DNA of 57,029 bases from Blastococcus sp. (GTDB lineage Bacteria; Actinomycetota; Actinomycetes; Mycobacteriales; Geodermatophilaceae), in contig JAOPWJ010000022.1 in the NCBI GenBank assembly GCA_025965715.1, forward strand, positions 1 to 57,029. The letters run 5' to 3'. Position 1 is the stretch's first letter. Every line of letters begins with the position of its first letter. The translations under genes were made by a program, and so were the position numbers. The notes under the pieces are model-generated. The model worked only from the letters and a program-made list of their open reading frames with translations, was not told the DNA's origin and made no database searches. Shown piece by piece: positions 1-57,029 of this stretch.

Positions 1-1055
1 CCCTCGGCGCCGGGCGCGTAGAGAAGGTGCGCCTGCAGCTCGTTCTCCGGGTGCTCACCGGCCCAGCGCTCGACCAGGTCGGGGTTGGCGATGACGGGGC
101 GGCCCACGGCCACGGCGTCGGCGTGCGACGCCTCGATGAGGGCGATCGCCTCGTCGCGGGTGGTGATCGCGCCGAAACCACTGTTGGCGATCAGATGCCC
201 ACCGAAGCGCCGGCGCAGCTCCTGCACCAGCTCACCCGCGGGCTCCTCGTGCAGCACCGACAGGTAGGCGAGCCCGAGCGGGCGCAGCTGGTCCAGCAGG
301 GAGCCGTAGGTCGCCAGCACGTCGTCCCGGTCGGTCTCGAACACGTCCTGGATGTTGTGCTCGGGCGAGATGCGCAGCCCGACGCGGCCGGCGCCGACCG
401 CCTCGACGACCGCGGTCACGACCTCGACGACGAAGCGGGCCCGGTTCTCCGGCGACCCGCCGTAGACGTCATCGCGCTGGTTGGACGCCGGCGACAGGAA
501 CTCGTGCAGCAGGTAGCCGTTGGCACCGTGCACCTCGACGCCGTCCATGCCGGCCTCGATCGCGCGGCGGGAGGCGGCGACGATGTCCTGCAGCGCCGCG
601 CGGGCCTCCTCGGTGGTCAGCGCGTGCGGCACGGGATAGGCCTGCACGCCCTTCTCCGTGTGGCCGGCGCCGTCGATGGCGATGGCGCTCGGGCCGACGA
701 CCCGGCGCCCGCCGGTGACGTCGGGGTGGGTGACGCGGCCACCGTGCATCACCTGCAGGACGATCCGGCCGCCCCGCTCGTGGACGGCGGAGGCCACCCG
801 GCGCCAGCCCTCGGCCTGCTCATCGGTGACGATGCCCGGTTGGCCGACGAACGCCTGTGACTCGTGGTTGGGGTAGGTGCCCTCGGTGATGATCAGCCCG
901 ACGCCGGCACGCTGCCGGTAGTGCTCGACGACGAGGTCGCCGGGAACGCCGTTGGCACCGGAGCGCATCCGGGTGAGGGGCGCCATGACGACGCGGTTGG
1001 CAAGCTGGAGGTCGCCCAGGGCGACGGATGAGAACAGGTCCACGTCAGGTTCCAA
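1..1055 (-). CDS. Old Yellow Enzyme family NADH:flavin oxidoreductase (alkene reductase), C-terminus cut by window edge
   Basis: This FMN-dependent TIM-barrel ene-reductase probably reduces activated C=C bonds with NAD(P)H. The reverse-strand translation gives the family signature in order: LANRVVMAPLTRMRS near the N-terminus, IVLQVMHGGRVTHP, the catalytic pair in VHGANGYLLHEFLSP (His and Asn near residues 172 and 175 from the GTG), QRDDVYGGSPENR, and GRPVIANPDLVERW at the edge, where OYE proteins have only about 25-30 residues left. An in-frame TGA lies just upstream, so the start must be TTG at 1055 or GTG at 1043. Neither has a clear ribosome site. The substrate cannot be told from sequence. 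Confidence 0.9.
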   Translation of the reverse strand, partial: MEPDVDLFSSVALGDLQLANRVVMAPLTRMRSGANGVPGDLVVEHYRQRAGVGLIITEGTYPNHESQAFVGQPGIVTDEQAEGWRRVASAVHERGGRIVLQVMHGGRVTHPDVTGGRRVVGPSAIAIDGAGHTEKGVQAYPVPHALTTEEARAALQDIVAASRRAIEAGMDGVEVHGANGYLLHEFLSPASNQRDDVYGGSPENRARFVVEVVTAVVEAVGAGRVGLRISPEHNIQDVFETDRDDVLATYGSLLDQLRPLGLAYLSVLHEEPAGELVQELRRRFGGHLIANSGFGAITTRDEAIALIEASHADAVAVGRPVIANPDLVERWAGEHPENELQAHLLYAPGAE

Positions 1056-1217
1056 TGCGGACGGGCACGGCTCTCATTCCGGAACGCGATCGTCATCACC
1101 ACCAGGCGCCGTGAGCTACGCCGCTGTCGGCCCCGTCGAGGACCCGCTCGGGAGCACACCGGCAAGGCTGATCCATCGGTTCAGCGGGACGGCACCCGTC
1201 CAGGCCTGGACCACCGG

Positions 1218-1787
1218 TCAGGCAGCCGGCCGGTCGCGAGTGCGGGCCCCTGCCCGGACCTCCACGGCGGTCAGCAGCTCCCAGCGGATCGCCGTGCTGC
1301 CCGGCCCGACGACGAGCCAGTAGGCCGCGAACCGCCGCCGGGTCGCCGCGTCCATGGCGCGGACGCGGGTCTCGGAGCTCAGCGTCGTGCCGCCGTCCCC
1401 GGGGGTGAGCCGGAAGTCCATGCCGACCTTCACCCAGCCGGGCTCCGCCCACGCCCGCACACCGTCGGCGTCCAGGGCGGGCGGCTGATCGCCGCCCGCT
1501 ACCCGCCACGCCTGCAGTACGCCGCCGAACACCACCGAGGACGGCGGTTCCGACGACAGGACCGGGATCGGCACCAGCTCCACGAAGGGCCGGTTCGCCG
1601 ACATCCCCCGCCCCTTGCCCGCGAGCAGGACCGGCAGGAACCGAGCGGCACTCAGCAGCAGGGAGACGGGCAGTGCGGTCATCCGCAGGCGGTGCAGTTC
1701 CTCCCAGACCACGGACGGCGGAGCCGGGATCGTCCGCGCCTGCCGGGTGACGTACTGCGGCTCCGGGACGACGTCGTCGAGCTCCAT
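1218..1787 (-). CDS. SRPBCC-family hypothetical protein
   Basis: A 189-residue protein starting MELDDVVPEP. Its pattern suggests the START/polyketide-cyclase (SRPBCC) fold: an N-terminal strand (RTIPAPPSVVWEELHRLRM) and a C-terminal block with MDFRLTPGDGGTTLSSETRVRAMD, followed by a long helix (RRRFAAYWLVVGPGSTAIRWELL). This C-terminal pattern is common in actinobacterial SRPBCC proteins of unknown role that bind a hydrophobic ligand. The frame stays open far upstream, but that part lies antisense to the codon pattern of the neighbouring hydrolase, so the ATG at 1787 is preferred. Function unknown. Confidence 0.75.
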   Translation of the reverse strand: MELDDVVPEPQYVTRQARTIPAPPSVVWEELHRLRMTALPVSLLLSAARFLPVLLAGKGRGMSANRPFVELVPIPVLSSEPPSSVVFGGVLQAWRVAGGDQPPALDADGVRAWAEPGWVKVGMDFRLTPGDGGTTLSSETRVRAMDAATRRRFAAYWLVVGPGSTAIRWELLTAVEVRAGARTRDRPAA

Positions 1788-2023
1788 GCGGTCACTCTGC
1801 CCGCATCCGGGAGCCTTCGACCAGGTGAGAGTGGGCGATCGGCGGGGAGGGGTCGCCCCGCTGCTGTCCTGTCGGAACGCCGGCCGGCCGCATCCGCTCG
1901 TCGTGGCCGGCGCCGTCCTGCGACTCGTCGGCGTCCCGGCGCTCGTGGCCTGGCAGCACCGCGTCGCGCGCGTGGCCGCCTCGGCTGCGGACGCCGACGG
2001 AGTCACGGCGGCTGGCGGCCGGC

Positions 2024-3151
2024 TCAGCCGAGCGCGTCGTAGACGGCCCGCACGTAGGCCTCGCTGCGGACGGATCCGAGGACGCCGGGCGCCATCGCAT
2101 TCATCATGTAGCTGATCGTCAGTCGGCGGTCGAGGTCCATCACGACCAGCGAGCCGCCCCAGCCGCCCCAGAAGAAGGTGCGGCCCGGCGGCACGTAGGG
2201 CACGACCGGTGAGCCCAGGCAGTAGCCGATCCCGAACCGGAACGACTCGCGCAGCACCAGGTCGACGCCGTCGGACTGCTGCTGGAACACCAGGTCGATC
2301 GTGTCGGGCCTCAGCAGCCGCACCCCGCCGGCCTCGCCGCCGAGCGACATCACCCGGAGGACGTCGAGCACACCGCGGGCGTTCGAGTGCCCGTTCAGGG
2401 CACCGAGGTCCGCCTGCCGCCACTCCGGCGAGTTGGCCACCTTGACCGACGACCTCGGCCCGAAATACGTCTTGCCGCGTACCGACGCCGGGTCCGGCAG
2501 CGGCTCGTCGTCCGGCGGCGGGGCGACCACCGGAGCGATCCGGGCCCAGTCGGCTTCGCGCGCGCCGACCTGGAAGTCCGCTCCCAGGGGTCCCGCGATC
2601 TCGCGGTCCACGAAGGCCTTGAACGTCGTGTTGGTGATCCGCCGGATCACCTCGCCGACCAGGTGCCCCTGGTTCTTCGAGTGGTAGCCCGACGCCGTTC
2701 CCGGTTCCCACCACGGGCCCTGCGCGGCCAGCCGCTCGCACGCCGGCTCCCAGTCGTACATGTCACGGATCGAGAAGGGGGTCTCCCAGCCCGAGACGCC
2801 GGACGTGTGCGACATCAGGTGCCGCACCTCGACGTCCTTCTTGCCCCTGGCGCAGAACTCCGGCCAGTAGTCGCCGACCGGCGCGTGGAGGTCCAGTTCC
2901 CCGCGGTCGACCAGCATCAGCGCCGCCAGGTTGAGCACGCACTTCGTGGTCGACCAGACGTTGACGATGGTGTCCCGCGTCCAGGGCGTGGTCCGCTCGA
3001 CGTCGCGCCAGCCGCCCCACAGGTCGACCACGGTCGCCCCGTCCAGGTCGACCGCGACGGAGGCGCCGAGCTCGTCGCCGTCCAGCTGCCGGGCCAGCGC
3101 GTCTCGTACTCCGGCGAACCGGTCGTCGCAGCTGCCGTGCACCTCGGCCAC
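2024..3151 (-). CDS. Serine hydrolase of the class C beta-lactamase / esterase EstB family
   Basis: A 375-residue protein of the beta-lactamase superfamily (esterase or D-aminopeptidase type rather than a true lactamase). It has the catalytic SxxK tetrad STTK (Ser67, Lys70), the YxS/N motif YHS (Tyr156) and a C-terminal WGGWGG in place of the KTG/HxG triad, typical of EstB-like esterases. No signal peptide is visible, so it is probably cytoplasmic. The GTG start at 3151 is preceded by GAGGAGG at good spacing. It lies upstream of the SRPBCC gene on the same strand with a 236-base gap, so co-transcription is possible but not shown. The natural substrate is unknown. Confidence 0.88.
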   Translation of the reverse strand: MAEVHGSCDDRFAGVRDALARQLDGDELGASVAVDLDGATVVDLWGGWRDVERTTPWTRDTIVNVWSTTKCVLNLAALMLVDRGELDLHAPVGDYWPEFCARGKKDVEVRHLMSHTSGVSGWETPFSIRDMYDWEPACERLAAQGPWWEPGTASGYHSKNQGHLVGEVIRRITNTTFKAFVDREIAGPLGADFQVGAREADWARIAPVVAPPPDDEPLPDPASVRGKTYFGPRSSVKVANSPEWRQADLGALNGHSNARGVLDVLRVMSLGGEAGGVRLLRPDTIDLVFQQQSDGVDLVLRESFRFGIGYCLGSPVVPYVPPGRTFFWGGWGGSLVVMDLDRRLTISYMMNAMAPGVLGSVRSEAYVRAVYDALG

Positions 3152-3953
3152 AGGAACCTCCTCGTCGTCCGGACGGCGCCGTTGTCACCCACCGGTGGGA
3201 TCAGACCACGGCGCCGTCCCCCACACAGCCATCTCGCCGCTCGCCGGTCCGTCGCGCTACCACCGGATGCGCCGATGTCGCTCTCCTCGGACGTGCTGGC
3301 CGGCTGGACGTCGGCACCGCTCGCTCCCCGGCCGGGCTGGCGGGCGATCCCGCCCGACTCGAGCGAGGGCAGTCCGCACAGCGTCGGCGAGCGGGAGCGC
3401 GCCCTGCTCACCAGCGACCACGCCCGAGACACCTCGGCATCCCGCGAACGCCGCCCGCGCCGAGGTCTCGGCCTTCCTGAAGCGGCGGCGACCTCCCTTC
3501 CCCGGCTGGCGCGCCGGGTCACCGTCGCTCGGGTGTCGCCCGCGATCCCCGGCGGGACCGACCCGGCTCCAGATGATGTCGGTCCGCGGCTCCAGAGCGC
3601 CGAGGGCCCGCGCCTCGGGGCCGTCGTCCCGTCGACCGTCGTCGTGATGGGCGAACCGGCCGCGAGCGTCCAGCAGGTCAAGGCCACTCACGACGTCCAG
3701 CAACACGAACCGAAGCGGATGACCGACAACCGGCTCACTCACCCGGGAGGTCCCCAGCGGGGAAGGAGCCGCACCGCCGCGCGTTCGAGGAGGCGTGAAC
3801 GACCGGGTCTCGGTCGGGGGAGGCGTCTCCCCGTCGGGCAGCGCTCCTCGTATGGGACGACGAACACCGGGCGCCCTCATCGAGGGGCTAGCTCTCAAGA
3901 TCCCGGCCCAGGAGGCCGATGACCGGGGGAGACATCGTCGGAAAGAGGACCGC
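3152..3953. other. About 800 bases without a supported gene
   Basis: Several frames are open in this GC-rich stretch, but none has a recognisable domain, a convincing ribosome site and actinobacterial codon pattern together. The translations are Ser/Arg/Pro-rich and look like chance frames. The promoter and leader of the EAL gene must lie near the right end; GAAAGAGG at 3941-3948 is its ribosome site. The region may hold a decayed gene. Confidence 0.5.
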
Positions 3954-5180
3954 ATGGCCAAGAAGCGCTCGGACGCCGAGCGGCAGATCGCCGATCTGCT
4001 GCAGACGGCCAAGAAGTCGCTGCGGCTCAGTGTCGCCTTCCTGAGCCGGCTGGACGGAACCACCCAGCACCTCGAGGTGGTCGAGTCCTCGATCCCGTTC
4101 CTGTTCAAGGACGGGACCACCCAGCCGCAGAAGACCACGTTGTGCCAGGCCATCCTCGACGGCCGCCTGCCCGCGGTCCTCCCCGACGTGACCGCCTTTC
4201 CGGAGGCGATGAAGCTGCCGACCGCCCGGATACCCCGCATCCGCAGCTACGTGTCAGCGACGGTGGTGCTCAGCGACGGCGAGCTCTACGGCACCTTCTG
4301 CGCGTTCGGCCTGACCTCGGACAAGGAACTGAACGCGCGCGACAAGGCGCTGATGGACGTGCTCGCCTCGGCCGCCGCGGTGATCATCGAGCCCCAGGTG
4401 CGGGCGGAGCAGCGGCGCAGGGAGATCGAGGACCGGCTGTCCCCCGTCATCGACGGCGGCGGGCCGGTCGTGCTGCTGCAACCCATCGTCGACCTGGCCA
4501 CCGGCGACCGGGTGGGGTCCGAGGCGCTCAGCCGCTTCCCGGCCGCCTGGGGCATGGCCCCGGACGTCTGCTTCGCCGAGGCGCACAGCATCGGGCTCGG
4601 CCACGAGCTGGAGCTGCTCGCACTCGAGCGCGCCGCCGATCACCTGAGCCGGGTCGAGGGCTACGTCGCCATGAACGTCTCCCCCGCCACCGTCGTGACA
4701 CCGGAGTTCGGGGACCTGCTCAGCCGGATGCCCCTGCCCCGCGTGCTGCTGGAGCTGTCGGAGCACGACCAGGTCGAGGACTACGGCCAGTTGAGCTCCG
4801 CGCTGGCGCCCTTCCGCGCCGGCGGCCTGCGGCTGGCGATCGACGACGTCGGCGCAGGGTTTTCCTCCCTCCGGCACATCGTGGTCACCTCGCCCGACGT
4901 CATCAAGATCGACCGCAGCATCGTCACCGGGCTCAACAGCGACCCGGTCCGCGCCAAGCTCGTTCAGTCGCTGGTCGAGTTCGGCCATGGCTGCCGGGTG
5001 CGGGTGGTGGCCGAAGGCGTGGAGACGGCGGGCGAGGCGGCCGCGCTGCGCACGCTGGGCGTCGACTACGGGCAGGGCTGGCACTACGGCCGTCCCGGCC
5101 CGGCGGACGCCTTGAGCCCCGCAGCGACCGTACGGGTGCCCGTCTCCCGCCCCGCCGGGCGCGAGCTGCTGCGTTCCTGA
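3954..5180 (+). CDS. GAF-EAL cyclic-di-GMP phosphodiesterase
   Basis: A 408-residue soluble signalling protein with an N-terminal GAF-like sensor (about 20-145) and a complete C-terminal EAL domain (about 165-395) that should hydrolyse c-di-GMP to pGpG. The catalytic set is present: E190 in EALSR, N241 in MNVSP, E267 in LLELSE, D297/D298 in IDDVGAGFSS, K318 in VIKID, E354 in VVAEGVE and Q374 in GQGWHYGRP. No membrane segment or GGDEF domain is seen. The ATG at 3954 is preceded by GAAAGAGG. The stop is followed six bases later by a 17-bp perfect inverted repeat. The ligand sensed by the GAF domain is unknown. Confidence 0.93.
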   Translation: MAKKRSDAERQIADLLQTAKKSLRLSVAFLSRLDGTTQHLEVVESSIPFLFKDGTTQPQKTTLCQAILDGRLPAVLPDVTAFPEAMKLPTARIPRIRSYVSATVVLSDGELYGTFCAFGLTSDKELNARDKALMDVLASAAAVIIEPQVRAEQRRREIEDRLSPVIDGGGPVVLLQPIVDLATGDRVGSEALSRFPAAWGMAPDVCFAEAHSIGLGHELELLALERAADHLSRVEGYVAMNVSPATVVTPEFGDLLSRMPLPRVLLELSEHDQVEDYGQLSSALAPFRAGGLRLAIDDVGAGFSSLRHIVVTSPDVIKIDRSIVTGLNSDPVRAKLVQSLVEFGHGCRVRVVAEGVETAGEAAALRTLGVDYGQGWHYGRPGPADALSPAATVRVPVSRPAGRELLRS

Positions 5181-5186
5181 CCGGTT

Positions 5187-5229
5187 GCGGAGTGGATTCG
5201 TGCGGGTCACGTGCACGAATCCACTCCGC
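5187..5229. terminator. 17-bp perfect hairpin between convergent genes; copy 1 of the 39-bp hairpin family
   Basis: Left arm 5187-5203 and right arm 5213-5229 pair perfectly around a 9-base loop. It lies between the convergent EAL and GH13 genes, six bases after the EAL stop, so it can act in both directions. There is no U-tract. The core 5189-5227 is exactly 39 bp and shares arms and centre with the elements at 6699-6737 and 42343-42381. Confidence 0.75.
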
Positions 5230-5253
5230 CGGCCCGGCGTCGACCTGGGCTGA

Positions 5254-6591
5254 TCAGCCGGACAGCACCGCCCATCCCCCGGCGGGCAACTGCACCCGCG
5301 TCCAGGGCGACGACGGCTCAGACACCGTGGCGGACCCGGCGAGCACCTCGCCGGCCGACGAGACGGGGACGTCGGCCGGCGCGTGCCCGATGTTGAGGGC
5401 CACGACCAGCCGGCCCTCCTCGGCGACGACCTCGTACGACACCTGCTCGTTGGCCAGGTGCATGACATGGGTGCGCGCCTCGTGCAGCCAGCGGTGCCGG
5501 CGGCGAAGACCGATCAGTTCCTGGTGCAGCCGGTAGGTCGGCAAGCCGAGGGTGGAGAGCTCGTCGGGTCGGTCGGGGAAGGCCGGGCGGACGGCGTCGT
5601 CCCCACCGGCTCGGTCCTCCTTGATGCCGCGGAAGGCGTGCTCGTCGCCGGAGTAGATCGCCGGCGTCCCCGCGGTCGTCAGCAGCACGACGAGGGCGTG
5701 CGCCAGGTGCCGCTCATCGGTGAGCCGGCTGGCCAGGCGGGTGACGTCGTGGTTGCCGAGAAAGGTCAGCGGCACGAAGGTGTCGAGCAGCTCGCCGTGG
5801 CGGTGCAGCGCGTGCGCCAGCTCGAAGAAGTTGCGGTCGTTGAGCGAGCTCCAGATCGCCTTCCACAGCTCGTACTGCGTCACCGCATCGACGCCCGACT
5901 CCCGCACGAACGTGGCGTAGTCGCCGTGCAGCACCTCGCCCACCACGTACGCCTGCGGGTGCGCCTCACGGACCCTCGGCAGCACCGCGGCCCAGAACGA
6001 CGTCGGGACGGCGTAGGCCGCGTCGAGCCGCCAGCCATCGGCGCCCCGGTCCAGCCAGTGGTTCATCACAGTCACGACGTGGTCCACGACGGCAGGTTCG
6101 TCGTGGTTGAGCGCGACGAGAGCGCCGTGCCCCTCGAAGTCGGCGGCCCGGGGCTCCACACCGGGCGCCCACGGCCGTGGCCACGACAGCCGGAACCAGG
6201 ACGCCGTCGGCGCGGACGGGCCCTGCTCGAGCACCGCCCGGAACGCCGGGTGCGATCTGCCGACGTGGTTGAAGACGCCGTCGAGCAGCACCCGCAGTCC
6301 GCGGCTGTGCGCGGCGGCGATCAGGGCGTCGAAGTCGGCGTCCGTGCCCAGCCGGGGATCGATCCGCAGGTGGTCGACCGTGTCGTAGCCGTGCGTCTCG
6401 GACGCGAAGACCGGGCCGAGTGCGATGCCGGACGAGCCCAGCTCGACGGCGTAGCCGAGCCACGGCTCCAGCTTGCCCAGGCGCGGCGTGACGACGCCGT
6501 CCGGGGGAGTCTCGCGCTGCGCCCCCACGAACCCCAGCGGGTAGACGTGCCACCAGATCGCGTCGGTGACCCAGTCCGGGGGGTAGGGCAC
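5254..6591 (-). CDS. GH13 alpha-amylase-family glycoside hydrolase
   Basis: A 445-residue single-chain GH13 enzyme acting on alpha-glucans or oligosaccharides. All four conserved regions are visible: DGVFNH (Asp104), GWRLDAAY (nucleophile Asp190), GEVLHGDY (acid/base Glu219) and FLGNHDV (Asp282). There is a short C-terminal beta-domain (about 370-445) and no signal peptide, so it is probably intracellular. At 445 residues it is shorter than typical secreted amylases and lacks a carbohydrate-binding module. Its specificity (glucosidase, maltogenic enzyme or transglycosidase) cannot be settled. It stands alone, with no sugar transporter beside it. Confidence 0.92.
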   Translation of the reverse strand: MPYPPDWVTDAIWWHVYPLGFVGAQRETPPDGVVTPRLGKLEPWLGYAVELGSSGIALGPVFASETHGYDTVDHLRIDPRLGTDADFDALIAAAHSRGLRVLLDGVFNHVGRSHPAFRAVLEQGPSAPTASWFRLSWPRPWAPGVEPRAADFEGHGALVALNHDEPAVVDHVVTVMNHWLDRGADGWRLDAAYAVPTSFWAAVLPRVREAHPQAYVVGEVLHGDYATFVRESGVDAVTQYELWKAIWSSLNDRNFFELAHALHRHGELLDTFVPLTFLGNHDVTRLASRLTDERHLAHALVVLLTTAGTPAIYSGDEHAFRGIKEDRAGGDDAVRPAFPDRPDELSTLGLPTYRLHQELIGLRRRHRWLHEARTHVMHLANEQVSYEVVAEEGRLVVALNIGHAPADVPVSSAGEVLAGSATVSEPSSPWTRVQLPAGGWAVLSG

Positions 6592-6698
6592 CGAGCCTCC
6601 TGACGGCGCACGGCGGATACGAGGCGCCGACGCTACTGGGAAGTCGATCTCCGCCTGCCGTCAGGGTCGCCTGACGCCGGCCCTGACGACCGTCGACC

Positions 6699-6737
6699 GG
6701 AGTGGCTCGGGCGCGGTAACCGCTGCCGAGCCACTCC
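6699..6737 (-). terminator. Hairpin after the FAH-family gene; copy 2 of the 39-bp family
   Basis: Arms 6699-6710 and 6726-6737 are a perfect 12-bp inverted repeat, with a small inner GCGG/CCGC stem around TAAC-like centre bases. On the minus strand it begins one base after the TAG stop of the FAH-family gene, so it probably terminates the leftward catabolic operon before GH13. It has the same 39-bp length and GGAGTGG/CCACTCC ends as the elements at 5189 and 42343. Confidence 0.75.
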
Positions 6738-6738
6738 A

Positions 6739-7617
6739 CTAGGGGCGGGCGAGCCTCCGGGCGACGTCGATGGCCGCCACCGGGTTCGACAGCGTGCCGA
6801 TCCCCTCCACGCTGATCGCGACGACGTCGCCGTCGGCCAGGGTGAAGTCGAGCTCCGGCACGATGCCGGTGCCGGTCGAGAGGACGGCGCCCTCGGGGAA
6901 GTCCTGGGCCCTCGCCAGCCAAGCGATCAGCTCAGGAAGCTGCCGGCGCATCCGGGCCGTGCTCGTCGTCCCCTCGAACACCGTCGCACCGCCGCGGGTG
7001 ACGACGCAGGAGATGCCGAGCGCCATCGGGTCCGCCACCTCCCACGCCGGACGGATGCCCGGGGCGAGCGCGCAGCTGCCCGCGTAGACCTTGGCCTGCG
7101 GCAGGTAGAGCGGGTTCTCGCCCTCGATGTCGCGCGAGGAGACGTCGTCGCACACCGCGTAGCCGAAGACCTCTGCGCCCGCGGTCACGACGACGGCGAG
7201 TTCCGGCTCGGGCACTGTCACCGCGCAGTCGGGGCGGACCGCGATGGGGTCGCCGTCGGTGACCACGCGCCAGGCGACGGACTTGAAGAACAGCTCCGGG
7301 CGCTCGGCTGCGTACACCCGGCTGTAGACGTCCTGGACCTGGCTCTCCTCGACCCTGGCGTCCATCGACCGGCTGTAGGTGACCCCCGAGGCCCACACCT
7401 CGGTCAGCCCGTCGACCGGCGGCAGCAGCCGGACCTCGGCCACCGCGACCCCAGTCCCGCCCGACGCGGCCTCCACCTGCTGGCGGGCCTGCTCGAGCGG
7501 GAGCGCCAGCAGTGCTCCCATCGACTCCACGGCGGCGACCGGCCGAACCTCGCCGTCGGCGAGGACACCCACCCGGGCCGGCCCGTTCCCCGACCGGTAC
7601 CGGACGACGTGGCTCAC
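6739..7617 (-). CDS. Fumarylacetoacetate hydrolase-family protein, AraD1/KdaD-like
   Basis: A 292-residue FAH-fold protein and the last gene of the leftward catabolic operon. Metal-ligand and active-site blocks are visible: VPEPELAVVV and DDVSSRDIEGENPLYLPQAKVY, followed by GSCALAPGIRP. The SRD-IEGENPLYLPQAK block with ASGVTYSRSMDARVEES resembles, from memory, the AraD1/KdaD branch, which dehydrates 2-keto-3-deoxy sugar acids, rather than true fumarylacetoacetases. The GTG start at 7617 overlaps the crotonase TGA (GTGA), implying coupled translation. The exact reaction is an inference; another 2-oxo-acid hydrolase or decarboxylase is possible. Confidence 0.85.
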   Translation of the reverse strand: MSHVVRYRSGNGPARVGVLADGEVRPVAAVESMGALLALPLEQARQQVEAASGGTGVAVAEVRLLPPVDGLTEVWASGVTYSRSMDARVEESQVQDVYSRVYAAERPELFFKSVAWRVVTDGDPIAVRPDCAVTVPEPELAVVVTAGAEVFGYAVCDDVSSRDIEGENPLYLPQAKVYAGSCALAPGIRPAWEVADPMALGISCVVTRGGATVFEGTTSTARMRRQLPELIAWLARAQDFPEGAVLSTGTGIVPELDFTLADGDVVAISVEGIGTLSNPVAAIDVARRLARP

Positions 7618-8390
7618 CTGCCGGTCCAGGTGACGCTCTCCTTGGCGGCGAACGCGGCCACCGCGGCGTGGAAGTCGTCGCTGCCGAAGACGCGGCTGAC
7701 GATGTCGTCCCCGTTCGGCAGGTTGGCCCGCCGAATGCGGCGGACCGCCTCCTTGGCCGCCCACATGCTCAGCGGGGCGTGCCCGAGCAGCGTGGCGACG
7801 ACCCCGTCGGTGACGGCGTCGAGCTCGTCGTCGTCGCAGAGCTCGATGACGAAGCCCGCCGCGGCCGCCTCCTCACCCGACAGCAGCCGGGCGCGCAGCA
7901 GCAGGTCGAGCGTGACCGCCGGCCCCAGCTGGTTCAGCAGGAGCGAGTAGTTGTTCATCGACAGGCAGTTGCCCAGCGTGCGGGCGATCGGGATGCCGAA
8001 CCGGGCCGACCGGGCGGCCACCCGCAGGTCGCACACCGCGGCCAGGCCGAGCCCGCCACCGACGCAGAACCCCCGGACGGCGGCGACCGTCGGAACGTCC
8101 ACGTCCTCGAGCCGGTTGACGATCCGGGCGATCTTCTCCTCGTAGGCCACGCCGTCCTCACCGCGGGTGAAGGCGGCGAACTGGCCGATGTCGGTGCCGG
8201 CGACGAAGGCCTTGTCACCGGCACCCTTGAGCACCATCACCCGGATCTCGTCGTCGGCGTCGGCCCGCTCGCAGGCGTCGTAGAGGGCCTCGTACATCCC
8301 CCACGTCATGGCGTTGCGCTGCCGCGGGCGGTTGAACGTGACCGTGAGGACGCCACCCTCCTGGTCGACGAGCAGCTCCGAGTCATCCAT
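7614..8390 (-). CDS. Enoyl-CoA hydratase/isomerase (crotonase) family protein lacking both usual catalytic glutamates
   Basis: A 258-residue crotonase-fold protein. The CoA/oxyanion loops are present (AFVAGTDIGQF, and GFCVGGGLGLAAVCDLRVA near 107-125), and the C-terminal helix block MWAAKEAVRRIRR fits. The two glutamates of classical hydratases are missing: GGGCEL is GGGLGL here, and the FGxPEIxLG block reads FGIPIARTLG. A different reaction such as isomerisation, hydrolysis, decarboxylation or C-C cleavage is therefore likely. ATG 8390 has GAGGAG upstream and overlaps the tctA end by eight bases, so the gene is in the transporter operon. Confidence 0.88.
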   Translation of the reverse strand: MDDSELLVDQEGGVLTVTFNRPRQRNAMTWGMYEALYDACERADADDEIRVMVLKGAGDKAFVAGTDIGQFAAFTRGEDGVAYEEKIARIVNRLEDVDVPTVAAVRGFCVGGGLGLAAVCDLRVAARSARFGIPIARTLGNCLSMNNYSLLLNQLGPAVTLDLLLRARLLSGEEAAAAGFVIELCDDDELDAVTDGVVATLLGHAPLSMWAAKEAVRRIRRANLPNGDDIVSRVFGSDDFHAAVAAFAAKESVTWTGR

Positions 8391-9924
8391 GCGAGTGCTC
8401 CTCAGTCTTGTCTTCCGCGGCCTGGTCGGCCTTTCGTGCACGGGACGAGTTCCGGCGCCTGAGCAGCCGGGCCATGAGCGACGGCGCCACGATCTGGATG
8501 ATCGCCAGGGCCATGACCGCCAGGGCCAGCGGCCGGGTGAAGACGATGCCGATGTTGCCGTCGCCGATCGCCGAGGTCTGCACCAGCGCCTTCTCGAACA
8601 GCGGGCCGAGCACCAGGCCGAGGACCAGCGGCGCCATCGGGAGGTCCAGCCGCTTCATGAAGTAGCCGATGATCCCGAAGATCAGCACGACCCAGACGCT
8701 GTACATGCTGTTGGAGATCGAGTACGCGCCGACCAGGCTGGTCAGCAGGATCATCGGGTACATGTAGCCGTAGGGCACCCGCAGGATCTGCGCGAACACC
8801 GGGGCCAGTGGCAGGTTCAGCACCAGCAGGATCACGTTGCCGATGAAGAACGACGCGAGCAGGCCCCAGACCAGGGCCGGCTGCTCGTCGAACAGCAGCG
8901 GCCCCGGCTGGATACCGTTGATCATGAACGCGCCCAGCAGGACGGCCGTCGTGGCGCCACCCGGGATGCCCAGGGTGAGCGTGGGCACGAAGTTGGCGTT
9001 CGCTGCGGCGTTGTTGGCGCTCTCCGGGGCGGCGACGCCCTCGATGGCGCCGGTGCCGAACTCGTGGCCCCGCTTGGAGACGCGCTTCTCGATGCCGTAG
9101 GCCATGAACGAGGCCAGGGTCGAGCCGGCGCCGGGCAGGATGCCGAAGAGGAAGCCGAGGAAGCTGCCGCGCAGGATGGGGGCGGCCGACCGCTTGAGGT
9201 CGGCCTTGCTGATCAGCAGCTCGCGGAAGCCCGCACGGATCGGGGCCGCCGCGCCCTCCCGGATCTGGTACAGCACCTCGCCGACCGCGAACAGGCCGAT
9301 CATCACCTCGACGAACGGCACGCCCCCGAGCAGGTAGATCGAGTGGAACGTGAAGCGCGAGGTCCCGCTGCCCGGCTCGACGCCCACCGTGGAGATCAGC
9401 AGTCCGGTGAGCGCCATGAGCAGCCCCAGCGCCCGGTTGTCACCCGCGAAGCTGACGATGGTGGCGAGCCCCAGGATCATCACCGCCAGCATCTCCGGCG
9501 GCCCGAAGTCGAGCGCGAAGCGGGCGAACGGCGGCGCGAGCGCCACCAACAGGCCCAGGGAGATGATCGCCGCGACGAACGAGCCGATCGCCGAGATCGC
9601 CAGGGCCGCACCGGCGCGGCCCTGGCGCGCCATCTGGTAGCCGTCGAGGGTCGTGACGACGCTCGACGCCTCGCCCGGAGTCGAGATGAGCACCGAGGTG
9701 ATGGTGCCGCCGTACTGGGAGCCGTAGTAGATGCCGGCCAGCATGATCAGGCCGGTGACCGGCTCCAGCGAGAGCGTCAGGGGCAGCAGCACCGCGACGC
9801 CGGTCGTGGAGCCCAGGCCCGGGAGCACGCCGACGACGGTGCCGATGAGCACACCGACGAAGCACCACAGCAGGTTCTCGGGGGTCAGTGCCGTCGAGAA
9901 GCCAAGGACGAGGTTGTCGAGCAC
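8383..9924 (-). CDS. tctA: Tripartite tricarboxylate transporter permease, TctA family
   Basis: The 513-residue large membrane subunit of a TTT transporter that moves a carboxylate captured by TctC. The hallmark N-terminal block GVLPGLGSTTGVAVLLPLT and the central GSQYGGTITSVLISTPGEASS are present. A second inverted half has FLFGILPGAGSTLASFMAYGIEKRVSK, and there are about ten to twelve hydrophobic segments. It starts at GTG 9924, one base after the tctB stop. In this family solute specificity lies with TctC, so the cargo is unknown; the neighbouring CoA and hydroxyacid enzymes suggest an organic acid that is then catabolised. Confidence 0.95.
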   Translation of the reverse strand: MLDNLVLGFSTALTPENLLWCFVGVLIGTVVGVLPGLGSTTGVAVLLPLTLSLEPVTGLIMLAGIYYGSQYGGTITSVLISTPGEASSVVTTLDGYQMARQGRAGAALAISAIGSFVAAIISLGLLVALAPPFARFALDFGPPEMLAVMILGLATIVSFAGDNRALGLLMALTGLLISTVGVEPGSGTSRFTFHSIYLLGGVPFVEVMIGLFAVGEVLYQIREGAAAPIRAGFRELLISKADLKRSAAPILRGSFLGFLFGILPGAGSTLASFMAYGIEKRVSKRGHEFGTGAIEGVAAPESANNAAANANFVPTLTLGIPGGATTAVLLGAFMINGIQPGPLLFDEQPALVWGLLASFFIGNVILLVLNLPLAPVFAQILRVPYGYMYPMILLTSLVGAYSISNSMYSVWVVLIFGIIGYFMKRLDLPMAPLVLGLVLGPLFEKALVQTSAIGDGNIGIVFTRPLALAVMALAIIQIVAPSLMARLLRRRNSSRARKADQAAEDKTEEHSHG

Positions 9925-9925
9925 G

Positions 9926-10552
9926 TCAGCCTCCGATTCCGATGAGGCCGGCCGGCAGCGGCACCCGCAGGAAGACGACGAAGACCAGGTAGATCACGGC
10001 GACCGCCGCGAACGACACGATCGTCGCGGAGATCCAGGAACGTCGCTCCACCGCGGCGGAGATGAACAGGGAGAGCAGGAAGAAGCTGCCGAGGAAGCCG
10101 AGGAGCGGGACGAGCAGCACGGAGACGGTGAGGGCGACGAACACGATCACCAACTGGCGGCCGCGCATCGCCGCCGTCCGTCCGAAGATGTCGACGCCGT
10201 CCGACGTCCCCTCCCCGGCCTGCTCGCCGGAGGGCAGGGTGCCCCCCGGGAGGTCGTCGTCCGAGGAGACGCCTCCCGGGGGAGCTTCCGCGGCGGCGGC
10301 GACGATCTCCGCGAGCCCCTTGTCGTGCGGTGTCCTCTGCCCACGCAGGGTCGCGACCAGTTCCCAGCCGGCGATCAGCGTGATCAGCCCGCCGACGACC
10401 GCGGGCACGAGCCCGGGGCCGACCCGGAACTCGTCCAGGAACAGGCCGTAGCCGAGAGCGACGACGAAGGCGAACAGGCCGAGGGCGGTGAGAAGGCCGT
10501 AGACCACGGCCTGCTCGACCGCGATCCCCCGCTTGGCAGAGGGCTCGGTCAT
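9926..10552 (-). CDS. tctB: Tripartite tricarboxylate transporter small membrane subunit, TctB family
   Basis: A 208-residue protein with the expected four hydrophobic segments (VVYGLLTALGLFAFVVALGYG, GLVPAVVGGLITLIAGWELV, QLVIVFVALTVSVLLVPLLGFLGSFFLL, WISATIVSFAAVAVIYLVFVVFL) split by a hydrophilic cytoplasmic loop at about 68-125. That loop is longer than usual and acidic/Gly-rich. Order and overlap (ATG overlapping the tctC stop, one base before tctA) are the classic tctCBA arrangement. Confidence 0.92.
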   Translation of the reverse strand: MTEPSAKRGIAVEQAVVYGLLTALGLFAFVVALGYGLFLDEFRVGPGLVPAVVGGLITLIAGWELVATLRGQRTPHDKGLAEIVAAAAEAPPGGVSSDDDLPGGTLPSGEQAGEGTSDGVDIFGRTAAMRGRQLVIVFVALTVSVLLVPLLGFLGSFFLLSLFISAAVERRSWISATIVSFAAVAVIYLVFVVFLRVPLPAGLIGIGG

Positions 10553-11529
10553 CCCTCGAGAACCTGCTTCAGCAGCTCGTTGTTGCCCTTGAGGTACTCG
10601 GTGAAGTCATCGCCCGAGGCCGTGTTGGCCTGCAGGTAGTTGTCCTCGATGTAGGTCTTGTACTCGTCGGTCCCGACGGCCTTCTCGAGGGTGCTCACCC
10701 AATAGTCCTTGGCGGCGTCGGCGATGCCGCCGGGTGCGAGCACGCCGCGGAACTGGGCGAAGGCGACGTCGATGCCCTGCTCCTTCGCCGTCTCGATGTC
10801 GGCCAGCTCCTCGTAGTCGGAGTAGCGCTCCTCGGAGTACGCGCACAGCGCCTTCACGTCACCGGACTCCAGCTGGCCGATGATCTCCCCGGGGTTGAGG
10901 GAGGCGATGTCGATCTGGCCACCCAGCAGCGCGGCGGTCAGTTCGCCGCCGGACTCGAAGGGCACCCGGTCGAACTCGACGCCGGTCTCCTGCTCCGTGA
11001 GCGTGAAGACGATGTTGTCCAGGCCGGTGATGCCGCTGATTCCGGCGGTGATGCGCTCGTTCTCGGCCGCGTCGACGACGTCCGTGCAGGTCTCGTAGGG
11101 GCTGTCGGCCGGAACGATCATCAGGGTGTAGTCGTCGCCGAGCTTCATGATGGGCGTGAAGTCGGTGTAGTCGAACTCCACCTCGCCGCTGAGCGGGAGC
11201 GCCAGCAGCGCGGTCTCGGTCGCCAGCAGCGTCTGCGCGTCGCCGTTCTTGCCCAGGAAGGTCGAGTAGCCGACGGCCCCGGACCCACCCTCACGGTTCT
11301 CGACGTTGACGCTGGCGTCCTTGTCGGCCGCCTCGATCATGGTGGCCGTCGCGCGGCCGGCCCGGTCGCTGCCGCCACCGGCGCCGAAGGGAACGATCAT
11401 CGTGACGTCGCCGCGCGGCGTGAACGAGCCGCTGCTGTCGTCGGCGGAGTCGGCGCCGCCGCCACAGGCCGCGAGGGACAGCGCCAGGATCGAGGTCGTG
11501 GCCAGGACGGTGGAACGCGTGCGCTTCAA
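10549..11529 (-). CDS. tctC: Tripartite tricarboxylate transporter substrate-binding lipoprotein, TctC family
   Basis: A 326-residue extracytoplasmic solute receptor (Bug family). The start is TTG 11529, six bases after a strong AAGGAG; the frame opens further upstream, but that site has no comparable signal. Residues 1-22 form a lipoprotein signal with lipobox LAAC, so it is membrane-anchored. The mature part shows the TctC signatures MIVPFGAGGGSDRAGRATA and later FESGGELTAALLGGQIDIASLNPGE. It should bind a carboxylate and deliver it to TctAB. The ligand is not predictable; the nearby enzymes suggest a di- or hydroxy-carboxylate. Confidence 0.93.
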   Translation of the reverse strand: MKRTRSTVLATTSILALSLAACGGGADSADDSSGSFTPRGDVTMIVPFGAGGGSDRAGRATATMIEAADKDASVNVENREGGSGAVGYSTFLGKNGDAQTLLATETALLALPLSGEVEFDYTDFTPIMKLGDDYTLMIVPADSPYETCTDVVDAAENERITAGISGITGLDNIVFTLTEQETGVEFDRVPFESGGELTAALLGGQIDIASLNPGEIIGQLESGDVKALCAYSEERYSDYEELADIETAKEQGIDVAFAQFRGVLAPGGIADAAKDYWVSTLEKAVGTDEYKTYIEDNYLQANTASGDDFTEYLKGNNELLKQVLEG

Positions 11530-11570
11530 AGGAACTCCTTCTTTGCAGGGGTGGAGCCGGATGTGGGCGC

Positions 11571-11969
11571 TCATCGGACCTGCGCGGCCTTGGCAGCGAG
11601 CCGCTGCTCGAACGCCGGAAGGTCGACGATGAAGCGCTCGTGGGTGCCCGTGCCGATGACCTCCGTGTCGTCCTCGACGCGGATCTCGAAGGCGACGCGG
11701 CGGCGGTCGACCTCGGTGACGGTCGCCGTCGCCCGCACCGTCTGGCCGAGCAGCGTGGGCGCGGAGTGGACGATCTCCACCTTGCTGCCGACGCTGGCCT
11801 GGTCCTCCCGCAGGTAAGGAGCCAGACCCTCGATGGCCGCCTCCTCCAGGAGCAGGACGAGGTTCGGGGTGGAGAAGATGTCGTAGTCACCGCGACGGGT
11901 GCAGTGCTCCGCGGCGACGGTGCGCTCCAGAACGCCGTGGACGCCGGGCGCGAGTGCGGTGCTGGTCAT
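11571..11969 (-). CDS. Hot-dog thioesterase of the FlK (fluoroacetyl-CoA thioesterase-like) family
   Basis: A 132-residue single hot-dog protein. The FlK-like pattern is clear: FSTPNLVLLLEEAAIEGLAPYL (Thr/Glu active-site region), SVGSKVEIVHSAPTLLGQTV (His), and a C-terminal GTGTHERFIVD. Relatives hydrolyse short acyl-CoAs. In this operon it could release CoA from a stalled intermediate or protect the CoA pool during growth on the imported acid. The ATG at 11969 is preceded by GAGGAG. It lies between the CoA-transferase gene and tctC, all on one strand with short gaps. Confidence 0.85.
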   Translation of the reverse strand: MTSTALAPGVHGVLERTVAAEHCTRRGDYDIFSTPNLVLLLEEAAIEGLAPYLREDQASVGSKVEIVHSAPTLLGQTVRATATVTEVDRRRVAFEIRVEDDTEVIGTGTHERFIVDLPAFEQRLAAKAAQVR

Positions 11970-11980
11970 GGTGGGGCTCC

Positions 11981-13246
11981 TCAGATGGGTCGGTCGTCGG
12001 CGGACGGGGCGGGAACCTCGGGCAGAGCGGCGGAAGGGTGGGCCGGATCGGCGGCGACGCCCGAATCGAGGAGCGCGGTCACCTCGGCGGACGGGATCTC
12101 CGCCCACTCGAGGGCGGCGCGGGTGCTGTTCCCCAGCTGTGGCCCGGCGCAGTCCTGTCGCGCCGGGGTGCGGGACAGGCGCATCGGCGACCCGAGCTGG
12201 CGGATCGGTCCGAGCGCCGGGTGGGGCGCGTCCCAGAAGTAGCCCCGCTGGTTCAGGTGGTCGTCGGTGAAGACCTGGCCGTAGTCGGCGATCGGCGCGC
12301 AGGGCACGCCCGCCGCGTCCAGCGTCGCGATCAGGTCGGCCGTCGTGCGCGTCGAGGTGACCGCCTCGATCGCCGGGATGAGGGTGTCGCGGTGCCCGTG
12401 CCGGATGGACCCGGTCGCGTAGCGCTCGTCGTCCCGGATGTGCTCGAGGCCGAGGGCCGCGCAGAAGGCCGCCCAGGTCTTGTCCGTGACGGCGCCCGCG
12501 GTGATGTACCCGTCGGCGCTGCGCAGGGCCTGGTAGGGGGCGGTGCTCTGGTGTGCCGAGCCCAGCGGGTGACCGACCTCGCCGGTGGCGAAGTACTTGC
12601 CGGCCTCCCAGATGGCGAACGAGACACCGGACTCCAGCAGCGACACGTCGAGGTACTGACCCACGCCGGAGCGGTCGCGCTCCTTGAGCGCCGCGGTCAC
12701 CCCGAGGGCGACGTAGAGGGCGCACACCAGGTCGCAGATCGGCACGCCGATCTTGACCGGATCGCCGTCCGGCGTCCCCGTGATGCTCATCAGCCCGCCG
12801 CGGGCCTGGGCCATGATGTCGAGGCCGGGCAGCGACGCGAGCGGGCCGTCCTGCCCCCACCCGGACGCGGACGCGTAGACGATCCGCGGATTGATCTCCC
12901 GGATGGCGTCGTAGCCGAAGCCCAGTCCGGTCATCGCGCCGGGCCGCAGGTTCTCGACCAGGACGTCGGCGCGCTCGGCCAGGCGGAGGAACGCCGCCTT
13001 GCCCTCGGCCGACTTCAGGTCCAGCGCCACGGACTCCTTGTTCCGGTTGAGCCGCACGAACGGCGAGCTCTCGCCGTCGAGGAACGGGCCGGTCGCCCGG
13101 ACGGGGTCACCCCCGATCGGGTTCTCGATCTTCAGGACGCGTGCGCCGAGGTCGGCGAGCTGCATGGTCGCGAAGGGAGCCGCCATGAAGGCGCCCACCT
13201 CCAGCACCGTCACCCCCTCCAGGGGCGCAGCGAAATCGACTGCCAC
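11981..13246 (-). CDS. Family III CoA-transferase, CaiB/BaiF type
   Basis: A 421-residue family III acyl-CoA transferase, first gene of the leftward operon. It carries the N-terminal GVTVLEVGAFMAAPFATMQLADLGARVLKIE block, NRNKESVALDLK, and the catalytic aspartate within LPGLDIMAQARGG (Asp143). GTG 13246 follows CGGAGG at seven bases. Such enzymes move CoA from a donor such as succinyl-CoA to carboxylates (oxalate, carnitine, malate, mesaconate). Together with the transporter next door it probably activates the imported acid. The acceptor is unknown. GntR binding in the intergenic region upstream is the probable control. Confidence 0.93.
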   Translation of the reverse strand: MAVDFAAPLEGVTVLEVGAFMAAPFATMQLADLGARVLKIENPIGGDPVRATGPFLDGESSPFVRLNRNKESVALDLKSAEGKAAFLRLAERADVLVENLRPGAMTGLGFGYDAIREINPRIVYASASGWGQDGPLASLPGLDIMAQARGGLMSITGTPDGDPVKIGVPICDLVCALYVALGVTAALKERDRSGVGQYLDVSLLESGVSFAIWEAGKYFATGEVGHPLGSAHQSTAPYQALRSADGYITAGAVTDKTWAAFCAALGLEHIRDDERYATGSIRHGHRDTLIPAIEAVTSTRTTADLIATLDAAGVPCAPIADYGQVFTDDHLNQRGYFWDAPHPALGPIRQLGSPMRLSRTPARQDCAGPQLGNSTRAALEWAEIPSAEVTALLDSGVAADPAHPSAALPEVPAPSADDRPI

Positions 13247-13320
13247 AAGCAGCCTCCGTTCCTGTTTCTGCCGCTTTTCGTGTCGCTGGAGGGTGGTGCG
13301 CCTCACAGCCGCTGGACTAC

Positions 13321-13349
13321 TGTCTACAAAAGGCAGGCGCGCAAGACAA
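13321..13349 (-). promoter_or_regulatory. Candidate promoter and GntR operator of the leftward catabolic operon
   Basis: On the minus strand, TTGTCT (13349-13344) and TAGACA (13326-13321) are separated by 17 bases, a plausible -35/-10 pair for the CoA-transferase gene that starts 75 bases on. The dyad TGTCTACA (13321-13328) overlaps the -10 and resembles TTGTnTACAA-type sites of FCD-group GntR regulators. The gntR gene diverges from the same 193-base gap. This is inferred from pattern only. Confidence 0.4.
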
Positions 13350-13439
13350 CCCTCACAGGCCGATCCGTTACAAAGTCATGTCGATCGACGCCCGCCCTCA
13401 CCGGCGGCGTCAGGCCTGCCCAGAGAGAGGAGTACCGCC

Positions 13440-14201
13440 GTGACCGAACCGGACCACCCGTCCGTCGCACGGCGCATCTCCGCGCCCCCCAGCATGTCCG
13501 CCCTGGCCGCCGAGGCACTGCGCGACATGGTGCTCGCCGGCGACCTGCGCCCGGGTGACCGCGTCATCGAGAACCGGCTCACTGAGCAGCTCGGCGTGAG
13601 CCGCCCGCCCCTGCGCGAGGCCATGCGGGTCCTCGAGCAGGAAGGCCTGATCGTCCAGGTGCCCCGGAAGGGTGCCGTCGTCGCGCCGATCACCCCCCAC
13701 GACATCTACGAGATCGTGTCGCTGCGCGAGGAGATCGAGCAGATCGCCGTCCGTCTGGGCGTCCCGGTCCGCTCGCGGGAGCGGCTGGAGCGGCTCCGCC
13801 TGGCGTTCGCCAACCTCGAGGCCGCGGCCGAGGAACCGGGCGCCTCCCGCGTCGTCGAGACCAGCTTCGCCTTCCACCTCGCCGTGGTGGGGCTGGCCGG
13901 GCACAAGCGCCTCGAGGACGTCTACCGGTCGCTGTCGCTGCAGATGCGCATGTGCATGGCGATGAATCGCCGGGCCCGAGCCGCGATCGAGACCGCCCGC
14001 GAGGACGCCGCCCGACACCGCCCCCTGATGGAGCTCGTCGAGGCCGGCGACCTCGAGGGGATGGCGCACACCCTGGCCCACCACGGCCAGCGGACGTTCC
14101 TGCTGACCATCGAGGACGACGCGGAAGGCCACTCCCCCGAGTCGCGGGCGTGGTTCGCCCGGATCCGCAAGGAGGAAGAGGAGGCCATGCGCCATGACTG
14201 A
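13440..14201 (+). CDS. GntR-family transcriptional regulator, FadR/FCD subfamily
   Basis: A 253-residue regulator with an N-terminal winged helix (about 15-85: SALAAEALRDMVLAGDLRPGDR, NRLTEQLGVSRPPLREAMRVLEQEGLI) and a helical FCD effector domain (about 95-225). That domain has the metal/ligand histidines expected of the fold, in FAFHLAVVGLAGHKRLE and TLAHHGQRTF. The GTG start follows AGAGAGGAG. It lies at the junction of the two arms of the catabolic island and its stop overlaps the next start, so it probably regulates both arms in response to the organic acid or a CoA intermediate. Confidence 0.92.
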   Translation: MTEPDHPSVARRISAPPSMSALAAEALRDMVLAGDLRPGDRVIENRLTEQLGVSRPPLREAMRVLEQEGLIVQVPRKGAVVAPITPHDIYEIVSLREEIEQIAVRLGVPVRSRERLERLRLAFANLEAAAEEPGASRVVETSFAFHLAVVGLAGHKRLEDVYRSLSLQMRMCMAMNRRARAAIETAREDAARHRPLMELVEAGDLEGMAHTLAHHGQRTFLLTIEDDAEGHSPESRAWFARIRKEEEEAMRHD

Positions 14202-14661
14202 CAGCGCCATGACTCGACACGCCGCGGGTGACAGCGCCACGGGTGCCCTGGGGGAAGCGGGGACGGGTCTCGCCGCACTGGAGGCGGCGATCGGCTGGAC
14301 CGGCCCGGAGCGGGTGGATGCCGTGGAGCGGCGGCACCTGAGCGACTACCGGCGCGCGGTCGGCCTCGATCCCGCGGGCACCGACGTCCCGGCCACCTTC
14401 TGCGCCTGCTTCCTCACCGAGCCCCCGACGATGCCGGCGGCCCTGCAGTACGGGCTCGGCTGGATCAACGGCGGCGACCGCTTCGAGGTGCACCGCGACC
14501 TGCGGCTCGGCGACGAGGTGACCTCTCAGCTGGCCTTCACCGGCGTGGAGGAGAAGAAGGGCCGCAGCGGCACGCTGGCGCTGCTGACCTTCGTCACCGA
14601 CTTCCGGCTGCCCGACGGCGCGCTGGCCGTGCGCCACATCGGCACGCGGGTGCGGCGATGA
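14194..14661 (+). CDS. MaoC-like dehydratase N-terminal (FAS1-like) hot-dog domain protein
   Basis: A 155-residue protein matching the N-terminal half of two-domain MaoC/HTD2-like hydratases: IGWTGPERVDAVERRHLSDYRRAVG, then ATFCACFLTEPPTMPAALQYGLGWINGGDRFEVHRDLRLGDEV and a strand-rich end. In families such as mesaconyl-C4-CoA hydratase this half is fused to a catalytic MaoC half. Here it is a separate gene whose stop overlaps the next start (ATGA), so the two probably form a heteromer. ATG 14194 overlaps the gntR end by eight bases. It lacks the catalytic Asp/His motif, so it is probably structural or substrate-binding. Confidence 0.82.
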   Translation: MTDSAMTRHAAGDSATGALGEAGTGLAALEAAIGWTGPERVDAVERRHLSDYRRAVGLDPAGTDVPATFCACFLTEPPTMPAALQYGLGWINGGDRFEVHRDLRLGDEVTSQLAFTGVEEKKGRSGTLALLTFVTDFRLPDGALAVRHIGTRVRR

Positions 14662-15059
14662 GCGCGGTCGAGGGTCTTTCCGACGAGACGACCCGCACCG
14701 AGACCGCCTCCCTCCGCACGCTCGTGCAGTACGCGGGCGCCAGCGGCGACTTCTACGAGATGCACTACGACCTTCCCTTCGCCCACGCGCGCGGCCACCG
14801 CGAGCTGGCCGTGCACGGCCTGCTCAAGGCCGCCTGGTTGAGCCGGCTGGTCGACGACTGGTTCGCCGGGCGCGGTCGGCTGGCCGTGCTGGACATCCGG
14901 TACCGCGGCATGGACTTCCGGGAGGAGCCGGTCACCTGCGGCGGCCGGATCACCGGCCGCACCGGCGACCGGGTCGAGGTCGAGGTGTGGACCGCGGACG
15001 CGGACGGCGCCCGCACCACCGTGGGCACCGCCGAAGTAGACCTGGCAGGAGAGCGATGA
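14658..15059 (+). CDS. MaoC-family (R)-specific hydratase domain protein
   Basis: A 133-residue hot-dog protein with the hydratase catalytic motif in the form YAGASGDFYEMHYD (Asp and His of the usual DxNxxH site, with a variant FYEM middle), followed by AVHGLLKAAWLSRL. It should add water to, or remove it from, an enoyl-CoA with help from the preceding half-domain protein. The variant loop suggests a substrate other than straight-chain enoyl-CoA. It overlaps its neighbours on both sides by four bases (ATGA), so it is translationally coupled. Confidence 0.85.
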   Translation: MSAVEGLSDETTRTETASLRTLVQYAGASGDFYEMHYDLPFAHARGHRELAVHGLLKAAWLSRLVDDWFAGRGRLAVLDIRYRGMDFREEPVTCGGRITGRTGDRVEVEVWTADADGARTTVGTAEVDLAGER

Positions 15060-15964
15060 GCACGCTGGAGGAACTCACCGCCCTGACCGGGGAGCTGGGT
15101 CATCCGGTGCTCGTCACCGCCCCCGACTCGGCCGGGCGCTTTCCCGACGGCTCCCGCTACAAGGTGGAGATCCCGAGCTGCGAGGGCCCGGCCGTGATGG
15201 AGGCCGTGCTCGACGAGGCCGCCGCCCGCGGCGTCCGGATCGACCGCGTCTCCCAGGGCAGCGGCGTGATGATGCTGACCGACGCCGAGATCGAGCGGAT
15301 GGTCGCCCTCGGCGCCCAGCACGACATCGAGGTCTGCCTGTTCCTCGGGCCCCGGAGCGCCTGGGACATCGGCGGCCAGACCAAGGTGTCGGCCGCCGTC
15401 GGGGCCGCGGCGCGCGGGAACGCCGCGGTCGCGGCCTCCCTCGGCGATGCCGAGCGGGCGGTGCGCCTGGGCGTCCGCAGCCTGCTGGTCGGCGACATCG
15501 GCGTCCTGCAGCTTCTCGGCGACATGAAGCGCGGTGGCCGGATGCCCGCCGACCTCGTCCTCAAGACCTCGGTGCTCATGCCCCTGGGCAACGGCCCGAC
15601 GGCCGCACTCTACGAGCAGATCGGGGCCACCAGCCTCAACATCTCCACCGACCTGACCGTCGCCCAGATCGCCGAGATGCGGGCGGTCACCACCTCACCG
15701 ATCGACATGTACGTCGAGGTGCCCGACGACCAGGGCGGCAGCGTCCGCTTCTACGACGTCCCCGAGGTCGTCCGGGTCGCCGCACCGGTCTATCTCAAGC
15801 TGGGTCTGCGCAACGCCCCGAACATCTACCCGGCAGGCCAGCACCTCGGGGCGACCCCGTCGCTGCTCGGTCGCGAGCGGGTGCGGCGGGCCGAGCTGGT
15901 CCTGCGCCTGCTCGCCGAACTGGCCCCGGACCTCGCGGCCACCCCCAGCCTGGTCGCCCGCTGA
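15056..15964 (+). CDS. Conserved TIM-barrel-like protein of unknown function
   Basis: A 302-residue soluble protein. Alternating strand/helix blocks suggest a TIM barrel: RIDRVSQGSGVMML, DIEVCLFLGPRSAW, LGVRSLLVGDIGVLQLLG, ADLVLKTSVLMPLGNGP, GATSLNISTDLTVAQIAEM, SPIDMYVEVPDDQGGSVRFYDVPEVVR. A distant tie to U32-type proteins is possible, but the U32 signature is not visible. Conserved-looking polar clusters (GSG, GPRSAWDIGGQTK, PDDQGGSVRFYD) suggest an enzyme. ATG 15056 overlaps the MaoC stop and follows AGGAGAG. Its position between hydratase and aldolase genes suggests it handles a pathway intermediate. Confidence 0.75.
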   Translation: MSTLEELTALTGELGHPVLVTAPDSAGRFPDGSRYKVEIPSCEGPAVMEAVLDEAAARGVRIDRVSQGSGVMMLTDAEIERMVALGAQHDIEVCLFLGPRSAWDIGGQTKVSAAVGAAARGNAAVAASLGDAERAVRLGVRSLLVGDIGVLQLLGDMKRGGRMPADLVLKTSVLMPLGNGPTAALYEQIGATSLNISTDLTVAQIAEMRAVTTSPIDMYVEVPDDQGGSVRFYDVPEVVRVAAPVYLKLGLRNAPNIYPAGQHLGATPSLLGRERVRRAELVLRLLAELAPDLAATPSLVAR

Positions 15965-15996
15965 GCGTCGGCGGCCCAACATCCCAGGAGGAATCC

Positions 15997-16764
15997 ATGC
16001 CCCCGCTCTTCACCGGCGTCGGTGTCGCACTCGTCTCGCTCTTCGACGACGACGGCCGACTCGACACCGCGGCGACCGCCGACCTCGCCGTCGCGCTGAC
16101 CGGGCTGGGCATGCGCTCGGTGCTCGTGGCCGGCACGACCGGTGAGGCGATGGCCCTCTCGGTGGAGGAGCGCAGCGCGCTCATCGGAGCCGTCCGGGCC
16201 GCCGTGCCCGCCGACGTCCCGGTGATCGCCGGCACCGGCGCCCCTACGGGTTCCCAGTCGGCGCACCTGACCGAGCGGGCCTTCGACGCCGGTGCGGACG
16301 CCGCTCTCGTGCTCTCCCCGCCCGCGGTCGCCGACCCGCGCCCCTACTTCGACCGGGTGGCGAAGGCATCGAAGGGCCGGCCGCTGCTGGCCTACCACTT
16401 CCCCTTCGCGTCGGCGCCCGGCATTCCGGTCGAGTACCTGCCCGAGCTGCCGGTCAGCGGCATCAAGGACTCCTGCGGGGACGCCGGCCGGCTCATCGAG
16501 GAGGTCGAGTCCTTCCACGGCGACATCTACGTCGGCAACACCACGATGCTCACGCTGGGCGGTGCCATCGGAGTCACCGGCGCGATCCTGGTGCTGGCCA
16601 ACGCCGAGCCGGAGATGTGCATTGCCGCCTTCGACGGCGACGGGAAGGCCCAGATCGGCCTCGCCGCCCCGCACCGCGCCTCGATGGTCGGCTTCCCGGT
16701 CGGCATCAAGCAGCTGGTGGCCGACCGCTTCGGGGTCTCGGCAGTGGCGCGGGTGGGTGCGTGA
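15997..16764 (+). CDS. Dihydrodipicolinate synthase/N-acetylneuraminate lyase (DapA) family aldolase or dehydratase
   Basis: A 255-residue class I lyase. The Schiff-base lysine is in SGIKDS (Lys157), the acid/base tyrosine in LAYHFPF (Tyr133), and the carboxylate loop GTTGE is at 46-50. It is shorter than the usual 290-300 residues, with the C-terminal helical part trimmed. Members cleave or dehydrate 2-oxo acids to pyruvate or related oxo-acids, and true lysine biosynthesis is unlikely in this context. It starts 32 bases after the previous gene, with AGGAGG before ATG. The substrate is probably the oxo-acid produced upstream in this pathway. Confidence 0.9.
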   Translation: MPPLFTGVGVALVSLFDDDGRLDTAATADLAVALTGLGMRSVLVAGTTGEAMALSVEERSALIGAVRAAVPADVPVIAGTGAPTGSQSAHLTERAFDAGADAALVLSPPAVADPRPYFDRVAKASKGRPLLAYHFPFASAPGIPVEYLPELPVSGIKDSCGDAGRLIEEVESFHGDIYVGNTTMLTLGGAIGVTGAILVLANAEPEMCIAAFDGDGKAQIGLAAPHRASMVGFPVGIKQLVADRFGVSAVARVGA

Positions 16765-16786
16765 CCAGCCCCTCGGGGAGCTAGGC

Positions 16787-17803
16787 GTGCCGACGCTGCT
16801 GGCGGCACCCGACAAGTTCCGCGGCTCGGCCTCGGCCCCCCAGGTCGCCGGCGCCATGGCGGCGGCCGCCGCAGCGGCCGGATGGTCCTGCCGCCAACTA
16901 CCACTGGCCGACGGCGGCGAGGGCACCCTCGACGCGTTCGGCGGCGGTAACCGGACCACCCGCGTCACCGGCCCGCACGGCCGTCCGGTCGACGCGGCGT
17001 GGCAGCTCGGGGACGACGGCGTCGCGGTCGTCGAGAGCGCGCTGGCCTCCGGCCTCGCGCTGGCCGGTGGCGCGGAGGGCAACGACCCCATGGCGGCGAC
17101 CACCCGTGGCACCGGCGAGCTCATCGCGGCGGCGGTCGAGGCGGGTGCCCGGCGGGTCCTCGTCAGCCTCGGCGGCTCGGCGACGACCGACGGCGGACTC
17201 GGGGCGGTCGACGTCCTCGCGAGCTACGCGCCCTTCGACGGGCGGCACGGCCGGGCCGAGGTGCTGGTCGCCTGCGACGTCCGGACGGCGTTCTGCGACG
17301 CCGCCGTCGTCTTCGGCCCGCAGAAGGGCGCGACGGCGACGCAGGTGCTCGAGCTGACCACCCGGCTGCGCGGCCTCGCGGCCGGCTACCGCGAGCGGTT
17401 CGGCGTCGACGTCACGCGGATCGAGGGCGCCGGTGCCGCCGGTGGGCTCGGCGGCGGACTCGCCGCGCTGGGCGCCCGGCTGACCCGGGGCTTTCCGCTG
17501 ATCGCCGAGCACACCGGCCTGGCGGAGGCCATCGCCGGCGCCGACGCGGTCGTCACCGGTGAGGGCAGGCTGGATGCCGAGTCGTTCAACGGCAAGGTCG
17601 TCGGGGGTGTGCTGGAGATCGCCGCGAAGCACGGGGTGCCCACGCTCGTGGTCGCCGGCGTCGTGGACAGCGGCGTGGCAGCGCGGACGGCGAGCATCTC
17701 GCTGATCGACCAGTTCGGGACGGAGGCATCCTGGCGAGATCCGCTGGGGTGCGTGACACGGGCCACGGCGGAGTGGATCCGACGGGAATGGACAGCACAG
17801 TGA
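16787..17803 (+). CDS. Glycerate kinase (GlxK/GckA-like)
   Basis: A 338-residue kinase of the glycerate kinase type I family, making 2- or 3-phosphoglycerate from D-glycerate and ATP. Family marks: LLAAPDKFRGSASAPQVAGAM at the N-terminus, LADGGEGTLDAF, VSLGGSATTDGGLGAVDVL, GAGAAGGLGGGLAALGA and VTGEGRLDAESFNGKVVGGV. GTG 16787 follows GGGGAG. It implies that the pathway yields glycerate (or tartronate semialdehyde/hydroxypyruvate), which then enters lower glycolysis. The stop overlaps the next reading frame. Confidence 0.92.
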   Translation: MPTLLAAPDKFRGSASAPQVAGAMAAAAAAAGWSCRQLPLADGGEGTLDAFGGGNRTTRVTGPHGRPVDAAWQLGDDGVAVVESALASGLALAGGAEGNDPMAATTRGTGELIAAAVEAGARRVLVSLGGSATTDGGLGAVDVLASYAPFDGRHGRAEVLVACDVRTAFCDAAVVFGPQKGATATQVLELTTRLRGLAAGYRERFGVDVTRIEGAGAAGGLGGGLAALGARLTRGFPLIAEHTGLAEAIAGADAVVTGEGRLDAESFNGKVVGGVLEIAAKHGVPTLVVAGVVDSGVAARTASISLIDQFGTEASWRDPLGCVTRATAEWIRREWTAQ

Positions 17804-19182
17804 CCACCACAGCAGGAACGGCACCGATCGAGGGGCTGGCCGCGGCGCTGCCGGACGGCGTCGTGGTGACCGACGAGGCGACCAGCGACGCCTATCGCAC
17901 CGACAGCGCGAGCTTCTGCCCGGCCGGCACGCCCCTGGGCGTCGCCCGGCCGACGAGCACCGAGCAGGTGCAGACGGTGCTGCGCTGGGCCGCGGCACAC
18001 CGGGTGCCGGTCGTGCCGCAGGGCGCGCGGACCGGGCTCTCGGGCGGCGCGAACGCCGTCGACGGCGCCCTGCTGCTCTCGATGCTCCGGATGAACCGGA
18101 TCCTGGCGATCGACGAGGTCGACCAGGTGGCGATCGTCGAGCCGGGCGTGATCAACGCCGACCTGTCGCGCGCGGTGGCCGACGTCGGCCTGTTCTATCC
18201 ACCGGACCCGTCGTCCTGGGAGCTCTCGACCATCGGCGGCAACCTCGCGACCAACGCCGGCGGCCTGTGCTGCGTGAAGTACGGCGTGACCGCCGACTTC
18301 GTCCGCGGCCTGGAGGTGGTCCTCGCCGACGGTGAGCTGGTCCGCGTCGGCCGCCGGACCGCCAAGGGCGTCGCCGGCTACGACCTGACCCGGCTCATGG
18401 TCGGCTCCGAGGGCACTCTCGGCGTGATCACCCAGGCGACGCTGGCGCTGCGTCCCGCCCCGGAGCCGGCGCTCACCATGGCCGCGGTCTTCGACAAGGC
18501 CGCGGACGCCATGACCGCCGTCGCCCGGATCATGGCGTCGGGGATGCGCCCCTCGATGATGGAGTTCCTCGACAACGCCTCGATCCGCGCGGTGCAGGCC
18601 TACCGCGACATGGGGCTGCCCGTGGAGGCCGAGGCGTTGCTGATCACGCAGTCCGACCGCGGGCCGCTGGCGGCCGCCGACGTCGCGGCCATGGGGCTGA
18701 TCTGCCAGGAGCAGGGCGCCGCCGACGTCGCCGTGGCGGAGGACGCCGCGGAGTCGGCCATGCTGACCGAGGCGCGGCGGCTGGTGAACCCGGCCGTCGA
18801 GAAGCTGGGAGCGACCCTGGTGGACGACGTCGCCGTCCCCCGGGCGCGCCTGGTCGATCTGCTCACCGGCCTGGAACGCATCTCGGCCGAGACCGGCATG
18901 CGCATCGTCTGCCCGGGTCACATCGGCGACGGCAACATGCACCCGACCGTCGTCTTCGACCGGGGCGACGACGCCGCGGCTGCCCGCGCCCAGCAGGCTT
19001 TCGATGCGATCATGAAGCTGGCCCTGGAGCTCGGCGGCACGATCACCGGCGAGCACGGCGTCGGGCTGCTCAAGCGCACCTGGCTGCGGAAGGAGCTCGG
19101 CGAGACGTCCTACGCACTGCAGCGCGGCATCAAGGACGTCTTCGACCCGCTCGGCATCCTCAACCCTGGCAAGGTGCTCTGA
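17788..19182 (+). CDS. FAD-linked oxidase, GlcD / D-lactate dehydrogenase type
   Basis: A 464-residue (from ATG) flavoprotein oxidising a D-2-hydroxy acid to the 2-oxo acid. The PCMH-type FAD domain is seen in QGARTGLSGGANAVDGALLLSMLRMN, PPDPSSWELSTIGGNLATNAGG and LMVGSEGTLGVITQ. The C-terminal FAD-linked oxidase domain has GHIGDGNMHP and GEHGVGLLKR. GTG 17800 is an equally plausible start because it overlaps the kinase stop as GTGA. No GlcE or GlcF partner is present, so it probably acts alone. Glycolate, D-lactate and D-2-hydroxy-diacids are all possible substrates. Confidence 0.92.
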   Translation: MDSTVTTTAGTAPIEGLAAALPDGVVVTDEATSDAYRTDSASFCPAGTPLGVARPTSTEQVQTVLRWAAAHRVPVVPQGARTGLSGGANAVDGALLLSMLRMNRILAIDEVDQVAIVEPGVINADLSRAVADVGLFYPPDPSSWELSTIGGNLATNAGGLCCVKYGVTADFVRGLEVVLADGELVRVGRRTAKGVAGYDLTRLMVGSEGTLGVITQATLALRPAPEPALTMAAVFDKAADAMTAVARIMASGMRPSMMEFLDNASIRAVQAYRDMGLPVEAEALLITQSDRGPLAAADVAAMGLICQEQGAADVAVAEDAAESAMLTEARRLVNPAVEKLGATLVDDVAVPRARLVDLLTGLERISAETGMRIVCPGHIGDGNMHPTVVFDRGDDAAAARAQQAFDAIMKLALELGGTITGEHGVGLLKRTWLRKELGETSYALQRGIKDVFDPLGILNPGKVL

Positions 19183-19232
19183 CCCCTCGCCCCACCGCCT
19201 GCACGACATTCGCGAGATCGAGGAGCACGGAC

Positions 19233-21551
19233 ATGAGCCTGACGGCGACCCACGAGGACACCGAGCGCGACGCGGCACTGCGGGAGATCGAGCAGCGGGT
19301 GCTCTGGCTGGCGACGGCGATCGTCGACTCCGCCAACCGGCTGCGCCCCAACCCGACCGGCCTCAAGGTCGGCGGCCACCAGGCGTCGAGCGCCTCGATG
19401 GTCACCATCATGACGGCGCTCTGGCTGGAGCAGCTCAGCTCCGCCGACCGCGTCTCGGTCAAGCCGCACGCCTCCCCCGTCCTCCACGCCCTCGAGTACC
19501 TCCTGGGCGAGCTCGACGCCGCCTACCTGCCCACTCTCCGGCAGTTCGGCGGGCTGCAGAGCTATCCGAGCCGGTCGAAGGACCCGGTTCCGGCCGACTA
19601 CTCGACCGGCTCGGTCGGCATCGGCGCCACCGCACCGATCTGGGGCGCCCTGGCCCGCCGGTACGTCGACGCGCACTTCGGCTCGGGCGGCACCGGGCGG
19701 CAGTGGTCGCTCGTCGGTGACGCCGAGCTCGACGAGGGCGCCGTCTGGGAGACCGTGCTCGACCCCATGGTCGCCGAGCTGGGCGAGGTCGTCTGGGTGG
19801 TCGACCTCAACCGGCAGTCACTGGACCGCGTCGTCCCCACCATGGGTGCCACCCGGCTGCAGGGCATGTTCACCGCTGCCGGCTGGCAGGTGCTCACCGT
19901 CAAGTACGGCCGGCTGCTCGAGGAGCTGTTCGCCCGGCCCGGAGGCGCCCACCTGCGCGACCGGATAGACGAGATGACCAACCCCGAGTACCAGCGCATG
20001 CTGCGGCGCACGCCGGCCGAGCTGCGCGCCATCCTGCCCGGCGACGGGCCGGGGGCGGCCGCGATCACCGCCCTGGTTGCCGACGTGCCGGACGAGGACC
20101 TCCGTGCCGCCGTCCGCAACCTCGGCGGCCACGACCTCGACGCGCTGCGCGCCGCCTTCGCCTCGATCGACGACACCCGGCCGACCGTCGTCCTCGCCTA
20201 CACGCTCAAGGGCTACGGCCTGGCCACCGAGGGCCACCCGCAGAACCACTCCGCGCTGCTCAACGAGGCGCAGATCGGGCTGCTCGCCGGGAAGCTGGGC
20301 CTCGACCCGGCCGACCCGTGGGCGACCTTCGCCGCCGACAGCCCGGCCGCCCGCCTGCTGGCCGCAGCGGCGGACCGGCTGCGGCGCCCCGTGCAGCCGA
20401 CGGCGGCCGCACCGGCGGTCCCGGCCGACCTGGGCCGCACGCCGTCGGGCAACGCCACCACCCAGGCGGCGCTCGGACGGACGCTGCTCGACCTGAGCCG
20501 CGCCGCTCCCGAGGCGGGCGCGCGCGTGGTCACGGTCAGCCCCGACGTCAGCTCCAGCACCAACCTCGGCGGGTGGGTGAACAAGGTGGGCGTGTGGTCG
20601 TCGGCCGAGCGCAACGACTGGTTCGCCGACGACAACGAGACGATCCTGCACTGGCGTGAGCGGCCCAGCGGCCAGCACGTGGAGCTGGGTATCGCCGAGA
20701 CCAACCTGGTCGGGTTGATGGGCGAGCTCGGTGCCACCTGGAACCGGTGGGGCCAGCCACTGCTGCCGATCGGCGTCATGTACGACCCGTTCGTCGAGCG
20801 GGCGCTGGAGCCGTGGTCGTTCGGGATGTACGCCGGCGGGCAGTCCATCCTGGTCGGGACGCCGTCCGGCGTCACGCTGGCCCCCGAGGGAGGCGCGCAC
20901 CAGTCGATCAAGACGCCGTCCATCGGGCTGGAGCAGCCGAACTGCATCACCTACGAGCCCGCGTTCGCGCTCGACACCGAGTGGTGCCTGCTGGCCTCAC
21001 TCGGCCGGCTGGGCCGCCCGGGCGGCACATCGGCCTACCTGCGGCTGTCCACCCGACCGGTGGACCAGACGCTGGCCGGCGTCCCCACCGACCCGGCCGC
21101 CCGCGAGCGGCGCCGACGTCAGGTCGTCGCCGGCGCGTATGCGCTGCGCCGGCACGCACGGCCCTCGGTCACGCTGGTGACCATGGGCGCCCTGGTGACC
21201 GAGGCACTCGCCGCCGCCGACCGGCTGGAGGGCATGGGGGTGGGCGCGGACGTCGTCTGCGTGACCAGCCCCGGCCTGCTGTTCCGGGCGCTGCAGGCCC
21301 GCCGCGGCCTGGATGACGCCGAGAGCTGGATCCTCGACACGGTGTTCCCGGCCGACCGGGCCACCCCGATGGTCACCGTGCTCGACGGGCACCCGCACAC
21401 CCTCGCGTTCCTGACCGGCGTCAACGTCGTCCGCGGCACGCACCTCGGCGTGACGAAGTTCGGGCAGAGCGGCGACCTCGACAGCGTGTACCGCTACCAC
21501 GGCCTGGACGTGGACACGATCCTCGGCGCCTGCCTGGACCTGGTCGACTGA
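19233..21551 (+). CDS. Stand-alone transketolase/pyruvate dehydrogenase E1 (AceE)-like TPP enzyme
   Basis: A 772-residue thiamine-diphosphate enzyme. The TPP motif is GDAELDEG...DLN (Gly162-Asp163 to Asn193). The N-terminal GLKVGGHQASSASMVTIMTALW resembles homodimeric AceE (NPSGHiaSfaS), the central Pyr domain has HVELGIAETNLVGLMGELG, and a C-terminal transketolase domain follows. It is about 110-150 residues shorter than AceE, and no E2 or E3 gene is near, so it is unlikely to be a normal PDH subunit. It probably decarboxylates or carries out ketol transfer on an oxo-acid from this pathway. It starts 50 bases after the GlcD-type gene and is the last gene of the arm. Confidence 0.85.
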   Translation: MSLTATHEDTERDAALREIEQRVLWLATAIVDSANRLRPNPTGLKVGGHQASSASMVTIMTALWLEQLSSADRVSVKPHASPVLHALEYLLGELDAAYLPTLRQFGGLQSYPSRSKDPVPADYSTGSVGIGATAPIWGALARRYVDAHFGSGGTGRQWSLVGDAELDEGAVWETVLDPMVAELGEVVWVVDLNRQSLDRVVPTMGATRLQGMFTAAGWQVLTVKYGRLLEELFARPGGAHLRDRIDEMTNPEYQRMLRRTPAELRAILPGDGPGAAAITALVADVPDEDLRAAVRNLGGHDLDALRAAFASIDDTRPTVVLAYTLKGYGLATEGHPQNHSALLNEAQIGLLAGKLGLDPADPWATFAADSPAARLLAAAADRLRRPVQPTAAAPAVPADLGRTPSGNATTQAALGRTLLDLSRAAPEAGARVVTVSPDVSSSTNLGGWVNKVGVWSSAERNDWFADDNETILHWRERPSGQHVELGIAETNLVGLMGELGATWNRWGQPLLPIGVMYDPFVERALEPWSFGMYAGGQSILVGTPSGVTLAPEGGAHQSIKTPSIGLEQPNCITYEPAFALDTEWCLLASLGRLGRPGGTSAYLRLSTRPVDQTLAGVPTDPAARERRRRQVVAGAYALRRHARPSVTLVTMGALVTEALAAADRLEGMGVGADVVCVTSPGLLFRALQARRGLDDAESWILDTVFPADRATPMVTVLDGHPHTLAFLTGVNVVRGTHLGVTKFGQSGDLDSVYRYHGLDVDTILGACLDLVD

Positions 21552-21913
21552 GCGCCGCGGAACGTCGGCCGCGCCCGTCGTCGCACCCCTGGGCGTACAC
21601 GGCCTGACCGGCTGGAAGTCCGCGCCGGTCGGACCCGGCCCGGCACCGCACCGGGGACGGCGGTGAGGGGTGTGCGCGCTGTGCGGGCGAGCAGTGCACT
21701 CGGCAGCACGCTGCGCACCCCGGTCGCGGAACCTGTGCCTGCGGTCGGCTTCCGCCCCAGTTCTGCTCAGCGCGGGCGGAGTGGGGCATGGTCGATTCCT
21801 TCGGGCAACCGGGCAGGCGGGCACCACAGCGAGGTCCGCGTTCCGCCCGCTGGTACACCGCCGCCCGCGCCACCCTTCCCGGTCGGGATATCTCACCGCT
21901 AAGGTTTCCGGCC
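21552..21913. other. 362-base gap before hyuA
   Basis: No gene is supported here. Frames that run into hyuA from upstream (for example from 21788) lack a start signal and family similarity. TAAGGT at 21900-21905 is a good actinobacterial -10 ending eight bases before the hyuA ATG, which would give a leaderless or nearly leaderless mRNA. The same bases could instead serve as a weak AAGG ribosome site. No terminator hairpin stands out after the E1-like gene. Confidence 0.4.
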
Positions 21914-24016
21914 ATGAGCGCGCGCCGGGTCCGCATCGGCATCGACACCGGGGGGACGTTCACCGACGTCGTCGCCGTCGACGAGGAGACCGGCCGGACC
22001 ACCACGACGAAGACGCCCTCCACCCCCGCCGACCCGGCAGAAGGCTTCCTGAACGGCGTCCGCAAGGTGCTGGAGATGATGGAGCTGTCCGGCGACGCCA
22101 TCACCGCGGTCAGCCACGGCACGACGGTGGCCACCAACCAGTTGCTCGAGGGCAAGCTCGACCGCATCGGGTTCATCACCACCGAGGGGTACGAGTCGGT
22201 GCTGGAGATCGCCCGCCAGTCGGTGCCCGACGGATACGGCAACAGCTATTTCTGGGTCAAGCCACCGCGGATCGTCCCGGCCGACCTGGTGCGGACGGTG
22301 CGGGGCCGGCTCGACCACACCGGCGAGGAGGTGCGGCCCTTCTCCGAGGACGACGCCCGCGCCGCCGCCCGCTTCTTCCGGGACGCCGGCATCTCGACGC
22401 TCGGGGTCTGCTTCCTGCACGCGTATGCCGACGACGCGCACGAGCGGCTGATGCTCGCGGTCCTGCGGGAGGAGCACCCAGGCTGCGTGGTGTCGCTGAG
22501 CTCGCAGGTGCTGCGGGAGTACCGCGAGTACGAGCGGTCGGTGACCACGCTCGTCGACGCCGCCGTGAAGCCCCGGGTCGGCGCGTACGTCGGCAACATC
22601 CGCGTGCGCCTGGACGAGATCGCGCCCGGCGTCCCGTTCTACGTGATGAAGAGCAACGGGGGCGTGCTCTCGGCGGCCGAGGTCGTGCACCAGCCGATCA
22701 CCACGATGCTCTCCGGGCCCGCCGCCGGGGCGCTGGGCGCGGCACTGATCGCCGGCACCGCCGGGTTCGACCGCGTGCTCACCTGCGACGGCGGTGGCAC
22801 GTCGACCGACGTCACGGTCGTGATCGACGGCGAGCCGACGCTCACCACCGAGGGTTCCGTCGGCGGCTACCCCTCCAAGATCCCGATGATCGACGTCGTC
22901 ACCGTCGGCGCCGGTGGGGGCTCGATCGCCTGGCTGTCGCCGGAGGGCACGCTCAAGGTCGGCCCGAGATCGGCCGGCGCCGATCCGGGGCCGATGTGCT
23001 ACCCCCACGGCGGGGACCAGCCCACGGTGACCGACGCGCACGTCGCCCTCGGCCGGATCCCCCCACACCTCCTCGGCGGCGAGATCCCCCTGTCGGTCGA
23101 GGCGGCCCTGGACGGGCTGGGCCGGCTCGGGGCGACGCTGGGCCTCTCCCTGGAGCGCACGGCGACCGGGATCCTCGAGATCTCGGCGTGGAACCAGGCG
23201 AACGCGCTGCGGCAGGTGACCGTCGCCCGTGGCCTCGACGTCCGCGACTTCACCCTCACCACGTTCGGCGGCTCGGGATCGCTGCTCGCCTGCCGGCTGA
23301 TGGACATCCTGGGCCTGCCCCGCACGCTGGTTCCCCCGAATCCGGGCAACGTCAGCGCGTTCGGGCTGCTGACCGTCGACGTCCGCAACGACTACGTGCA
23401 GACCGTCGTCTCCACGCACGTCGACCTCGACCTGGCCCGCGTCGGAGCCGTCTTCGCCGACCTCGAGGCGCAGGCCCGGACGGCCCTGGACGGCGAGGGC
23501 TTCGCACGCCCCGAGCAGCGCATGCTGCGCACCGCGGACCTGCGCTACGTGGGGCAGGCCTTCGAGGTGCGGGTGCCGGTTCCGGACGGCGACCTCGGCC
23601 GCGCGGCGGCCGAAGAGGTCGCCCAGGCCTTTCACGCGGCCCATCGCCAGCTCTACGGCTACGACTTCGCCACCGACCCGCGCCAGTCCCTCGAGTGGGT
23701 CAACCTGCGGGTGAGCGGGATCGGACCCATCCGTCGTCCCGACCTGGTCGCACTGGAACCGAGGGGCGGCGGGACGGACCGGGCCGTCACAGGCGCCCGC
23801 CGGGTGTTCTTCGACGCCGAACACGGGACGCCGTCCTCCGGAGGCGGCTGGATGGAGACCCCGACGTACCACCGGCCCGACCTCGGACCCGGGGACGTCG
23901 TGGTGGGGCCGGCGATCATCGAGGAGTTCGGTTCCACCGTGCCGGTGCACCCCGGGTTCCTGACCTCTGTCGACGCCTACGGCAACCTGCTGCTCACGAA
24001 GGGGCCGGCCCGATGA
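21914..24016 (+). CDS. Hydantoinase/oxoprolinase family protein, HyuA (ATP-binding) subunit
   Basis: A 700-residue member of the hydantoinase A/acetone carboxylase beta family. The ASKHA-type ATP motif IGIDTGGTFTDVVAVDE opens the protein, with SHGTTVATNQLLEGK, VMKSNGGVLSAAE, LSGPAAGALGAAL, CDGGGTSTDVTVV and VGAGGGSIAW following. With HyuB it forms an ATP-dependent amidohydrolase or carboxylase acting on hydantoins, 5-oxoproline, N-methylhydantoin or aryl ketones. The stop overlaps the hyuB start as ATGA. It follows the catabolic island on the same strand but after a 362-base gap, so it may be a separate unit. Confidence 0.92.
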   Translation: MSARRVRIGIDTGGTFTDVVAVDEETGRTTTTKTPSTPADPAEGFLNGVRKVLEMMELSGDAITAVSHGTTVATNQLLEGKLDRIGFITTEGYESVLEIARQSVPDGYGNSYFWVKPPRIVPADLVRTVRGRLDHTGEEVRPFSEDDARAAARFFRDAGISTLGVCFLHAYADDAHERLMLAVLREEHPGCVVSLSSQVLREYREYERSVTTLVDAAVKPRVGAYVGNIRVRLDEIAPGVPFYVMKSNGGVLSAAEVVHQPITTMLSGPAAGALGAALIAGTAGFDRVLTCDGGGTSTDVTVVIDGEPTLTTEGSVGGYPSKIPMIDVVTVGAGGGSIAWLSPEGTLKVGPRSAGADPGPMCYPHGGDQPTVTDAHVALGRIPPHLLGGEIPLSVEAALDGLGRLGATLGLSLERTATGILEISAWNQANALRQVTVARGLDVRDFTLTTFGGSGSLLACRLMDILGLPRTLVPPNPGNVSAFGLLTVDVRNDYVQTVVSTHVDLDLARVGAVFADLEAQARTALDGEGFARPEQRMLRTADLRYVGQAFEVRVPVPDGDLGRAAAEEVAQAFHAAHRQLYGYDFATDPRQSLEWVNLRVSGIGPIRRPDLVALEPRGGGTDRAVTGARRVFFDAEHGTPSSGGGWMETPTYHRPDLGPGDVVVGPAIIEEFGSTVPVHPGFLTSVDAYGNLLLTKGPAR

Positions 24017-25887
24017 CGGAGACGCCGAAGGTGGCCGCCGATCCGGTGTTGGTCGAGATCGTCGCCGGCACCCTGGCCGCGATCGAGAAGGAGGTCGAGA
24101 CCTCCATCGGCCGCACGTCGCGCTCGCCGATGATCCGCGACGCACACGACTTCCGGGCCGGCATCCACGACCGGCAGCTGCGCAAGCTCACCGGCCGCTC
24201 CTACTCGGCGTTGGTGCACCCGGTGGTCCGGGACTATCCGATCGAGACCATGAACGTGGGCGACGTCTTCTTCCACAACGACGTCTACCTGTCCGAAGGG
24301 GGCATCGGCCACCTGCCCGACCTCTGCGTGACGGTGCCGGTGTTCGCGGCGGACGTGGCCACCGGGAAGCCGGAGGTGGTCGCCTTCGTCCAGGCGTTCG
24401 GCCACCACGACGACATCGGTGGCGCGGTGCCCGGCTCGATGCCGTCGGCCGCCACCAGCGTGTACGAGGAGGGCCTGATGGTCCCTCCGATCAGGCTGTG
24501 GGACCGCGGGGTGCCCAACGAGAGCGCGCTCAAGATCATGACGCGCAACTCCCGGATGCCCGACTCGCTGGCCGCCGACCTCGACGCGGAGTGCTCGGCG
24601 TGCCTCGCCGGCGCCCGGCGGCTGGGTGAGCTCTTCGACCGGTACGGGGTGGCCGCGGTCGAGGCGTGCTTCGACGCGATCCTGGCCAACTCCACCGAGG
24701 TCTACCGGCGCGAGATCCTGTCGCAGATCCCCGACGGCACCTACGTCTGGGAGGACTACGCCGAGCACGACGGCGTCGACGAGCCCCGGCTCCACCGGCA
24801 GCGCATCACGCTCACCATGGACTCGTCGAAGGACGTCCCCCTGGTTCTCGAGTACACCGGCACCGGCCCGCAGGCCAAGGGGCCGATCAACCACTGCGGC
24901 GACTACGCCGACGGCAACTTCCTGAAGAAGTGGCTGGCGCCGATCCTGCGCAACCTGGCCGAGACGCCCGAGCGGATGGCGCAGCTCGACGTCAACGAGG
25001 GCGTCGTCCCGCTGATCGAGATGCGCTTCCCCGAGAAGGGCACGCTGCTCACCCCCATCTTCCCGGCGCCGACCAACGCGCGGACGTTCGTCATCCTGCG
25101 GCTGCTCGGCGTGCTCGCCGGAGTGCTCGCCAAGGCCACCGGCGGGCGGATGCCGGCCGACCAGGAGACGATCCGCTACACCGGCGTCTACGGGACCGAC
25201 TTCGACGGCGAGCCCTATCTCATGCGCGAGGTGCTCGGCGGCGGCTCGGGCGGGCGGTACTACGCCGACGGCGAGGACACCATCCACGTCGTCCCCGACT
25301 CCCGCAACCTGCCCAGCGAGTTCACCGAGTCCCGCTTCCCGCTGCGGGTGGAGCGCCTCGGGCTGGCCGTCGACTCCGGAGGCGCCGGCCGGTACCGGGG
25401 CGGTTGCGGTTACGACAAGCACATCCGGGTGCTGCGAGACGCGCACTTCATGTCCATCGCCGACCGCTCGATCCTGGCCTGCTGGGGCGTCAAGGGGGGC
25501 AAGGCGGGGCGTTCGTTCCAGATCACCGTCGACCCGGGCGGGCCGAACGAGCATGAGGTGGACGCGCTCGCCGACGCCGAGCCGCTGGCGGCCGGCACGG
25601 TCGTCCGCATCCGGACGACGGGCGGCGGCGGCTGGGGCGACCCGCTGGACCGTCCGGTCGAGGAGGTGCTGCGGGACATCGCCTGGCGCAAGGTGTCCCT
25701 CGGCGGCGCGCGGGCGGACTACGGCGTCGTCGTCCTCGAGTCCGGCGAGGCGGACGCGGGAGCGACCGACGCTCTCCGACGGGAGATGCGGGCCGCGCGC
25801 ACGGGCGAGGAGCCGTTCTTCGACCGCGGCCCCGGTTACGCCACCCTGTCCGGCGGGGCCGCGTTCAACGAGTTCGACGTCCTGTGA
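24013..25887 (+). CDS. Hydantoinase B/oxoprolinase family protein, HyuB subunit
   Basis: A 624-residue partner of HyuA. Family marks: DPVLVEIVAGTLAAIEKEVETSIGRTSRSPMIRDAHDF, a DVFFHNDVYLSEGGIGHLPD loop, FGHHDDIGGAVPGSMPS (metal-site histidines) and the late GGGGWGDPLDRPVEEVLRDI. With HyuA it couples ATP use to C-N hydrolysis or carboxylation; the substrate cannot be assigned. ATG 24013 overlaps the hyuA stop. An open frame continues far upstream in phase but is antisense-like shadow. No hydantoin racemase, carbamoylase or gamma subunit is adjacent. Confidence 0.92.
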   Translation: MTETPKVAADPVLVEIVAGTLAAIEKEVETSIGRTSRSPMIRDAHDFRAGIHDRQLRKLTGRSYSALVHPVVRDYPIETMNVGDVFFHNDVYLSEGGIGHLPDLCVTVPVFAADVATGKPEVVAFVQAFGHHDDIGGAVPGSMPSAATSVYEEGLMVPPIRLWDRGVPNESALKIMTRNSRMPDSLAADLDAECSACLAGARRLGELFDRYGVAAVEACFDAILANSTEVYRREILSQIPDGTYVWEDYAEHDGVDEPRLHRQRITLTMDSSKDVPLVLEYTGTGPQAKGPINHCGDYADGNFLKKWLAPILRNLAETPERMAQLDVNEGVVPLIEMRFPEKGTLLTPIFPAPTNARTFVILRLLGVLAGVLAKATGGRMPADQETIRYTGVYGTDFDGEPYLMREVLGGGSGGRYYADGEDTIHVVPDSRNLPSEFTESRFPLRVERLGLAVDSGGAGRYRGGCGYDKHIRVLRDAHFMSIADRSILACWGVKGGKAGRSFQITVDPGGPNEHEVDALADAEPLAAGTVVRIRTTGGGGWGDPLDRPVEEVLRDIAWRKVSLGGARADYGVVVLESGEADAGATDALRREMRAARTGEEPFFDRGPGYATLSGGAAFNEFDVL

Positions 25888-25967
25888 GCGCCGTTCCGGC
25901 GACGATCGTGCGGCCGTGACGACCGATCCCCCGGACAGCGTGGCCACCGCGCCATGATCGCGGAGGG

Positions 25968-26999
25968 TCAGCAGGTGTCGCCGCGCACCTGGCCCGGCGG
26001 AGCGAACTCGAGTCGGACGCCGTCGCCGCGCGGGATCAGGACGGCGGTCCCGTTCGCGCGCGTCCAGCTGACCGGCACCAGCAGGTACTGGTCTCCGGCC
26101 TGGAGCACCAGCTTGAGCCCGTCGTACCGGAAGCGGTAGGCGGCGTCGGGGTCCGCGCAGCGCACCTCGGTGACCCCCGCAACGGCCAGCCGCAGGCTCT
26201 TCTCGCTGTAGAGGACCGCATCGGCGGCGGTGGACAACCCCGCCTGGGTCTCCTCCGCCCGGCCGGTGCCGACGCCGATCGCGTAGCTGCCCACCGCCCA
26301 GAACAGGCCGATGGTCACCAGCAGGAAAGCGCAGCCCCATTCGGCCAGCACGCCGGTGCCGGTCGTCGTCCGCCCTGGGCGCCGGGGTGCGGCCGTGCGC
26401 AGCAGGTGCGCCCCGTAGGTCAGCAGGAGCACTCCGGCGGCCAGGCACAGCCCGGCGGCCTCGGGTCGGGCGGTGAACAACCGCCGACCGGCGAACAGCT
26501 CCAGCAGGGCGACGCCCAGCAGGAGCGCCCCCAGCCCGGTCGCGGCCGGAGCGAGCGCCCGCAGCGCCCGCCGGCGAGGGCCGGGGGGCAGCCGCTCGGT
26601 GAGCAAGCGGTTGAGCCAGAGGCCGACCAACCCGACCAGCGCCACCTCGGTCAGGGGGACGAAGAGCCCGTCGGCGCTGCGCACCAGGTAGTCGTTCGCC
26701 GTGAGGTCCAGCACCGTGTAGTTGACGCGGAAGTAGCGGAAGAACCCCGTCACGTGCAACCGGCCGAAGTAGAACAGCAGACCGGTCAGGACGGTCGTCG
26801 GCGCGAGGACCGCACCGGCGATCTTCAGCACACGGGGTAGCGCCTCGGCCGGTTCGTCGAGCAGATCCTCCTCGGCCACCGCCGTTGCCCCCGGGAGCGC
26901 CGGTTCGTGCCTGGGCGGCACAGGCACGGGCCTTGCTGGCTGCGGAACCGGCGGCGGCTCCGCCACCTCCTCGGAAGCGCGGATGTCGGCTGCCGTCAC
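25968..26999 (-). CDS. Five-helix membrane protein with C-terminal extracytoplasmic domain, unknown function
   Basis: A 343-residue protein. After a Pro/Glu-rich N-terminal cytoplasmic tail (about 1-55) there are five hydrophobic segments: VLKIAGAVLAPTTVLTGLLFYF, FVPLTEVALVGLVGLWL, ALAPAATGLGALLLGVALLELF, AAGLCLAAGVLLLTYGAHLL and WGCAFLLVTIGLFWAVGSYAI. About 110 soluble residues end it, with a Cys pair region (VRCADPD and terminal GDTC) and strands such as YRFRYDGLKLVLQAGDQYLLVPV. The GTG start overlaps the lipoprotein stop (GTGA), so the two are translated together and may form an envelope complex. Confidence 0.75.
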   Translation of the reverse strand: MTAADIRASEEVAEPPPVPQPARPVPVPPRHEPALPGATAVAEEDLLDEPAEALPRVLKIAGAVLAPTTVLTGLLFYFGRLHVTGFFRYFRVNYTVLDLTANDYLVRSADGLFVPLTEVALVGLVGLWLNRLLTERLPPGPRRRALRALAPAATGLGALLLGVALLELFAGRRLFTARPEAAGLCLAAGVLLLTYGAHLLRTAAPRRPGRTTTGTGVLAEWGCAFLLVTIGLFWAVGSYAIGVGTGRAEETQAGLSTAADAVLYSEKSLRLAVAGVTEVRCADPDAAYRFRYDGLKLVLQAGDQYLLVPVSWTRANGTAVLIPRGDGVRLEFAPPGQVRGDTC

Positions 27000-27658
27000 G
27001 GAGACTCGCCCGAGCCGTCCTCCAGCCCGCTGCACTCGGTGGTCACGACCACCGTCGTCCCGCGCTGCAGGTTCTCCACGCCGTCCCCGTCGGGGTCGGC
27101 CGCCGCCGGGCGGAAGGCGAGGGTGTCCACCGTGCAGACGCTGCGATCGGGGCCCTCGGGAACGAGCGGTGACTCGTCCAGGGCCAGGCAGGTCGAATCG
27201 CCCTTGCCGCCGCACCGATCCCGGAAGATGGCGTCGAGGGCGGAGAGCTCGCCGCCCTCGACGTCGAATGCCTCGATGTCGTACGGCGCCCCCGGCCGGC
27301 CCGGGCCCTCCTCGGCGGGTTCCGGCTCAGGTGCCGGCTGCGGTTCCGGCGCCGGCGGCGGCGGCGGGGCGGGTTGCGGTTCAGGTGCCGTGGCGGGCGT
27401 CTCCTCCGATCCCGTGCCCTCCGGCGCAGTTCCGCTCGACTCCGTGCCCGCCTCGGACCTGGCCTCAGCCGGGGCCTCGGACGTGGCCGCTGACGTAGGC
27501 GGGGCCGACGAGACCTCCGGCGGGGCGGAGCTGGTCTCCTCCTGCGCGGACGACGACTCAGCGGCGACGTCGAGCGGTCCGGGGCCGGCACCGCAGGAGA
27601 CGAGCGGAACGGCGAGCGCGATGCCGAGCAGCAGACGGACGGCTGGGCGACAGGTCAT
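26996..27658 (-). CDS. Proline-rich lipoprotein, unknown function
   Basis: A 220-residue protein. Residues 1-22 (MTCRPAVRLLLGIALAVPLVSC) form a lipoprotein signal with lipobox LVSC. A Ser/Ala/Thr-rich stretch and a Pro/Glu-rich linker of the PAPEPEP type (to about residue 115) follow, then a compact C-terminal domain with two likely disulfide pairs (DRCGGKGDSTC, SVCTVDT and TTECSG). The linker would lift the domain off the membrane. ATG 27658 has a strong CAGGAGG seven bases upstream. It is the first gene of a two-gene unit with the membrane protein. Confidence 0.78.
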   Translation of the reverse strand: MTCRPAVRLLLGIALAVPLVSCGAGPGPLDVAAESSSAQEETSSAPPEVSSAPPTSAATSEAPAEARSEAGTESSGTAPEGTGSEETPATAPEPQPAPPPPPAPEPQPAPEPEPAEEGPGRPGAPYDIEAFDVEGGELSALDAIFRDRCGGKGDSTCLALDESPLVPEGPDRSVCTVDTLAFRPAAADPDGDGVENLQRGTTVVVTTECSGLEDGSGESP

Positions 27659-27898
27659 GACGACCTCCTGACGGCCGGTGGCCGAGAACGCCACGGTTCT
27701 CCCGACCGTTCCCCGGGTCAAGAGAGCCGTCGACGCCGATCCAGTGTTCACCCGACGGCCTCATCGGGGGCTGGTCCGCCGGCCACCTCCCCCCGCCGGC
27801 CCGGCGGATGCCTCGGGACGGGCTCCCGGGTCGGGTCCAGGCCGTCGTCCTCGGTTACGAGGGCGGGCTGCGTCGTCCCGGGACGGCGCGCTGACCCA

Positions 27899-28396
27899 TC
27901 ACTCGGGACGTCGGCGCCTCCACCATGGGAACCGGCCACGCCCGGGAACGGCGCGAGGGGACGGCGGTGCCACCTCCGGCTCCTGCTCCGTGCGGGCGGC
28001 CCGCCATTGCGCGACCAGTGCCTCGACGTCGGCCAGGCCCGGCACGGGTGACCAGCGGCTCTCCTGCGGTCGGCGCCAGAACGCCTGCACGCGGACGTTG
28101 TAGTCCTCGGCCAGGGCGCGGACCGCGGCCTCCGAGGGGAGGGCGAGGGCGCGGCGGGGGAGGTCTTCGCGCTCCTTCCGCAGCGCCAGCCCCGGCGGGA
28201 GCATGCCGAAGACGTCGAGATTCTCCTGGCGGGCCTTGGCGAGCACCCACTCGTACGCGGACTCGTCGAGCGAACGACGGGGCAGGGGCTTGCCCGCGCC
28301 GGCCAGGTTGTCGAAGTCGCCCCGCTCCACACCGTGGGCGATCTGCGACTCGACCCAGGTCTCGTAGGACATCCCGGGTGGCTTCCGCTCGGTCAT
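27899..28396 (-). CDS. DUF1992 (DnaJ-homologue subfamily C member 28-like) domain protein
   Basis: A 165-residue protein with the conserved DUF1992 core near its N-terminus: ETWVESQIAHGVERGDFDNLAGAGKPLPRR, then WVLAKARQENLDVFGMLPPGLALRKEREDL. A basic, Trp/Arg-rich tail (GRFPWWRRRR) ends it. The role of the domain in bacteria is not established. ATG 28396 is chosen because the family motif follows closely; an in-frame ATG nine bases upstream is also possible. It diverges from the Nudix gene with only 53 bases between. Confidence 0.85.
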   Translation of the reverse strand: MTERKPPGMSYETWVESQIAHGVERGDFDNLAGAGKPLPRRSLDESAYEWVLAKARQENLDVFGMLPPGLALRKEREDLPRRALALPSEAAVRALAEDYNVRVQAFWRRPQESRWSPVPGLADVEALVAQWRAARTEQEPEVAPPSPRAVPGRGRFPWWRRRRPE

Positions 28397-28449
28397 CGCT
28401 TCCATGGTGCCCCGCGTGGGCCACCGCACCGGTCTGCGAGGCTCAGCGC

Positions 28450-28977
28450 GTGCGGACGACGAGCAGCCGAGAGGTCTACCGGAACGCCTGGATCCGGGTC
28501 CGCGAGGACGTCCTGGAGCGCGACGACGGTTCCGAGGGGCTGTACGGGGTCGTGGAACGCCCGGACTTCGGCCTGGTGATCCCGGCCGAGCGGAACGGCT
28601 TCTGGCTGGTGGAGCAGTTCCGCTATCCGCTGGGCCGCCGGTGCTGGGAGTTCCCGCAGGGCACCTGGAGCGAGGGCGACGGCGGGTCGGCCGAGGACCT
28701 CGCCCGGGCGGAGCTCGCCGAGGAGACCGGCCTGCGCGCCGCGGAACTCCGCCACCTCGGTCACCTGGACCTCGCGCCGGGGCTCTCCGACCAGGAGTTC
28801 GACGTCTGGCTGGCCACCGGGCTGGATCCCGGCCCGACCGCCCGCGAGGCCACCGAGTCAGACATGCGTCAGCAGTTCGTGTCCGACTCCGAGCTGCGAC
28901 AGATGATCCGGACCGGCCGGTTCACCGACGGACCCTCGCTGGCCGCATACGGCCTCCTGCTCCTCGACCGGGTCTGA
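28450..28977 (+). CDS. Nudix hydrolase, ADP-ribose pyrophosphatase-like
   Basis: A 175-residue Nudix protein resembling NDP-sugar/ADP-ribose pyrophosphatases: VYRNAWIRVREDVLERDDG, GFWLVEQFRYPLGRRCWEFPQGT, then the Nudix box around residues 75-97. The box reads GTW...AELAEETGL, so the usual Arg of REUXEE is Ala while both metal-binding glutamates remain, which may lower or change activity. GTG 28450 is preceded by GAGG. It cleaves nucleoside diphosphates linked to another group; the particular substrate is unknown. Confidence 0.88.
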   Translation: MRTTSSREVYRNAWIRVREDVLERDDGSEGLYGVVERPDFGLVIPAERNGFWLVEQFRYPLGRRCWEFPQGTWSEGDGGSAEDLARAELAEETGLRAAELRHLGHLDLAPGLSDQEFDVWLATGLDPGPTAREATESDMRQQFVSDSELRQMIRTGRFTDGPSLAAYGLLLLDRV

Positions 28978-29096
28978 GGCGGCGGCCACGCCGACCGCCA
29001 CGCCGACCGCCACCCGCGGGCATCGGCGGTCGACGGCAGGACCACGTGCTCGTCTGGGGCCTGGACGGAACGACGTGAGCGAGATCCCACACTCTT

Positions 29097-29110
29097 CCCT
29101 TACGTAAGGG
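29097..29110. promoter_or_regulatory. Perfect 14-bp palindrome CCCTTACGTAAGGG, candidate MerR operator
   Basis: This palindrome lies 94 bases before the sulP start, in the 226-base gap after the Nudix gene. The downstream two-gene unit ends with a MerR-family regulator, and MerR proteins bind such dyads between promoter elements. No textbook -35/-10 pair is obvious around it, so the exact promoter is unresolved. Autoregulation is an inference. Confidence 0.55.
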
Positions 29111-29203
29111 TCGACGCTGGGGAACACTGGCCCGAACCGCCCTCGCGTCGGCACCGCCACGCGAGCGTCCGCCACGCCGTCCGCGTGCTCCAGAAGAGAA
29201 GCG

Positions 29204-30673
29204 ATGTCCTCCTTGCCGTCCCTGTCCCGACCCGCCTGGCTCTCGCCGAGGGTCGCCCGCACCGAGGTGCTCGCCGGCCTCGTCGTCGCGCTCGCCCTGA
29301 TCCCCGAGGCGATCAGCTTCTCGATCCTGGCCGGCGTCGATCCGCGGGTCGGCCTGTTCGCCTCGTTCACAATGGCCGTCGTCATCGCCTTCACCGGTGG
29401 TCGGCCCGCGATGATCAGTGCCGCGACCGGCGCGGTCGCGCTGGTGGTCGCACCACTGGTCAGGGAGCACGGCCTCGACTATCTGCTGGTCGCCGTCATC
29501 CTGGGCGGGGTCTTCCAGATCCTGCTCGCAATGTGCGGGTTCGCCCGACTCATGCGGTTCATCCCGCACAGCGTCATGGTCGGCTTCGTCAACGCGCTGG
29601 CGATCCTCATCTTCACCGCGCAGCTGCCTCAGCTGGTCGACGTCCCCTGGCTCGTCTATCCCATGGTGGCCGCGGGGCTGGCGATCATCTTCCTGTTGCC
29701 TCGCGTGACGAGGTCGGTTCCGGCCCCGCTGATCGCGATCGTCGTCCTCACGCTGGTGGTGGTGGCCACGGGCCTCGACCTGCCGGATGTCGGTGGCGAG
29801 GGCCAGCTGCCCGACAGCCTGCCGTTCCTCGTCCTGCCCGACGTGCCGTTCACGGTCGAGACACTCCGCATCGTCACCCCCTACGCCCTGGGCGTCGCCT
29901 TCGTCGGCCTGATGGAGTCACTGATGACGGCGAAGCTGGTCGACGACCTCACCGACACGCACTCGAACAAGACGCGCGAGTCCTGGGGCCAGGGCGTGGC
30001 CAACATCGTCACCGGCTTCTTCGGCGGCATGGGCGGCTGCGCCATGATCGGCCAGACGATGATCAACGTGAAGTCCGGCGCACGCACGCGGCTGTCGACC
30101 TTCCTCGCCGGCGTCTTCCTGCTGATCCTGGTCGTCGTCCTCGGCGATGTCGTCAGCATCATCCCGATGGCCGCGCTGGTGGCCGTGATGATCTTCGTGT
30201 CGATCGCGACCTTCGACTGGCACAGCCTGCGCACCCTCTCCACGATGCCGAAGAGCGAGACGACCGTGATGCTGTCCACGGTCGCGGTCACCCTGGCCAC
30301 CCAGAACCTGGCCATCGGCGTCGGGATCGGCGTCCTGGTGGCCTGTGTGCTGTTCGCCCAGCGCATCGCCCACCTCGTCGAGGTCAGCCGCGTGGAAGAG
30401 CCCGATGGCACCGTGCGGTACACCGTCGACGGCGCGCTGTTCTTCGCCTCGAGCAACGACCTCTACACGCAGTTCGAGTACGCCCACGATCCGCACGAGG
30501 TGGTGATCGACCTGTCGAACGCGCACGTGTGGGACGCCTCGACGGTCGCCGCCCTCGACGCCATCACGCACAAGTACCAGACGCGCGGCAAGAGCGTCGA
30601 GATCATCGGCCTGAACGAGCACTCCTCCGACCGTTACGAGCGGCACACCGGCCAGCTCTCCGGGGGGCACTGA
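29204..30673 (+). CDS. SulP/SLC26-family anion transporter with C-terminal STAS domain
   Basis: A 489-residue inner-membrane transporter. About ten to twelve hydrophobic segments fill residues 20-385 (for example TEVLAGLVVALALIPEAISFSILAG, the SLC26 substrate-site region, and GVAFVGLMESLMTAKLVDDLTDTHSNKTRE, a SulP signature). A STAS domain covers about 400-480 (VDGALFFASSNDLYTQFEY, VVIDLSNAHVWDASTVAALDAI). Substrates in the family include sulfate, bicarbonate and dicarboxylates; this short branch is often bicarbonate- or sulfate-type, so no choice is made. The stop overlaps the merR start (TGATG). Confidence 0.93.
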   Translation: MSSLPSLSRPAWLSPRVARTEVLAGLVVALALIPEAISFSILAGVDPRVGLFASFTMAVVIAFTGGRPAMISAATGAVALVVAPLVREHGLDYLLVAVILGGVFQILLAMCGFARLMRFIPHSVMVGFVNALAILIFTAQLPQLVDVPWLVYPMVAAGLAIIFLLPRVTRSVPAPLIAIVVLTLVVVATGLDLPDVGGEGQLPDSLPFLVLPDVPFTVETLRIVTPYALGVAFVGLMESLMTAKLVDDLTDTHSNKTRESWGQGVANIVTGFFGGMGGCAMIGQTMINVKSGARTRLSTFLAGVFLLILVVVLGDVVSIIPMAALVAVMIFVSIATFDWHSLRTLSTMPKSETTVMLSTVAVTLATQNLAIGVGIGVLVACVLFAQRIAHLVEVSRVEEPDGTVRYTVDGALFFASSNDLYTQFEYAHDPHEVVIDLSNAHVWDASTVAALDAITHKYQTRGKSVEIIGLNEHSSDRYERHTGQLSGGH

Positions 30674-31071
30674 TGCAGCCGACCGGCCGGGTGGGGCTGC
30701 TGCAGATCGGCCAGGTCGCCGAGCGCACCGGGCTGAGCCTGCGCACCATTCGCTTCTACGAGGAGAACGGGCTGGTCCAGCCGACCACCCGGACCGGCGG
30801 CGGGTTCCGGCTCTACAGCGAGGACGACGTCGCGCGCCTGGAGGTCATCAAGCGGATGAAACCCCTCGGTTTCCGCCTCGAGGAGATGCAGGAGCTGCTG
30901 ACCCTGCTGGCCGACCTGGCCCGGACCCCGGACGACGAGGCGCTCATCGACCGGCTCCGGATGTTCCACGAGGCGGCGAGCGCGAGGGTCCGGGCGCTGC
31001 GCGAGCAGCTGGCCGTCGCCGAGGGGTTCGCGGCCACGCTCGCCGATCACCTGGAGTCATCGGCGCGCTGA
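30673..31071 (+). CDS. MerR-family transcriptional regulator
   Basis: A 132-residue regulator. The winged helix-turn-helix is at about 8-75 (LQIGQVAERTGLSLRTIRFYEENGLVQPT, GFRLYSEDDVARLEVIKRMKPLGFRLEEM) and is followed by a coiled dimerisation helix. There is no Cys cluster in the C-terminal part, so it is not a classic metal or redox sensor; the effector is unknown. The ATG overlaps the sulP stop, so it is coupled to the transporter and probably controls it through the palindrome at 29097-29110. Confidence 0.9.
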   Translation: MQPTGRVGLLQIGQVAERTGLSLRTIRFYEENGLVQPTTRTGGGFRLYSEDDVARLEVIKRMKPLGFRLEEMQELLTLLADLARTPDDEALIDRLRMFHEAASARVRALREQLAVAEGFAATLADHLESSAR

Positions 31072-31143
31072 GCCAGGTCTCGATCGGGTGACGAGTGCCG
31101 CCGTCGGGCTGCCCCGGTTCCGGCGGCCCAGCAGGCTGTCGAG

Positions 31144-32157
31144 GTGCGTCTGTCCGCCCCGGGCCTGCCGGGCCTTCCGCCCGAGCTGGCCGGACCGGTG
31201 GCGGTGGAGCTGGCCAGGCCGGTGAAGGAGATCCCACCGGCGCACGCCCTGCCCGGTGGCTGCGTCTACGAGCCCAAGTGGGACGGCTACCGGCTGGTGA
31301 TCGTCCGGCAGGCCGGGTCCACGCGCCTGTGGTCCAAGCAGGGCCGCGACCTCACCGACCGGTTCCCCGACGTCGCCGCCGCCGCGATCGCCCAGGTGCC
31401 CGCGGGCACCGTGGTCGACGGCGAGGTCGTCATCTGGAACGGCGACAGGCTGGACTTCGGCCTGCTGCAGCGCCGCATGGTCACCGCGGCGAGCCGGATC
31501 GGCGGGCTGGTGGCCGCCTCGCCGGCGTCCTACGTCGCCTTCGATCTGCTGGCCGCCGGCGGAGCCGATCTCCGCGGCGAACGGCTGGCGCGCCGCCGGA
31601 CGGCGCTGGAGGCCCTGGCCGAGCGGTGGGCGCCGCCGCTGCAGCTGTCGCCGTCCACGTCGGATCCCGCCGAGGCGCTGCGCTGGTTCGAGGACTTCCG
31701 CCATGCCGGGGTCGAAGGGCTGGTGGCCAAGGGGGCCGGTACGCGCTATGCGCCCGGCCGCCGGGAGTGGCTGAAGGTCAAGTCGTGGGAGAGCACCGAG
31801 GTCGTCGCCGGCGGGGTCATCGGGCCGATCGGCGCCCCGAGCCAGCTCGTGGCCGGTCGCTACCGGGACGGCGAACTGGTCGTCGTGGGCCGCACGGGCC
31901 CCTTGTCACCCGCTCAGTCCGCGGAGCTGGCCGCCGTCCTCCGGCCGGCCGACGGGCTCCACCCCTGGCCCGACCGGATCGGCACCGGCGCCTTCGGCGG
32001 CGGGCGGCTGTCGGTGCCGCTCACGCGCATCGCGCCGACCACGGTGGTGGAGATCAGCGCGGACGCCGCTCTGCAGGCAGGGGTATTCCGTCATCCGCTG
32101 CGGTTCCTGCGGGTACGCCCCGACCTGCGCCCGGAGGATCTCCCGCCGATCAGCTGA
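31144..32157 (+). CDS. ATP-dependent DNA ligase (LigC/LigD ligase-domain type)
   Basis: A 337-residue ATP-dependent ligase. Motif I is EPKWDGYR with nucleotidyl-accepting Lys45, motif III is YVAFDLLA, motif IV EGLVAKG and motif V WLKVK. An OB-fold C-terminal domain (about 225-330) ends in GVFRHPLRFLRVRPDL. Actinobacterial relatives work beside the NAD-dependent LigA in repair or nonhomologous end joining. No Ku, polymerase or nuclease domain is fused or adjacent. GTG 31144 lacks a good ribosome site, so the start is less sure. Confidence 0.92.
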   Translation: MRLSAPGLPGLPPELAGPVAVELARPVKEIPPAHALPGGCVYEPKWDGYRLVIVRQAGSTRLWSKQGRDLTDRFPDVAAAAIAQVPAGTVVDGEVVIWNGDRLDFGLLQRRMVTAASRIGGLVAASPASYVAFDLLAAGGADLRGERLARRRTALEALAERWAPPLQLSPSTSDPAEALRWFEDFRHAGVEGLVAKGAGTRYAPGRREWLKVKSWESTEVVAGGVIGPIGAPSQLVAGRYRDGELVVVGRTGPLSPAQSAELAAVLRPADGLHPWPDRIGTGAFGGGRLSVPLTRIAPTTVVEISADAALQAGVFRHPLRFLRVRPDLRPEDLPPIS

Positions 32158-32228
32158 CCGGATGCTCCCGTGCGGCCGTTCCATCAGCAGAAGGAGCCGG
32201 CCCGAGGGCAGTGCTCGGAACGCGCCCG

Positions 32229-33140
32229 TCAGTGCATCGTCAGGCCGCGCCGGCTGAGCACCCGCCGCTCCAGGGGAGCGAAGATCAGCAGCTCGATGGC
32301 GACGCCGACCACGAGGATGAGCGTGATCGAGGTGATCACCAGGGACATCTGCGACAGCTCGCGGCCCATGTTGAGCAGCTGACCGAGCCCCTGACCGAGA
32401 GCAGGCGAGTACGTGATGAGCTCGGCAGCCATCAGCGAGCGCCAGGCGAACGCCCAGCCCTGCCGAAGGCCGCCCAGGTAGCCCGGCAGCGCGGCCGGCA
32501 GCAGCACGTACCGGGTGCGAGCGAGGGCCGAGAGCCCCAGCACCCGACCGACCCGGTCGAAGAGCGGCGGCACCTGCTTCATGCCGCTGAGCAGACCGTT
32601 GGCGATCGACGGCACGGCACCCAGCAGGACGACGGTGTAGATGGCCGCGTTCGTCAGGCCGAACCAGATGATCGCGGCCGGCACCCAGGCGACCGACGGC
32701 AGGCTCTGCAGTCCGCTGACGATCGGCCCGATCGCAGCGCGCAGCCACCGGCTCCACCACATGGCCAGGCCGAGCACCGTGCCGATCAGCAGCGACAGGG
32801 CGAAGCCGCTCGCCCCTCGGCTGAGGCTCGTCCAGATGGCCTCGCCGGCACGCCCGTCGACCACCGTGCCCGTGAAGGTGGCCCAGACGCGGGCCGGCGG
32901 CGGCAGGGCGTAGGCCGGCTTGATCCCAGCCAGGACGGCGAGCTGCCAGACACCCACGAGCACCGCGAGGAAGACGAGCGGCGGCAGCACCGATCGCAGG
33001 AAGACGCGGCCGGGGCCGGGACGGGGCGGCAGCTGCACGCCGGCGTCGAGGGCGTCGAGGCCCGCGACGACCGCGCGCTCCTCCTGATCGGCCGCCGCCC
33101 CGCGCCGGATGCGGTCCCTGCGCTGCAGGTCAGTGGCCAT
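32229..33140 (-). CDS. ABC transporter permease, SsuC/TauC/NrtB type
   Basis: A 303-residue permease for an oxyanion/sulfonate-type importer. About 60 hydrophilic N-terminal residues precede six hydrophobic segments and the EAA coupling loop (around LLPAALPGYLGGLRQGWAFAWRSLMAAELI). The block GLQSLPSVAWVPAAIIWFGLTNAAIYTVVLLGAVPSIANG is typical of the nitrate/taurine/sulfonate group. ATG 33140 follows GAGGAG and overlaps the ATPase gene end by eleven bases. The operon order is binding protein, ATPase, permease. Confidence 0.92.
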   Translation of the reverse strand: MATDLQRRDRIRRGAAADQEERAVVAGLDALDAGVQLPPRPGPGRVFLRSVLPPLVFLAVLVGVWQLAVLAGIKPAYALPPPARVWATFTGTVVDGRAGEAIWTSLSRGASGFALSLLIGTVLGLAMWWSRWLRAAIGPIVSGLQSLPSVAWVPAAIIWFGLTNAAIYTVVLLGAVPSIANGLLSGMKQVPPLFDRVGRVLGLSALARTRYVLLPAALPGYLGGLRQGWAFAWRSLMAAELITYSPALGQGLGQLLNMGRELSQMSLVITSITLILVVGVAIELLIFAPLERRVLSRRGLTMH

Positions 33141-33942
33141 GGCGGCTGATCTCCTCGTGCAGCTCGCGGGTGATCTCCGCGGCGAGTGAACTGACCCCGG
33201 GCGACTCGATGGTGCGCGGCTGCGCAATGTCGACCTGCCACTGTCGGACGATGCGGCCCGGCCGGGAGCCCATGAGGACGACGCGCTGACCCAGCCGTGC
33301 CGCCTCGCGCACGTTGTGCGTGACGAAGACGACCGACAGGCCCTGTTCGGACCACACGCGGGTCAGCTCCTGGTGGAGCACGTCCCGGGTGATGGCGTCC
33401 AGCGCGGCGAACGGCTCGTCCATGAGCAGGACGGAGCTGTCCTGGGCCAGCGACCGGGCGAGCGCCACCCGCTGGCGCATGCCGCCGGACAGCTCGTGCA
33501 CCCGCTTGCCCTCCTGACCCCCCAGGTTGACCAGGTCCAGCAGGCGGGAGGCCTCGGCGCGGCGCTCGCCCCGGCCGACGCCCCGGGCGCGGAGCGCGAG
33601 CTCCACGTTTCCCGCGGCGGTCAGCCAGGGCAGCAGGGCCGGCTCCTGGAACATGAGCGCCGGCCGCTTCGCCGACACCTCGATCCGGCCGGCGGTCGGC
33701 TCGGTCAGTCCGGCGATCAGGTTGAGCAGAGTCGACTTCCCGCAGCCCGATGCCCCCACGAGGCAGACGAACTCCCCGGCGGCGACGGTCAGGTCGACCC
33801 CGTCGAGCACGGCGGGACGGTCCCGCTCGAAGCGCTGCGAGACCCCCTCCACCCGCACCGCGGCCCGGGCCGGGGCGGGGGCGCGGGAGACCCGCGCCCC
33901 CGCCGGCACCAGGATCTCGGCGATATGCGGCTGAGCAGTCAT
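33130..33942 (-). CDS. ABC transporter ATP-binding protein, SsuB/TauB/NrtD type
   Basis: A 270-residue ATPase with Walker A GASGCGKST, Q-loop MFQEPALLPWLTAAGNV, signature LSGGMRQR, Walker B LLMDEPFAALD and the switch His in VTHNVREAARLG. The Q-loop wording and the C-terminal SRPGRI are typical of nitrate/sulfonate/taurine importers. It couples ATP hydrolysis to the adjacent permease. An N-terminal extension of about 28 residues precedes the domain. It starts 34 bases after the binding-protein gene. Confidence 0.93.
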   Translation of the reverse strand: MTAQPHIAEILVPAGARVSRAPAPARAAVRVEGVSQRFERDRPAVLDGVDLTVAAGEFVCLVGASGCGKSTLLNLIAGLTEPTAGRIEVSAKRPALMFQEPALLPWLTAAGNVELALRARGVGRGERRAEASRLLDLVNLGGQEGKRVHELSGGMRQRVALARSLAQDSSVLLMDEPFAALDAITRDVLHQELTRVWSEQGLSVVFVTHNVREAARLGQRVVLMGSRPGRIVRQWQVDIAQPRTIESPGVSSLAAEITRELHEEISRHGH

Positions 33943-33976
33943 CGCGGCGTCCCCCTCCTGATCCTGATCGGGTCCC

Positions 33977-35074
33977 TCAGTCCTGCCCGAGCCCGCCGGC
34001 CGAGACCGGGTCGAGCGTGAGGCCGGCGAGGACCCCGTTGAGCAGGCGCAGGTCGTAGATGCCGTCGAGGTCGACCTCGGTCTCCGTGGTCCCGGCCCGG
34101 AAGCCGTCCTCGGCCGACTGCTCGAGTCCCGAGGCGATCGGGTCCCAGGTCGGGGTCAGCTCCTCCCAGGCGCGGTCGAGAACCGCGGCGGGGATGGCAT
34201 CGCTGCCGGCGGCCCGCAGGCCCTCGTTGACGGAGGCCTTGGCCGCGTCGGCGTCGTCCGTGGCGAACTGCACCGCCGCCACGTGACCGCGCAGCAGCGC
34301 GGAAACCGTGTCCGGGTACTTCTCGAGGAACTCGGTCGCCACGATCAGGTGGGTGGTGACGAACGCACCCTCGGGCCACAGGTCGCGCTCGTCGACCAGC
34401 ACCTTCGCGCCCGCCTCGACGACCAGGCGGGAGGCCCACGGCTCGGGCAGCCAGGCGCCGTCGACGTCGCCGGCCCTGAAGAGGTTGAGCGTGTCGGCGT
34501 TGGGCGTCGGCGTGATGGTCACGTCGCCGGTGCCCTCGACGCTGTTCTCCAGCCCCTCGTCGGTCAGCCAGGTACGCAGGGCGACGTCCTGGGTGTTGCC
34601 CAGCTGCGGCGTCGCGAGGGTCGCGCCCTTCAGATCGGCGGAGGTGTCGATCCCCTCCCGCACGACGAGCTGAGCACCGCCGGAAGCGGCGCCGGCGATG
34701 ATGCGGACCGCGTCCCCGTCGCTCTGGCCGTAAGCGTTGATCGTGGGGCTAGGGCCGATGTAGGCCGCGTCCAGCGCACCGGCGAAGAGCGCCTCCACCT
34801 CGTCCGGACCGGCGTTGAACACCTGCGTCGTGAGGGTGGTGTCGCCGAGCTCCTTGTCGAAGAGCCCCTGCTGCACGCCGATGAGGGCGGGGGCGTGGGT
34901 GAGGTTGGCGAAGTAGCCGAGGCGCAACTCGTCGGCCACGCCGCTCCCGGTGCTCGAGTCGGCGGTGCCGCCGTCGGCCGAGCTGTCTCCGCCGCAGGCC
35001 GCGACGGCCAGCACGAGGGGGGCGACGACGAGCGCCGCGAGGGTGCGGCGCAACGGGGGCGCGATCAAACGCAT
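33977..35074 (-). CDS. ABC transporter substrate-binding lipoprotein, SsuA/NrtA-like
   Basis: A 365-residue solute-binding protein. The lipoprotein signal ends in lipobox VAAC (about residue 27), followed by an acidic Ser/Gly linker. The NMT1/SsuA-type core begins LRLGYFANLTHAPALIGVQQGLFDKELG, with GPSPTINAYGQSDG and WLPEPWASRLVVEAG later. Aliphatic sulfonates, taurine or nitrate are all possible cargo, and no sulfonatase or nitrate reductase lies beside it to decide. ATG 35074 has AGGAGG upstream. It is the first gene of the three-gene operon. Confidence 0.92.
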   Translation of the reverse strand: MRLIAPPLRRTLAALVVAPLVLAVAACGGDSSADGGTADSSTGSGVADELRLGYFANLTHAPALIGVQQGLFDKELGDTTLTTQVFNAGPDEVEALFAGALDAAYIGPSPTINAYGQSDGDAVRIIAGAASGGAQLVVREGIDTSADLKGATLATPQLGNTQDVALRTWLTDEGLENSVEGTGDVTITPTPNADTLNLFRAGDVDGAWLPEPWASRLVVEAGAKVLVDERDLWPEGAFVTTHLIVATEFLEKYPDTVSALLRGHVAAVQFATDDADAAKASVNEGLRAAGSDAIPAAVLDRAWEELTPTWDPIASGLEQSAEDGFRAGTTETEVDLDGIYDLRLLNGVLAGLTLDPVSAGGLGQD

Positions 35075-35188
35075 GGGTCCTCCTGACAACTGCGGCCGCG
35101 GTGCGGCCACATGGTTCGCGGGCGGTGCGGCCTCGGCGGAGGACCGCACCGTCTGTGCGTGGCAGAGAGGACGGTAAAGGGCACTATT

Positions 35189-35214
35189 CCTATCGGTTTG
35201 ATCGGTTTACTAGG
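35189..35214 (-). promoter_or_regulatory. Candidate promoter/operator of the sulfonate-type ABC operon
   Basis: About 120 bases before the binding-protein start is an AT-richer patch. On the plus strand it has two head-to-tail copies of ATCGGTTT (35192-35199 and 35201-35208), flanked by CCTA (35189-35192) and TAGG (35211-35214), an 18-base-spaced inverted pair. This looks like a regulator site over a promoter, but no regulator can be named. Confidence 0.4.
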
Positions 35215-35294
35215 TTACAACCATCGAGTGAGTCCTCCGGCGCGCGTCGCAACCTTTTGTGCTGGATCTCGTACGTAGCGTGATCGGCGGAGAC

Positions 35295-35807
35295 TCAGGG
35301 CCGCTGCGGAACCCGGCCCAGGGCAACCAGGAGACGCCGCAGCAGGCCCTCCAGCACCTCGCGTTCCTCCTCCGGAAGGCCCTCGAGCAGCCCCCGCTCG
35401 GTGTCCAGGTGGTCGGGCAGTGCGGCGTCCAGCGCCTCCCGACCGGCCGGCGAGAGGGTCACCACGACCGCCCGGCCGTCCGCCTCGCTGCGTTCCCGCG
35501 TGATGAGCCCCTTCTCCTCCAGTCGGTCCAGCCGCTGGGTGATGGCCCCCGACGTCACCAGCGCCGACCGCATGAGCGCCGTAGGCGTGAGCTGATAGGG
35601 CTTCCCCGCCCGGCGGAGCGCCGCGAGGACGTCGAAGGAGGGGGCATCGAGGCCGTGCCGCGCGAAGGTCGCCCGCTGGGCGAGGTAGACCTCCCGCTGC
35701 AGCTGCGTGATGCGCCCGATGATCCCCATGGGAGAGCAGTCGAGATCGGGCCGCTCGCGCCCCCACTGCTCGAGGATCTGGTCGACCGCGTCCTCCACGA
35801 CGCTCAC
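35295..35807 (-). CDS. MarR-family transcriptional regulator
   Basis: A 170-residue regulator with the MarR winged helix at about 55-130: SFDVLAALRRAGKPYQLTPTALMRSALVTSGAITQRLDRLEEKGLITRERSEADGRAVVVTLSPAGREAL, DNA-binding helix and wing included. GTG 35807 overlaps the stop of the upstream NmrA-like gene (GTGA), so they are co-translated. It may sense a toxic or aromatic ligand and control the pair. A role for the ABC operon promoter downstream is possible but unproven. Confidence 0.92.
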   Translation of the reverse strand: MSVVEDAVDQILEQWGRERPDLDCSPMGIIGRITQLQREVYLAQRATFARHGLDAPSFDVLAALRRAGKPYQLTPTALMRSALVTSGAITQRLDRLEEKGLITRERSEADGRAVVVTLSPAGREALDAALPDHLDTERGLLEGLPEEEREVLEGLLRRLLVALGRVPQRP

Positions 35808-36679
35808 GGTAGTTCGCCCGCCCCGGCAGGCCGGATCGACCGCAGCTCCGCCTCCAGCTGGTCGAGGTGCTCGCCGAAGGTGTGGGCCGGCCGCCCCACC
35901 AGAGCCTCCAGCACCCGGGGACTGCCGGCGAAGCCGTGTGCCCGGTAGTGGTCGAACATCAGCCGGCGGCAGTGGGCGGCATAGTCCGCGACGGGTGGCA
36001 CCGGTCCGCCGGGGGCGGCGTCGACAGCGGTGACCTCCCGACCCAGCCGGGACCCGAGAAGACCGGCGATCCGTCGGGCGGTCAGTGGCTCGGGCCCCGC
36101 CACCTCGAACGTGCCGCCGTCCAGGCCGTCCTCGGTGAGCAGCACGGCGGCGGCCTCCGCCACGTCACGGAGGTCCACCAGCGACTGCGCCCGCTCCAGC
36201 CCCCACGGGCTGCGGAACCGTCCGGTCACCGCGGCGTCCGCCAGGCCGCCGTCCAGGTTGGCGCTGTAGGCGCCGGGCTGGAGCACCCGCCACGCCAGCC
36301 CGCTGCGGTCGAGCGCCTCCTCCACGCGGTCCTTGGCCGCGTGGTGCGGCATCGACCGGGCCTGGGGGCGCAGTACCGAGTGGTAGACCAGCCGCGGCAC
36401 GCCGGCCCGGCGAGCGGCGGCCAGGACCGCCGTCGCGCCGGTCGCCTCCGCCGGGTCGAAGTTCGGCCAGATCAGGTACAGCGCCCGGGCTCCGGCCAGC
36501 AGCGGCTCCACCGCGGCGGGCACGGTGAGATCGGCGGCGACGGCGTCGACGCTCAGCGCGGTGAGGTCCGGGTGCGGCCGGCCGGAGCGCACCACGGCGC
36601 GGACCTGCTCGCCTCGCGACCACAGGGCACGGACGACGGCGGTGCCGGTCGCGCCGCCCGCCGCCGTCACCACGATCAC
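35804..36679 (-). CDS. NAD(P)-binding NmrA/SDR-a family protein
   Basis: A 291-residue atypical short-chain dehydrogenase. The Rossmann motif is at the N-terminus (VTAAGGATGTAVVRALWSRG, a GxxGxxG variant), with VAADLTVP, LIWPNF, VYHSVLRP and a late FEVAGPEPLTARRIAGLLGS. No YxxxK catalytic pair is in the usual place, as in NmrA-like redox sensors and some quinone reductases. GTG 36679 follows a GAGG-containing leader. It is the first gene of a two-gene unit with MarR. Confidence 0.88.
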   Translation of the reverse strand: MIVVTAAGGATGTAVVRALWSRGEQVRAVVRSGRPHPDLTALSVDAVAADLTVPAAVEPLLAGARALYLIWPNFDPAEATGATAVLAAARRAGVPRLVYHSVLRPQARSMPHHAAKDRVEEALDRSGLAWRVLQPGAYSANLDGGLADAAVTGRFRSPWGLERAQSLVDLRDVAEAAAVLLTEDGLDGGTFEVAGPEPLTARRIAGLLGSRLGREVTAVDAAPGGPVPPVADYAAHCRRLMFDHYRAHGFAGSPRVLEALVGRPAHTFGEHLDQLEAELRSIRPAGAGELP

Positions 36680-36754
36680 CCCGGTACCTCAGCAGTGAGC
36701 TATCGGGGCGTCAAGCGGCCGCCCGGCAGGTCGGCGGATCGGGCTGGTCCGCGC

Positions 36755-37810
36755 TCAGCGCAGGCGCGTGCTGAGCCTGACCGTGAGACCCGCCGCGCCC
36801 GGCACCACGTCGACGTGGTCCCAGAGCTTGCGCGCCAGCCACAGGCCCATGCCGCCGCGGCCCAGGTCGGGCCCGTGCGCGGGGGCGAATCCGGAGAAGG
36901 GATCGGAGTACGTCGTCCCCCGGTCGGTGATCGCGCAGACCAGCTGGTCGCCGTCGGTCCACACCCGGGCCGACACCGGCCGCACCCCGTGCCGGAAGGC
37001 GTTGGAAGCGATCTCGGCGGCCGCGAAATGGAGGTCCTCCCGCAGTTCGCGGTCCGGCACCCGTGCGGCGATGACCGCGGCGAGCTGGCGGCGCAGGCTG
37101 GCCAGCGAGGGAGCGTCGTCCACGGAGAAGACGGGCGCACCGTCCTCGGCCGGCTCCCTCGGCAACGGCAGGGAGGGCACGTAGGTGCCCGGATCCTGGA
37201 AGGCGGTACTGGCCGACCAGCCCAGGACGGTCACGAGGTTCGGGTGGGTCTTGGCGGCGCTGTCGATGACCTGGGCGGAGAGCCGGCGGCGGTCGTAGAG
37301 GCACAGGGCGGCGACCGGCTCGGCAGCCATGAGGCGGTTGAAGACGGACTCGAAGCGCTGGCCCTCACGCCAGTCGGCCGGACGGGGACCGAAGTCGATT
37401 CCGGCCAGCACGCGCAGCCGGCCGGACCCGTTGGCCAGGGCCCGCTCGAGGTACCGCCGGCTCAGCCCCAGGGCGTCGGGCGCCCGGGCACCGAGCAGGC
37501 TGATCCCCGGGTCGTTGACCACGTTGCTGGCGCGCTCACCGAGGGCGGCACAGATGGTCTCGACGATCCCCGCCGGACAGCTCAGTGCCACCAGATCACC
37601 GGCCGCCAGGCCGGCATCGAGGAAGGGCAGCGCGACGGCGATCAGTTCCGCATCGGACCCCACGACAGCGGCCCCGTGCCGATGATCGGCGGACGAGGGA
37701 CGGGCTGTCCGGGGCGCAGCCGCGGTGGCCGACGTCGGACTCTCCTTGCCGGCTCCGTCCACCAGCCCCTCGAGTTGTGCGGGGCCGGTGATCTCCGGCC
37801 GACTGAACAT
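36755..37810 (-). CDS. MEDS domain plus HATPase anti-sigma-type regulatory protein
   Basis: A 351-residue protein. An N-terminal MEDS (methanogen/methylotroph DcmR sensory) domain at about 45-200 contains HGAAVVGSDAELIAVALPFLDAGLAAGDLV and ALCLYDRRRLSAQVI. A GHKL ATPase domain at about 225-350 has the N-box FAAAEIASNAFRHG and G-boxes ITDRGTTYSDPF and GRGGMGLWLARKLWD. It lacks a phospho-acceptor His domain, so it is probably an RsbW/RsbA-like serine kinase or anti-sigma switch. No sigma factor or antagonist is adjacent. Confidence 0.9.
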   Translation of the reverse strand: MFSRPEITGPAQLEGLVDGAGKESPTSATAAAPRTARPSSADHRHGAAVVGSDAELIAVALPFLDAGLAAGDLVALSCPAGIVETICAALGERASNVVNDPGISLLGARAPDALGLSRRYLERALANGSGRLRVLAGIDFGPRPADWREGQRFESVFNRLMAAEPVAALCLYDRRRLSAQVIDSAAKTHPNLVTVLGWSASTAFQDPGTYVPSLPLPREPAEDGAPVFSVDDAPSLASLRRQLAAVIAARVPDRELREDLHFAAAEIASNAFRHGVRPVSARVWTDGDQLVCAITDRGTTYSDPFSGFAPAHGPDLGRGGMGLWLARKLWDHVDVVPGAAGLTVRLSTRLR

Positions 37811-37875
37811 TCATTCTGAGACATGGAGCTTGACGGACCGTCACCGGGGGCGGTGCGAGGCGCCGTCCGCGCGTG

Positions 37876-38598
37876 TCACGTCGCCTGGGTCGGCTCCCCG
37901 AGGCGCCCGGCGCAGGACGCTGAGCCGAGCCAGGCGTGCGGCGCGCCCTGGTAAGACCATCCCAGGCGAGGCCGTTGACCGCTCGTCCACAGCGCCGGCA
38001 CCCGCTTGTCGCCGGCCCGCGAACCGAGCAGGGAGAACGCGTTCCGCGCCTTCAGCACGCCCGGGTCGGACACCAGCACGGCCAGGCCCTCCGCGATGGT
38101 CAGCGGCGAACGGCCGCCGCCCAGCAGCTGGGGGAGGACCTCGGCCGGCGCCTGCCCGAGGGTGTCCGCGCCGGTGTCGACGTCGAGGAGCAGATACGGG
38201 GCGGTCGGCACCTCCAGGCCCGGCAGCGGCCGGAACCGCCCGACGTCGTCGTCGTCCATCGTGGTGAAACCGGCCCCGCCGACCGTGTGGACGCCCGCGA
38301 GGACGTCGGAAACGGCGACGTCGGGGACCACGACGACGAACGGGATGCCGGCGGTGCCGTCGACGGGTGGCGGAAGCAGGTCGCGCAACGGCTCGAGGAA
38401 CGCCCGAAAGCAGGTGTCGGGCAGATCCAGGTGCGCCGGCAGACCGGCCAGGGTGAGCGCGTCGACCTGCCGGTCGAATTCGAGCTCCGCCTCCGTGGGG
38501 GTGGTCAGTGGCCACCCGGTCAGTGGCAACCCGGTCAGTGGCAACCCGGTCACGGGCAGACCGGACATGGGCAGACCGGACATGGGCAAGGCGGACAT
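37876..38598 (-). CDS. DUF5701-like hypothetical protein with N-terminal pentapeptide repeat
   Basis: A 240-residue soluble protein of unknown function. The body contains FDRQVDALTLAGLP, FVVVVPDVAVSDVLAGV, YLLLDVDTGADTLG, RSPLTIAEGLAVLVSDPGVLKA and RVPALWTSGQRPRLGWSY, which I associate with DUF5701. The first about 33 residues are a repeat of the type (M/V/L)(S/T)GLP, coded by the tandem repeat at 38506-38595. ATG 38598 is chosen because GAGAGGGG lies just upstream; a GTG at 38667 would add 23 residues. It overlaps nothing and follows the aldolase-like gene on the same strand. Confidence 0.75.
   Translation of the reverse strand: MSALPMSGLPMSGLPVTGLPLTGLPLTGWPLTTPTEAELEFDRQVDALTLAGLPAHLDLPDTCFRAFLEPLRDLLPPPVDGTAGIPFVVVVPDVAVSDVLAGVHTVGGAGFTTMDDDDVGRFRPLPGLEVPTAPYLLLDVDTGADTLGQAPAEVLPQLLGGGRSPLTIAEGLAVLVSDPGVLKARNAFSLLGSRAGDKRVPALWTSGQRPRLGWSYQGAPHAWLGSASCAGRLGEPTQAT
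38506..38595 (-). repeat. Six tandem 15-bp units inside the DUF5701 gene start
   Basis: Plus-strand units begin at 38506, 38521, 38536, 38551, 38566 and 38581. Units 2 and 3 are identical (CAGTGGCAACCCGGT); units 4 to 6 form a second subtype (CAYGGGCARRSCGGA). Each codes one pentapeptide on the minus strand, so copy number can vary without frameshift. Confidence 0.9.
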
Positions 38599-38667
38599 CG
38601 GACCCCTCTCGTCCGGACGCCCCCCAGCCCGGAGGGCGAGGGGTGTCGGGGAACGATCAGCGGCCAC

Positions 38668-39912
38668 TCACGAGTCCCCCGGCCGCCGGCCAGCCAGCTT
38701 ATCCAGATCGGCGCGGTCCGGGCCCCCTTCCGACCGAACTTCTGCCAGATCCAGGGCGCCGCAGTCCAGGCCGCGCAGTACCAGCACGGCCAGGGCGCGA
38801 GCGGTCGCCGGCTCGTCCAGCACCCCTCCCGCCCTCCGGTCCAGGTACACCGCCAAGCGTTCGGCAGCGGCCGGGAGCGCGGCCCGGAAGAACGCGTAGG
38901 TGGCGGTGTAGCGGGTGACCAGCTGTGCCGGGTGCAGGTCCCAGCCCTGGTAGAAGCCGTGCTCCAGCGCCCGGCGGACCAGCGCGGCGTGCAACCGCCA
39001 CGCGGCCCTCACCTGGTCGCGCGGGCCGACGGGGAGCACGTTGGTGGAGCCGTCGACCGCATGTGCCCCGGTGCCGGCCACCGCCACCTGCATGACGTGC
39101 TTGGCGAAGTCGGCGGCCGGGTGGTCCGAGGACTGCTGCGCCGCCGCGATGCCGAGTGAAGCGCTGTAGTCGTACGTGCCGTAGTGCAGGCCGATCAGGC
39201 GGTGACCGGCGGCATGCACCATCCGGGCCGCCGTGGCAGCGCCGTCCGGGCCCAGCACCGACTGCGGCGTCTCGATCTGCAGCTCCAGGTCGAGCCGGAC
39301 GCCGTGGGCGTGCTCCAGGGCCTCGAGCACGGGCAGGAAGGCGCGCACCTGCTCGACGTCGGTCACCTTGGGCAACGTGACGACCGATCGCAGCGGCAGG
39401 GACGCGTCCGCCGCGGCCTGGCACTCCCCCAGGCAGGCCAGGAAGAGGTCGAGGCTGCGGACGGCGCGGTGGCGGGTCGGCGCCTCGAGCGACTTGACCC
39501 GGATCCCGAAGGACGGCGGCACCCTGCCGACGGCCGGGTCGGCGGTCAGGGCCCGCGCCGCCCGCAGGACGTCGTCGTCCTCGGCGTCCGCCGTACCGCG
39601 GTAGCCGTCTTCCGCGTCGACCCGCAGGTCCTCGATCGGCTCCGTCGCGAGCTTGGCCCGTACCCGCGGCAGAACCTGCTCGAGGAGCGCGGGGGCGAGC
39701 CCGAGATCGGGCAGCCCGTGCTCGTCGAGGGCGGCCAGGGCGGCCGTTCCCCACCCCGCGGCCAGCCCCGGCACGACGGCGTCGGCGGGCACGTAGCAGG
39801 TGTGCACCGGCTGCCGATCCGGCCGGTCGCCGGGAAAGGCGGCCAGCCGGGCGGCGTCGACCGGGGCCAGACGGCGGTCGAGCTCGGCGTAGACGCCCTG
39901 GTCAAGCCGCAT
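38668..39912 (-). CDS. DUF6986 HpcH/HpaI-type aldolase-like protein
   Basis: A 414-residue PEP/pyruvate-domain (citrate lyase beta/HpcH-like) TIM barrel. Visible blocks: DLRVDAEDGYRG (acidic metal-site region), LPKVTDVEQVRAFL, LDLELQIETPQSVLG, GHRLIGLHYGTYDYSASLGI and HGFYQGWDLHPAQLVTRY. It abuts malate synthase (its ATG overlaps the malate synthase stop) and faces the urate genes, as I recall for this family in other actinobacteria. A lyase step on a ureide-derived or glyoxylate-condensing compound is plausible; the reaction is not established. Confidence 0.85.
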   Translation of the reverse strand: MRLDQGVYAELDRRLAPVDAARLAAFPGDRPDRQPVHTCYVPADAVVPGLAAGWGTAALAALDEHGLPDLGLAPALLEQVLPRVRAKLATEPIEDLRVDAEDGYRGTADAEDDDVLRAARALTADPAVGRVPPSFGIRVKSLEAPTRHRAVRSLDLFLACLGECQAAADASLPLRSVVTLPKVTDVEQVRAFLPVLEALEHAHGVRLDLELQIETPQSVLGPDGAATAARMVHAAGHRLIGLHYGTYDYSASLGIAAAQQSSDHPAADFAKHVMQVAVAGTGAHAVDGSTNVLPVGPRDQVRAAWRLHAALVRRALEHGFYQGWDLHPAQLVTRYTATYAFFRAALPAAAERLAVYLDRRAGGVLDEPATARALAVLVLRGLDCGALDLAEVRSEGGPDRADLDKLAGRRPGDS

Positions 39913-41483
39913 CAGTCGATGAGCTCGTACGCCGGCAGGGTCAGGAAGTCGGGGAACTCCTCGGCCAGGGCCACCTGCTCGAGCAGCCGGCGGGCGTCAT
40001 CGAGGTTCTCCAGCTGGCCGATCCCCTCCACCTCCTCCGCGACCACGCGGCGGACCAGCTCCTCGGTCACCGTCTCCCCCGTGTCCAGTTCCACCCCCGC
40101 GTGCACCCACTGCCAGATCTGCGAGCGGCTGATCTCGGCGGTGGCGGCATCCTCCATGAGGCCGTGGATGCCGACCGCGCCGTTGCCGGCCAGCCAGGCG
40201 GCCAGGTACCGCAGGGCGACCTCGACGTTGCCCCGCAACCCGGCCATGGTCCGGTCACCGGGGACGCCGGCCACGTCCAGCAGTTGCTCCGGCGCGACGC
40301 GCACGTCCTCGCGCCGGCGGTCCAGCTGGTTGGGCCGGTCGCCGAGGACGCCGTCGAAGACCTCTCGGCAGAGCGGCACCAGGTCGGGGTGGGCCACCCA
40401 GGAGCCGTCGAAGCCGTCGCCGGCCTCGCGGGCCTTGTCCTCGCGGACCTTGGTCAGCGCGCGCTCGTTGGCCTCGGGGTCGCGGCGGCTCGGGATGGCG
40501 GCGGCCATCCCGCCGATCGCCATCGCGCCCCGGCGGTGGCAGACGCTGACCAGCTGCTCGGTGTAGGCGCGCATCATCGGCGCGGTCATCGTCACCGCGC
40601 CCCGGTCGGGCAGCACGAAGTCCGGTCCGGCGTCCCGGAAGACCTTGATCACGCTGAACAGGTAGTCCCACCGGCCGGCGTTGAGCCCGGTGGCATGGCT
40701 GCCGAGCGCGTGCAGCATCTCCTCCATCTCGAAGGCGGCCGGGATCGTCTCGATCAGCATGGTCGCCCGGATCGAGCCCGCCGGGAGGTCGAGCACCTGC
40801 TCGGCGTGGTCGAACACCAGCGCCCACAGCCGCGCCTCCAGGGCGCCTTCCATCTTGGGCAGGTAGAAGTACGGCCCGCTGCCGCGGTCGAGCTGCTCGC
40901 GGGCGTTGTGGAACAGGTACAGGCCGGCGTCGACCAGCGCGCCGACCGTCGGCTCCCCGTCGACCAGCAGGTGGCGTTCGGGCAGGTGCCAGCCGCGGGG
41001 ACGCGGCACGATCGTCGGCAGGTCGCCGTCCTCCCGTAGCCGGTACTCCCGTCCGTCCGGGGCGGTGTGCGCGAGGGTCCGGCGGACGGCGTCCCGCAGC
41101 ACCACCTGCCCGCCGACGACGTTGCGCCAGTGCGGGGTGTTGGCGTCCTCCAGGTCGGCCAGCCAGACGTTGGCGCCGCAGTTGAGCGCGTTGATGGCCA
41201 TCTTCGGCTCGGTGGGGCCGGTGATCTCCACCCGGCGGTCGACCAGACCCCGCGGCGGCGGCGGCACCCGCCACTGGCCGGCACGGACGTGGGCGGTCGC
41301 CTCGCGGAAGTCGATCCGGCGGGCGGTGGCGATCTCGGCCCGCCGGGCGGCCCGGGCGGCCAGCAAGGCGTCGCGGTGCGTGCCGAAGCGGGCCTGCAGA
41401 TCGGCGAGGAAAGCCAGCGCCTCCGGCGTCAGGACCTCCTCGCCCCGCTCGACCGGCGGTCCCTCCACGCGGACGTCCACCAT
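39912..41483 (-). CDS. aceB: Malate synthase A
   Basis: A 523-residue malate synthase A (usual length about 530) condensing glyoxylate with acetyl-CoA. Conserved blocks: INALNCGANVWLADLEDANTP, GPYFYLPKMEG, ATMLIETIPAAFEMEEMLHAL, LNAGRWDYLFSVIKVF, VTMTAPMMRAYTEQLV, RRGAMAIGGMAAAIPSR and SRSQIWQWVHAGVELDTGETV. ATG 41483 has GAGGAGAGG upstream. No isocitrate lyase is adjacent; instead it diverges from urate-degradation genes 45 bases away, suggesting that it consumes glyoxylate made from allantoin. Confidence 0.95.
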   Translation of the reverse strand: MVDVRVEGPPVERGEEVLTPEALAFLADLQARFGTHRDALLAARAARRAEIATARRIDFREATAHVRAGQWRVPPPPRGLVDRRVEITGPTEPKMAINALNCGANVWLADLEDANTPHWRNVVGGQVVLRDAVRRTLAHTAPDGREYRLREDGDLPTIVPRPRGWHLPERHLLVDGEPTVGALVDAGLYLFHNAREQLDRGSGPYFYLPKMEGALEARLWALVFDHAEQVLDLPAGSIRATMLIETIPAAFEMEEMLHALGSHATGLNAGRWDYLFSVIKVFRDAGPDFVLPDRGAVTMTAPMMRAYTEQLVSVCHRRGAMAIGGMAAAIPSRRDPEANERALTKVREDKAREAGDGFDGSWVAHPDLVPLCREVFDGVLGDRPNQLDRRREDVRVAPEQLLDVAGVPGDRTMAGLRGNVEVALRYLAAWLAGNGAVGIHGLMEDAATAEISRSQIWQWVHAGVELDTGETVTEELVRRVVAEEVEGIGQLENLDDARRLLEQVALAEEFPDFLTLPAYELID

Positions 41484-41528
41484 TCGCCGCACCTCTCCTC
41501 GACCGGGCCGGGCTGGCATCCTCTCACC

Positions 41529-42026
41529 GTGGCCGCCCTCGACGACTTCAACGACGAGCCCGCCGAGCAGGCCGTCCGGGCGCTGCGGGCGTGCAACGCC
41601 GCCACTCGCTTCGCGGCGGAGGTGGTGGCCGGCCGCCCCTACCGGGACGCCGAGACGCTCGTCGCCCGCGCCGAGGAGGTGGCCCGCGGGCTGCCCTGGA
41701 GCGAGGTCGCCATCGCGCTGGCGGCCCATCCGCGGATCGGCGACCGCGTGGCGGGCTCCACCGCAGCGGCGGCCGCGTCCCGCCGGGAGCAGCGCTCGAT
41801 GTCGGAGGCCGACGACGCCGCCCGGGCCGCTCTCGCCGAGGGCAACCGCGAGTACGAGGAGCGCTTCGACCACGTGTTCCTGATCCGTGCGTCCGGGCGG
41901 TCAGCGGAGGAGATGCTCGCCGAGCTGCGACGACGGCTGACCAATGACGAGCAGGCGGAGCGCAGCGAGGTGACCGAGCAACTGGCGCAGATCACCGGGC
42001 TGCGGGTGAGAGCTCTCGTGTCATGA
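41529..42026 (+). CDS. uraD: 2-oxo-4-hydroxy-4-carboxy-5-ureidoimidazoline (OHCU) decarboxylase
   Basis: A 165-residue helical enzyme for the third step of urate to (S)-allantoin conversion. The catalytic His67 is in AAHPRIGD, and the SxxEQ motif (Ser84-Gln88) and FLIRASGRSAEEMLAELRRRL are present. GTG 41529 has no clear ribosome site, so a leaderless start is possible given the 45-base divergent gap to malate synthase. Its stop overlaps the uraH start (ATGA). Confidence 0.93.
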   Translation: MAALDDFNDEPAEQAVRALRACNAATRFAAEVVAGRPYRDAETLVARAEEVARGLPWSEVAIALAAHPRIGDRVAGSTAAAAASRREQRSMSEADDAARAALAEGNREYEERFDHVFLIRASGRSAEEMLAELRRRLTNDEQAERSEVTEQLAQITGLRVRALVS

Positions 42027-42340
42027 GCATCTCGACGCACGTCCTGGACGCCGTCCTGGGGCGGCCCGCCGCAGGGATGACCGTTCGCCTGTTCGCCGGG
42101 GACGCGCTGCTGGCCGAAGGGGTGACCGACGGCGACGGCCGGTGCCGGCTGGCGGAGGGAGCGACCGTAATCGGAATCCACCGCCTCGCCTTCGCGACCG
42201 GTCCGTGGTTCACCGAGCAGGGCCGGGGAACGTTCTATCCAGAGGTCGTGCTGACGTTCGCGGTCCTCGAGCCCGGCGACCACCACCACGTCCCGCTGCT
42301 GCTGAGCCCCTACGCCTACTCGACGTACCGCGGCTCCTGA
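42023..42340 (+). CDS. uraH: 5-hydroxyisourate hydrolase (transthyretin-like)
   Basis: A 105-residue transthyretin-fold enzyme for the second step of urate breakdown. Signatures: N-terminal STHVLDAVLGRPA with the active His6, YPEVVLTFAV, HHHVPLLLSPYAYSTYRGS with the terminal YRGS tetrapeptide. No signal peptide, so cytosolic. ATG overlaps the uraD stop. A hairpin begins immediately after the TGA, before the urate oxidase gene. Confidence 0.95.
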   Translation: MSISTHVLDAVLGRPAAGMTVRLFAGDALLAEGVTDGDGRCRLAEGATVIGIHRLAFATGPWFTEQGRGTFYPEVVLTFAVLEPGDHHHVPLLLSPYAYSTYRGS

Positions 42341-42383
42341 GTGGAGTGGATTCGTGCACGTCACCGCGACGGATCCACTCCAC
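42341..42383. terminator. Hairpin between uraH and urate oxidase; copy 3 of the 39-bp family
   Basis: Arms 42341-42351 and 42373-42383 are a perfect 11-bp inverted repeat that extends by four more pairs including one G-U. It starts at the base after the uraH stop and ends 27 bases before the urate oxidase ATG. The core 42343-42381 is 39 bp, and its left half matches the element at 5189 at the first 15 bases. It may attenuate read-through into the urate oxidase gene. Confidence 0.7.
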
Positions 42384-42410
42384 AAGGTTCCACGTGCAAC
42401 AGTGCCGCCC

Positions 42411-43316
42411 ATGGCGATCGTGCTCGGACCGAACCAGTACGGAAAGGCGGAGGTCCGGGTCGTCGCAGTCGACCGCAGCGTCTCCCGGCACACGCTGGTC
42501 GACCTCAATGTCAGCTCCAGCCTGCGCGGTGACTTCGCCGCGGCGCACACCGCCGGTGACAACGCCCACGTCCTGACGACGGACGCGCAGAAGAACACGG
42601 TGTTCGCCTTCGCCCGGGACGGGATCGACTCCCCCGAGGCGTTCGCGCTCCGGCTGGCGACGCACTTCGCCCGCTCCTTCGACTGGGTCACCGGAGCCAG
42701 GGTCGAGGTCGAGTCCTACGGCTGGGAGCGGATATCGGTCGCCGGCGTCGAGCACGACCACTCGTTCCGCCGGGCCGGCGGCGAGGTGCGGACGGCGGTC
42801 GCCACCGTGGGCGGGGACGGCGTCCACGTGCTCGCCGGCCTCACCGGCCTCGTCGTCCTCAAGACCACGGGCTCGGAGTTCTGGGGCTATCCGGTCGACC
42901 GCTACACCACCCTGCCCGAGACCCGGGACCGCGTCCTGGCCACCGCCGTCACCGCCCGCTGGCGCTACACGGGGACGGATCCGGAGTTCGACAGCACCTT
43001 CGCCGGGGTGCGGAACGTCCTGCTCGAGGCCTTCGCCTCCACCCACTCCCTGGCCCTGCAGCAGTCGCTGTTCGCGATGGGCGAGGCGGTGTTGGAGCGG
43101 TTCCCCGACGTGGCCGAGATCCGCATGTCCATGCCCAACAGGCACCACTTCCTGCAGGACCTCGCGGCGTTCGGCCTCGACAACTCCCTCGACGGCGACG
43201 GCGCAGTCGTCTACCACGCCGACGACCGCCCCTACGGGCTGATCGAGGGCACGGTTCTGCGGGACGACGTCCCTGCGGCCGAGGTGGCCTGGCTCGGGAC
43301 CCCCGGCTTCTGCTGA
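42411..43316 (+). CDS. Urate oxidase (uricase, cofactor-independent)
   Basis: A 301-residue uricase converting urate and O2 to 5-hydroxyisourate, the first step feeding UraH and UraD. Marks: VLGPNQYGKAEVRV (charge-relay Lys12), the TDAQKNT loop (active-site Thr), ARVEVESYGWERI, LKTTGSEFWGYPVDRYTTLPET and MPNRHHFLQDL. ATG 42411 opens the conserved start; a longer frame from 42354 would run through the hairpin and is not favoured. The ribosome site is weak. Unlike many uricases it has no C-terminal peroxisomal-like SKL. Confidence 0.95.
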   Translation: MAIVLGPNQYGKAEVRVVAVDRSVSRHTLVDLNVSSSLRGDFAAAHTAGDNAHVLTTDAQKNTVFAFARDGIDSPEAFALRLATHFARSFDWVTGARVEVESYGWERISVAGVEHDHSFRRAGGEVRTAVATVGGDGVHVLAGLTGLVVLKTTGSEFWGYPVDRYTTLPETRDRVLATAVTARWRYTGTDPEFDSTFAGVRNVLLEAFASTHSLALQQSLFAMGEAVLERFPDVAEIRMSMPNRHHFLQDLAAFGLDNSLDGDGAVVYHADDRPYGLIEGTVLRDDVPAAEVAWLGTPGFC

Positions 43317-43331
43317 GGGGCGCCGACTGTC

Positions 43332-43383
43332 GAGTTGTTGCCGCGACACCTGCGCGGCACGCCGGTACGGGCGGCACCAACTC
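43332..43383 (+). terminator. Long-loop hairpin after urate oxidase
   Basis: Arms 43332-43342 and 43373-43383 pair at ten of eleven positions (GAGTTGTTGCC against GGCACCAACTC), with a 30-base GC-rich loop. It starts 16 bases after the urate oxidase stop. There is no U-tract, and the role as terminator is inferred from position. Confidence 0.45.
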
Positions 43384-43402
43384 AGCGGTCGGCGGAACGA
43401 GA

Positions 43403-43436
43403 ACGACGGCGGAGGGAAGCCCCCCACCGCCGTCGT
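43403..43436. terminator. Bidirectional terminator hairpin between urate oxidase and the chemoreceptor
   Basis: Arms 43403-43412 (ACGACGGCGG) and 43427-43436 are a perfect 10-bp repeat, with an additional inner GGG/CCC stem. It lies between converging genes, 24 bases after the chemoreceptor stop as read on the minus strand, and is the strongest simple terminator candidate here. Confidence 0.7.
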
Positions 43437-43459
43437 CCCTCGAGGTCGCTCCGGGCGCG

Positions 43460-45046
43460 TCAGTACCGGAATCGCGCGACCGAGCTCTGCAGCGAGGTGG
43501 CCATCTTCGCCACCTCGTCGATGGCGACCTGCGCGTCGTTCATGGCGCTGGTCGTGGACGCGGTGGCGGTGGCCACGGCATCGATGTTCTCGGCGATCTC
43601 CTGCGCGGACTGGGCCGCCTCGCTGACGTTGCGGTTCATCTCCGCCGTCGTGGCGGTCTGCTCCTCCACGGCTGCGGCGATGGTGCTCTGCGAGTCGTTG
43701 ATCAGCGCGATGATCGAGGAGATCTCACCGATCGCCCGGACGGCGCCGTCGGTGTCGCTCTGGATCGCCTGCACCCGGTCGGTGATGTCCTGGGTGGCCT
43801 TCGCCGTCTCCTGGGCGAGCTCCTTGACCTCGTTGGCGACGACGGCGAAGCCCTTGCCGGCATCGCCCGCCCGGGCCGCCTCGATCGTGGCGTTGAGCGC
43901 GAGGAGGTGGGTCTGCTCGGCGATCGAGGTGATCACCTTGACCACGCCGGCGATCTCGAGCGAGGACGCCCCGAGCTTGGCGACCGTCGCCGTGGTCGCG
44001 TCGGCGGCCGTGACCGCCTGGGCCGCCACCCGCGACACCTCACTCGCGTTCTGGGCGATCTCGCGGATCGAGGAACGCATCTGCTCCGACCCCGCCGAGA
44101 CCGTCTGCACGTTGGTCGACACCTGCCCGGCCGCAGTGGCGACGATTCCGCTCTGTGCGGCGGACTCCTCCGCGAGCCGGGCCATGTCCTGGGCGCTGGC
44201 GGAGAGCTCCTCGGTGGCCGAGGCCAGTGTCGTCGAGCTGTCGCCGATCGCGCCCAGGACCGCGCGCATGTTCCCCATCGAGACTTCCAGCGCGGCGGCC
44301 ACCTGGCCGACCTCGTCCTTGCTGTCGATCCCCGTCGTGTTGCACAGATCGCCGTCGGCCAGGCCGGTCACCACGGCCACCACCCGGCGCAGGGGCCGGA
44401 CGACGGAGCGGGTGATGACCCAGCCCAGCAGCGCGAGCGCCAGGACACCGGCCGCCGCCACGATCACCGCCAGCCGGGTCGCAGTGCTGCGGTGCTCCGC
44501 ACTGGCCGCCGCGGCGCCGTCCGCATAGGCGGTCGCCTCGTTCCCGAGGGTCGGCATCGCCTCCTGGAGCTGCGTGAAGGCGGTGCCGAACTGGGGGTAG
44601 GCGGCCCGCGCGGCGGCCGGGTCGGTGCCGGCGAGCGCGACGATCTGCCGGGCCGACGCCAGGTAGGACTCGACGGCCGGGGTGATGTGCTCCACCGCGC
44701 CGACGATCTCGGGGCTCAGGTCGTCGGCGCGCATCTCGGCGAAGAGGCTCTCGAAGCGGCTGCTGTGCGCGGCGAGCTCGGTGACCGCGGCGGAGTACTG
44801 CGGGCCCGCGCCCCCGGTGAGCAGCGCCTGCAGGACGTCGGCCCGGACCGCGTCGTGCATCATGTCCGCTTCCAGCGCGTCCCCGATGGCCTCCGCACTT
44901 GCCTGGACGTCCTTGGTCCGCTCCCCGGCCGCTCCCAGGGCCTGCACGGTGACGACGGCGAAGCTGCCCAGCGACAGCCCGCCCGCGGCGACGAGGGCGG
45001 CCAGCTTCACGCCGAGCGGTCGGTCGGACCAGAGGTTGCGCGCCAT
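43460..45046 (-). CDS. Methyl-accepting chemotaxis protein
   Basis: A 528-residue chemoreceptor. TM1 is at about 12-36, a periplasmic four-helix-like sensor at about 37-187, TM2 at about 188-210 ([20 protein letters not shown]), a HAMP domain at about 211-265 ([20 protein letters not shown]), and a long coiled-coil signalling domain. That domain has the hairpin-tip region [47 protein letters not shown] 45046 follows CAGGAG. No che or flagellar genes are in the window, so the receptor is an orphan here. The ligand is unknown. Confidence 0.95.
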
Positions 45047-45169
45047 GGGGGTTCTCCTGAGCGGACGGTCCGCGGTGGGGCGTCCGCCGCACCGTTGCCC
45101 GGGAGTTCGGCGCCGGCTTGAGTGACTACAGCCAAGAAACCACAAAGTTTCGAACTTCCGGGTTCCGGG

Positions 45170-46423
45170 TCACGTTTGGCGCGGAAGCGGGATGCCGGCC
45201 GCCGGTGGTGCTCGCAGCAGCCACGTGGGGTTGCCCGTCGCGACGAGGGTGCCGTTGCGCCGGACCTGGGGCCGGACGAAGCACGAGGCGGCCGTGTTCA
45301 CCGACACGGCCACCGTGCCGGTTCCCCCGGTGCCGAACGCCGAGGCCGGGAAGCCGGCCACCACCGCCGTCGCCGGGTCCTGGCCGGTGAAGTCGACCGG
45401 ACCGCGGACCAGCTCGACGGTGGAGCCGCCGGGCAGGGCGGTCGCGCCGATCTCGATGGTCCGCGACGTGCGGCTGCTGACCGACGCCTTGCCCATGGGC
45501 ACCTCGCCGTCGACGAGGGTGTCCAGGTCCAGTCCGGGGCAGGCGTTCGGGTGGTAGGTGAACGTCCGGCCGGCCGCCAGGGCCTGGACTAGGTCGGCCT
45601 GGCCCGTGGACGCCGCCCAGAGCCCGGTCAGGAAGCCGTTGCTCAGCGGCCGCCAGTCGCGACCGGAGTGGTCGTCGCTCACCCCGTTGCCGGTCAGCCA
45701 TCGCGCGCGCCGGGAGAAGGTGTCCCAGAAGGCCAGGTGCTGGGCGAAAGGCTCGAAGCCCCGAAGCGCGTAGCCCACCTCGAGGACGTCGGCGCCCAGG
45801 AAGTCGTCGGCGGAGCGTGCGGCGAAGAACTGCCGCCGCCGCTGGTCGGCCTCGGCCTGGGACAGCTGCGGCCCCGCCCCGAAGCCGAGCGGGTGGTTCC
45901 ACGAGACCACGCCCCCACCGGCGTGCACGCGACCGATCATGTCGCGGTAGTACGTGCGCCAGTTCGACAGCGTGACGGCGGACTTCAGGGCCCACTCGGG
46001 TGGCGTCCCGAAGACGTTGCAGTGCGCGATCTCCTCCGGCCCCATGCTCACTTCCTCGGACGCGATGCCGAGAACGGGGTACCGGCTCGATTAGTACTGG
46101 GCGAAGGTGTCCTGCGCGGCGCGGACGCTGGCGGCGTCGTGGCGGGGCCGGTTGACGGTGACCGACCGGAGATTCACGTCGGCCACCACCCCGCGCCGGG
46201 GGCTGGTGCACACGAAGCTCAGCAGGAAGCTCGAGTGGTCGATGGCCAGCATGGCCGGCCAGATCGCCCGGATGTCGGCCTCGGGGCTCAGCGTCAGCGT
46301 CGTCCCGTCGGCCGGCATCGGGGCCTGGGCCTGCAGCCATGCCGCGCTCCACCAGACGACGCCATCGCGTGCGCCCAGCCTGGCCCCCCGCGGACCCGGG
46401 CGCCAGGGGGCCCGCGCATCGGG
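45170..46423 (-). pseudogene. Broken PHP-domain metal-dependent hydrolase-like gene with in-frame stop and missing N-terminal motif
   Basis: Two same-frame pieces flank a TAA at 46091-46093. The upstream piece (to about 46423) contains APMPADGTTLTLSPEADIR and SSFLLSFVCTSPRRGVVADVNLR. The downstream piece contains SEEVSMGPEEIAHCNVFG, GGGVVSWNHPLGFGAG and HLAFWDTFSR, as in PHP proteins. Reading through the stop gives AQDTFAQY-stop-SSRYPVLGIASEEVSMGPEE, a smooth join. The early HxH metal motif expected before this point is absent, suggesting an internal deletion near 46130-46145, and no start with ribosome site is found. A short product from ATG 46051 could still be made, but would lack half the active site. 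Confidence 0.7.
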
Positions 46424-47551
46424 TCAGCGGCGGGTGGAGACCGTCACGGTGAACTTCGCAGTGGCGTCGGCGACCTTGGTGGGGCCGACCAGCCGGGACA
46501 GCGCCGGCTTGTACCGCAGCGAGCCGTTGTAGACAGTCCACAGCTCGCCACCGGGCCTCAGCACCCGGGCGGCGGCGGCGAACAGTCGGTCGGCCGCGGT
46601 CGTGACGACCGCGGCTCCCACGTGGAACGGCGGGTTGCAGACGACGAGGTCGACGCTGCCGTCGGCCACCGTCGCGGCGGCGTCGTCGCGCACCACGCGG
46701 ATGCGCTCGGCAAGGCCGTTGGCTGCTGCGGTGGCTGTGGCCGAGGCCACCGCCGCGGCGGACTGGTCGACGGCCAGCACGGTGAGCTCCGGCCGGCTGC
46801 GGGCGAGGGCGGCGGCCAGCACGCCGGTGCCGCAGCCCAGGTCCAGGGCAGTAGTCGCATCGGACATGCGGTCGAGCGCGCCGAGGAGAGCGCGGGTGCC
46901 GAGGTCGATCCTCGGGCCGGCGAACACGGCGCCGTGCGCGCAGACGGTCAGGCCCACATCGGCGTGCTCCTGGCAGCGCGGGAAGGAGAACGGTCCCGGT
47001 CGCGGGTCGCGGGCGACCAGTACCCGCGACTTCTGGCGGGCGAGGGTGGCCGAGACGTCGCCGAACGAGCTCCGCAGGACGTCGTTCATCGCATGCGTCA
47101 TGTGCTTGACCCGGCCGCCGACGAGCACGGTGACACCGGCCGAGGTGGACGCAGCCGCCACGACCTCCGCGATCTCGCGCAGGGCGTCCAGCGCCTTGGG
47201 CGCCTGGACCAGCACCAGTCGGGCACCGTCGACCAGCTCCGGTCCCAGCGGCAGGGAGCGGTAGGTGCCGGTCAGCCCGGTGCGCTCCGCATTGCGGCCC
47301 AGGGCGAGCTCACCCACCAGCAGGTCCTGGTGCACCCGGACGTCGGCCGCGCCGTGCAGCGCGACCGCGCCCAGGGTCAGCGCCCCGAAGGCATCGTCGA
47401 CGACGGCGACCTCGCCCGGTCCGCACGCCGCGAGGAGGCCGGCCGCCTCGTCGAGCAGCAGCCGGTCGGTGGCGTCGACGGCAACCAGGTCGGGCGCCTC
47501 GATGTCGGGCGCGCGCCGAAGCCGGTCGAACAGCTCAGCAGGATCGGTCAC
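46424..47551 (-). CDS. Class I SAM-dependent rRNA guanine methyltransferase, RlmG/RsmC-like
   Basis: A 375-residue two-domain methyltransferase. The N-terminal half (about 1-190) is the degenerate Rossmann domain of RsmC/RlmG proteins (GEVAVVDDAFGALTLGA). The C-terminal half has the SAM motif ALDLGCGTGVLAAALARSRP, AVDQSAAAVASA and the catalytic NPPFH typical of N2-guanine methylation. It probably methylates a guanine in 16S or 23S rRNA. GTG 47551 follows GAAAGG. Its stop is followed in the same frame by the PHP pseudogene remnant. Confidence 0.9.
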   Translation of the reverse strand: MTDPAELFDRLRRAPDIEAPDLVAVDATDRLLLDEAAGLLAACGPGEVAVVDDAFGALTLGAVALHGAADVRVHQDLLVGELALGRNAERTGLTGTYRSLPLGPELVDGARLVLVQAPKALDALREIAEVVAAASTSAGVTVLVGGRVKHMTHAMNDVLRSSFGDVSATLARQKSRVLVARDPRPGPFSFPRCQEHADVGLTVCAHGAVFAGPRIDLGTRALLGALDRMSDATTALDLGCGTGVLAAALARSRPELTVLAVDQSAAAVASATATAAANGLAERIRVVRDDAAATVADGSVDLVVCNPPFHVGAAVVTTAADRLFAAAARVLRPGGELWTVYNGSLRYKPALSRLVGPTKVADATAKFTVTVSTRR

Positions 47552-47617
47552 GGTGCGGCCTTTCTGCGGAAGCCTGCCGTGAGCCTGCGAGCGGTGAGGG
47601 GCAGGGCCGGTCCTTAC

Positions 47618-48271
47618 TCACACGCCCGGCAGGCCGATGGGGCAGGAGACCCCGGTCGAGTGCACCGGGCAGTAGCCGTTCGGCACCTTGTAGAGGTACT
47701 GCTGGTGGTAGTCCTCGGCGTAGAAGAAGCGGTCCAGCGGTGCAATCTCCGTGGTGATCTCACCGTATCCCGCCGCCGTGAGCCGCTCCTGGTACGTGTC
47801 GCGGCTGGCGTGGGCGGCCGCCTCCTGCTCCGGCGTCCGGAAGTAGATCGCCGAGCGGTACTGGGTGCCGACGTCGTTGCCCTGTCGCATGCCCTGCGTC
47901 GGGTCGTGGTCCTCCCAGAAAACCTTCAACAGCTGCTCGTAGGAGATGACCGCCGGGTCGTAGGCGACGAGCACCACCTCGGTGTGCCCCGTCCGCGCCG
48001 AGCAGACCTCCTCGTACGTGGGGTTGGGCGTGGAGCCGCCCGCGTAGCCGGCGGCCGTGGAGTAGATACCGGGGGTCTCCCAGAACACCTTCTCGACGCC
48101 CCAGAAGCATCCGGCACCGAAGACCGCCGTCTGCACGCCCTCGGGGAAGGGCGGCTGGATCCGGTTGCCGTTCACGGCGTGGATCTCGGGCAGATGCGGC
48201 AGGGGGTCGGGACGGCCCGGCAGGGCGTCCTGGGCCGAGACGGCCTGCGTCGTGGACCGGGAGAACAACAT
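47618..48271 (-). CDS. msrA: Peptide-methionine (S)-S-oxide reductase
   Basis: A 217-residue MsrA repairing methionine-S-sulfoxide in proteins. The active site is [13 protein letters not shown] (Cys55), followed by [32 protein letters not shown] and [26 protein letters not shown]. Resolving cysteines are at the C-terminus ([20 protein letters not shown]). A leader of about 40 residues precedes the domain, as in many actinobacterial forms. No msrB is nearby. It diverges from a small membrane-protein gene. Confidence 0.95.
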
Positions 48272-48376
48272 GCCCCGAGCCTAGGCGGCACCCGCAACCC
48301 GGTCGCCCGTCATCCATCGCCATGCCCGGCCGCCCCACGGGGTTCCGGCACGTCACCGCGGGGAAGTGCACCGGTC

Positions 48377-48583
48377 ATGTGGCTCTTCTTCACCCGCCGG
48401 CTGCGCATGTGGCTGATCCTCACCGTCGTGGTCCCGCTGGCCACCGGATTGTTGCGCCGCATCGGCCGCACGCTGGAGGCGCGCAACGGGTCATCGACCG
48501 TCAGCCGGGCCCTGCTCAGGGCCGGCGATCTGGGCGACCGTGCTCGGTCGACACTCCGCGGGGGAGGACGCCGGGCAGACTGA
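48377..48583 (+). CDS. Small single-pass membrane protein
   Basis: A 68-residue protein beginning MWLFFTRRLRMWLILTVVVPLATGLLRRIG: a Trp/Arg-rich N-terminus, one membrane helix at about 12-26 and a basic tail. Similar short genes are common in actinobacteria, without known function. ATG 48377 has only a weak GGGA upstream. It diverges from msrA by about 105 bases and is followed at 30 bases by the alpha/beta hydrolase gene. Confidence 0.6.
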   Translation: MWLFFTRRLRMWLILTVVVPLATGLLRRIGRTLEARNGSSTVSRALLRAGDLGDRARSTLRGGGRRAD

Positions 48584-48613
48584 CCGGGGTTTCCGTCGCC
48601 ACGATCCCGAGGT

Positions 48614-49309
48614 GTGCCTGTGCTCCAACCCACGCTCGAGAGCCGGCCCGCCCCCGGCCCCACCCGTGGCGTGGCCCTGTTCTGCCACGGAGGCACCGTC
48701 GCCAACCTGGAGCCGCCACGGGAGCGGGCGCTGTCCCTGGTCCGGATGCGGGCGATCGAGCAGTACGTGCACGGCACCTGCGGCGAGCGCGGCATCGGCA
48801 CCTATGTCCTGCGCTACCGGATGGCGGGGTGGAACGGGCCGGCCGCCGATGCCTATTCCGACGTCCGCTGGAGCCTCGACCGCATCCGCGAGGAGCACGG
48901 GAGCGATGTGCCCGTCGTTCTCGTCGGGCACTCGATGGGTGGCCGAGCGGTGCTCCGGGCCGGCGGCGACCCGCAGGTCGGCTCCGTCTGCGCCCTCGCC
49001 CCGTGGACGCCACCCGGCGAGCCGGTGGCGCACCTGCGCGATCGGACGGTGGCGATCCTGCACGGCAGGGGCGACCGCTGGGTGCCCCCCTCCCTGTCGG
49101 CTGATTTCGCGGTGCGCGCACAACGCGCGGGCGCCCGCGTGGCCCGCTTCACCGTCGCCGGCGGGCACACCATGCTGCGCCGCGCGCACCTCTGGCACAC
49201 CTTCGTGCGGGACGTCGTCCTCGCGGGGACGGGCGTGGCGCCGATGCGGCCCGACGTCGAGGAGGCCCTGCACCGGCCCCCGCCCAGCGGCCTGGCGGTG
49301 CCCCTGTAG
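48614..49309 (+). CDS. Alpha/beta hydrolase
   Basis: A 231-residue alpha/beta-fold hydrolase. The oxyanion strand is ALFCHGG, the nucleophile elbow GHSMGG (Ser near 107), the acid region LHGRGDRWVP (Asp) and the catalytic His in VAGGHTMLRRAH. No lid domain or signal peptide. GTG starts at 48614 or 48620 are both possible after GAGG. The substrate (ester, lactone or other) is unknown. Confidence 0.88.
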   Translation: MPVLQPTLESRPAPGPTRGVALFCHGGTVANLEPPRERALSLVRMRAIEQYVHGTCGERGIGTYVLRYRMAGWNGPAADAYSDVRWSLDRIREEHGSDVPVVLVGHSMGGRAVLRAGGDPQVGSVCALAPWTPPGEPVAHLRDRTVAILHGRGDRWVPPSLSADFAVRAQRAGARVARFTVAGGHTMLRRAHLWHTFVRDVVLAGTGVAPMRPDVEEALHRPPPSGLAVPL

Positions 49310-49594
49310 CCCTCGAGATGAACCGGCCTTCTCCGCCACCCGCCGGACGACATCGATCCGCGCGGCAGCCGGGTCGCCATGTCCACCACGGCCCACGCGG
49401 CGCGGTTCCTGGTACCTCAGCCCCCGGAGCAGAACCAGGGAGTCGTCGCGGGTGGTCATGGCGTGTCCGCCGGCCCACGCCCGTGCGGCGGGTCTTCCTC
49501 AGCCGTGCGGACGGCGTCGTTACCCGCGCCAGGGCCTGAGCCGGAAGCGGGCGGCGTCCCGACCGGTCCGATCCACGCCCACGATCGCGCCGGG

Positions 49595-50398
49595 TCAGCC
49601 CTCCGCGGACCCGGGCTCGGTCATCTGGCGGTTGAGCTTCGCCGCCACCGGGCCGGGCGTCATCGCCGACAGCCGGCCCATCGCCTTGCTCGCCAGGGAG
49701 CCGGCGAACACCGAGGCCTCCCCCTTCATCAGGCCGTCGAAGCCCTGCCGTGCCACCTGGGCGGGGTCGTCCTTGTTCTCCATCGCACCGAGCCGGGTGT
49801 CGCCGGCGTCGGCCCGGTCGAAGAACTCGGTGTCGGTGGGGCCGGGCAGCAGCGCGGTGACGCTCACGCCGTGGTCCGACAGCTCCTCGCGCAGGGAGAG
49901 CGAGAGCGACTGCACGAAAGCCTTCGACGCGGCGTAGACGGACTGGAAGGGGTGCGGCGCCTGTGAGGCCACCGAGGAGGTGAAGAGGATCCGGCCCTCC
50001 CCGCGGGCAGCCATGTCCTGGGCCACCCGCTTGGCCAGGTGCACCGTCGAGGCGCAGTTGAGCGCGACGATCCCCAGCTCGGCGTCCAGGTCGGTCTCGA
50101 TGAAAGGCCCGGCGACGCCGACGCCCGCGTTGAGAGCCGCGGCGTCCAACGGGCGGCCGGCCCCGCGCACGGCGGCCACGAGCCGCTCCACGTCGGCCCG
50201 CTTGGTCAGGTCGACACTCACCGGGGCGACCGCGCCGCCCAGCGCTCTCAGCTCCTCGGTCGCGTCGTCGAGCTCGACGTCCTCGGCCGCGACGATCAGG
50301 TCGTAGCCGTGCTCGGCGAACTGCCTGGCCAGTTCGAGACCGATGCCGCTGGAGGCACCGGTGACGAGGGCGAGCGGGCGGGCGGCGGGCTGGGACAC
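49595..50398 (-). CDS. Short-chain dehydrogenase/reductase (SDR)
   Basis: A 267-residue classical-type SDR. The cofactor motif is TGASSGIG at about 14-21, then NAGVG, the catalytic Ser in FTSSVASQ and YAASK (Tyr/Lys), followed by LLPGPTDTEFF. The loop after the second strand begins AAEDVEL with an acidic residue, which favours NAD. The C-terminal extension after about 225 (MGRLSAMTPGPVAAKLNRQM) is seen in DltE-like SDRs. GTG 50398 follows CAGGAGG. The substrate is unknown. Confidence 0.92.
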   Translation of the reverse strand: MSQPAARPLALVTGASSGIGLELARQFAEHGYDLIVAAEDVELDDATEELRALGGAVAPVSVDLTKRADVERLVAAVRGAGRPLDAAALNAGVGVAGPFIETDLDAELGIVALNCASTVHLAKRVAQDMAARGEGRILFTSSVASQAPHPFQSVYAASKAFVQSLSLSLREELSDHGVSVTALLPGPTDTEFFDRADAGDTRLGAMENKDDPAQVARQGFDGLMKGEASVFAGSLASKAMGRLSAMTPGPVAAKLNRQMTEPGSAEG

Positions 50399-50456
50399 AT
50401 CGGCCTCCTGGCGGATCGGGATCTGCCCCTTTTCTGCCCCGCCCGCCCCCGCGTCA

Positions 50457-50517
50457 CGCCTCACACGGCCCGACGTCCCGCCTCACACGGCCGCCTCACA
50501 CGGCCGCCTCACACGGC
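50457..50517. repeat. Four copies of a 13-bp unit (CGCCTCACACGGC) overlapping the VOC gene stop
   Basis: Exact copies are at 50457-50469, 50479-50491, 50492-50504 and 50505-50517; the first is separated by nine bases. On the minus strand each unit contains GTGTGA, and the last copy supplies the stop codon of the VOC gene, so the other three lie in its 3' untranslated region. Confidence 0.9.
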
Positions 50518-51021
50518 GACGGAGACGCCGACCCCGCCACGCGTCTGGGCGCCATAGCGCGCGATCTCCCGCTCGAGGTCCAGCGGCGCGGTGATCGCCG
50601 CGCCCTCGGTGACCTCGGGCGTGATCAGGTCGGCCGGCAGCAGCCAGGACACCTCGAACTCGAGTCCGTCGGGGTCCTGCGCGTAGAGGGCCTTGGTGGT
50701 CGCGTGATCGGAGGCACCGACGAGAGCGCCGGCCTGCAGGAGAGCGTCCCGGATGCGGGACAGCTCGGCGAGCGTGTCGACCTCCCACGCCAGGTGGTAG
50801 AGGCCCACGGTCCGGCGACCGGCCTCGGACGCGCCTGCCCCGGCCCCGATCTGGAAGAGGCCCAGGTCGTGGTCGTTGGTGGAGCCTTCTGCCTGGAGGA
50901 AGACCGCGGCGCCGGGGATCTCCATCTTCGCCCGTAAGCCGAGGACGTCGCGGTAGAACGCGTGGCTCCGCTCGACGTCGCGGACGTAGAGAACGGCGTG
51001 GTTGAGGCGCTGGACGGGCAT
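50509..51021 (-). CDS. VOC-superfamily (glyoxalase/extradiol dioxygenase-like) protein
   Basis: A 170-residue vicinal-oxygen-chelate protein. Paired beta-alpha-beta modules: NHAVLYVRDVERSHAFYRDVLG, GLYHLAWEVDTLAELSRIRDAL and YAQDPDGLEFEVSW. Candidate metal ligands are His8, the His of YHLAWEV and the Glu of EFEVSW, as in catechol 2,3-dioxygenase-type members. The ATG follows CAGGAG. The reaction is unknown. The 3' end falls within a 13-bp minisatellite. Confidence 0.88.
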   Translation of the reverse strand: MPVQRLNHAVLYVRDVERSHAFYRDVLGLRAKMEIPGAAVFLQAEGSTNDHDLGLFQIGAGAGASEAGRRTVGLYHLAWEVDTLAELSRIRDALLQAGALVGASDHATTKALYAQDPDGLEFEVSWLLPADLITPEVTEGAAITAPLDLEREIARYGAQTRGGVGVSVAV

Positions 51022-51349
51022 GGCGTTCTCCTGCGGTCGGTGAGGTGCGTCAGTCTTCCTCAGCTTAGATGAACTCTCAAGCACTTTGGTGCGAACAGTC
51101 GGTCGCAGCGCCGGTATGGACCATTCGCGCGCCCCCGTCCTCGGGGCGCTGCGCGAGTTCCACTGCCCGGCTGACGTCCTGTATTGGCCGGCCCCGGCCA
51201 CAAGCGGTCTGACCGGGTGCTCATGCCGGATGCCGCCGACTCGTGCTCGACACGGCGCGCGTCGTCGGTTGACCGGGAGCGTGGGGCGTCGCCCCCTCGT
51301 TCGGGCCCGCCCACCCAGAGGGCTAGGGTGGGCGGCACAAGAGAAAAAA
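51022..51349. other. Intergenic region between the VOC gene and the TPP riboswitch
   Basis: No gene is supported. At 51063-51082 an imperfect palindrome (GCTTAG, eight bases, TCAAGC) lies 42 bases before the VOC ATG and could be a regulator site. A perfect 9-bp stem (51308-51316 with 51326-51334) contains TAGGGT, a possible -10 for the thiamine operon; the matching -35 is unclear. Confidence 0.35.
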
Positions 51350-51434
51350 CCGACAGGGGAGCGCTTCGGCGCTGAGAGTGCGGGACACCGCAGACCCTCG
51401 AACCTGATCCGGGTCATGCCGGCGCAGGGAGTCT
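51350..51434 (+). ncRNA. TPP riboswitch (THI element)
   Basis: The conserved THI-element pieces are in order: ACAGGGGAGC (51353-51362), CTGAGAGTGCGG (51372-51383), ACCGCAGACCCTCGAACCTG (51387-51406), ATCCGGGTCATGCCGGCG (51407-51424) and CAGGGAG (51426-51432). It ends just before the GGAGGAG ribosome site of ykoE, so thiamine pyrophosphate binding would probably hide that site and block translation. Confidence 0.95.
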
Positions 51435-51443
51435 GGAGGAGAC

Positions 51444-52064
51444 ATGGCCGATTCGGCCGTCCGTTCGTCGTCCGAGAACGTCGATCCGCAGCCCAGCGCC
51501 GCCCGCTGGCGGACGGTGGACATCGTCGTCGCCGCCGTGCTGGGCGTCGCCTTCGGCGTCGTCTTCTGGGCGTGGGGCCTGCTCTGGGCCGCGGTGGGGA
51601 CGGCGTTCGTCGCCTTTCCGCCCGCTCAGGCCTTCATGTACGGCGTCTGGCTGCTGCCCGCCGTGCTGGCGCCGCTGGTCGTGCGCAAGGCCGGCGCCGG
51701 GCTGTTCGCGGAGCTGATTGCGGCGATCGTCTCGGCGCTGCTGGGTTCGGCGTGGGGCTCGATGGTGCTGCTCTACGGCCTGCTGCAGGGGGCGGCGGGC
51801 GAAGCCGGCTACGCGGCCTTCGGCTGGCGCCGGTACGGCTGGCCGCAGGCGGTGCTGTCCGCCGCGCTGGCCGGAGGGATGGCCGCGTTCCTCGACCTCT
51901 ACAACTACTACCCGGACTGGACCGCCGGGTGGAAGACGATCTACACCGCGCTCATCGTGGCCAGCACCGTGGTCGTCGCCGGCGTCGGTGGAATGGCGCT
52001 CACCCGGGCGCTGGCCGCCAGCGGCGCGCTGTCCTCGTTCGCGTCCGGCCGCACCCGGGCCTGA
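51444..52064 (+). CDS. ykoE: Thiamine-precursor ECF transporter S component, YkoE
   Basis: A 206-residue membrane substrate-binding component with about five to six hydrophobic segments (VDIVVAAVLGVAFGVVFWAWGLLW, MYGVWLLPAVLAPLVV, LIAAIVSALLGSAWGSMVLLYGLLQG, AVLSAALAGGMAAFLDLYNYYPDW, IYTALIVASTVVVAGVGG). It probably captures hydroxymethylpyrimidine or thiamine. The ATG follows GGAGGAG directly behind the TPP riboswitch, which sets regulation by TPP. It is the first gene of ykoEDC. Confidence 0.93.
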   Translation: MADSAVRSSSENVDPQPSAARWRTVDIVVAAVLGVAFGVVFWAWGLLWAAVGTAFVAFPPAQAFMYGVWLLPAVLAPLVVRKAGAGLFAELIAAIVSALLGSAWGSMVLLYGLLQGAAGEAGYAAFGWRRYGWPQAVLSAALAGGMAAFLDLYNYYPDWTAGWKTIYTALIVASTVVVAGVGGMALTRALAASGALSSFASGRTRA

Positions 52065-52070
52065 GCCGCC

Positions 52071-53483
52071 ATGGGCCCCTCGGGGGTCCGGCTCGCCGGG
52101 TGGGGTTTCAGGCACGCCACCCGGCGCGGCTGGGCGGTCCGGGACGTCGACCTCGAGATCGAGCCCGGTGAGCGCGTACTGCTCACCGGGGCGTCCGGGT
52201 CGGGCAAGTCCACCCTGCTGCGGGCCCTGGCGGGACTGCTGCCGCCGGAGAGCGGGGATGCCGCCGGTCGGCTGACCGTCGATGGCGGGCCCCCCGAGCG
52301 GCGCCGGCACCGGGTCGGCATGGTGTTCCAGGACCCGGACGCCCAGCTCGTGATGACCCGCAGCGGGGACGACGTCGCGTTCGGCCTGGAGAACATCGGC
52401 ATGCCGCCCGATCGCATCTGGCCGGCTGTCGACGCGGCAATGCACGCCGTCGGTTTCGACCTCGGCCGCGAGCGGCCCACCGCGGCGTTGTCCGGTGGCC
52501 AGAAGCAGCGGCTGGTGCTCGCCGGCGCCCTGGCTCCCCTTCCGGGGCTGCTCGTGCTCGACGAGCCCACCGCCCAGCTCGACCCCGAGGGAGCCGACCT
52601 CGTGCGGGCGGCCGTGGAGCGGGCCGTCGGCGACCGGTCGGCCACGCTCGTGGTCGTCGATCACGACGTCGAGTCGTGGCGTCCGCTCGTCGACCGGGTG
52701 GTGGAGCTGCTCCCGTCCGGTGGCGTAGTCGAGCACGATCGGAGGTGGATCCCGCCGCTCCTGCGGTTCCCCGTGCGCCGGCCGGCGGGATCGGGTGACG
52801 TCCTGCTCAGCGCCGACCGGGCCGGCTACACCCACCGGGGTTCCCCGGCGCCCGCCCTGCTGCCGACCGACGCGCTGCTGGTCGGCGGACGAACCCTGGC
52901 AATCACCGGCCCCAACGGCAGCGGCAAGTCCACTCTCGCGCTCCTGCTGGCCGGCCTGCGCGCCCCGACCACGGGCCGCGTGGTCGCCGCACCGCCGCTC
53001 ACCGCGGGCCTGCGTTCACCGGCTCGCCCACCCTCGCGGTGGCGGGCGGCCGAGCTCGTCGAGCGGATCGGCACGGTCTTCCAGCAGCCCGAGCACCAGT
53101 TCCTCACCGGCCGGGTGCGTGACGAGCTCTCGCTGGGCCCGCTGCGCTCGGGGACGGGCTCCACCACGGCGGCCCGACTGGCCGACGAGCTGCTCGAGCG
53201 GCTCGGCCTCAGCGGCCTGGCCGAGGCCAACCCGTTCACGCTCTCGGGCGGGCAGCAACGGCGGCTCTCGGTGGCGACCGCGCTCGCCACCCGCCCGCGG
53301 GTGCTGGTCCTCGACGAGCCGACCTTCGGTCAGGACCGGGACACCTGGGCCGAGCTGGTCGCCCTCCTGGCCGAGCAGCAGGACGGCGAGCGCGCCCTGT
53401 GCGTCGTCACGCACGACGCCGCGGTGGTCGCTGCTCTCGCCGACGACGTCCTGCACCTCGGCGTCCGGGCAGCCGTCCGATGA
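52071..53483 (+). CDS. ykoD: Duplicated-domain ECF ATPase, YkoD
   Basis: A 470-residue fusion of two ABC ATPase domains. The first has GASGSGKST, FQDPDAQLVMTRSGDDVAFGLEN, LSGGQKQRLVLAGAL and VLDEPTAQLD; the second has GPNGSGKST, FQQPEHQFLTGRVRDELSLGP, LSGGQQRRLSVATAL and VLDEPTFGQD. The Q-loop DE/QLV wording is typical of energy-coupling-factor ATPases. It powers uptake through YkoC/YkoE. The start is six bases after the ykoE stop. Confidence 0.94.
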   Translation: MGPSGVRLAGWGFRHATRRGWAVRDVDLEIEPGERVLLTGASGSGKSTLLRALAGLLPPESGDAAGRLTVDGGPPERRRHRVGMVFQDPDAQLVMTRSGDDVAFGLENIGMPPDRIWPAVDAAMHAVGFDLGRERPTAALSGGQKQRLVLAGALAPLPGLLVLDEPTAQLDPEGADLVRAAVERAVGDRSATLVVVDHDVESWRPLVDRVVELLPSGGVVEHDRRWIPPLLRFPVRRPAGSGDVLLSADRAGYTHRGSPAPALLPTDALLVGGRTLAITGPNGSGKSTLALLLAGLRAPTTGRVVAAPPLTAGLRSPARPPSRWRAAELVERIGTVFQQPEHQFLTGRVRDELSLGPLRSGTGSTTAARLADELLERLGLSGLAEANPFTLSGGQQRRLSVATALATRPRVLVLDEPTFGQDRDTWAELVALLAEQQDGERALCVVTHDAAVVAALADDVLHLGVRAAVR

Positions 53484-54247
53484 GCGCACCGTTCGCCCTC
53501 GGCCCGGCCCGGCCCGTGCCCCTGTCGGGCATCAACCCGGTGGCCCAACTGAGCGCCATCGCCGTCCTGACGGTCGTGCTCCTGGTCAGCGGCGACCTGG
53601 TGACGCCGTCGTTCGTGCTGGCCGCCGAGCTCGCCCTGCTACCCGCGGCCGGGCTGACCGCCCCGCGGGAGGTGCTCCGCCGAATCTGGCCACTGCTGAT
53701 GAGCGCCGCCGGGGTGGCATGGGTGAACGTGGCCTTCGGCTCGCTGTCCGGCGCCGACGCGTGGCTCAGCGGTGCGACGTGGGGGATCCGGGTCATCGCG
53801 CTCGCCCTGCCGGGGATCCTGCTCGTCGCCGCCACCGATCCGGTCCGCCTCGCCGACGCCCTCACCATCCACTGGCGGGTGTCGACCCGGTTCGCCTACG
53901 GCGCGCTGGCCGCCCTGCGCCTGGTGCCGCTGCTGGCCAGCGAGTGGGAGACCATCCGGCTGGCCCGCCGGGCGCGGGGCGTCGACGCGGGCGCCAACCC
54001 GTCCGCGCACGTCCGGCTGCTCGCCAGCACCGCCTTCGCGCTGCTGGTCGGCGCCATCCGGCGGGGCACCCGGCTGGCCACCGCCATGGACGCCCGCGGC
54101 TTCGACTCCGGCGTTCCCCGCACCAACGCCCGCGGCTCGGTCCTGCGCCGCCGGGACACCCTGTTCGTCCTCGCCGCCGTCGTCGTCTGCGCGGCGGCGG
54201 TGACCCTCAGCGTGCTCCTCGGGGCGTGGCACCCGGTGCTCGCCTGA
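53480..54247 (+). CDS. ykoC: ECF transporter transmembrane (T) component, YkoC
   Basis: A 255-residue coupling subunit. Hydrophobic segments at both ends (QLSAIAVLTVVLLVSGDLVTPSFVLAAELALL; DTLFVLAAVVVCAAAVTLSVLLGAW) frame a cytoplasmic helical part with the T-component coupling motifs RRARGVD and AMDARGFDSG (the A-R-G pairs). The ATG overlaps the ykoD stop (ATGA). It completes the thiamine-precursor importer. Confidence 0.93.
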   Translation: MSAPFALGPARPVPLSGINPVAQLSAIAVLTVVLLVSGDLVTPSFVLAAELALLPAAGLTAPREVLRRIWPLLMSAAGVAWVNVAFGSLSGADAWLSGATWGIRVIALALPGILLVAATDPVRLADALTIHWRVSTRFAYGALAALRLVPLLASEWETIRLARRARGVDAGANPSAHVRLLASTAFALLVGAIRRGTRLATAMDARGFDSGVPRTNARGSVLRRRDTLFVLAAVVVCAAAVTLSVLLGAWHPVLA

Positions 54248-54370
54248 CCTCGTGATCGGTCCCCGCCGGCTGCGCCTCGGCGGCCGTCGATACCCGGGCA
54301 CCGGCCGGTGACCATGCATCTCGCGGATACGGGCACCGCTGCCGCTAGCGTGCGGGTCGTGGCCGCCTCG

Positions 54371-54898
54371 ATGACCCGGTACGTCGCCCTGCTCCGCGCC
54401 GTCAATCTGGGGCGCACCCGCCGCGTCGCCATGCCCCGCCTGCGCGAGGTGCTCGAGGAGCGGGGACACGGCGCGGTGCGCACCCACCTGGCCAGCGGGA
54501 ACGTTCTCCTGGACAGCGACCTGACCGAGGCGGACCTGGCCGCCGACCTCAGCACCGTGATCGAGCAGGAGTTCGGCTTCGACGTCCCGGTCGTCGTCCG
54601 GACCGGAGCGGAGATGGCCGCGGTGCTCGCCGGTGATCCCTTCGCCATGGTCGCGACCGACCTGTCGCGCTACTCGGTCACCTTCCTGCCGGCGGCGCCC
54701 GACCCCGCCCGCGTGGATGCTCTTCCACCGCCGGATGGGGGGGAGTACCTGGTCCGGGGGCGCGAGCTCTACCTCTGGCTGCCCGAAGGGCTGCGCGACA
54801 GCCCCATGGGCAGCTGGAAGTGGGACCGGCTGCTCGGCGTCGCCGGCACCGCGCGGAACTGGAACACCGTCCAGAAACTGGCCGAACTCGCCTCCTGA
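54371..54898 (+). CDS. DUF1697 family protein
   Basis: A 175-residue protein with the DUF1697 pattern: MTRYVALLRAVNLGRTRRVAMPRLREVLEERG at the start, VRTHLASGNVLLDS, EFGFDVPVVVRTGAEMAAVLAGDPF and the end LYLWLPEGLRDSPMGSWKWDRLLGVAGTARNWNTVQKLAEL. The role of the family is unknown. The ATG at 54371 matches the usual family N-terminus; earlier in-frame starts exist. It stands alone after ykoC. Confidence 0.9.
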   Translation: MTRYVALLRAVNLGRTRRVAMPRLREVLEERGHGAVRTHLASGNVLLDSDLTEADLAADLSTVIEQEFGFDVPVVVRTGAEMAAVLAGDPFAMVATDLSRYSVTFLPAAPDPARVDALPPPDGGEYLVRGRELYLWLPEGLRDSPMGSWKWDRLLGVAGTARNWNTVQKLAELAS

Positions 54899-54957
54899 CA
54901 CGGCCCCGGTCGCTCCCCCTAGGAGGGTGACGCGCGTCGCAGAAGGTTTGGGACCCC

Positions 54958-54987
54958 GGCCGAACGCCGATACGACAGTGTTCGGCC
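54958..54987. promoter_or_regulatory. 8-bp inverted repeat before the RsbW-like gene
   Basis: GGCCGAAC (54958-54965) and GTTCGGCC (54980-54987) flank a 14-base centre, 40 bases before the GTG start. It could be an operator or a leader hairpin. No sigma-B-type promoter matches well around it. Confidence 0.35.
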
Positions 54988-55026
54988 TGTCATCCCGACG
55001 GCGGCCAGATGTGAGGAGAACAGCGG

Positions 55027-55464
55027 GTGAGTGGGCAGGCGACCGGGTCGGTCTGGCCCTCCGCATGTCCCCCGGCCGCCAGCACGGTGCGCTCCTGGGA
55101 GCTGCACGACATCGCCCAGCTGCCCCAGGTCCGCGCCGAACTCCGCCGCGCCGCGACCGCCACCGACAGGGGACCGGCCGACCCCGACCTCCGTGACCAG
55201 CTGATCCTGGCGTTCGACGAGATGGCGTCCAACGCCCTGCGGCACGGTGGCGGCCGAGTACAGGCGGCTGTCCGCACGACCGGCGACTCCTTCCTGATCG
55301 AGGTGTCCGACCAGGCCACGACCGCACCGCCCGCCCCCGCCGTCGGGCGTGACCCCAGCGAGGGCGGCCTCGGCCTCTATCTGATCGCCGAGCTGGCCAG
55401 CGCCCACGGCTGGTACGTGCGCAATGGGCACAAGCACGTCTGGGCGCTGCTGCCCCGAGGCTGA
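55027..55464 (+). CDS. RsbW-like ATP-binding anti-sigma regulatory kinase (HATPase only)
   Basis: A 145-residue single GHKL ATPase domain. The N-box is ILAFDEMASNALRHGGG, the G1-like box VSDQAT and the G2 region GGLGLYLIAELASAHGWY. Such actinobacterial RsbW-type proteins bind and phosphorylate an anti-anti-sigma partner or hold a sigma factor, but neither partner lies beside it. GTG 55027 is preceded by GAGGAGAAC. The N-terminal 20 residues are variable. Confidence 0.88.
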   Translation: MSGQATGSVWPSACPPAASTVRSWELHDIAQLPQVRAELRRAATATDRGPADPDLRDQLILAFDEMASNALRHGGGRVQAAVRTTGDSFLIEVSDQATTAPPAPAVGRDPSEGGLGLYLIAELASAHGWYVRNGHKHVWALLPRG

Positions 55465-56245
55465 GCAGGGCCATCCCCCGAACCCGGGCGGAAACCGTCC
55501 CGGCCGGCCTCGATCGCCGCGTCCGCGCCGACCCCGAGGGCGCCGGGCCCCCGGATCTGTCTTGGCACGGACCACGCGCTGGGAGGCACCCCAGCCTTCC
55601 GGGCGTCATTTCTCCGGCCTGGCACGGGTGCCCGCCGGCGGCTCCGGACATGCAAAGAGCCGGGGCGGGCGCTTCCCGAGGATCCGGGGAGCGCCCGCCA
55701 TCCGGCGGGGAGGTGGGCGAGGAGGTCGCCCACCGGTACGTCGTCCAGGCGGCGGGCGACGTCGTCCAGCATCGCCCGTCCCCGAGCCACCGGACCGTGT
55801 CCCGGTCTCCCTGTCGCCCGTGCCTACCGCCGTCGTCGTCGGCGCCGTGTGGTCAGGTCGCTCCGGTCAGAGACCCGGGGACGGCGGACGTCCCGGTGCG
55901 GGTACCGGAGAGTGCCTGGGGACTTCACCCTGGCGGATCCGGACGCCCGGCCGTCAGCGCCGCACACGTCTGCGCCTCCCGGAAGGGTCCGCGCGCTGCC
56001 CTCCAGGGGCAGTCGGCGGGGGGTCGAGGCGAGATCCGTCGTGCAGCGAAGTCGGTCGGCGGCAGGAGGTGCACCGTCGGGGGTGAGCCACGTGGCGGCC
56101 GGAATCGGCCTGGAGGCTGCGGGTAACGCGGAGACCGAGCGACGATCGGCGATCGCCCGGGGAAGAGGGCGACCGGTGTCGGCGTGCTCGGGAGGAGCGG
56201 AGAACGGCGTCCAGCGGCCGGCTGCCGTGGTCGCGCATCGTGCGG
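55465..56245. other. About 780 bases with no supported gene
   Basis: Several frames are open, but their translations are low in hydrophobic core residues and rich in Arg/Ser/Gly, with no family match. A minus-strand frame starting MLDDVARRLDDVPVGDLLAHLPAGW (from 55772) looks briefly protein-like but has no ribosome site and runs through a strong hairpin. Confidence 0.4.
55665..55698. terminator. Strong GC hairpin 200 bases after the RsbW-like gene
   Basis: Arms 55665-55677 and 55686-55698 pair at twelve of thirteen positions around an 8-base loop. As read on the minus strand it is followed by CTCTTT. It may end transcription from either side, though its distance from the nearest stop makes assignment uncertain. 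Confidence 0.4.
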
Positions 56246-57029
56246 TCAGGCGCGGAACGCGGCCGTTCCGGGACGTGGAGCAGGTCCTGGCGGGAACGAG
56301 CTCCTCGCGGAGCCCGGGGACCTTGCTCGGCGCGCCGGCGGAGGCGATCCCCTGACCGGACAGGAGAACGGGTCACCGCGCGCGCGCACCAGTCCGGTCG
56401 CCGCGGGTGACAGCCGGACCGACCCGGTCGTCTGTCGCGGCGGCCATCCGGTGGCCGAGGAGCGTTCGAGGCGTCCGCCCGGTCTTACGCCGGGGACGGG
56501 AACTGCTCCGGAGGGCGCCGGTCGTGCTCCCCGCGGGCCGGCCGACGAGGGCGGACCGCTGGGAAGAAGCGCCGCGACGGGGGAAGGCGCCGCGGGCTGG
56601 CTGGTGGGCGTGCTGGACAGCGTCCACGGGGCCACCGGGCGATCGGTGTCCGGACGGGTGTCCTGCGGTTCTCGACCATGGAGGGGGACGGTCGGTCCCG
56701 GCGTCGCGGATGACGCCCAGGCCAGGTACTCGTTCTGCAGACCGGCACCCCGGATGGCAAGCCGGCGGATCAGCCCGCGCAGGCGGTGTGGCCGGCCGGT
56801 GCGCTCGGGCGCCCGCTCGGCAGTCCGGTGCACGGGCGCGCCCGCGCTCCACGCCAGGTGCTCACCGTTCGGACCGGCGCCCCAGAGCGCCGCGCGGCGG
56901 GTCAGCGCATGCAGTCGGCCGATGCTCACAGCCGCCCCCGCCGGTGCGGGCCGCACCGCGACCGCCGGTCGGCTACCCGACGGAGCCGGCCGGGCCGCCG
57001 GGACCTGGGGCACCGGACGCAGGGGCGCC
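56246..57029 (-). CDS. Candidate hypothetical protein with two 44-residue repeats, 5' end beyond the window
   Basis: An open minus-strand frame ending with TGA at 56246-56248 and still open at the edge; GTG 57013 is the first visible start. Its N-terminal part holds two similar segments 44 residues apart, IGRLHALTRRAALWGAGPN... and LRGLIRRLAIRGAGLQN..., each ending with GEHLAW or NEYLAW. The rest is Pro/Ser/Arg-rich and low in complexity. No known domain is recognised. Repeat conservation at protein level is the main argument that it is coding. Confidence 0.35.
   Translation of the reverse strand, partial: APLRPVPQVPAARPAPSGSRPAVAVRPAPAGAAVSIGRLHALTRRAALWGAGPNGEHLAWSAGAPVHRTAERAPERTGRPHRLRGLIRRLAIRGAGLQNEYLAWASSATPGPTVPLHGREPQDTRPDTDRPVAPWTLSSTPTSQPAAPSPVAALLPSGPPSSAGPRGARPAPSGAVPVPGVRPGGRLERSSATGWPPRQTTGSVRLSPAATGLVRARGDPFSCPVRGSPPPARRARSPGSARSSFPPGPAPRPGTAAFRA

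Follow-up and report, generated by a model that had tools for sequence, protein, structure and literature searches.

The DUF6986 protein encoded next to the urate-degrading genes of this Blastococcus sp. is probably an actinobacterial (S)-ureidoglycolate lyase, an enzyme releasing urea and glyoxylate (EC 4.3.2.3 chemistry), and is unrelated in sequence to AllA/DAL3. The evidence comes from gene neighbourhood, co-occurrence across genomes, the near-absence of AllA and of over-cut-off AllD, the fold and residue conservation, while the substrate, metal, products and proton donor of DUF6986 are what we infer. The window is the whole 57,029-nucleotide stretch analysed (contig JAOPWJ010000022.1). 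Its relevant genes, identified by Pfam and NCBIfam profile matches, and associated elements are:

38668..39912, minus strand: DUF6986 protein, 414 aa (PF22484, 493 bits, Pfam)
39912..41483, minus strand: malate synthase A (aceB), 523 aa (TIGR01344, 703.6 bits vs. a cut-off of 594.5; three malate synthase domains)
41484..41528, no strand: divergent intergenic region of 45 bp, the gap between two divergent start codons
41529..42026, plus strand: OHCU decarboxylase, uraD (TIGR03180, 164.8 bits vs. 139.4)
42023..42340, plus strand: 5-hydroxyisourate hydrolase, hiuH/pucM (TIGR02962, 109.8 bits vs. 87.45)
42387..42400, plus strand: GTTCCACGTGCAAC, near-palindromic candidate operator 5′ of uox (exact copy in the window)
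42411..43316, plus strand: urate oxidase, uox (TIGR03383, 330 bits vs. 168.4)

The preliminary description had DUF6986 and malate synthase A facing uraD-hiuH-uox across 45 bases without an isocitrate lyase, and the gene calls and the gap at 41484-41528 agree with this layout. Isocitrate lyase (PF00463) was likewise unmatched in the window's own assembly, with 8/14 control genomes matched; its absence is not proven because the assembly is only about 80% complete. The aceB stop and the DUF6986 start overlap by 1 base. The uox frame ends at 43316 and has two possible starts, of which the ATG at 42411 seems more likely than the GTG at 42354. Among the 53 uox-bearing loci of L031-L085 (described below), 43 carry the candidate operator GTTCCACGTGCAAC upstream of uox with up to 2 mismatches. 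When the gap was compared in 24 relatives with full-length aceB, its uraD-side half, CTGGCATCCTCTCACC (41513-41528), recurred in many of them and may be a promoter element. The organism's allantoicase gene lies on contig C151, adjoining an allB homologue.

The allantoicase and (S)-ureidoglycine aminohydrolase (AllE) routes part at allantoate and rejoin at ureidoglycolate. Genomes with either enzyme are called producers here. In the class sample, one set of 197 genomes, DUF6986 was counted at E<=1e-20, and weaker PF22484 matches were excluded because the family cut-off also catches partial CitE-like paralogues (83/246 genomes lie above that cut-off, only 19 of them better than 1e-100). DUF6986 occurs in 68 of the 197 genomes, allantoicase in 57 and AllE over its cut-off in 13 (of 43 genomes matching TIGR03214, 30 scored under its curated threshold and were excluded as short partial matches, taken to be other cupins); no genome of the 197 has both allantoicase and AllE. 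DUF6986 and a producer gene occur together in 66 genomes, DUF6986 alone in 2, a producer alone in 4 and neither in 125, i.e., DUF6986 is found in 66/70 producers vs. 2/127 non-producers, and the co-occurrence with allantoin genes that the preliminary description proposed to check is clear. One of the two DUF6986-only cases is a gene remnant and the other is on a short contig.

DUF6986 tracks the makers of ureidoglycolate most closely, not malate synthase and not uricase (Jaccard indices: producers 0.92, uricase 0.78, aceB 0.57). For aceB, counted at E<=1e-100, 6 of the 103 such genomes are without a match over the family cut-off. The counts for both, DUF6986 only, producer only and neither are 60/2/1/40 in genomes with aceB and 6/0/3/85 in genomes without it. 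Malate synthase A is present in 62/68 DUF6986 genomes, and 41 aceB genomes are without DUF6986. All 13 uricase genomes that lack a producer gene also lack DUF6986, and four producers without uricase have it; a part in the uricase step is thus disfavoured. At the genus level (91 genera) the same four counts are 30/0/1/60. Where a genus shows both states, seven genera agree in every genome listed and one (g188) disagrees, with DUF6986-minus members counted among the matches listed only. In 225 genomes outside the class, with allantoicase as the sole producer enzyme, DUF6986 and allantoicase occur together in 9, DUF6986 alone in 1 (a fragment at a contig edge), allantoicase alone in 1 and neither in 214. 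In one genome (G378) DUF6986 is reduced to an N-terminal remnant interrupted by an in-frame stop, and neither allantoicase nor AllE has a counted match there, which we count in favour as co-loss of DUF6986 and producer. Allantoicase is found without DUF6986 or AllA in four genomes of the class (G038, G074 and G384 of one genus, and G260) and in one outside it (G086), which suggests that these genomes have a different solution. Phylogenetic profiles would look alike for an enzyme that uses ureidoglycolate and for one that uses glyoxylate, the product that follows.

DUF6986 is present in genomes that form ureidoglycolate and have no AllA. AllA (PF04115) was matched in 3/197 genomes, two of the three below 33 bits, and in 0/11 genomes checked outside the class. 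AllD was over its cut-off in 0/197 genomes; relatives of its family, all below the cut-off, occur in 36/197, the best (223 bits vs. 496) in the window's own genome. An Arthrobacter genome paper describes growth on allantoin without obvious genes for the conversion of allantoate to glyoxylate. Rubrobacter xylanophilus is reported to be without any of the known enzymes of this part of the pathway and to use a carbamoyltransferase route (PMC4016543). In the open-access literature, with subscription journals mostly outside it, we found no paper naming DUF6986, and among the matches listed no open-access title or abstract start assigns a CitE-like protein to ureidoglycolate. The purine-ureide pathway is also the subject of a gene-context paper from 2014, which might mention DUF6986.

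Gene neighbourhoods were compared in the best 80 of 213 confirmed relatives with flanks of up to 10 kb per side. At least one of uraD, hiuH and uox lies near DUF6986 in 74/80 loci, and with aceB included the count is 79/80; the arrangement is therefore not chance. The placement of DUF6986 in purine/ureide catabolism by the preliminary description is upheld by neighbourhood and co-occurrence alike. A full-length aceB lies 5′ of DUF6986 on the same strand in 46/80 of these relatives, in 45 of them within 441 bases (a looser count of 49 includes a 25%-identity match at L091 and two aceB remnants at L031 and L041). The suggested flow of purine-derived glyoxylate to malate is plausible on this basis, and only that. 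Fifty-five of the 80 loci (L031-L085) are Geodermatophilaceae by label, with few exceptions (e.g., a 'Frankiales' MAG and a 'Bacillus' whose label is wrong), and in 29/55 uraD sits beside DUF6986 without aceB there. We therefore rejected the idea that DUF6986 works solely with malate synthase, and the C-C step tied to that enzyme in the preliminary description is not supported: DUF6986 follows producers in aceB-plus and aceB-minus genomes. Cleavage of the C-N bond of ureidoglycolate, a type of substrate that the preliminary description mentioned only among its assay options, fits better.

A producer gene lies within 12 kb of DUF6986 in 38/66 genomes, one allantoicase gene being used where a genome has two. 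The AllE and DUF6986 genes overlap in a plasmid purine cluster; five records of the plasmid collection matched DUF6986, all from Actinomycetota. An Arthrobacter locus (L087) has the order uraD-hiuH-uox-DUF6986-allE-hyi-allB, and in a 1.5-Mb genome (G418), in which no uricase was found, AceB, AllB, allantoicase and DUF6986 are contiguous. Many loci have allB beside DUF6986, one has DUF6986 upstream of a urease operon and another has an adjoining NCS1 transporter gene. In Gordonia a thioesterase gene is directly 5′ of DUF6986. Some Lentzea clusters contain gcl, glxR and hyi, another glyoxylate route, and clusters with both aceB and gcl keep DUF6986. The preliminary description had named a location mostly apart from purine genes as the contrary outcome. 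This is not what the loci examined show, but it is the case in a Streptomyces-like group (f5/g6), where DUF6986 is megabases from allantoicase or on another contig, amid unrelated genes.

DUF6986 is a distant homologue of malyl-CoA lyase (CitE-like). The AF2 model (pLDDT 87.3, pTM 0.87) predicts a CitE-like TIM barrel of the CitE/malate-synthase type, with Z scores of 19-27 against malyl-CoA lyases, CLYBL, CitE and malate synthases. A phmmer search of the PDB with the single window protein gave only a chance match, and an alignment profile was needed to reach relatives. The model superimposes on Rhodobacter sphaeroides Mcl1 (PDB 4L9Y) with Z 26.7 and an rmsd of 2.5 over 288 residues. The two share the TIM barrel with lid and the Mg, glyoxylate and proton-transfer residues (the last by hhalign), whereas DUF6986 is about 95 residues longer (414 vs. 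318), has 20% identity and sits in a ureide-catabolic context. It is far under the malyl-CoA lyase equivalog cut-off (NF041626, 20.1 bits vs. 500; 18.6-49.4 bits in seven relatives). D99, E101, D102, R138, E214, D248 and D366 are invariant in 64/64 DUF6986 sequences. By HMM alignment, E214/D248 correspond to Mcl1 Glu141/Asp168, E101/D102 to Glu44/Asp45, R138 to Arg76 and D99 to Asp42; the Mcl1 paper describes these as Mg ligands, water-binding residues and an Arg76 paired with Asp42, respectively (PMC3832036). The catalytic lid Asp299 of Mcl1 pairs with D366 by hhalign and with E367 by MAFFT. R97, H243, Q260 and D325, also invariant in DUF6986, differ in 10, 7, 9 and 10 of 10 CitE-like comparators. 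An Arg that adjoins the first strand of 10/10 malyl-CoA-lyase-like comparators is V/I/L in 63/64 DUF6986 sequences, and Asn at position 140, again in 10/10, is Lys in 62/64.

AllA/DAL3 (PF04115, EC 4.3.2.3) would share with DUF6986 the reaction from ureidoglycolate to urea and glyoxylate and the place in the pathway. However, the window protein has no match to PF04115 in Pfam or NCBIfam and carries CitE-type Mg site residues; AllA is reported to depend on nickel (PMC3793230). Malate synthase A and a haloarchaeal malate synthase (PDB 3OYX) share the superfamily fold (Z 20-23) and a glyoxylate ligand, but DUF6986 matches neither the malate synthase Pfam domains nor TIGR01344/MS_TIM-barrel and coexists with AceB. 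It has no M20 domain; its sole Pfam matches are PF22484 and, below threshold, HpcH_HpaI. Work by Navone in 2015 on the AllR-controlled allantoin regulon of Streptomyces coelicolor is said to link allantoin genes and malate synthase.

In the proposed mechanism, the 2-hydroxy acid end of ureidoglycolate would bind Mg2+ held by Glu214 and Asp248, and Arg138 with Asp99 would orient it. The metal-bound hydroxyl would deprotonate and the C-N bond break, leaving Mg-bound glyoxylate, and the departing urea would be protonated by the lid Asp366 or its acidic neighbour Glu367, by analogy with the malyl-CoA lyase lid aspartate thought to protonate the enolate. The route in this organism would run from urate through HIU, OHCU, allantoin and allantoate to ureidoglycolate, supplied by the allantoicase of contig C151, then through DUF6986, and AceB would consume the glyoxylate.

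The main rival is a malyl-CoA-lyase- or malate-synthase-type DUF6986, which would join glyoxylate from purines to an acyl-CoA, either alongside AceB or in its place; DUF6986 may bind CoA. The nearest folds, the retained glyoxylate/Mg residues, the aceB genes 5′ of DUF6986 in 46 of the best 80 of 213 relatives and the Gordonia thioesterase, which would fit a malyl-CoA route, all speak for it. We consider it unlikely, since 62/68 DUF6986 genomes already have malate synthase A, 41 aceB genomes do without DUF6986, the comparator Arg and Asn are replaced, and nearly all of these genomes, judged by AllA and AllD, would have no known gene for the step from ureidoglycolate to glyoxylate. Another aldol or condensation reaction on glyoxylate, e.g., by a CoA-independent aldolase in detoxification, would suit the conserved CitE-like residues, the reactivity of this end product and the gcl, glxR and hyi genes in some of the same clusters. 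It is very unlikely, given that a second enzyme for ureidoglycolate would be required and that Lentzea clusters with aceB and gcl retain DUF6986.

An earlier ureide step, from urate to allantoate, or an accessory role to its enzymes is slightly less probable again. The urate genes do adjoin DUF6986 in 74 of these 80 close relatives, and allantoin and allantoate are likewise common to both producer routes, but DUF6986 is missing from all 13 uricase genomes that have neither allantoicase nor AllE, four producers without uricase possess it, and the allantoin step already has allB, beside DUF6986 in many loci. It is most improbable that an M20-type ureidoglycolate amidohydrolase or non-enzymatic decay removes ureidoglycolate and DUF6986 is a co-regulated passenger: some allantoicase genomes do manage without DUF6986 and AllA, but presence with producers in 30/31 genera and catalytic residues kept in 64/64 sequences would hardly be expected of a passenger.

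A ureidoglycolate lyase therefore remains our preferred reading. It is likely, on balance, that the family is an independent CitE-fold ureidoglycolate lyase and its superfamily's first C-N cleaver, closing the purine-to-glyoxylate pathway in most ureide-degrading Actinomycetota, including the Streptomyces-like ones, on both routes. We know of no earlier C-N bond-breaking member of the CitE-like superfamily. Actinomycetota degrade purines via allantoin, yet almost no sampled genome has AllA or an AllD over the cut-off. If the assignment is true, DUF6986 would fill the ureidoglycolate step in 66/70 sampled producer genomes, its current label of 'aldolase/citrate lyase family protein' would be corrected, and the presence of malate synthase beside purine genes would be easier to explain. 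A C-C lyase scaffold would have been adapted to C-N cleavage via a shared Mg-glyoxylate state, and many actinobacteria would gain a gene for the final reaction of purine degradation, where most have been without a known one.

DUF6986 (PF22484), a CitE-like protein of 414 aa in the window, is probably an (S)-ureidoglycolate lyase. Its gene belongs to a divergent group of five:

38668-39912, minus strand, DUF6986
39912-41483, minus strand, malate synthase A (aceB), overlapping DUF6986 by 1 base
45 bases across from this pair, plus strand, OHCU decarboxylase (uraD), HIU hydrolase (hiuH) and urate oxidase (uox)

The preliminary description had placed these five genes correctly. It had also stated that isocitrate lyase is absent, and indeed no match was found in the organism's own assembly (3.55 Mb, about 80% complete). 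The allantoicase of this genome is on contig C151, where it adjoins a homolog of the allantoinase gene allB (L186). A DUF5701 gene (37876-38667) lies directly downstream of DUF6986, and is found after it in many Blastococcus loci.

The fold of DUF6986 is that of the CitE-like superfamily. Searched against the PDB, a profile built from 40 DUF6986 sequences matched the CitE-like structure 3r4i at E 9e-6 and the malyl-CoA lyase structure 4l9y at E 2e-5. The AlphaFold2 model (mean pLDDT 87.3, pTM 0.87) superimposes on 4l9y with a Z of 26.7 and an rmsd of 2.5 over 288 residues. In malyl-CoA lyase (PMC3832036), Mg is bound by Glu141 and Asp168, and its waters are held by Glu44 and Asp45. Arg76, paired with Asp42, positions the ligand and possibly takes up the proton of the substrate hydroxyl; the lid residue Asp299 takes or gives a proton at carbon. 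The first six, in this order, correspond to E214, D248, E101, D102, R138, and D99 of DUF6986. The counterpart of Asp299 is D366 by hhalign and E367 by MAFFT. The six residues and D366 are invariant in 64/64 DUF6986 sequences, i.e., the window protein and 63 others that share 43-64% identity with it. Compared with 10 CitE-like proteins taken from the phylum sample, DUF6986 differs at further positions, among them the following. R97 and D325 occur in none of the 10, Q260 in one, and H243 in three. K140 is present in 62/64 DUF6986 sequences, whereas all 10 have Asn, and position 36 is V/I/L where the 10 have Arg. These distinguishing positions could conceivably bind urea.

Ureidoglycolate is produced by two enzymes, allantoicase (with urea) and AllE (with ammonia). 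The two routes split at allantoate and rejoin at ureidoglycolate. We refer to genomes with either enzyme as producers. One identical sample of 197 genomes of the class was searched for seven families. For DUF6986 a limit of E<=1e-20 was set, since partial CitE-like paralogs also pass the Pfam cut-off. DUF6986 was found in 68 genomes, allantoicase in 57, AllE over its cut-off in 13, uricase in 78, and malate synthase A in 103. No genome of this sample has both allantoicase and AllE. DUF6986 and producer status coincide in 66 genomes, with DUF6986 only in two, producer only in four, and neither in 125. The Jaccard index with DUF6986 is 0.92 for the producer set, compared with 0.78 (uricase) and 0.57 (aceB). 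Divided by aceB, the same table (both/DUF6986 only/producer only/neither) is 60/2/1/40 with the gene and 6/0/3/85 without it; Fisher p-values for these genome counts ignore relatedness. At the level of 91 genera the table is 30/0/1/60. In seven genera with both states visible (the DUF6986-minus members being those among the matches displayed), DUF6986 and producer status switch together in every genome seen. They do not in g188, and g6 and g227 each have one genome with DUF6986 but without producer status. Outside the class, where producers were counted by allantoicase alone, 225 genomes of the phylum gave nine with DUF6986 and allantoicase, one with DUF6986 only (a contig-edge fragment), one with allantoicase only (G086), and 214 with neither.

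Within the class, one of the two DUF6986-only genomes, G378, in which no allantoicase or AllE was counted, retains of the gene only an N-terminal piece containing an in-frame stop (95 residues, 69% identity to a Streptomyces-like copy). The assembly of the other, G377, consists of 850 contigs, and the gene is on one of 10.8 kb. The producer-only genomes are G260 and three of one genus, g2 (G038, G074, and G384). In G074 and G384 (L184, L185), the allantoicase gene lies beside a polysaccharide-deacetylase-like gene, a racemase-like gene, and an NCS1 transporter, and the genome search found neither DUF6986 nor AllA.

The genes are also often neighbors. DUF6986 and a producer gene are <=12 kb apart on one contig in 38 of the 66 class genomes with both, and farther apart or on separate contigs in the remainder, including Streptomyces-like g6. 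Among 84,980 species genomes we confirmed 213 relatives, of which the best 80 were kept, a set biased to close relatives. The first 55 loci (L031-L085) are, by their titles, Geodermatophilaceae with few exceptions, and L086-L110 are other actinobacteria. The DUF6986 protein's closest relatives in named genomes are Geodermatophilaceae (strain URHB0062, 82% identity; listed Blastococcus genomes, 75-80%). In these best 80 of 213, the DNA covered (at most 10 kb per side) includes uox, hiuH or uraD in 74 loci and one of these or aceB in 79, the sole exception being Streptomyces L092. Within L031-L085, a full-length aceB separates uraD and DUF6986 in 24/55 loci, and two have only an aceB remnant in that place (L031:9597-9956 and L041:9759-9869). 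In these two, aceB seems to be undergoing decay, with DUF6986 still full length. No aceB was detected in the other 29/55, where DUF6986 directly faces uraD across 27-281 bases. Thus, the tie between DUF6986 and purine genes outlives the loss of aceB.

Around remoter members, tblastn shows more extensive ureide clusters. These include genes for allantoinase, allantoicase, and AllE, genes resembling those for xanthine dehydrogenase and guanine deaminase, and genes for NCS1/NCS2 transporters and IclR regulators. On a Tsukamurella plasmid, DUF6986 overlaps the AllE gene within a xanthine-to-ureide cluster. A Paenarthrobacter plasmid has it between an NCS1 transporter and a polysaccharide-deacetylase-family gene, which may encode a PuuE-type allantoinase. 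It is flanked on a Gordonia plasmid by a thioesterase gene and the urease operon, and among the loci viewed urease adjoins DUF6986 only in Gordonia. The consecutive genes of the Arthrobacter locus L087 are uraD, hiuH, uox, DUF6986, allE, one resembling hyi, and allB. The 1.5-Mb genome G418, in which no uricase was found, encodes AceB, AllB, allantoicase, and DUF6986 in that order on one strand. In Streptomyces-like genomes the neighborhood is conserved, yet unrelated in content, and therefore only co-occurrence backs the ureide link there.

The window has an imperfect 15-bp inverted repeat between hiuH and uox (arms 42341-42355 and 42369-42383), and a few relatives have other inverted repeats at the equivalent spot (L055, L060, L064, L072, L079). 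Just upstream of uox is the near-palindrome GTTCCACGTGCAAC (42387-42400). It recurs at <=2 mismatches upstream of uox in 43/53 uox-bearing loci of L031-L085, and a one-mismatch copy is located within the allB homolog of the same genome (L186:8127). The motif is a candidate operator; though similar to the parS core, it keeps to a position tied to uox. In L040 a 301-aa ORF (6552-7457) is inserted between hiuH and uox, with gaps of similar length in L048 and L065. From its motifs, it may be an arginase/ureohydrolase-family protein and could possibly perform another ureide or urea step.

Ureidoglycolate is the step that, as far as AllA and AllD go, lacks a known gene in nearly all these genomes. 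The upstream step, at allantoin, is covered by allB, which is present in many DUF6986 loci. PMC3793230 names the AllA/DAL3 lyase, the plant-type amidohydrolase, and the AllD dehydrogenase as enzymes for ureidoglycolate, and casts doubt on a bacterial "UGL" unrelated to these. Both AllA and AllD are all but absent here. AllA was found in 3/197 class genomes and in 0/11 checked outside the class, and AllD over the cut-off in 0/197; relatives of AllD below the cut-off occur in 36/197, the best one in the window's own genome. The one clear AllA homolog (L189, G340:C1:799345, 82 bits) is beside xanthine-dehydrogenase-like genes in a genome where the searches found no DUF6986, no allantoicase, and no AllE. 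The gap has already been remarked on for an Arthrobacter sp., reported to grow on allantoin without obvious genes leading from allantoate to glyoxylate. Actinobacteria need not share one solution, since a different route via a carbamoyltransferase is proposed for Rubrobacter xylanophilus (PMC4016543).

In the mechanism that PMC3832036 proposes for malyl-CoA lyase, a Mg-bound 2-hydroxy acid is deprotonated at its hydroxyl group. Cleavage of the C-C bond yields glyoxylate, and the enolate that leaves receives a proton from an aspartate. By analogy, a ureido group would take the place of the acetyl-CoA arm in DUF6986, and the same steps would release urea. The strongest rival, an acyl-CoA enzyme consuming glyoxylate, has the same phyletic expectation as a ureidoglycolate lyase. 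We consider it unlikely. Glyoxylate already has a consumer, AceB, in 62/68 DUF6986 genomes (and gcl genes in some loci), which such an enzyme would double, and the ureidoglycolate step would be left without a gene as far as AllA and AllD go.

Pfam labels the family a domain of unknown function, and three annotated plasmid records call the protein "aldolase/citrate lyase family protein". No NCBIfam model (June 2026) was passed by the eight members scanned. The open-access literature searched did not name DUF6986, and the titles and abstract starts listed there assigned no CitE-like protein to ureidoglycolate. The ureidoglycolate lyase reaction and the CitE-like superfamily are each known; their combination in DUF6986, if true, would be new as far as we have seen. 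At the least, the arrangement aceB-DUF6986-uraD shows that the genes stay together in many of these actinobacteria.
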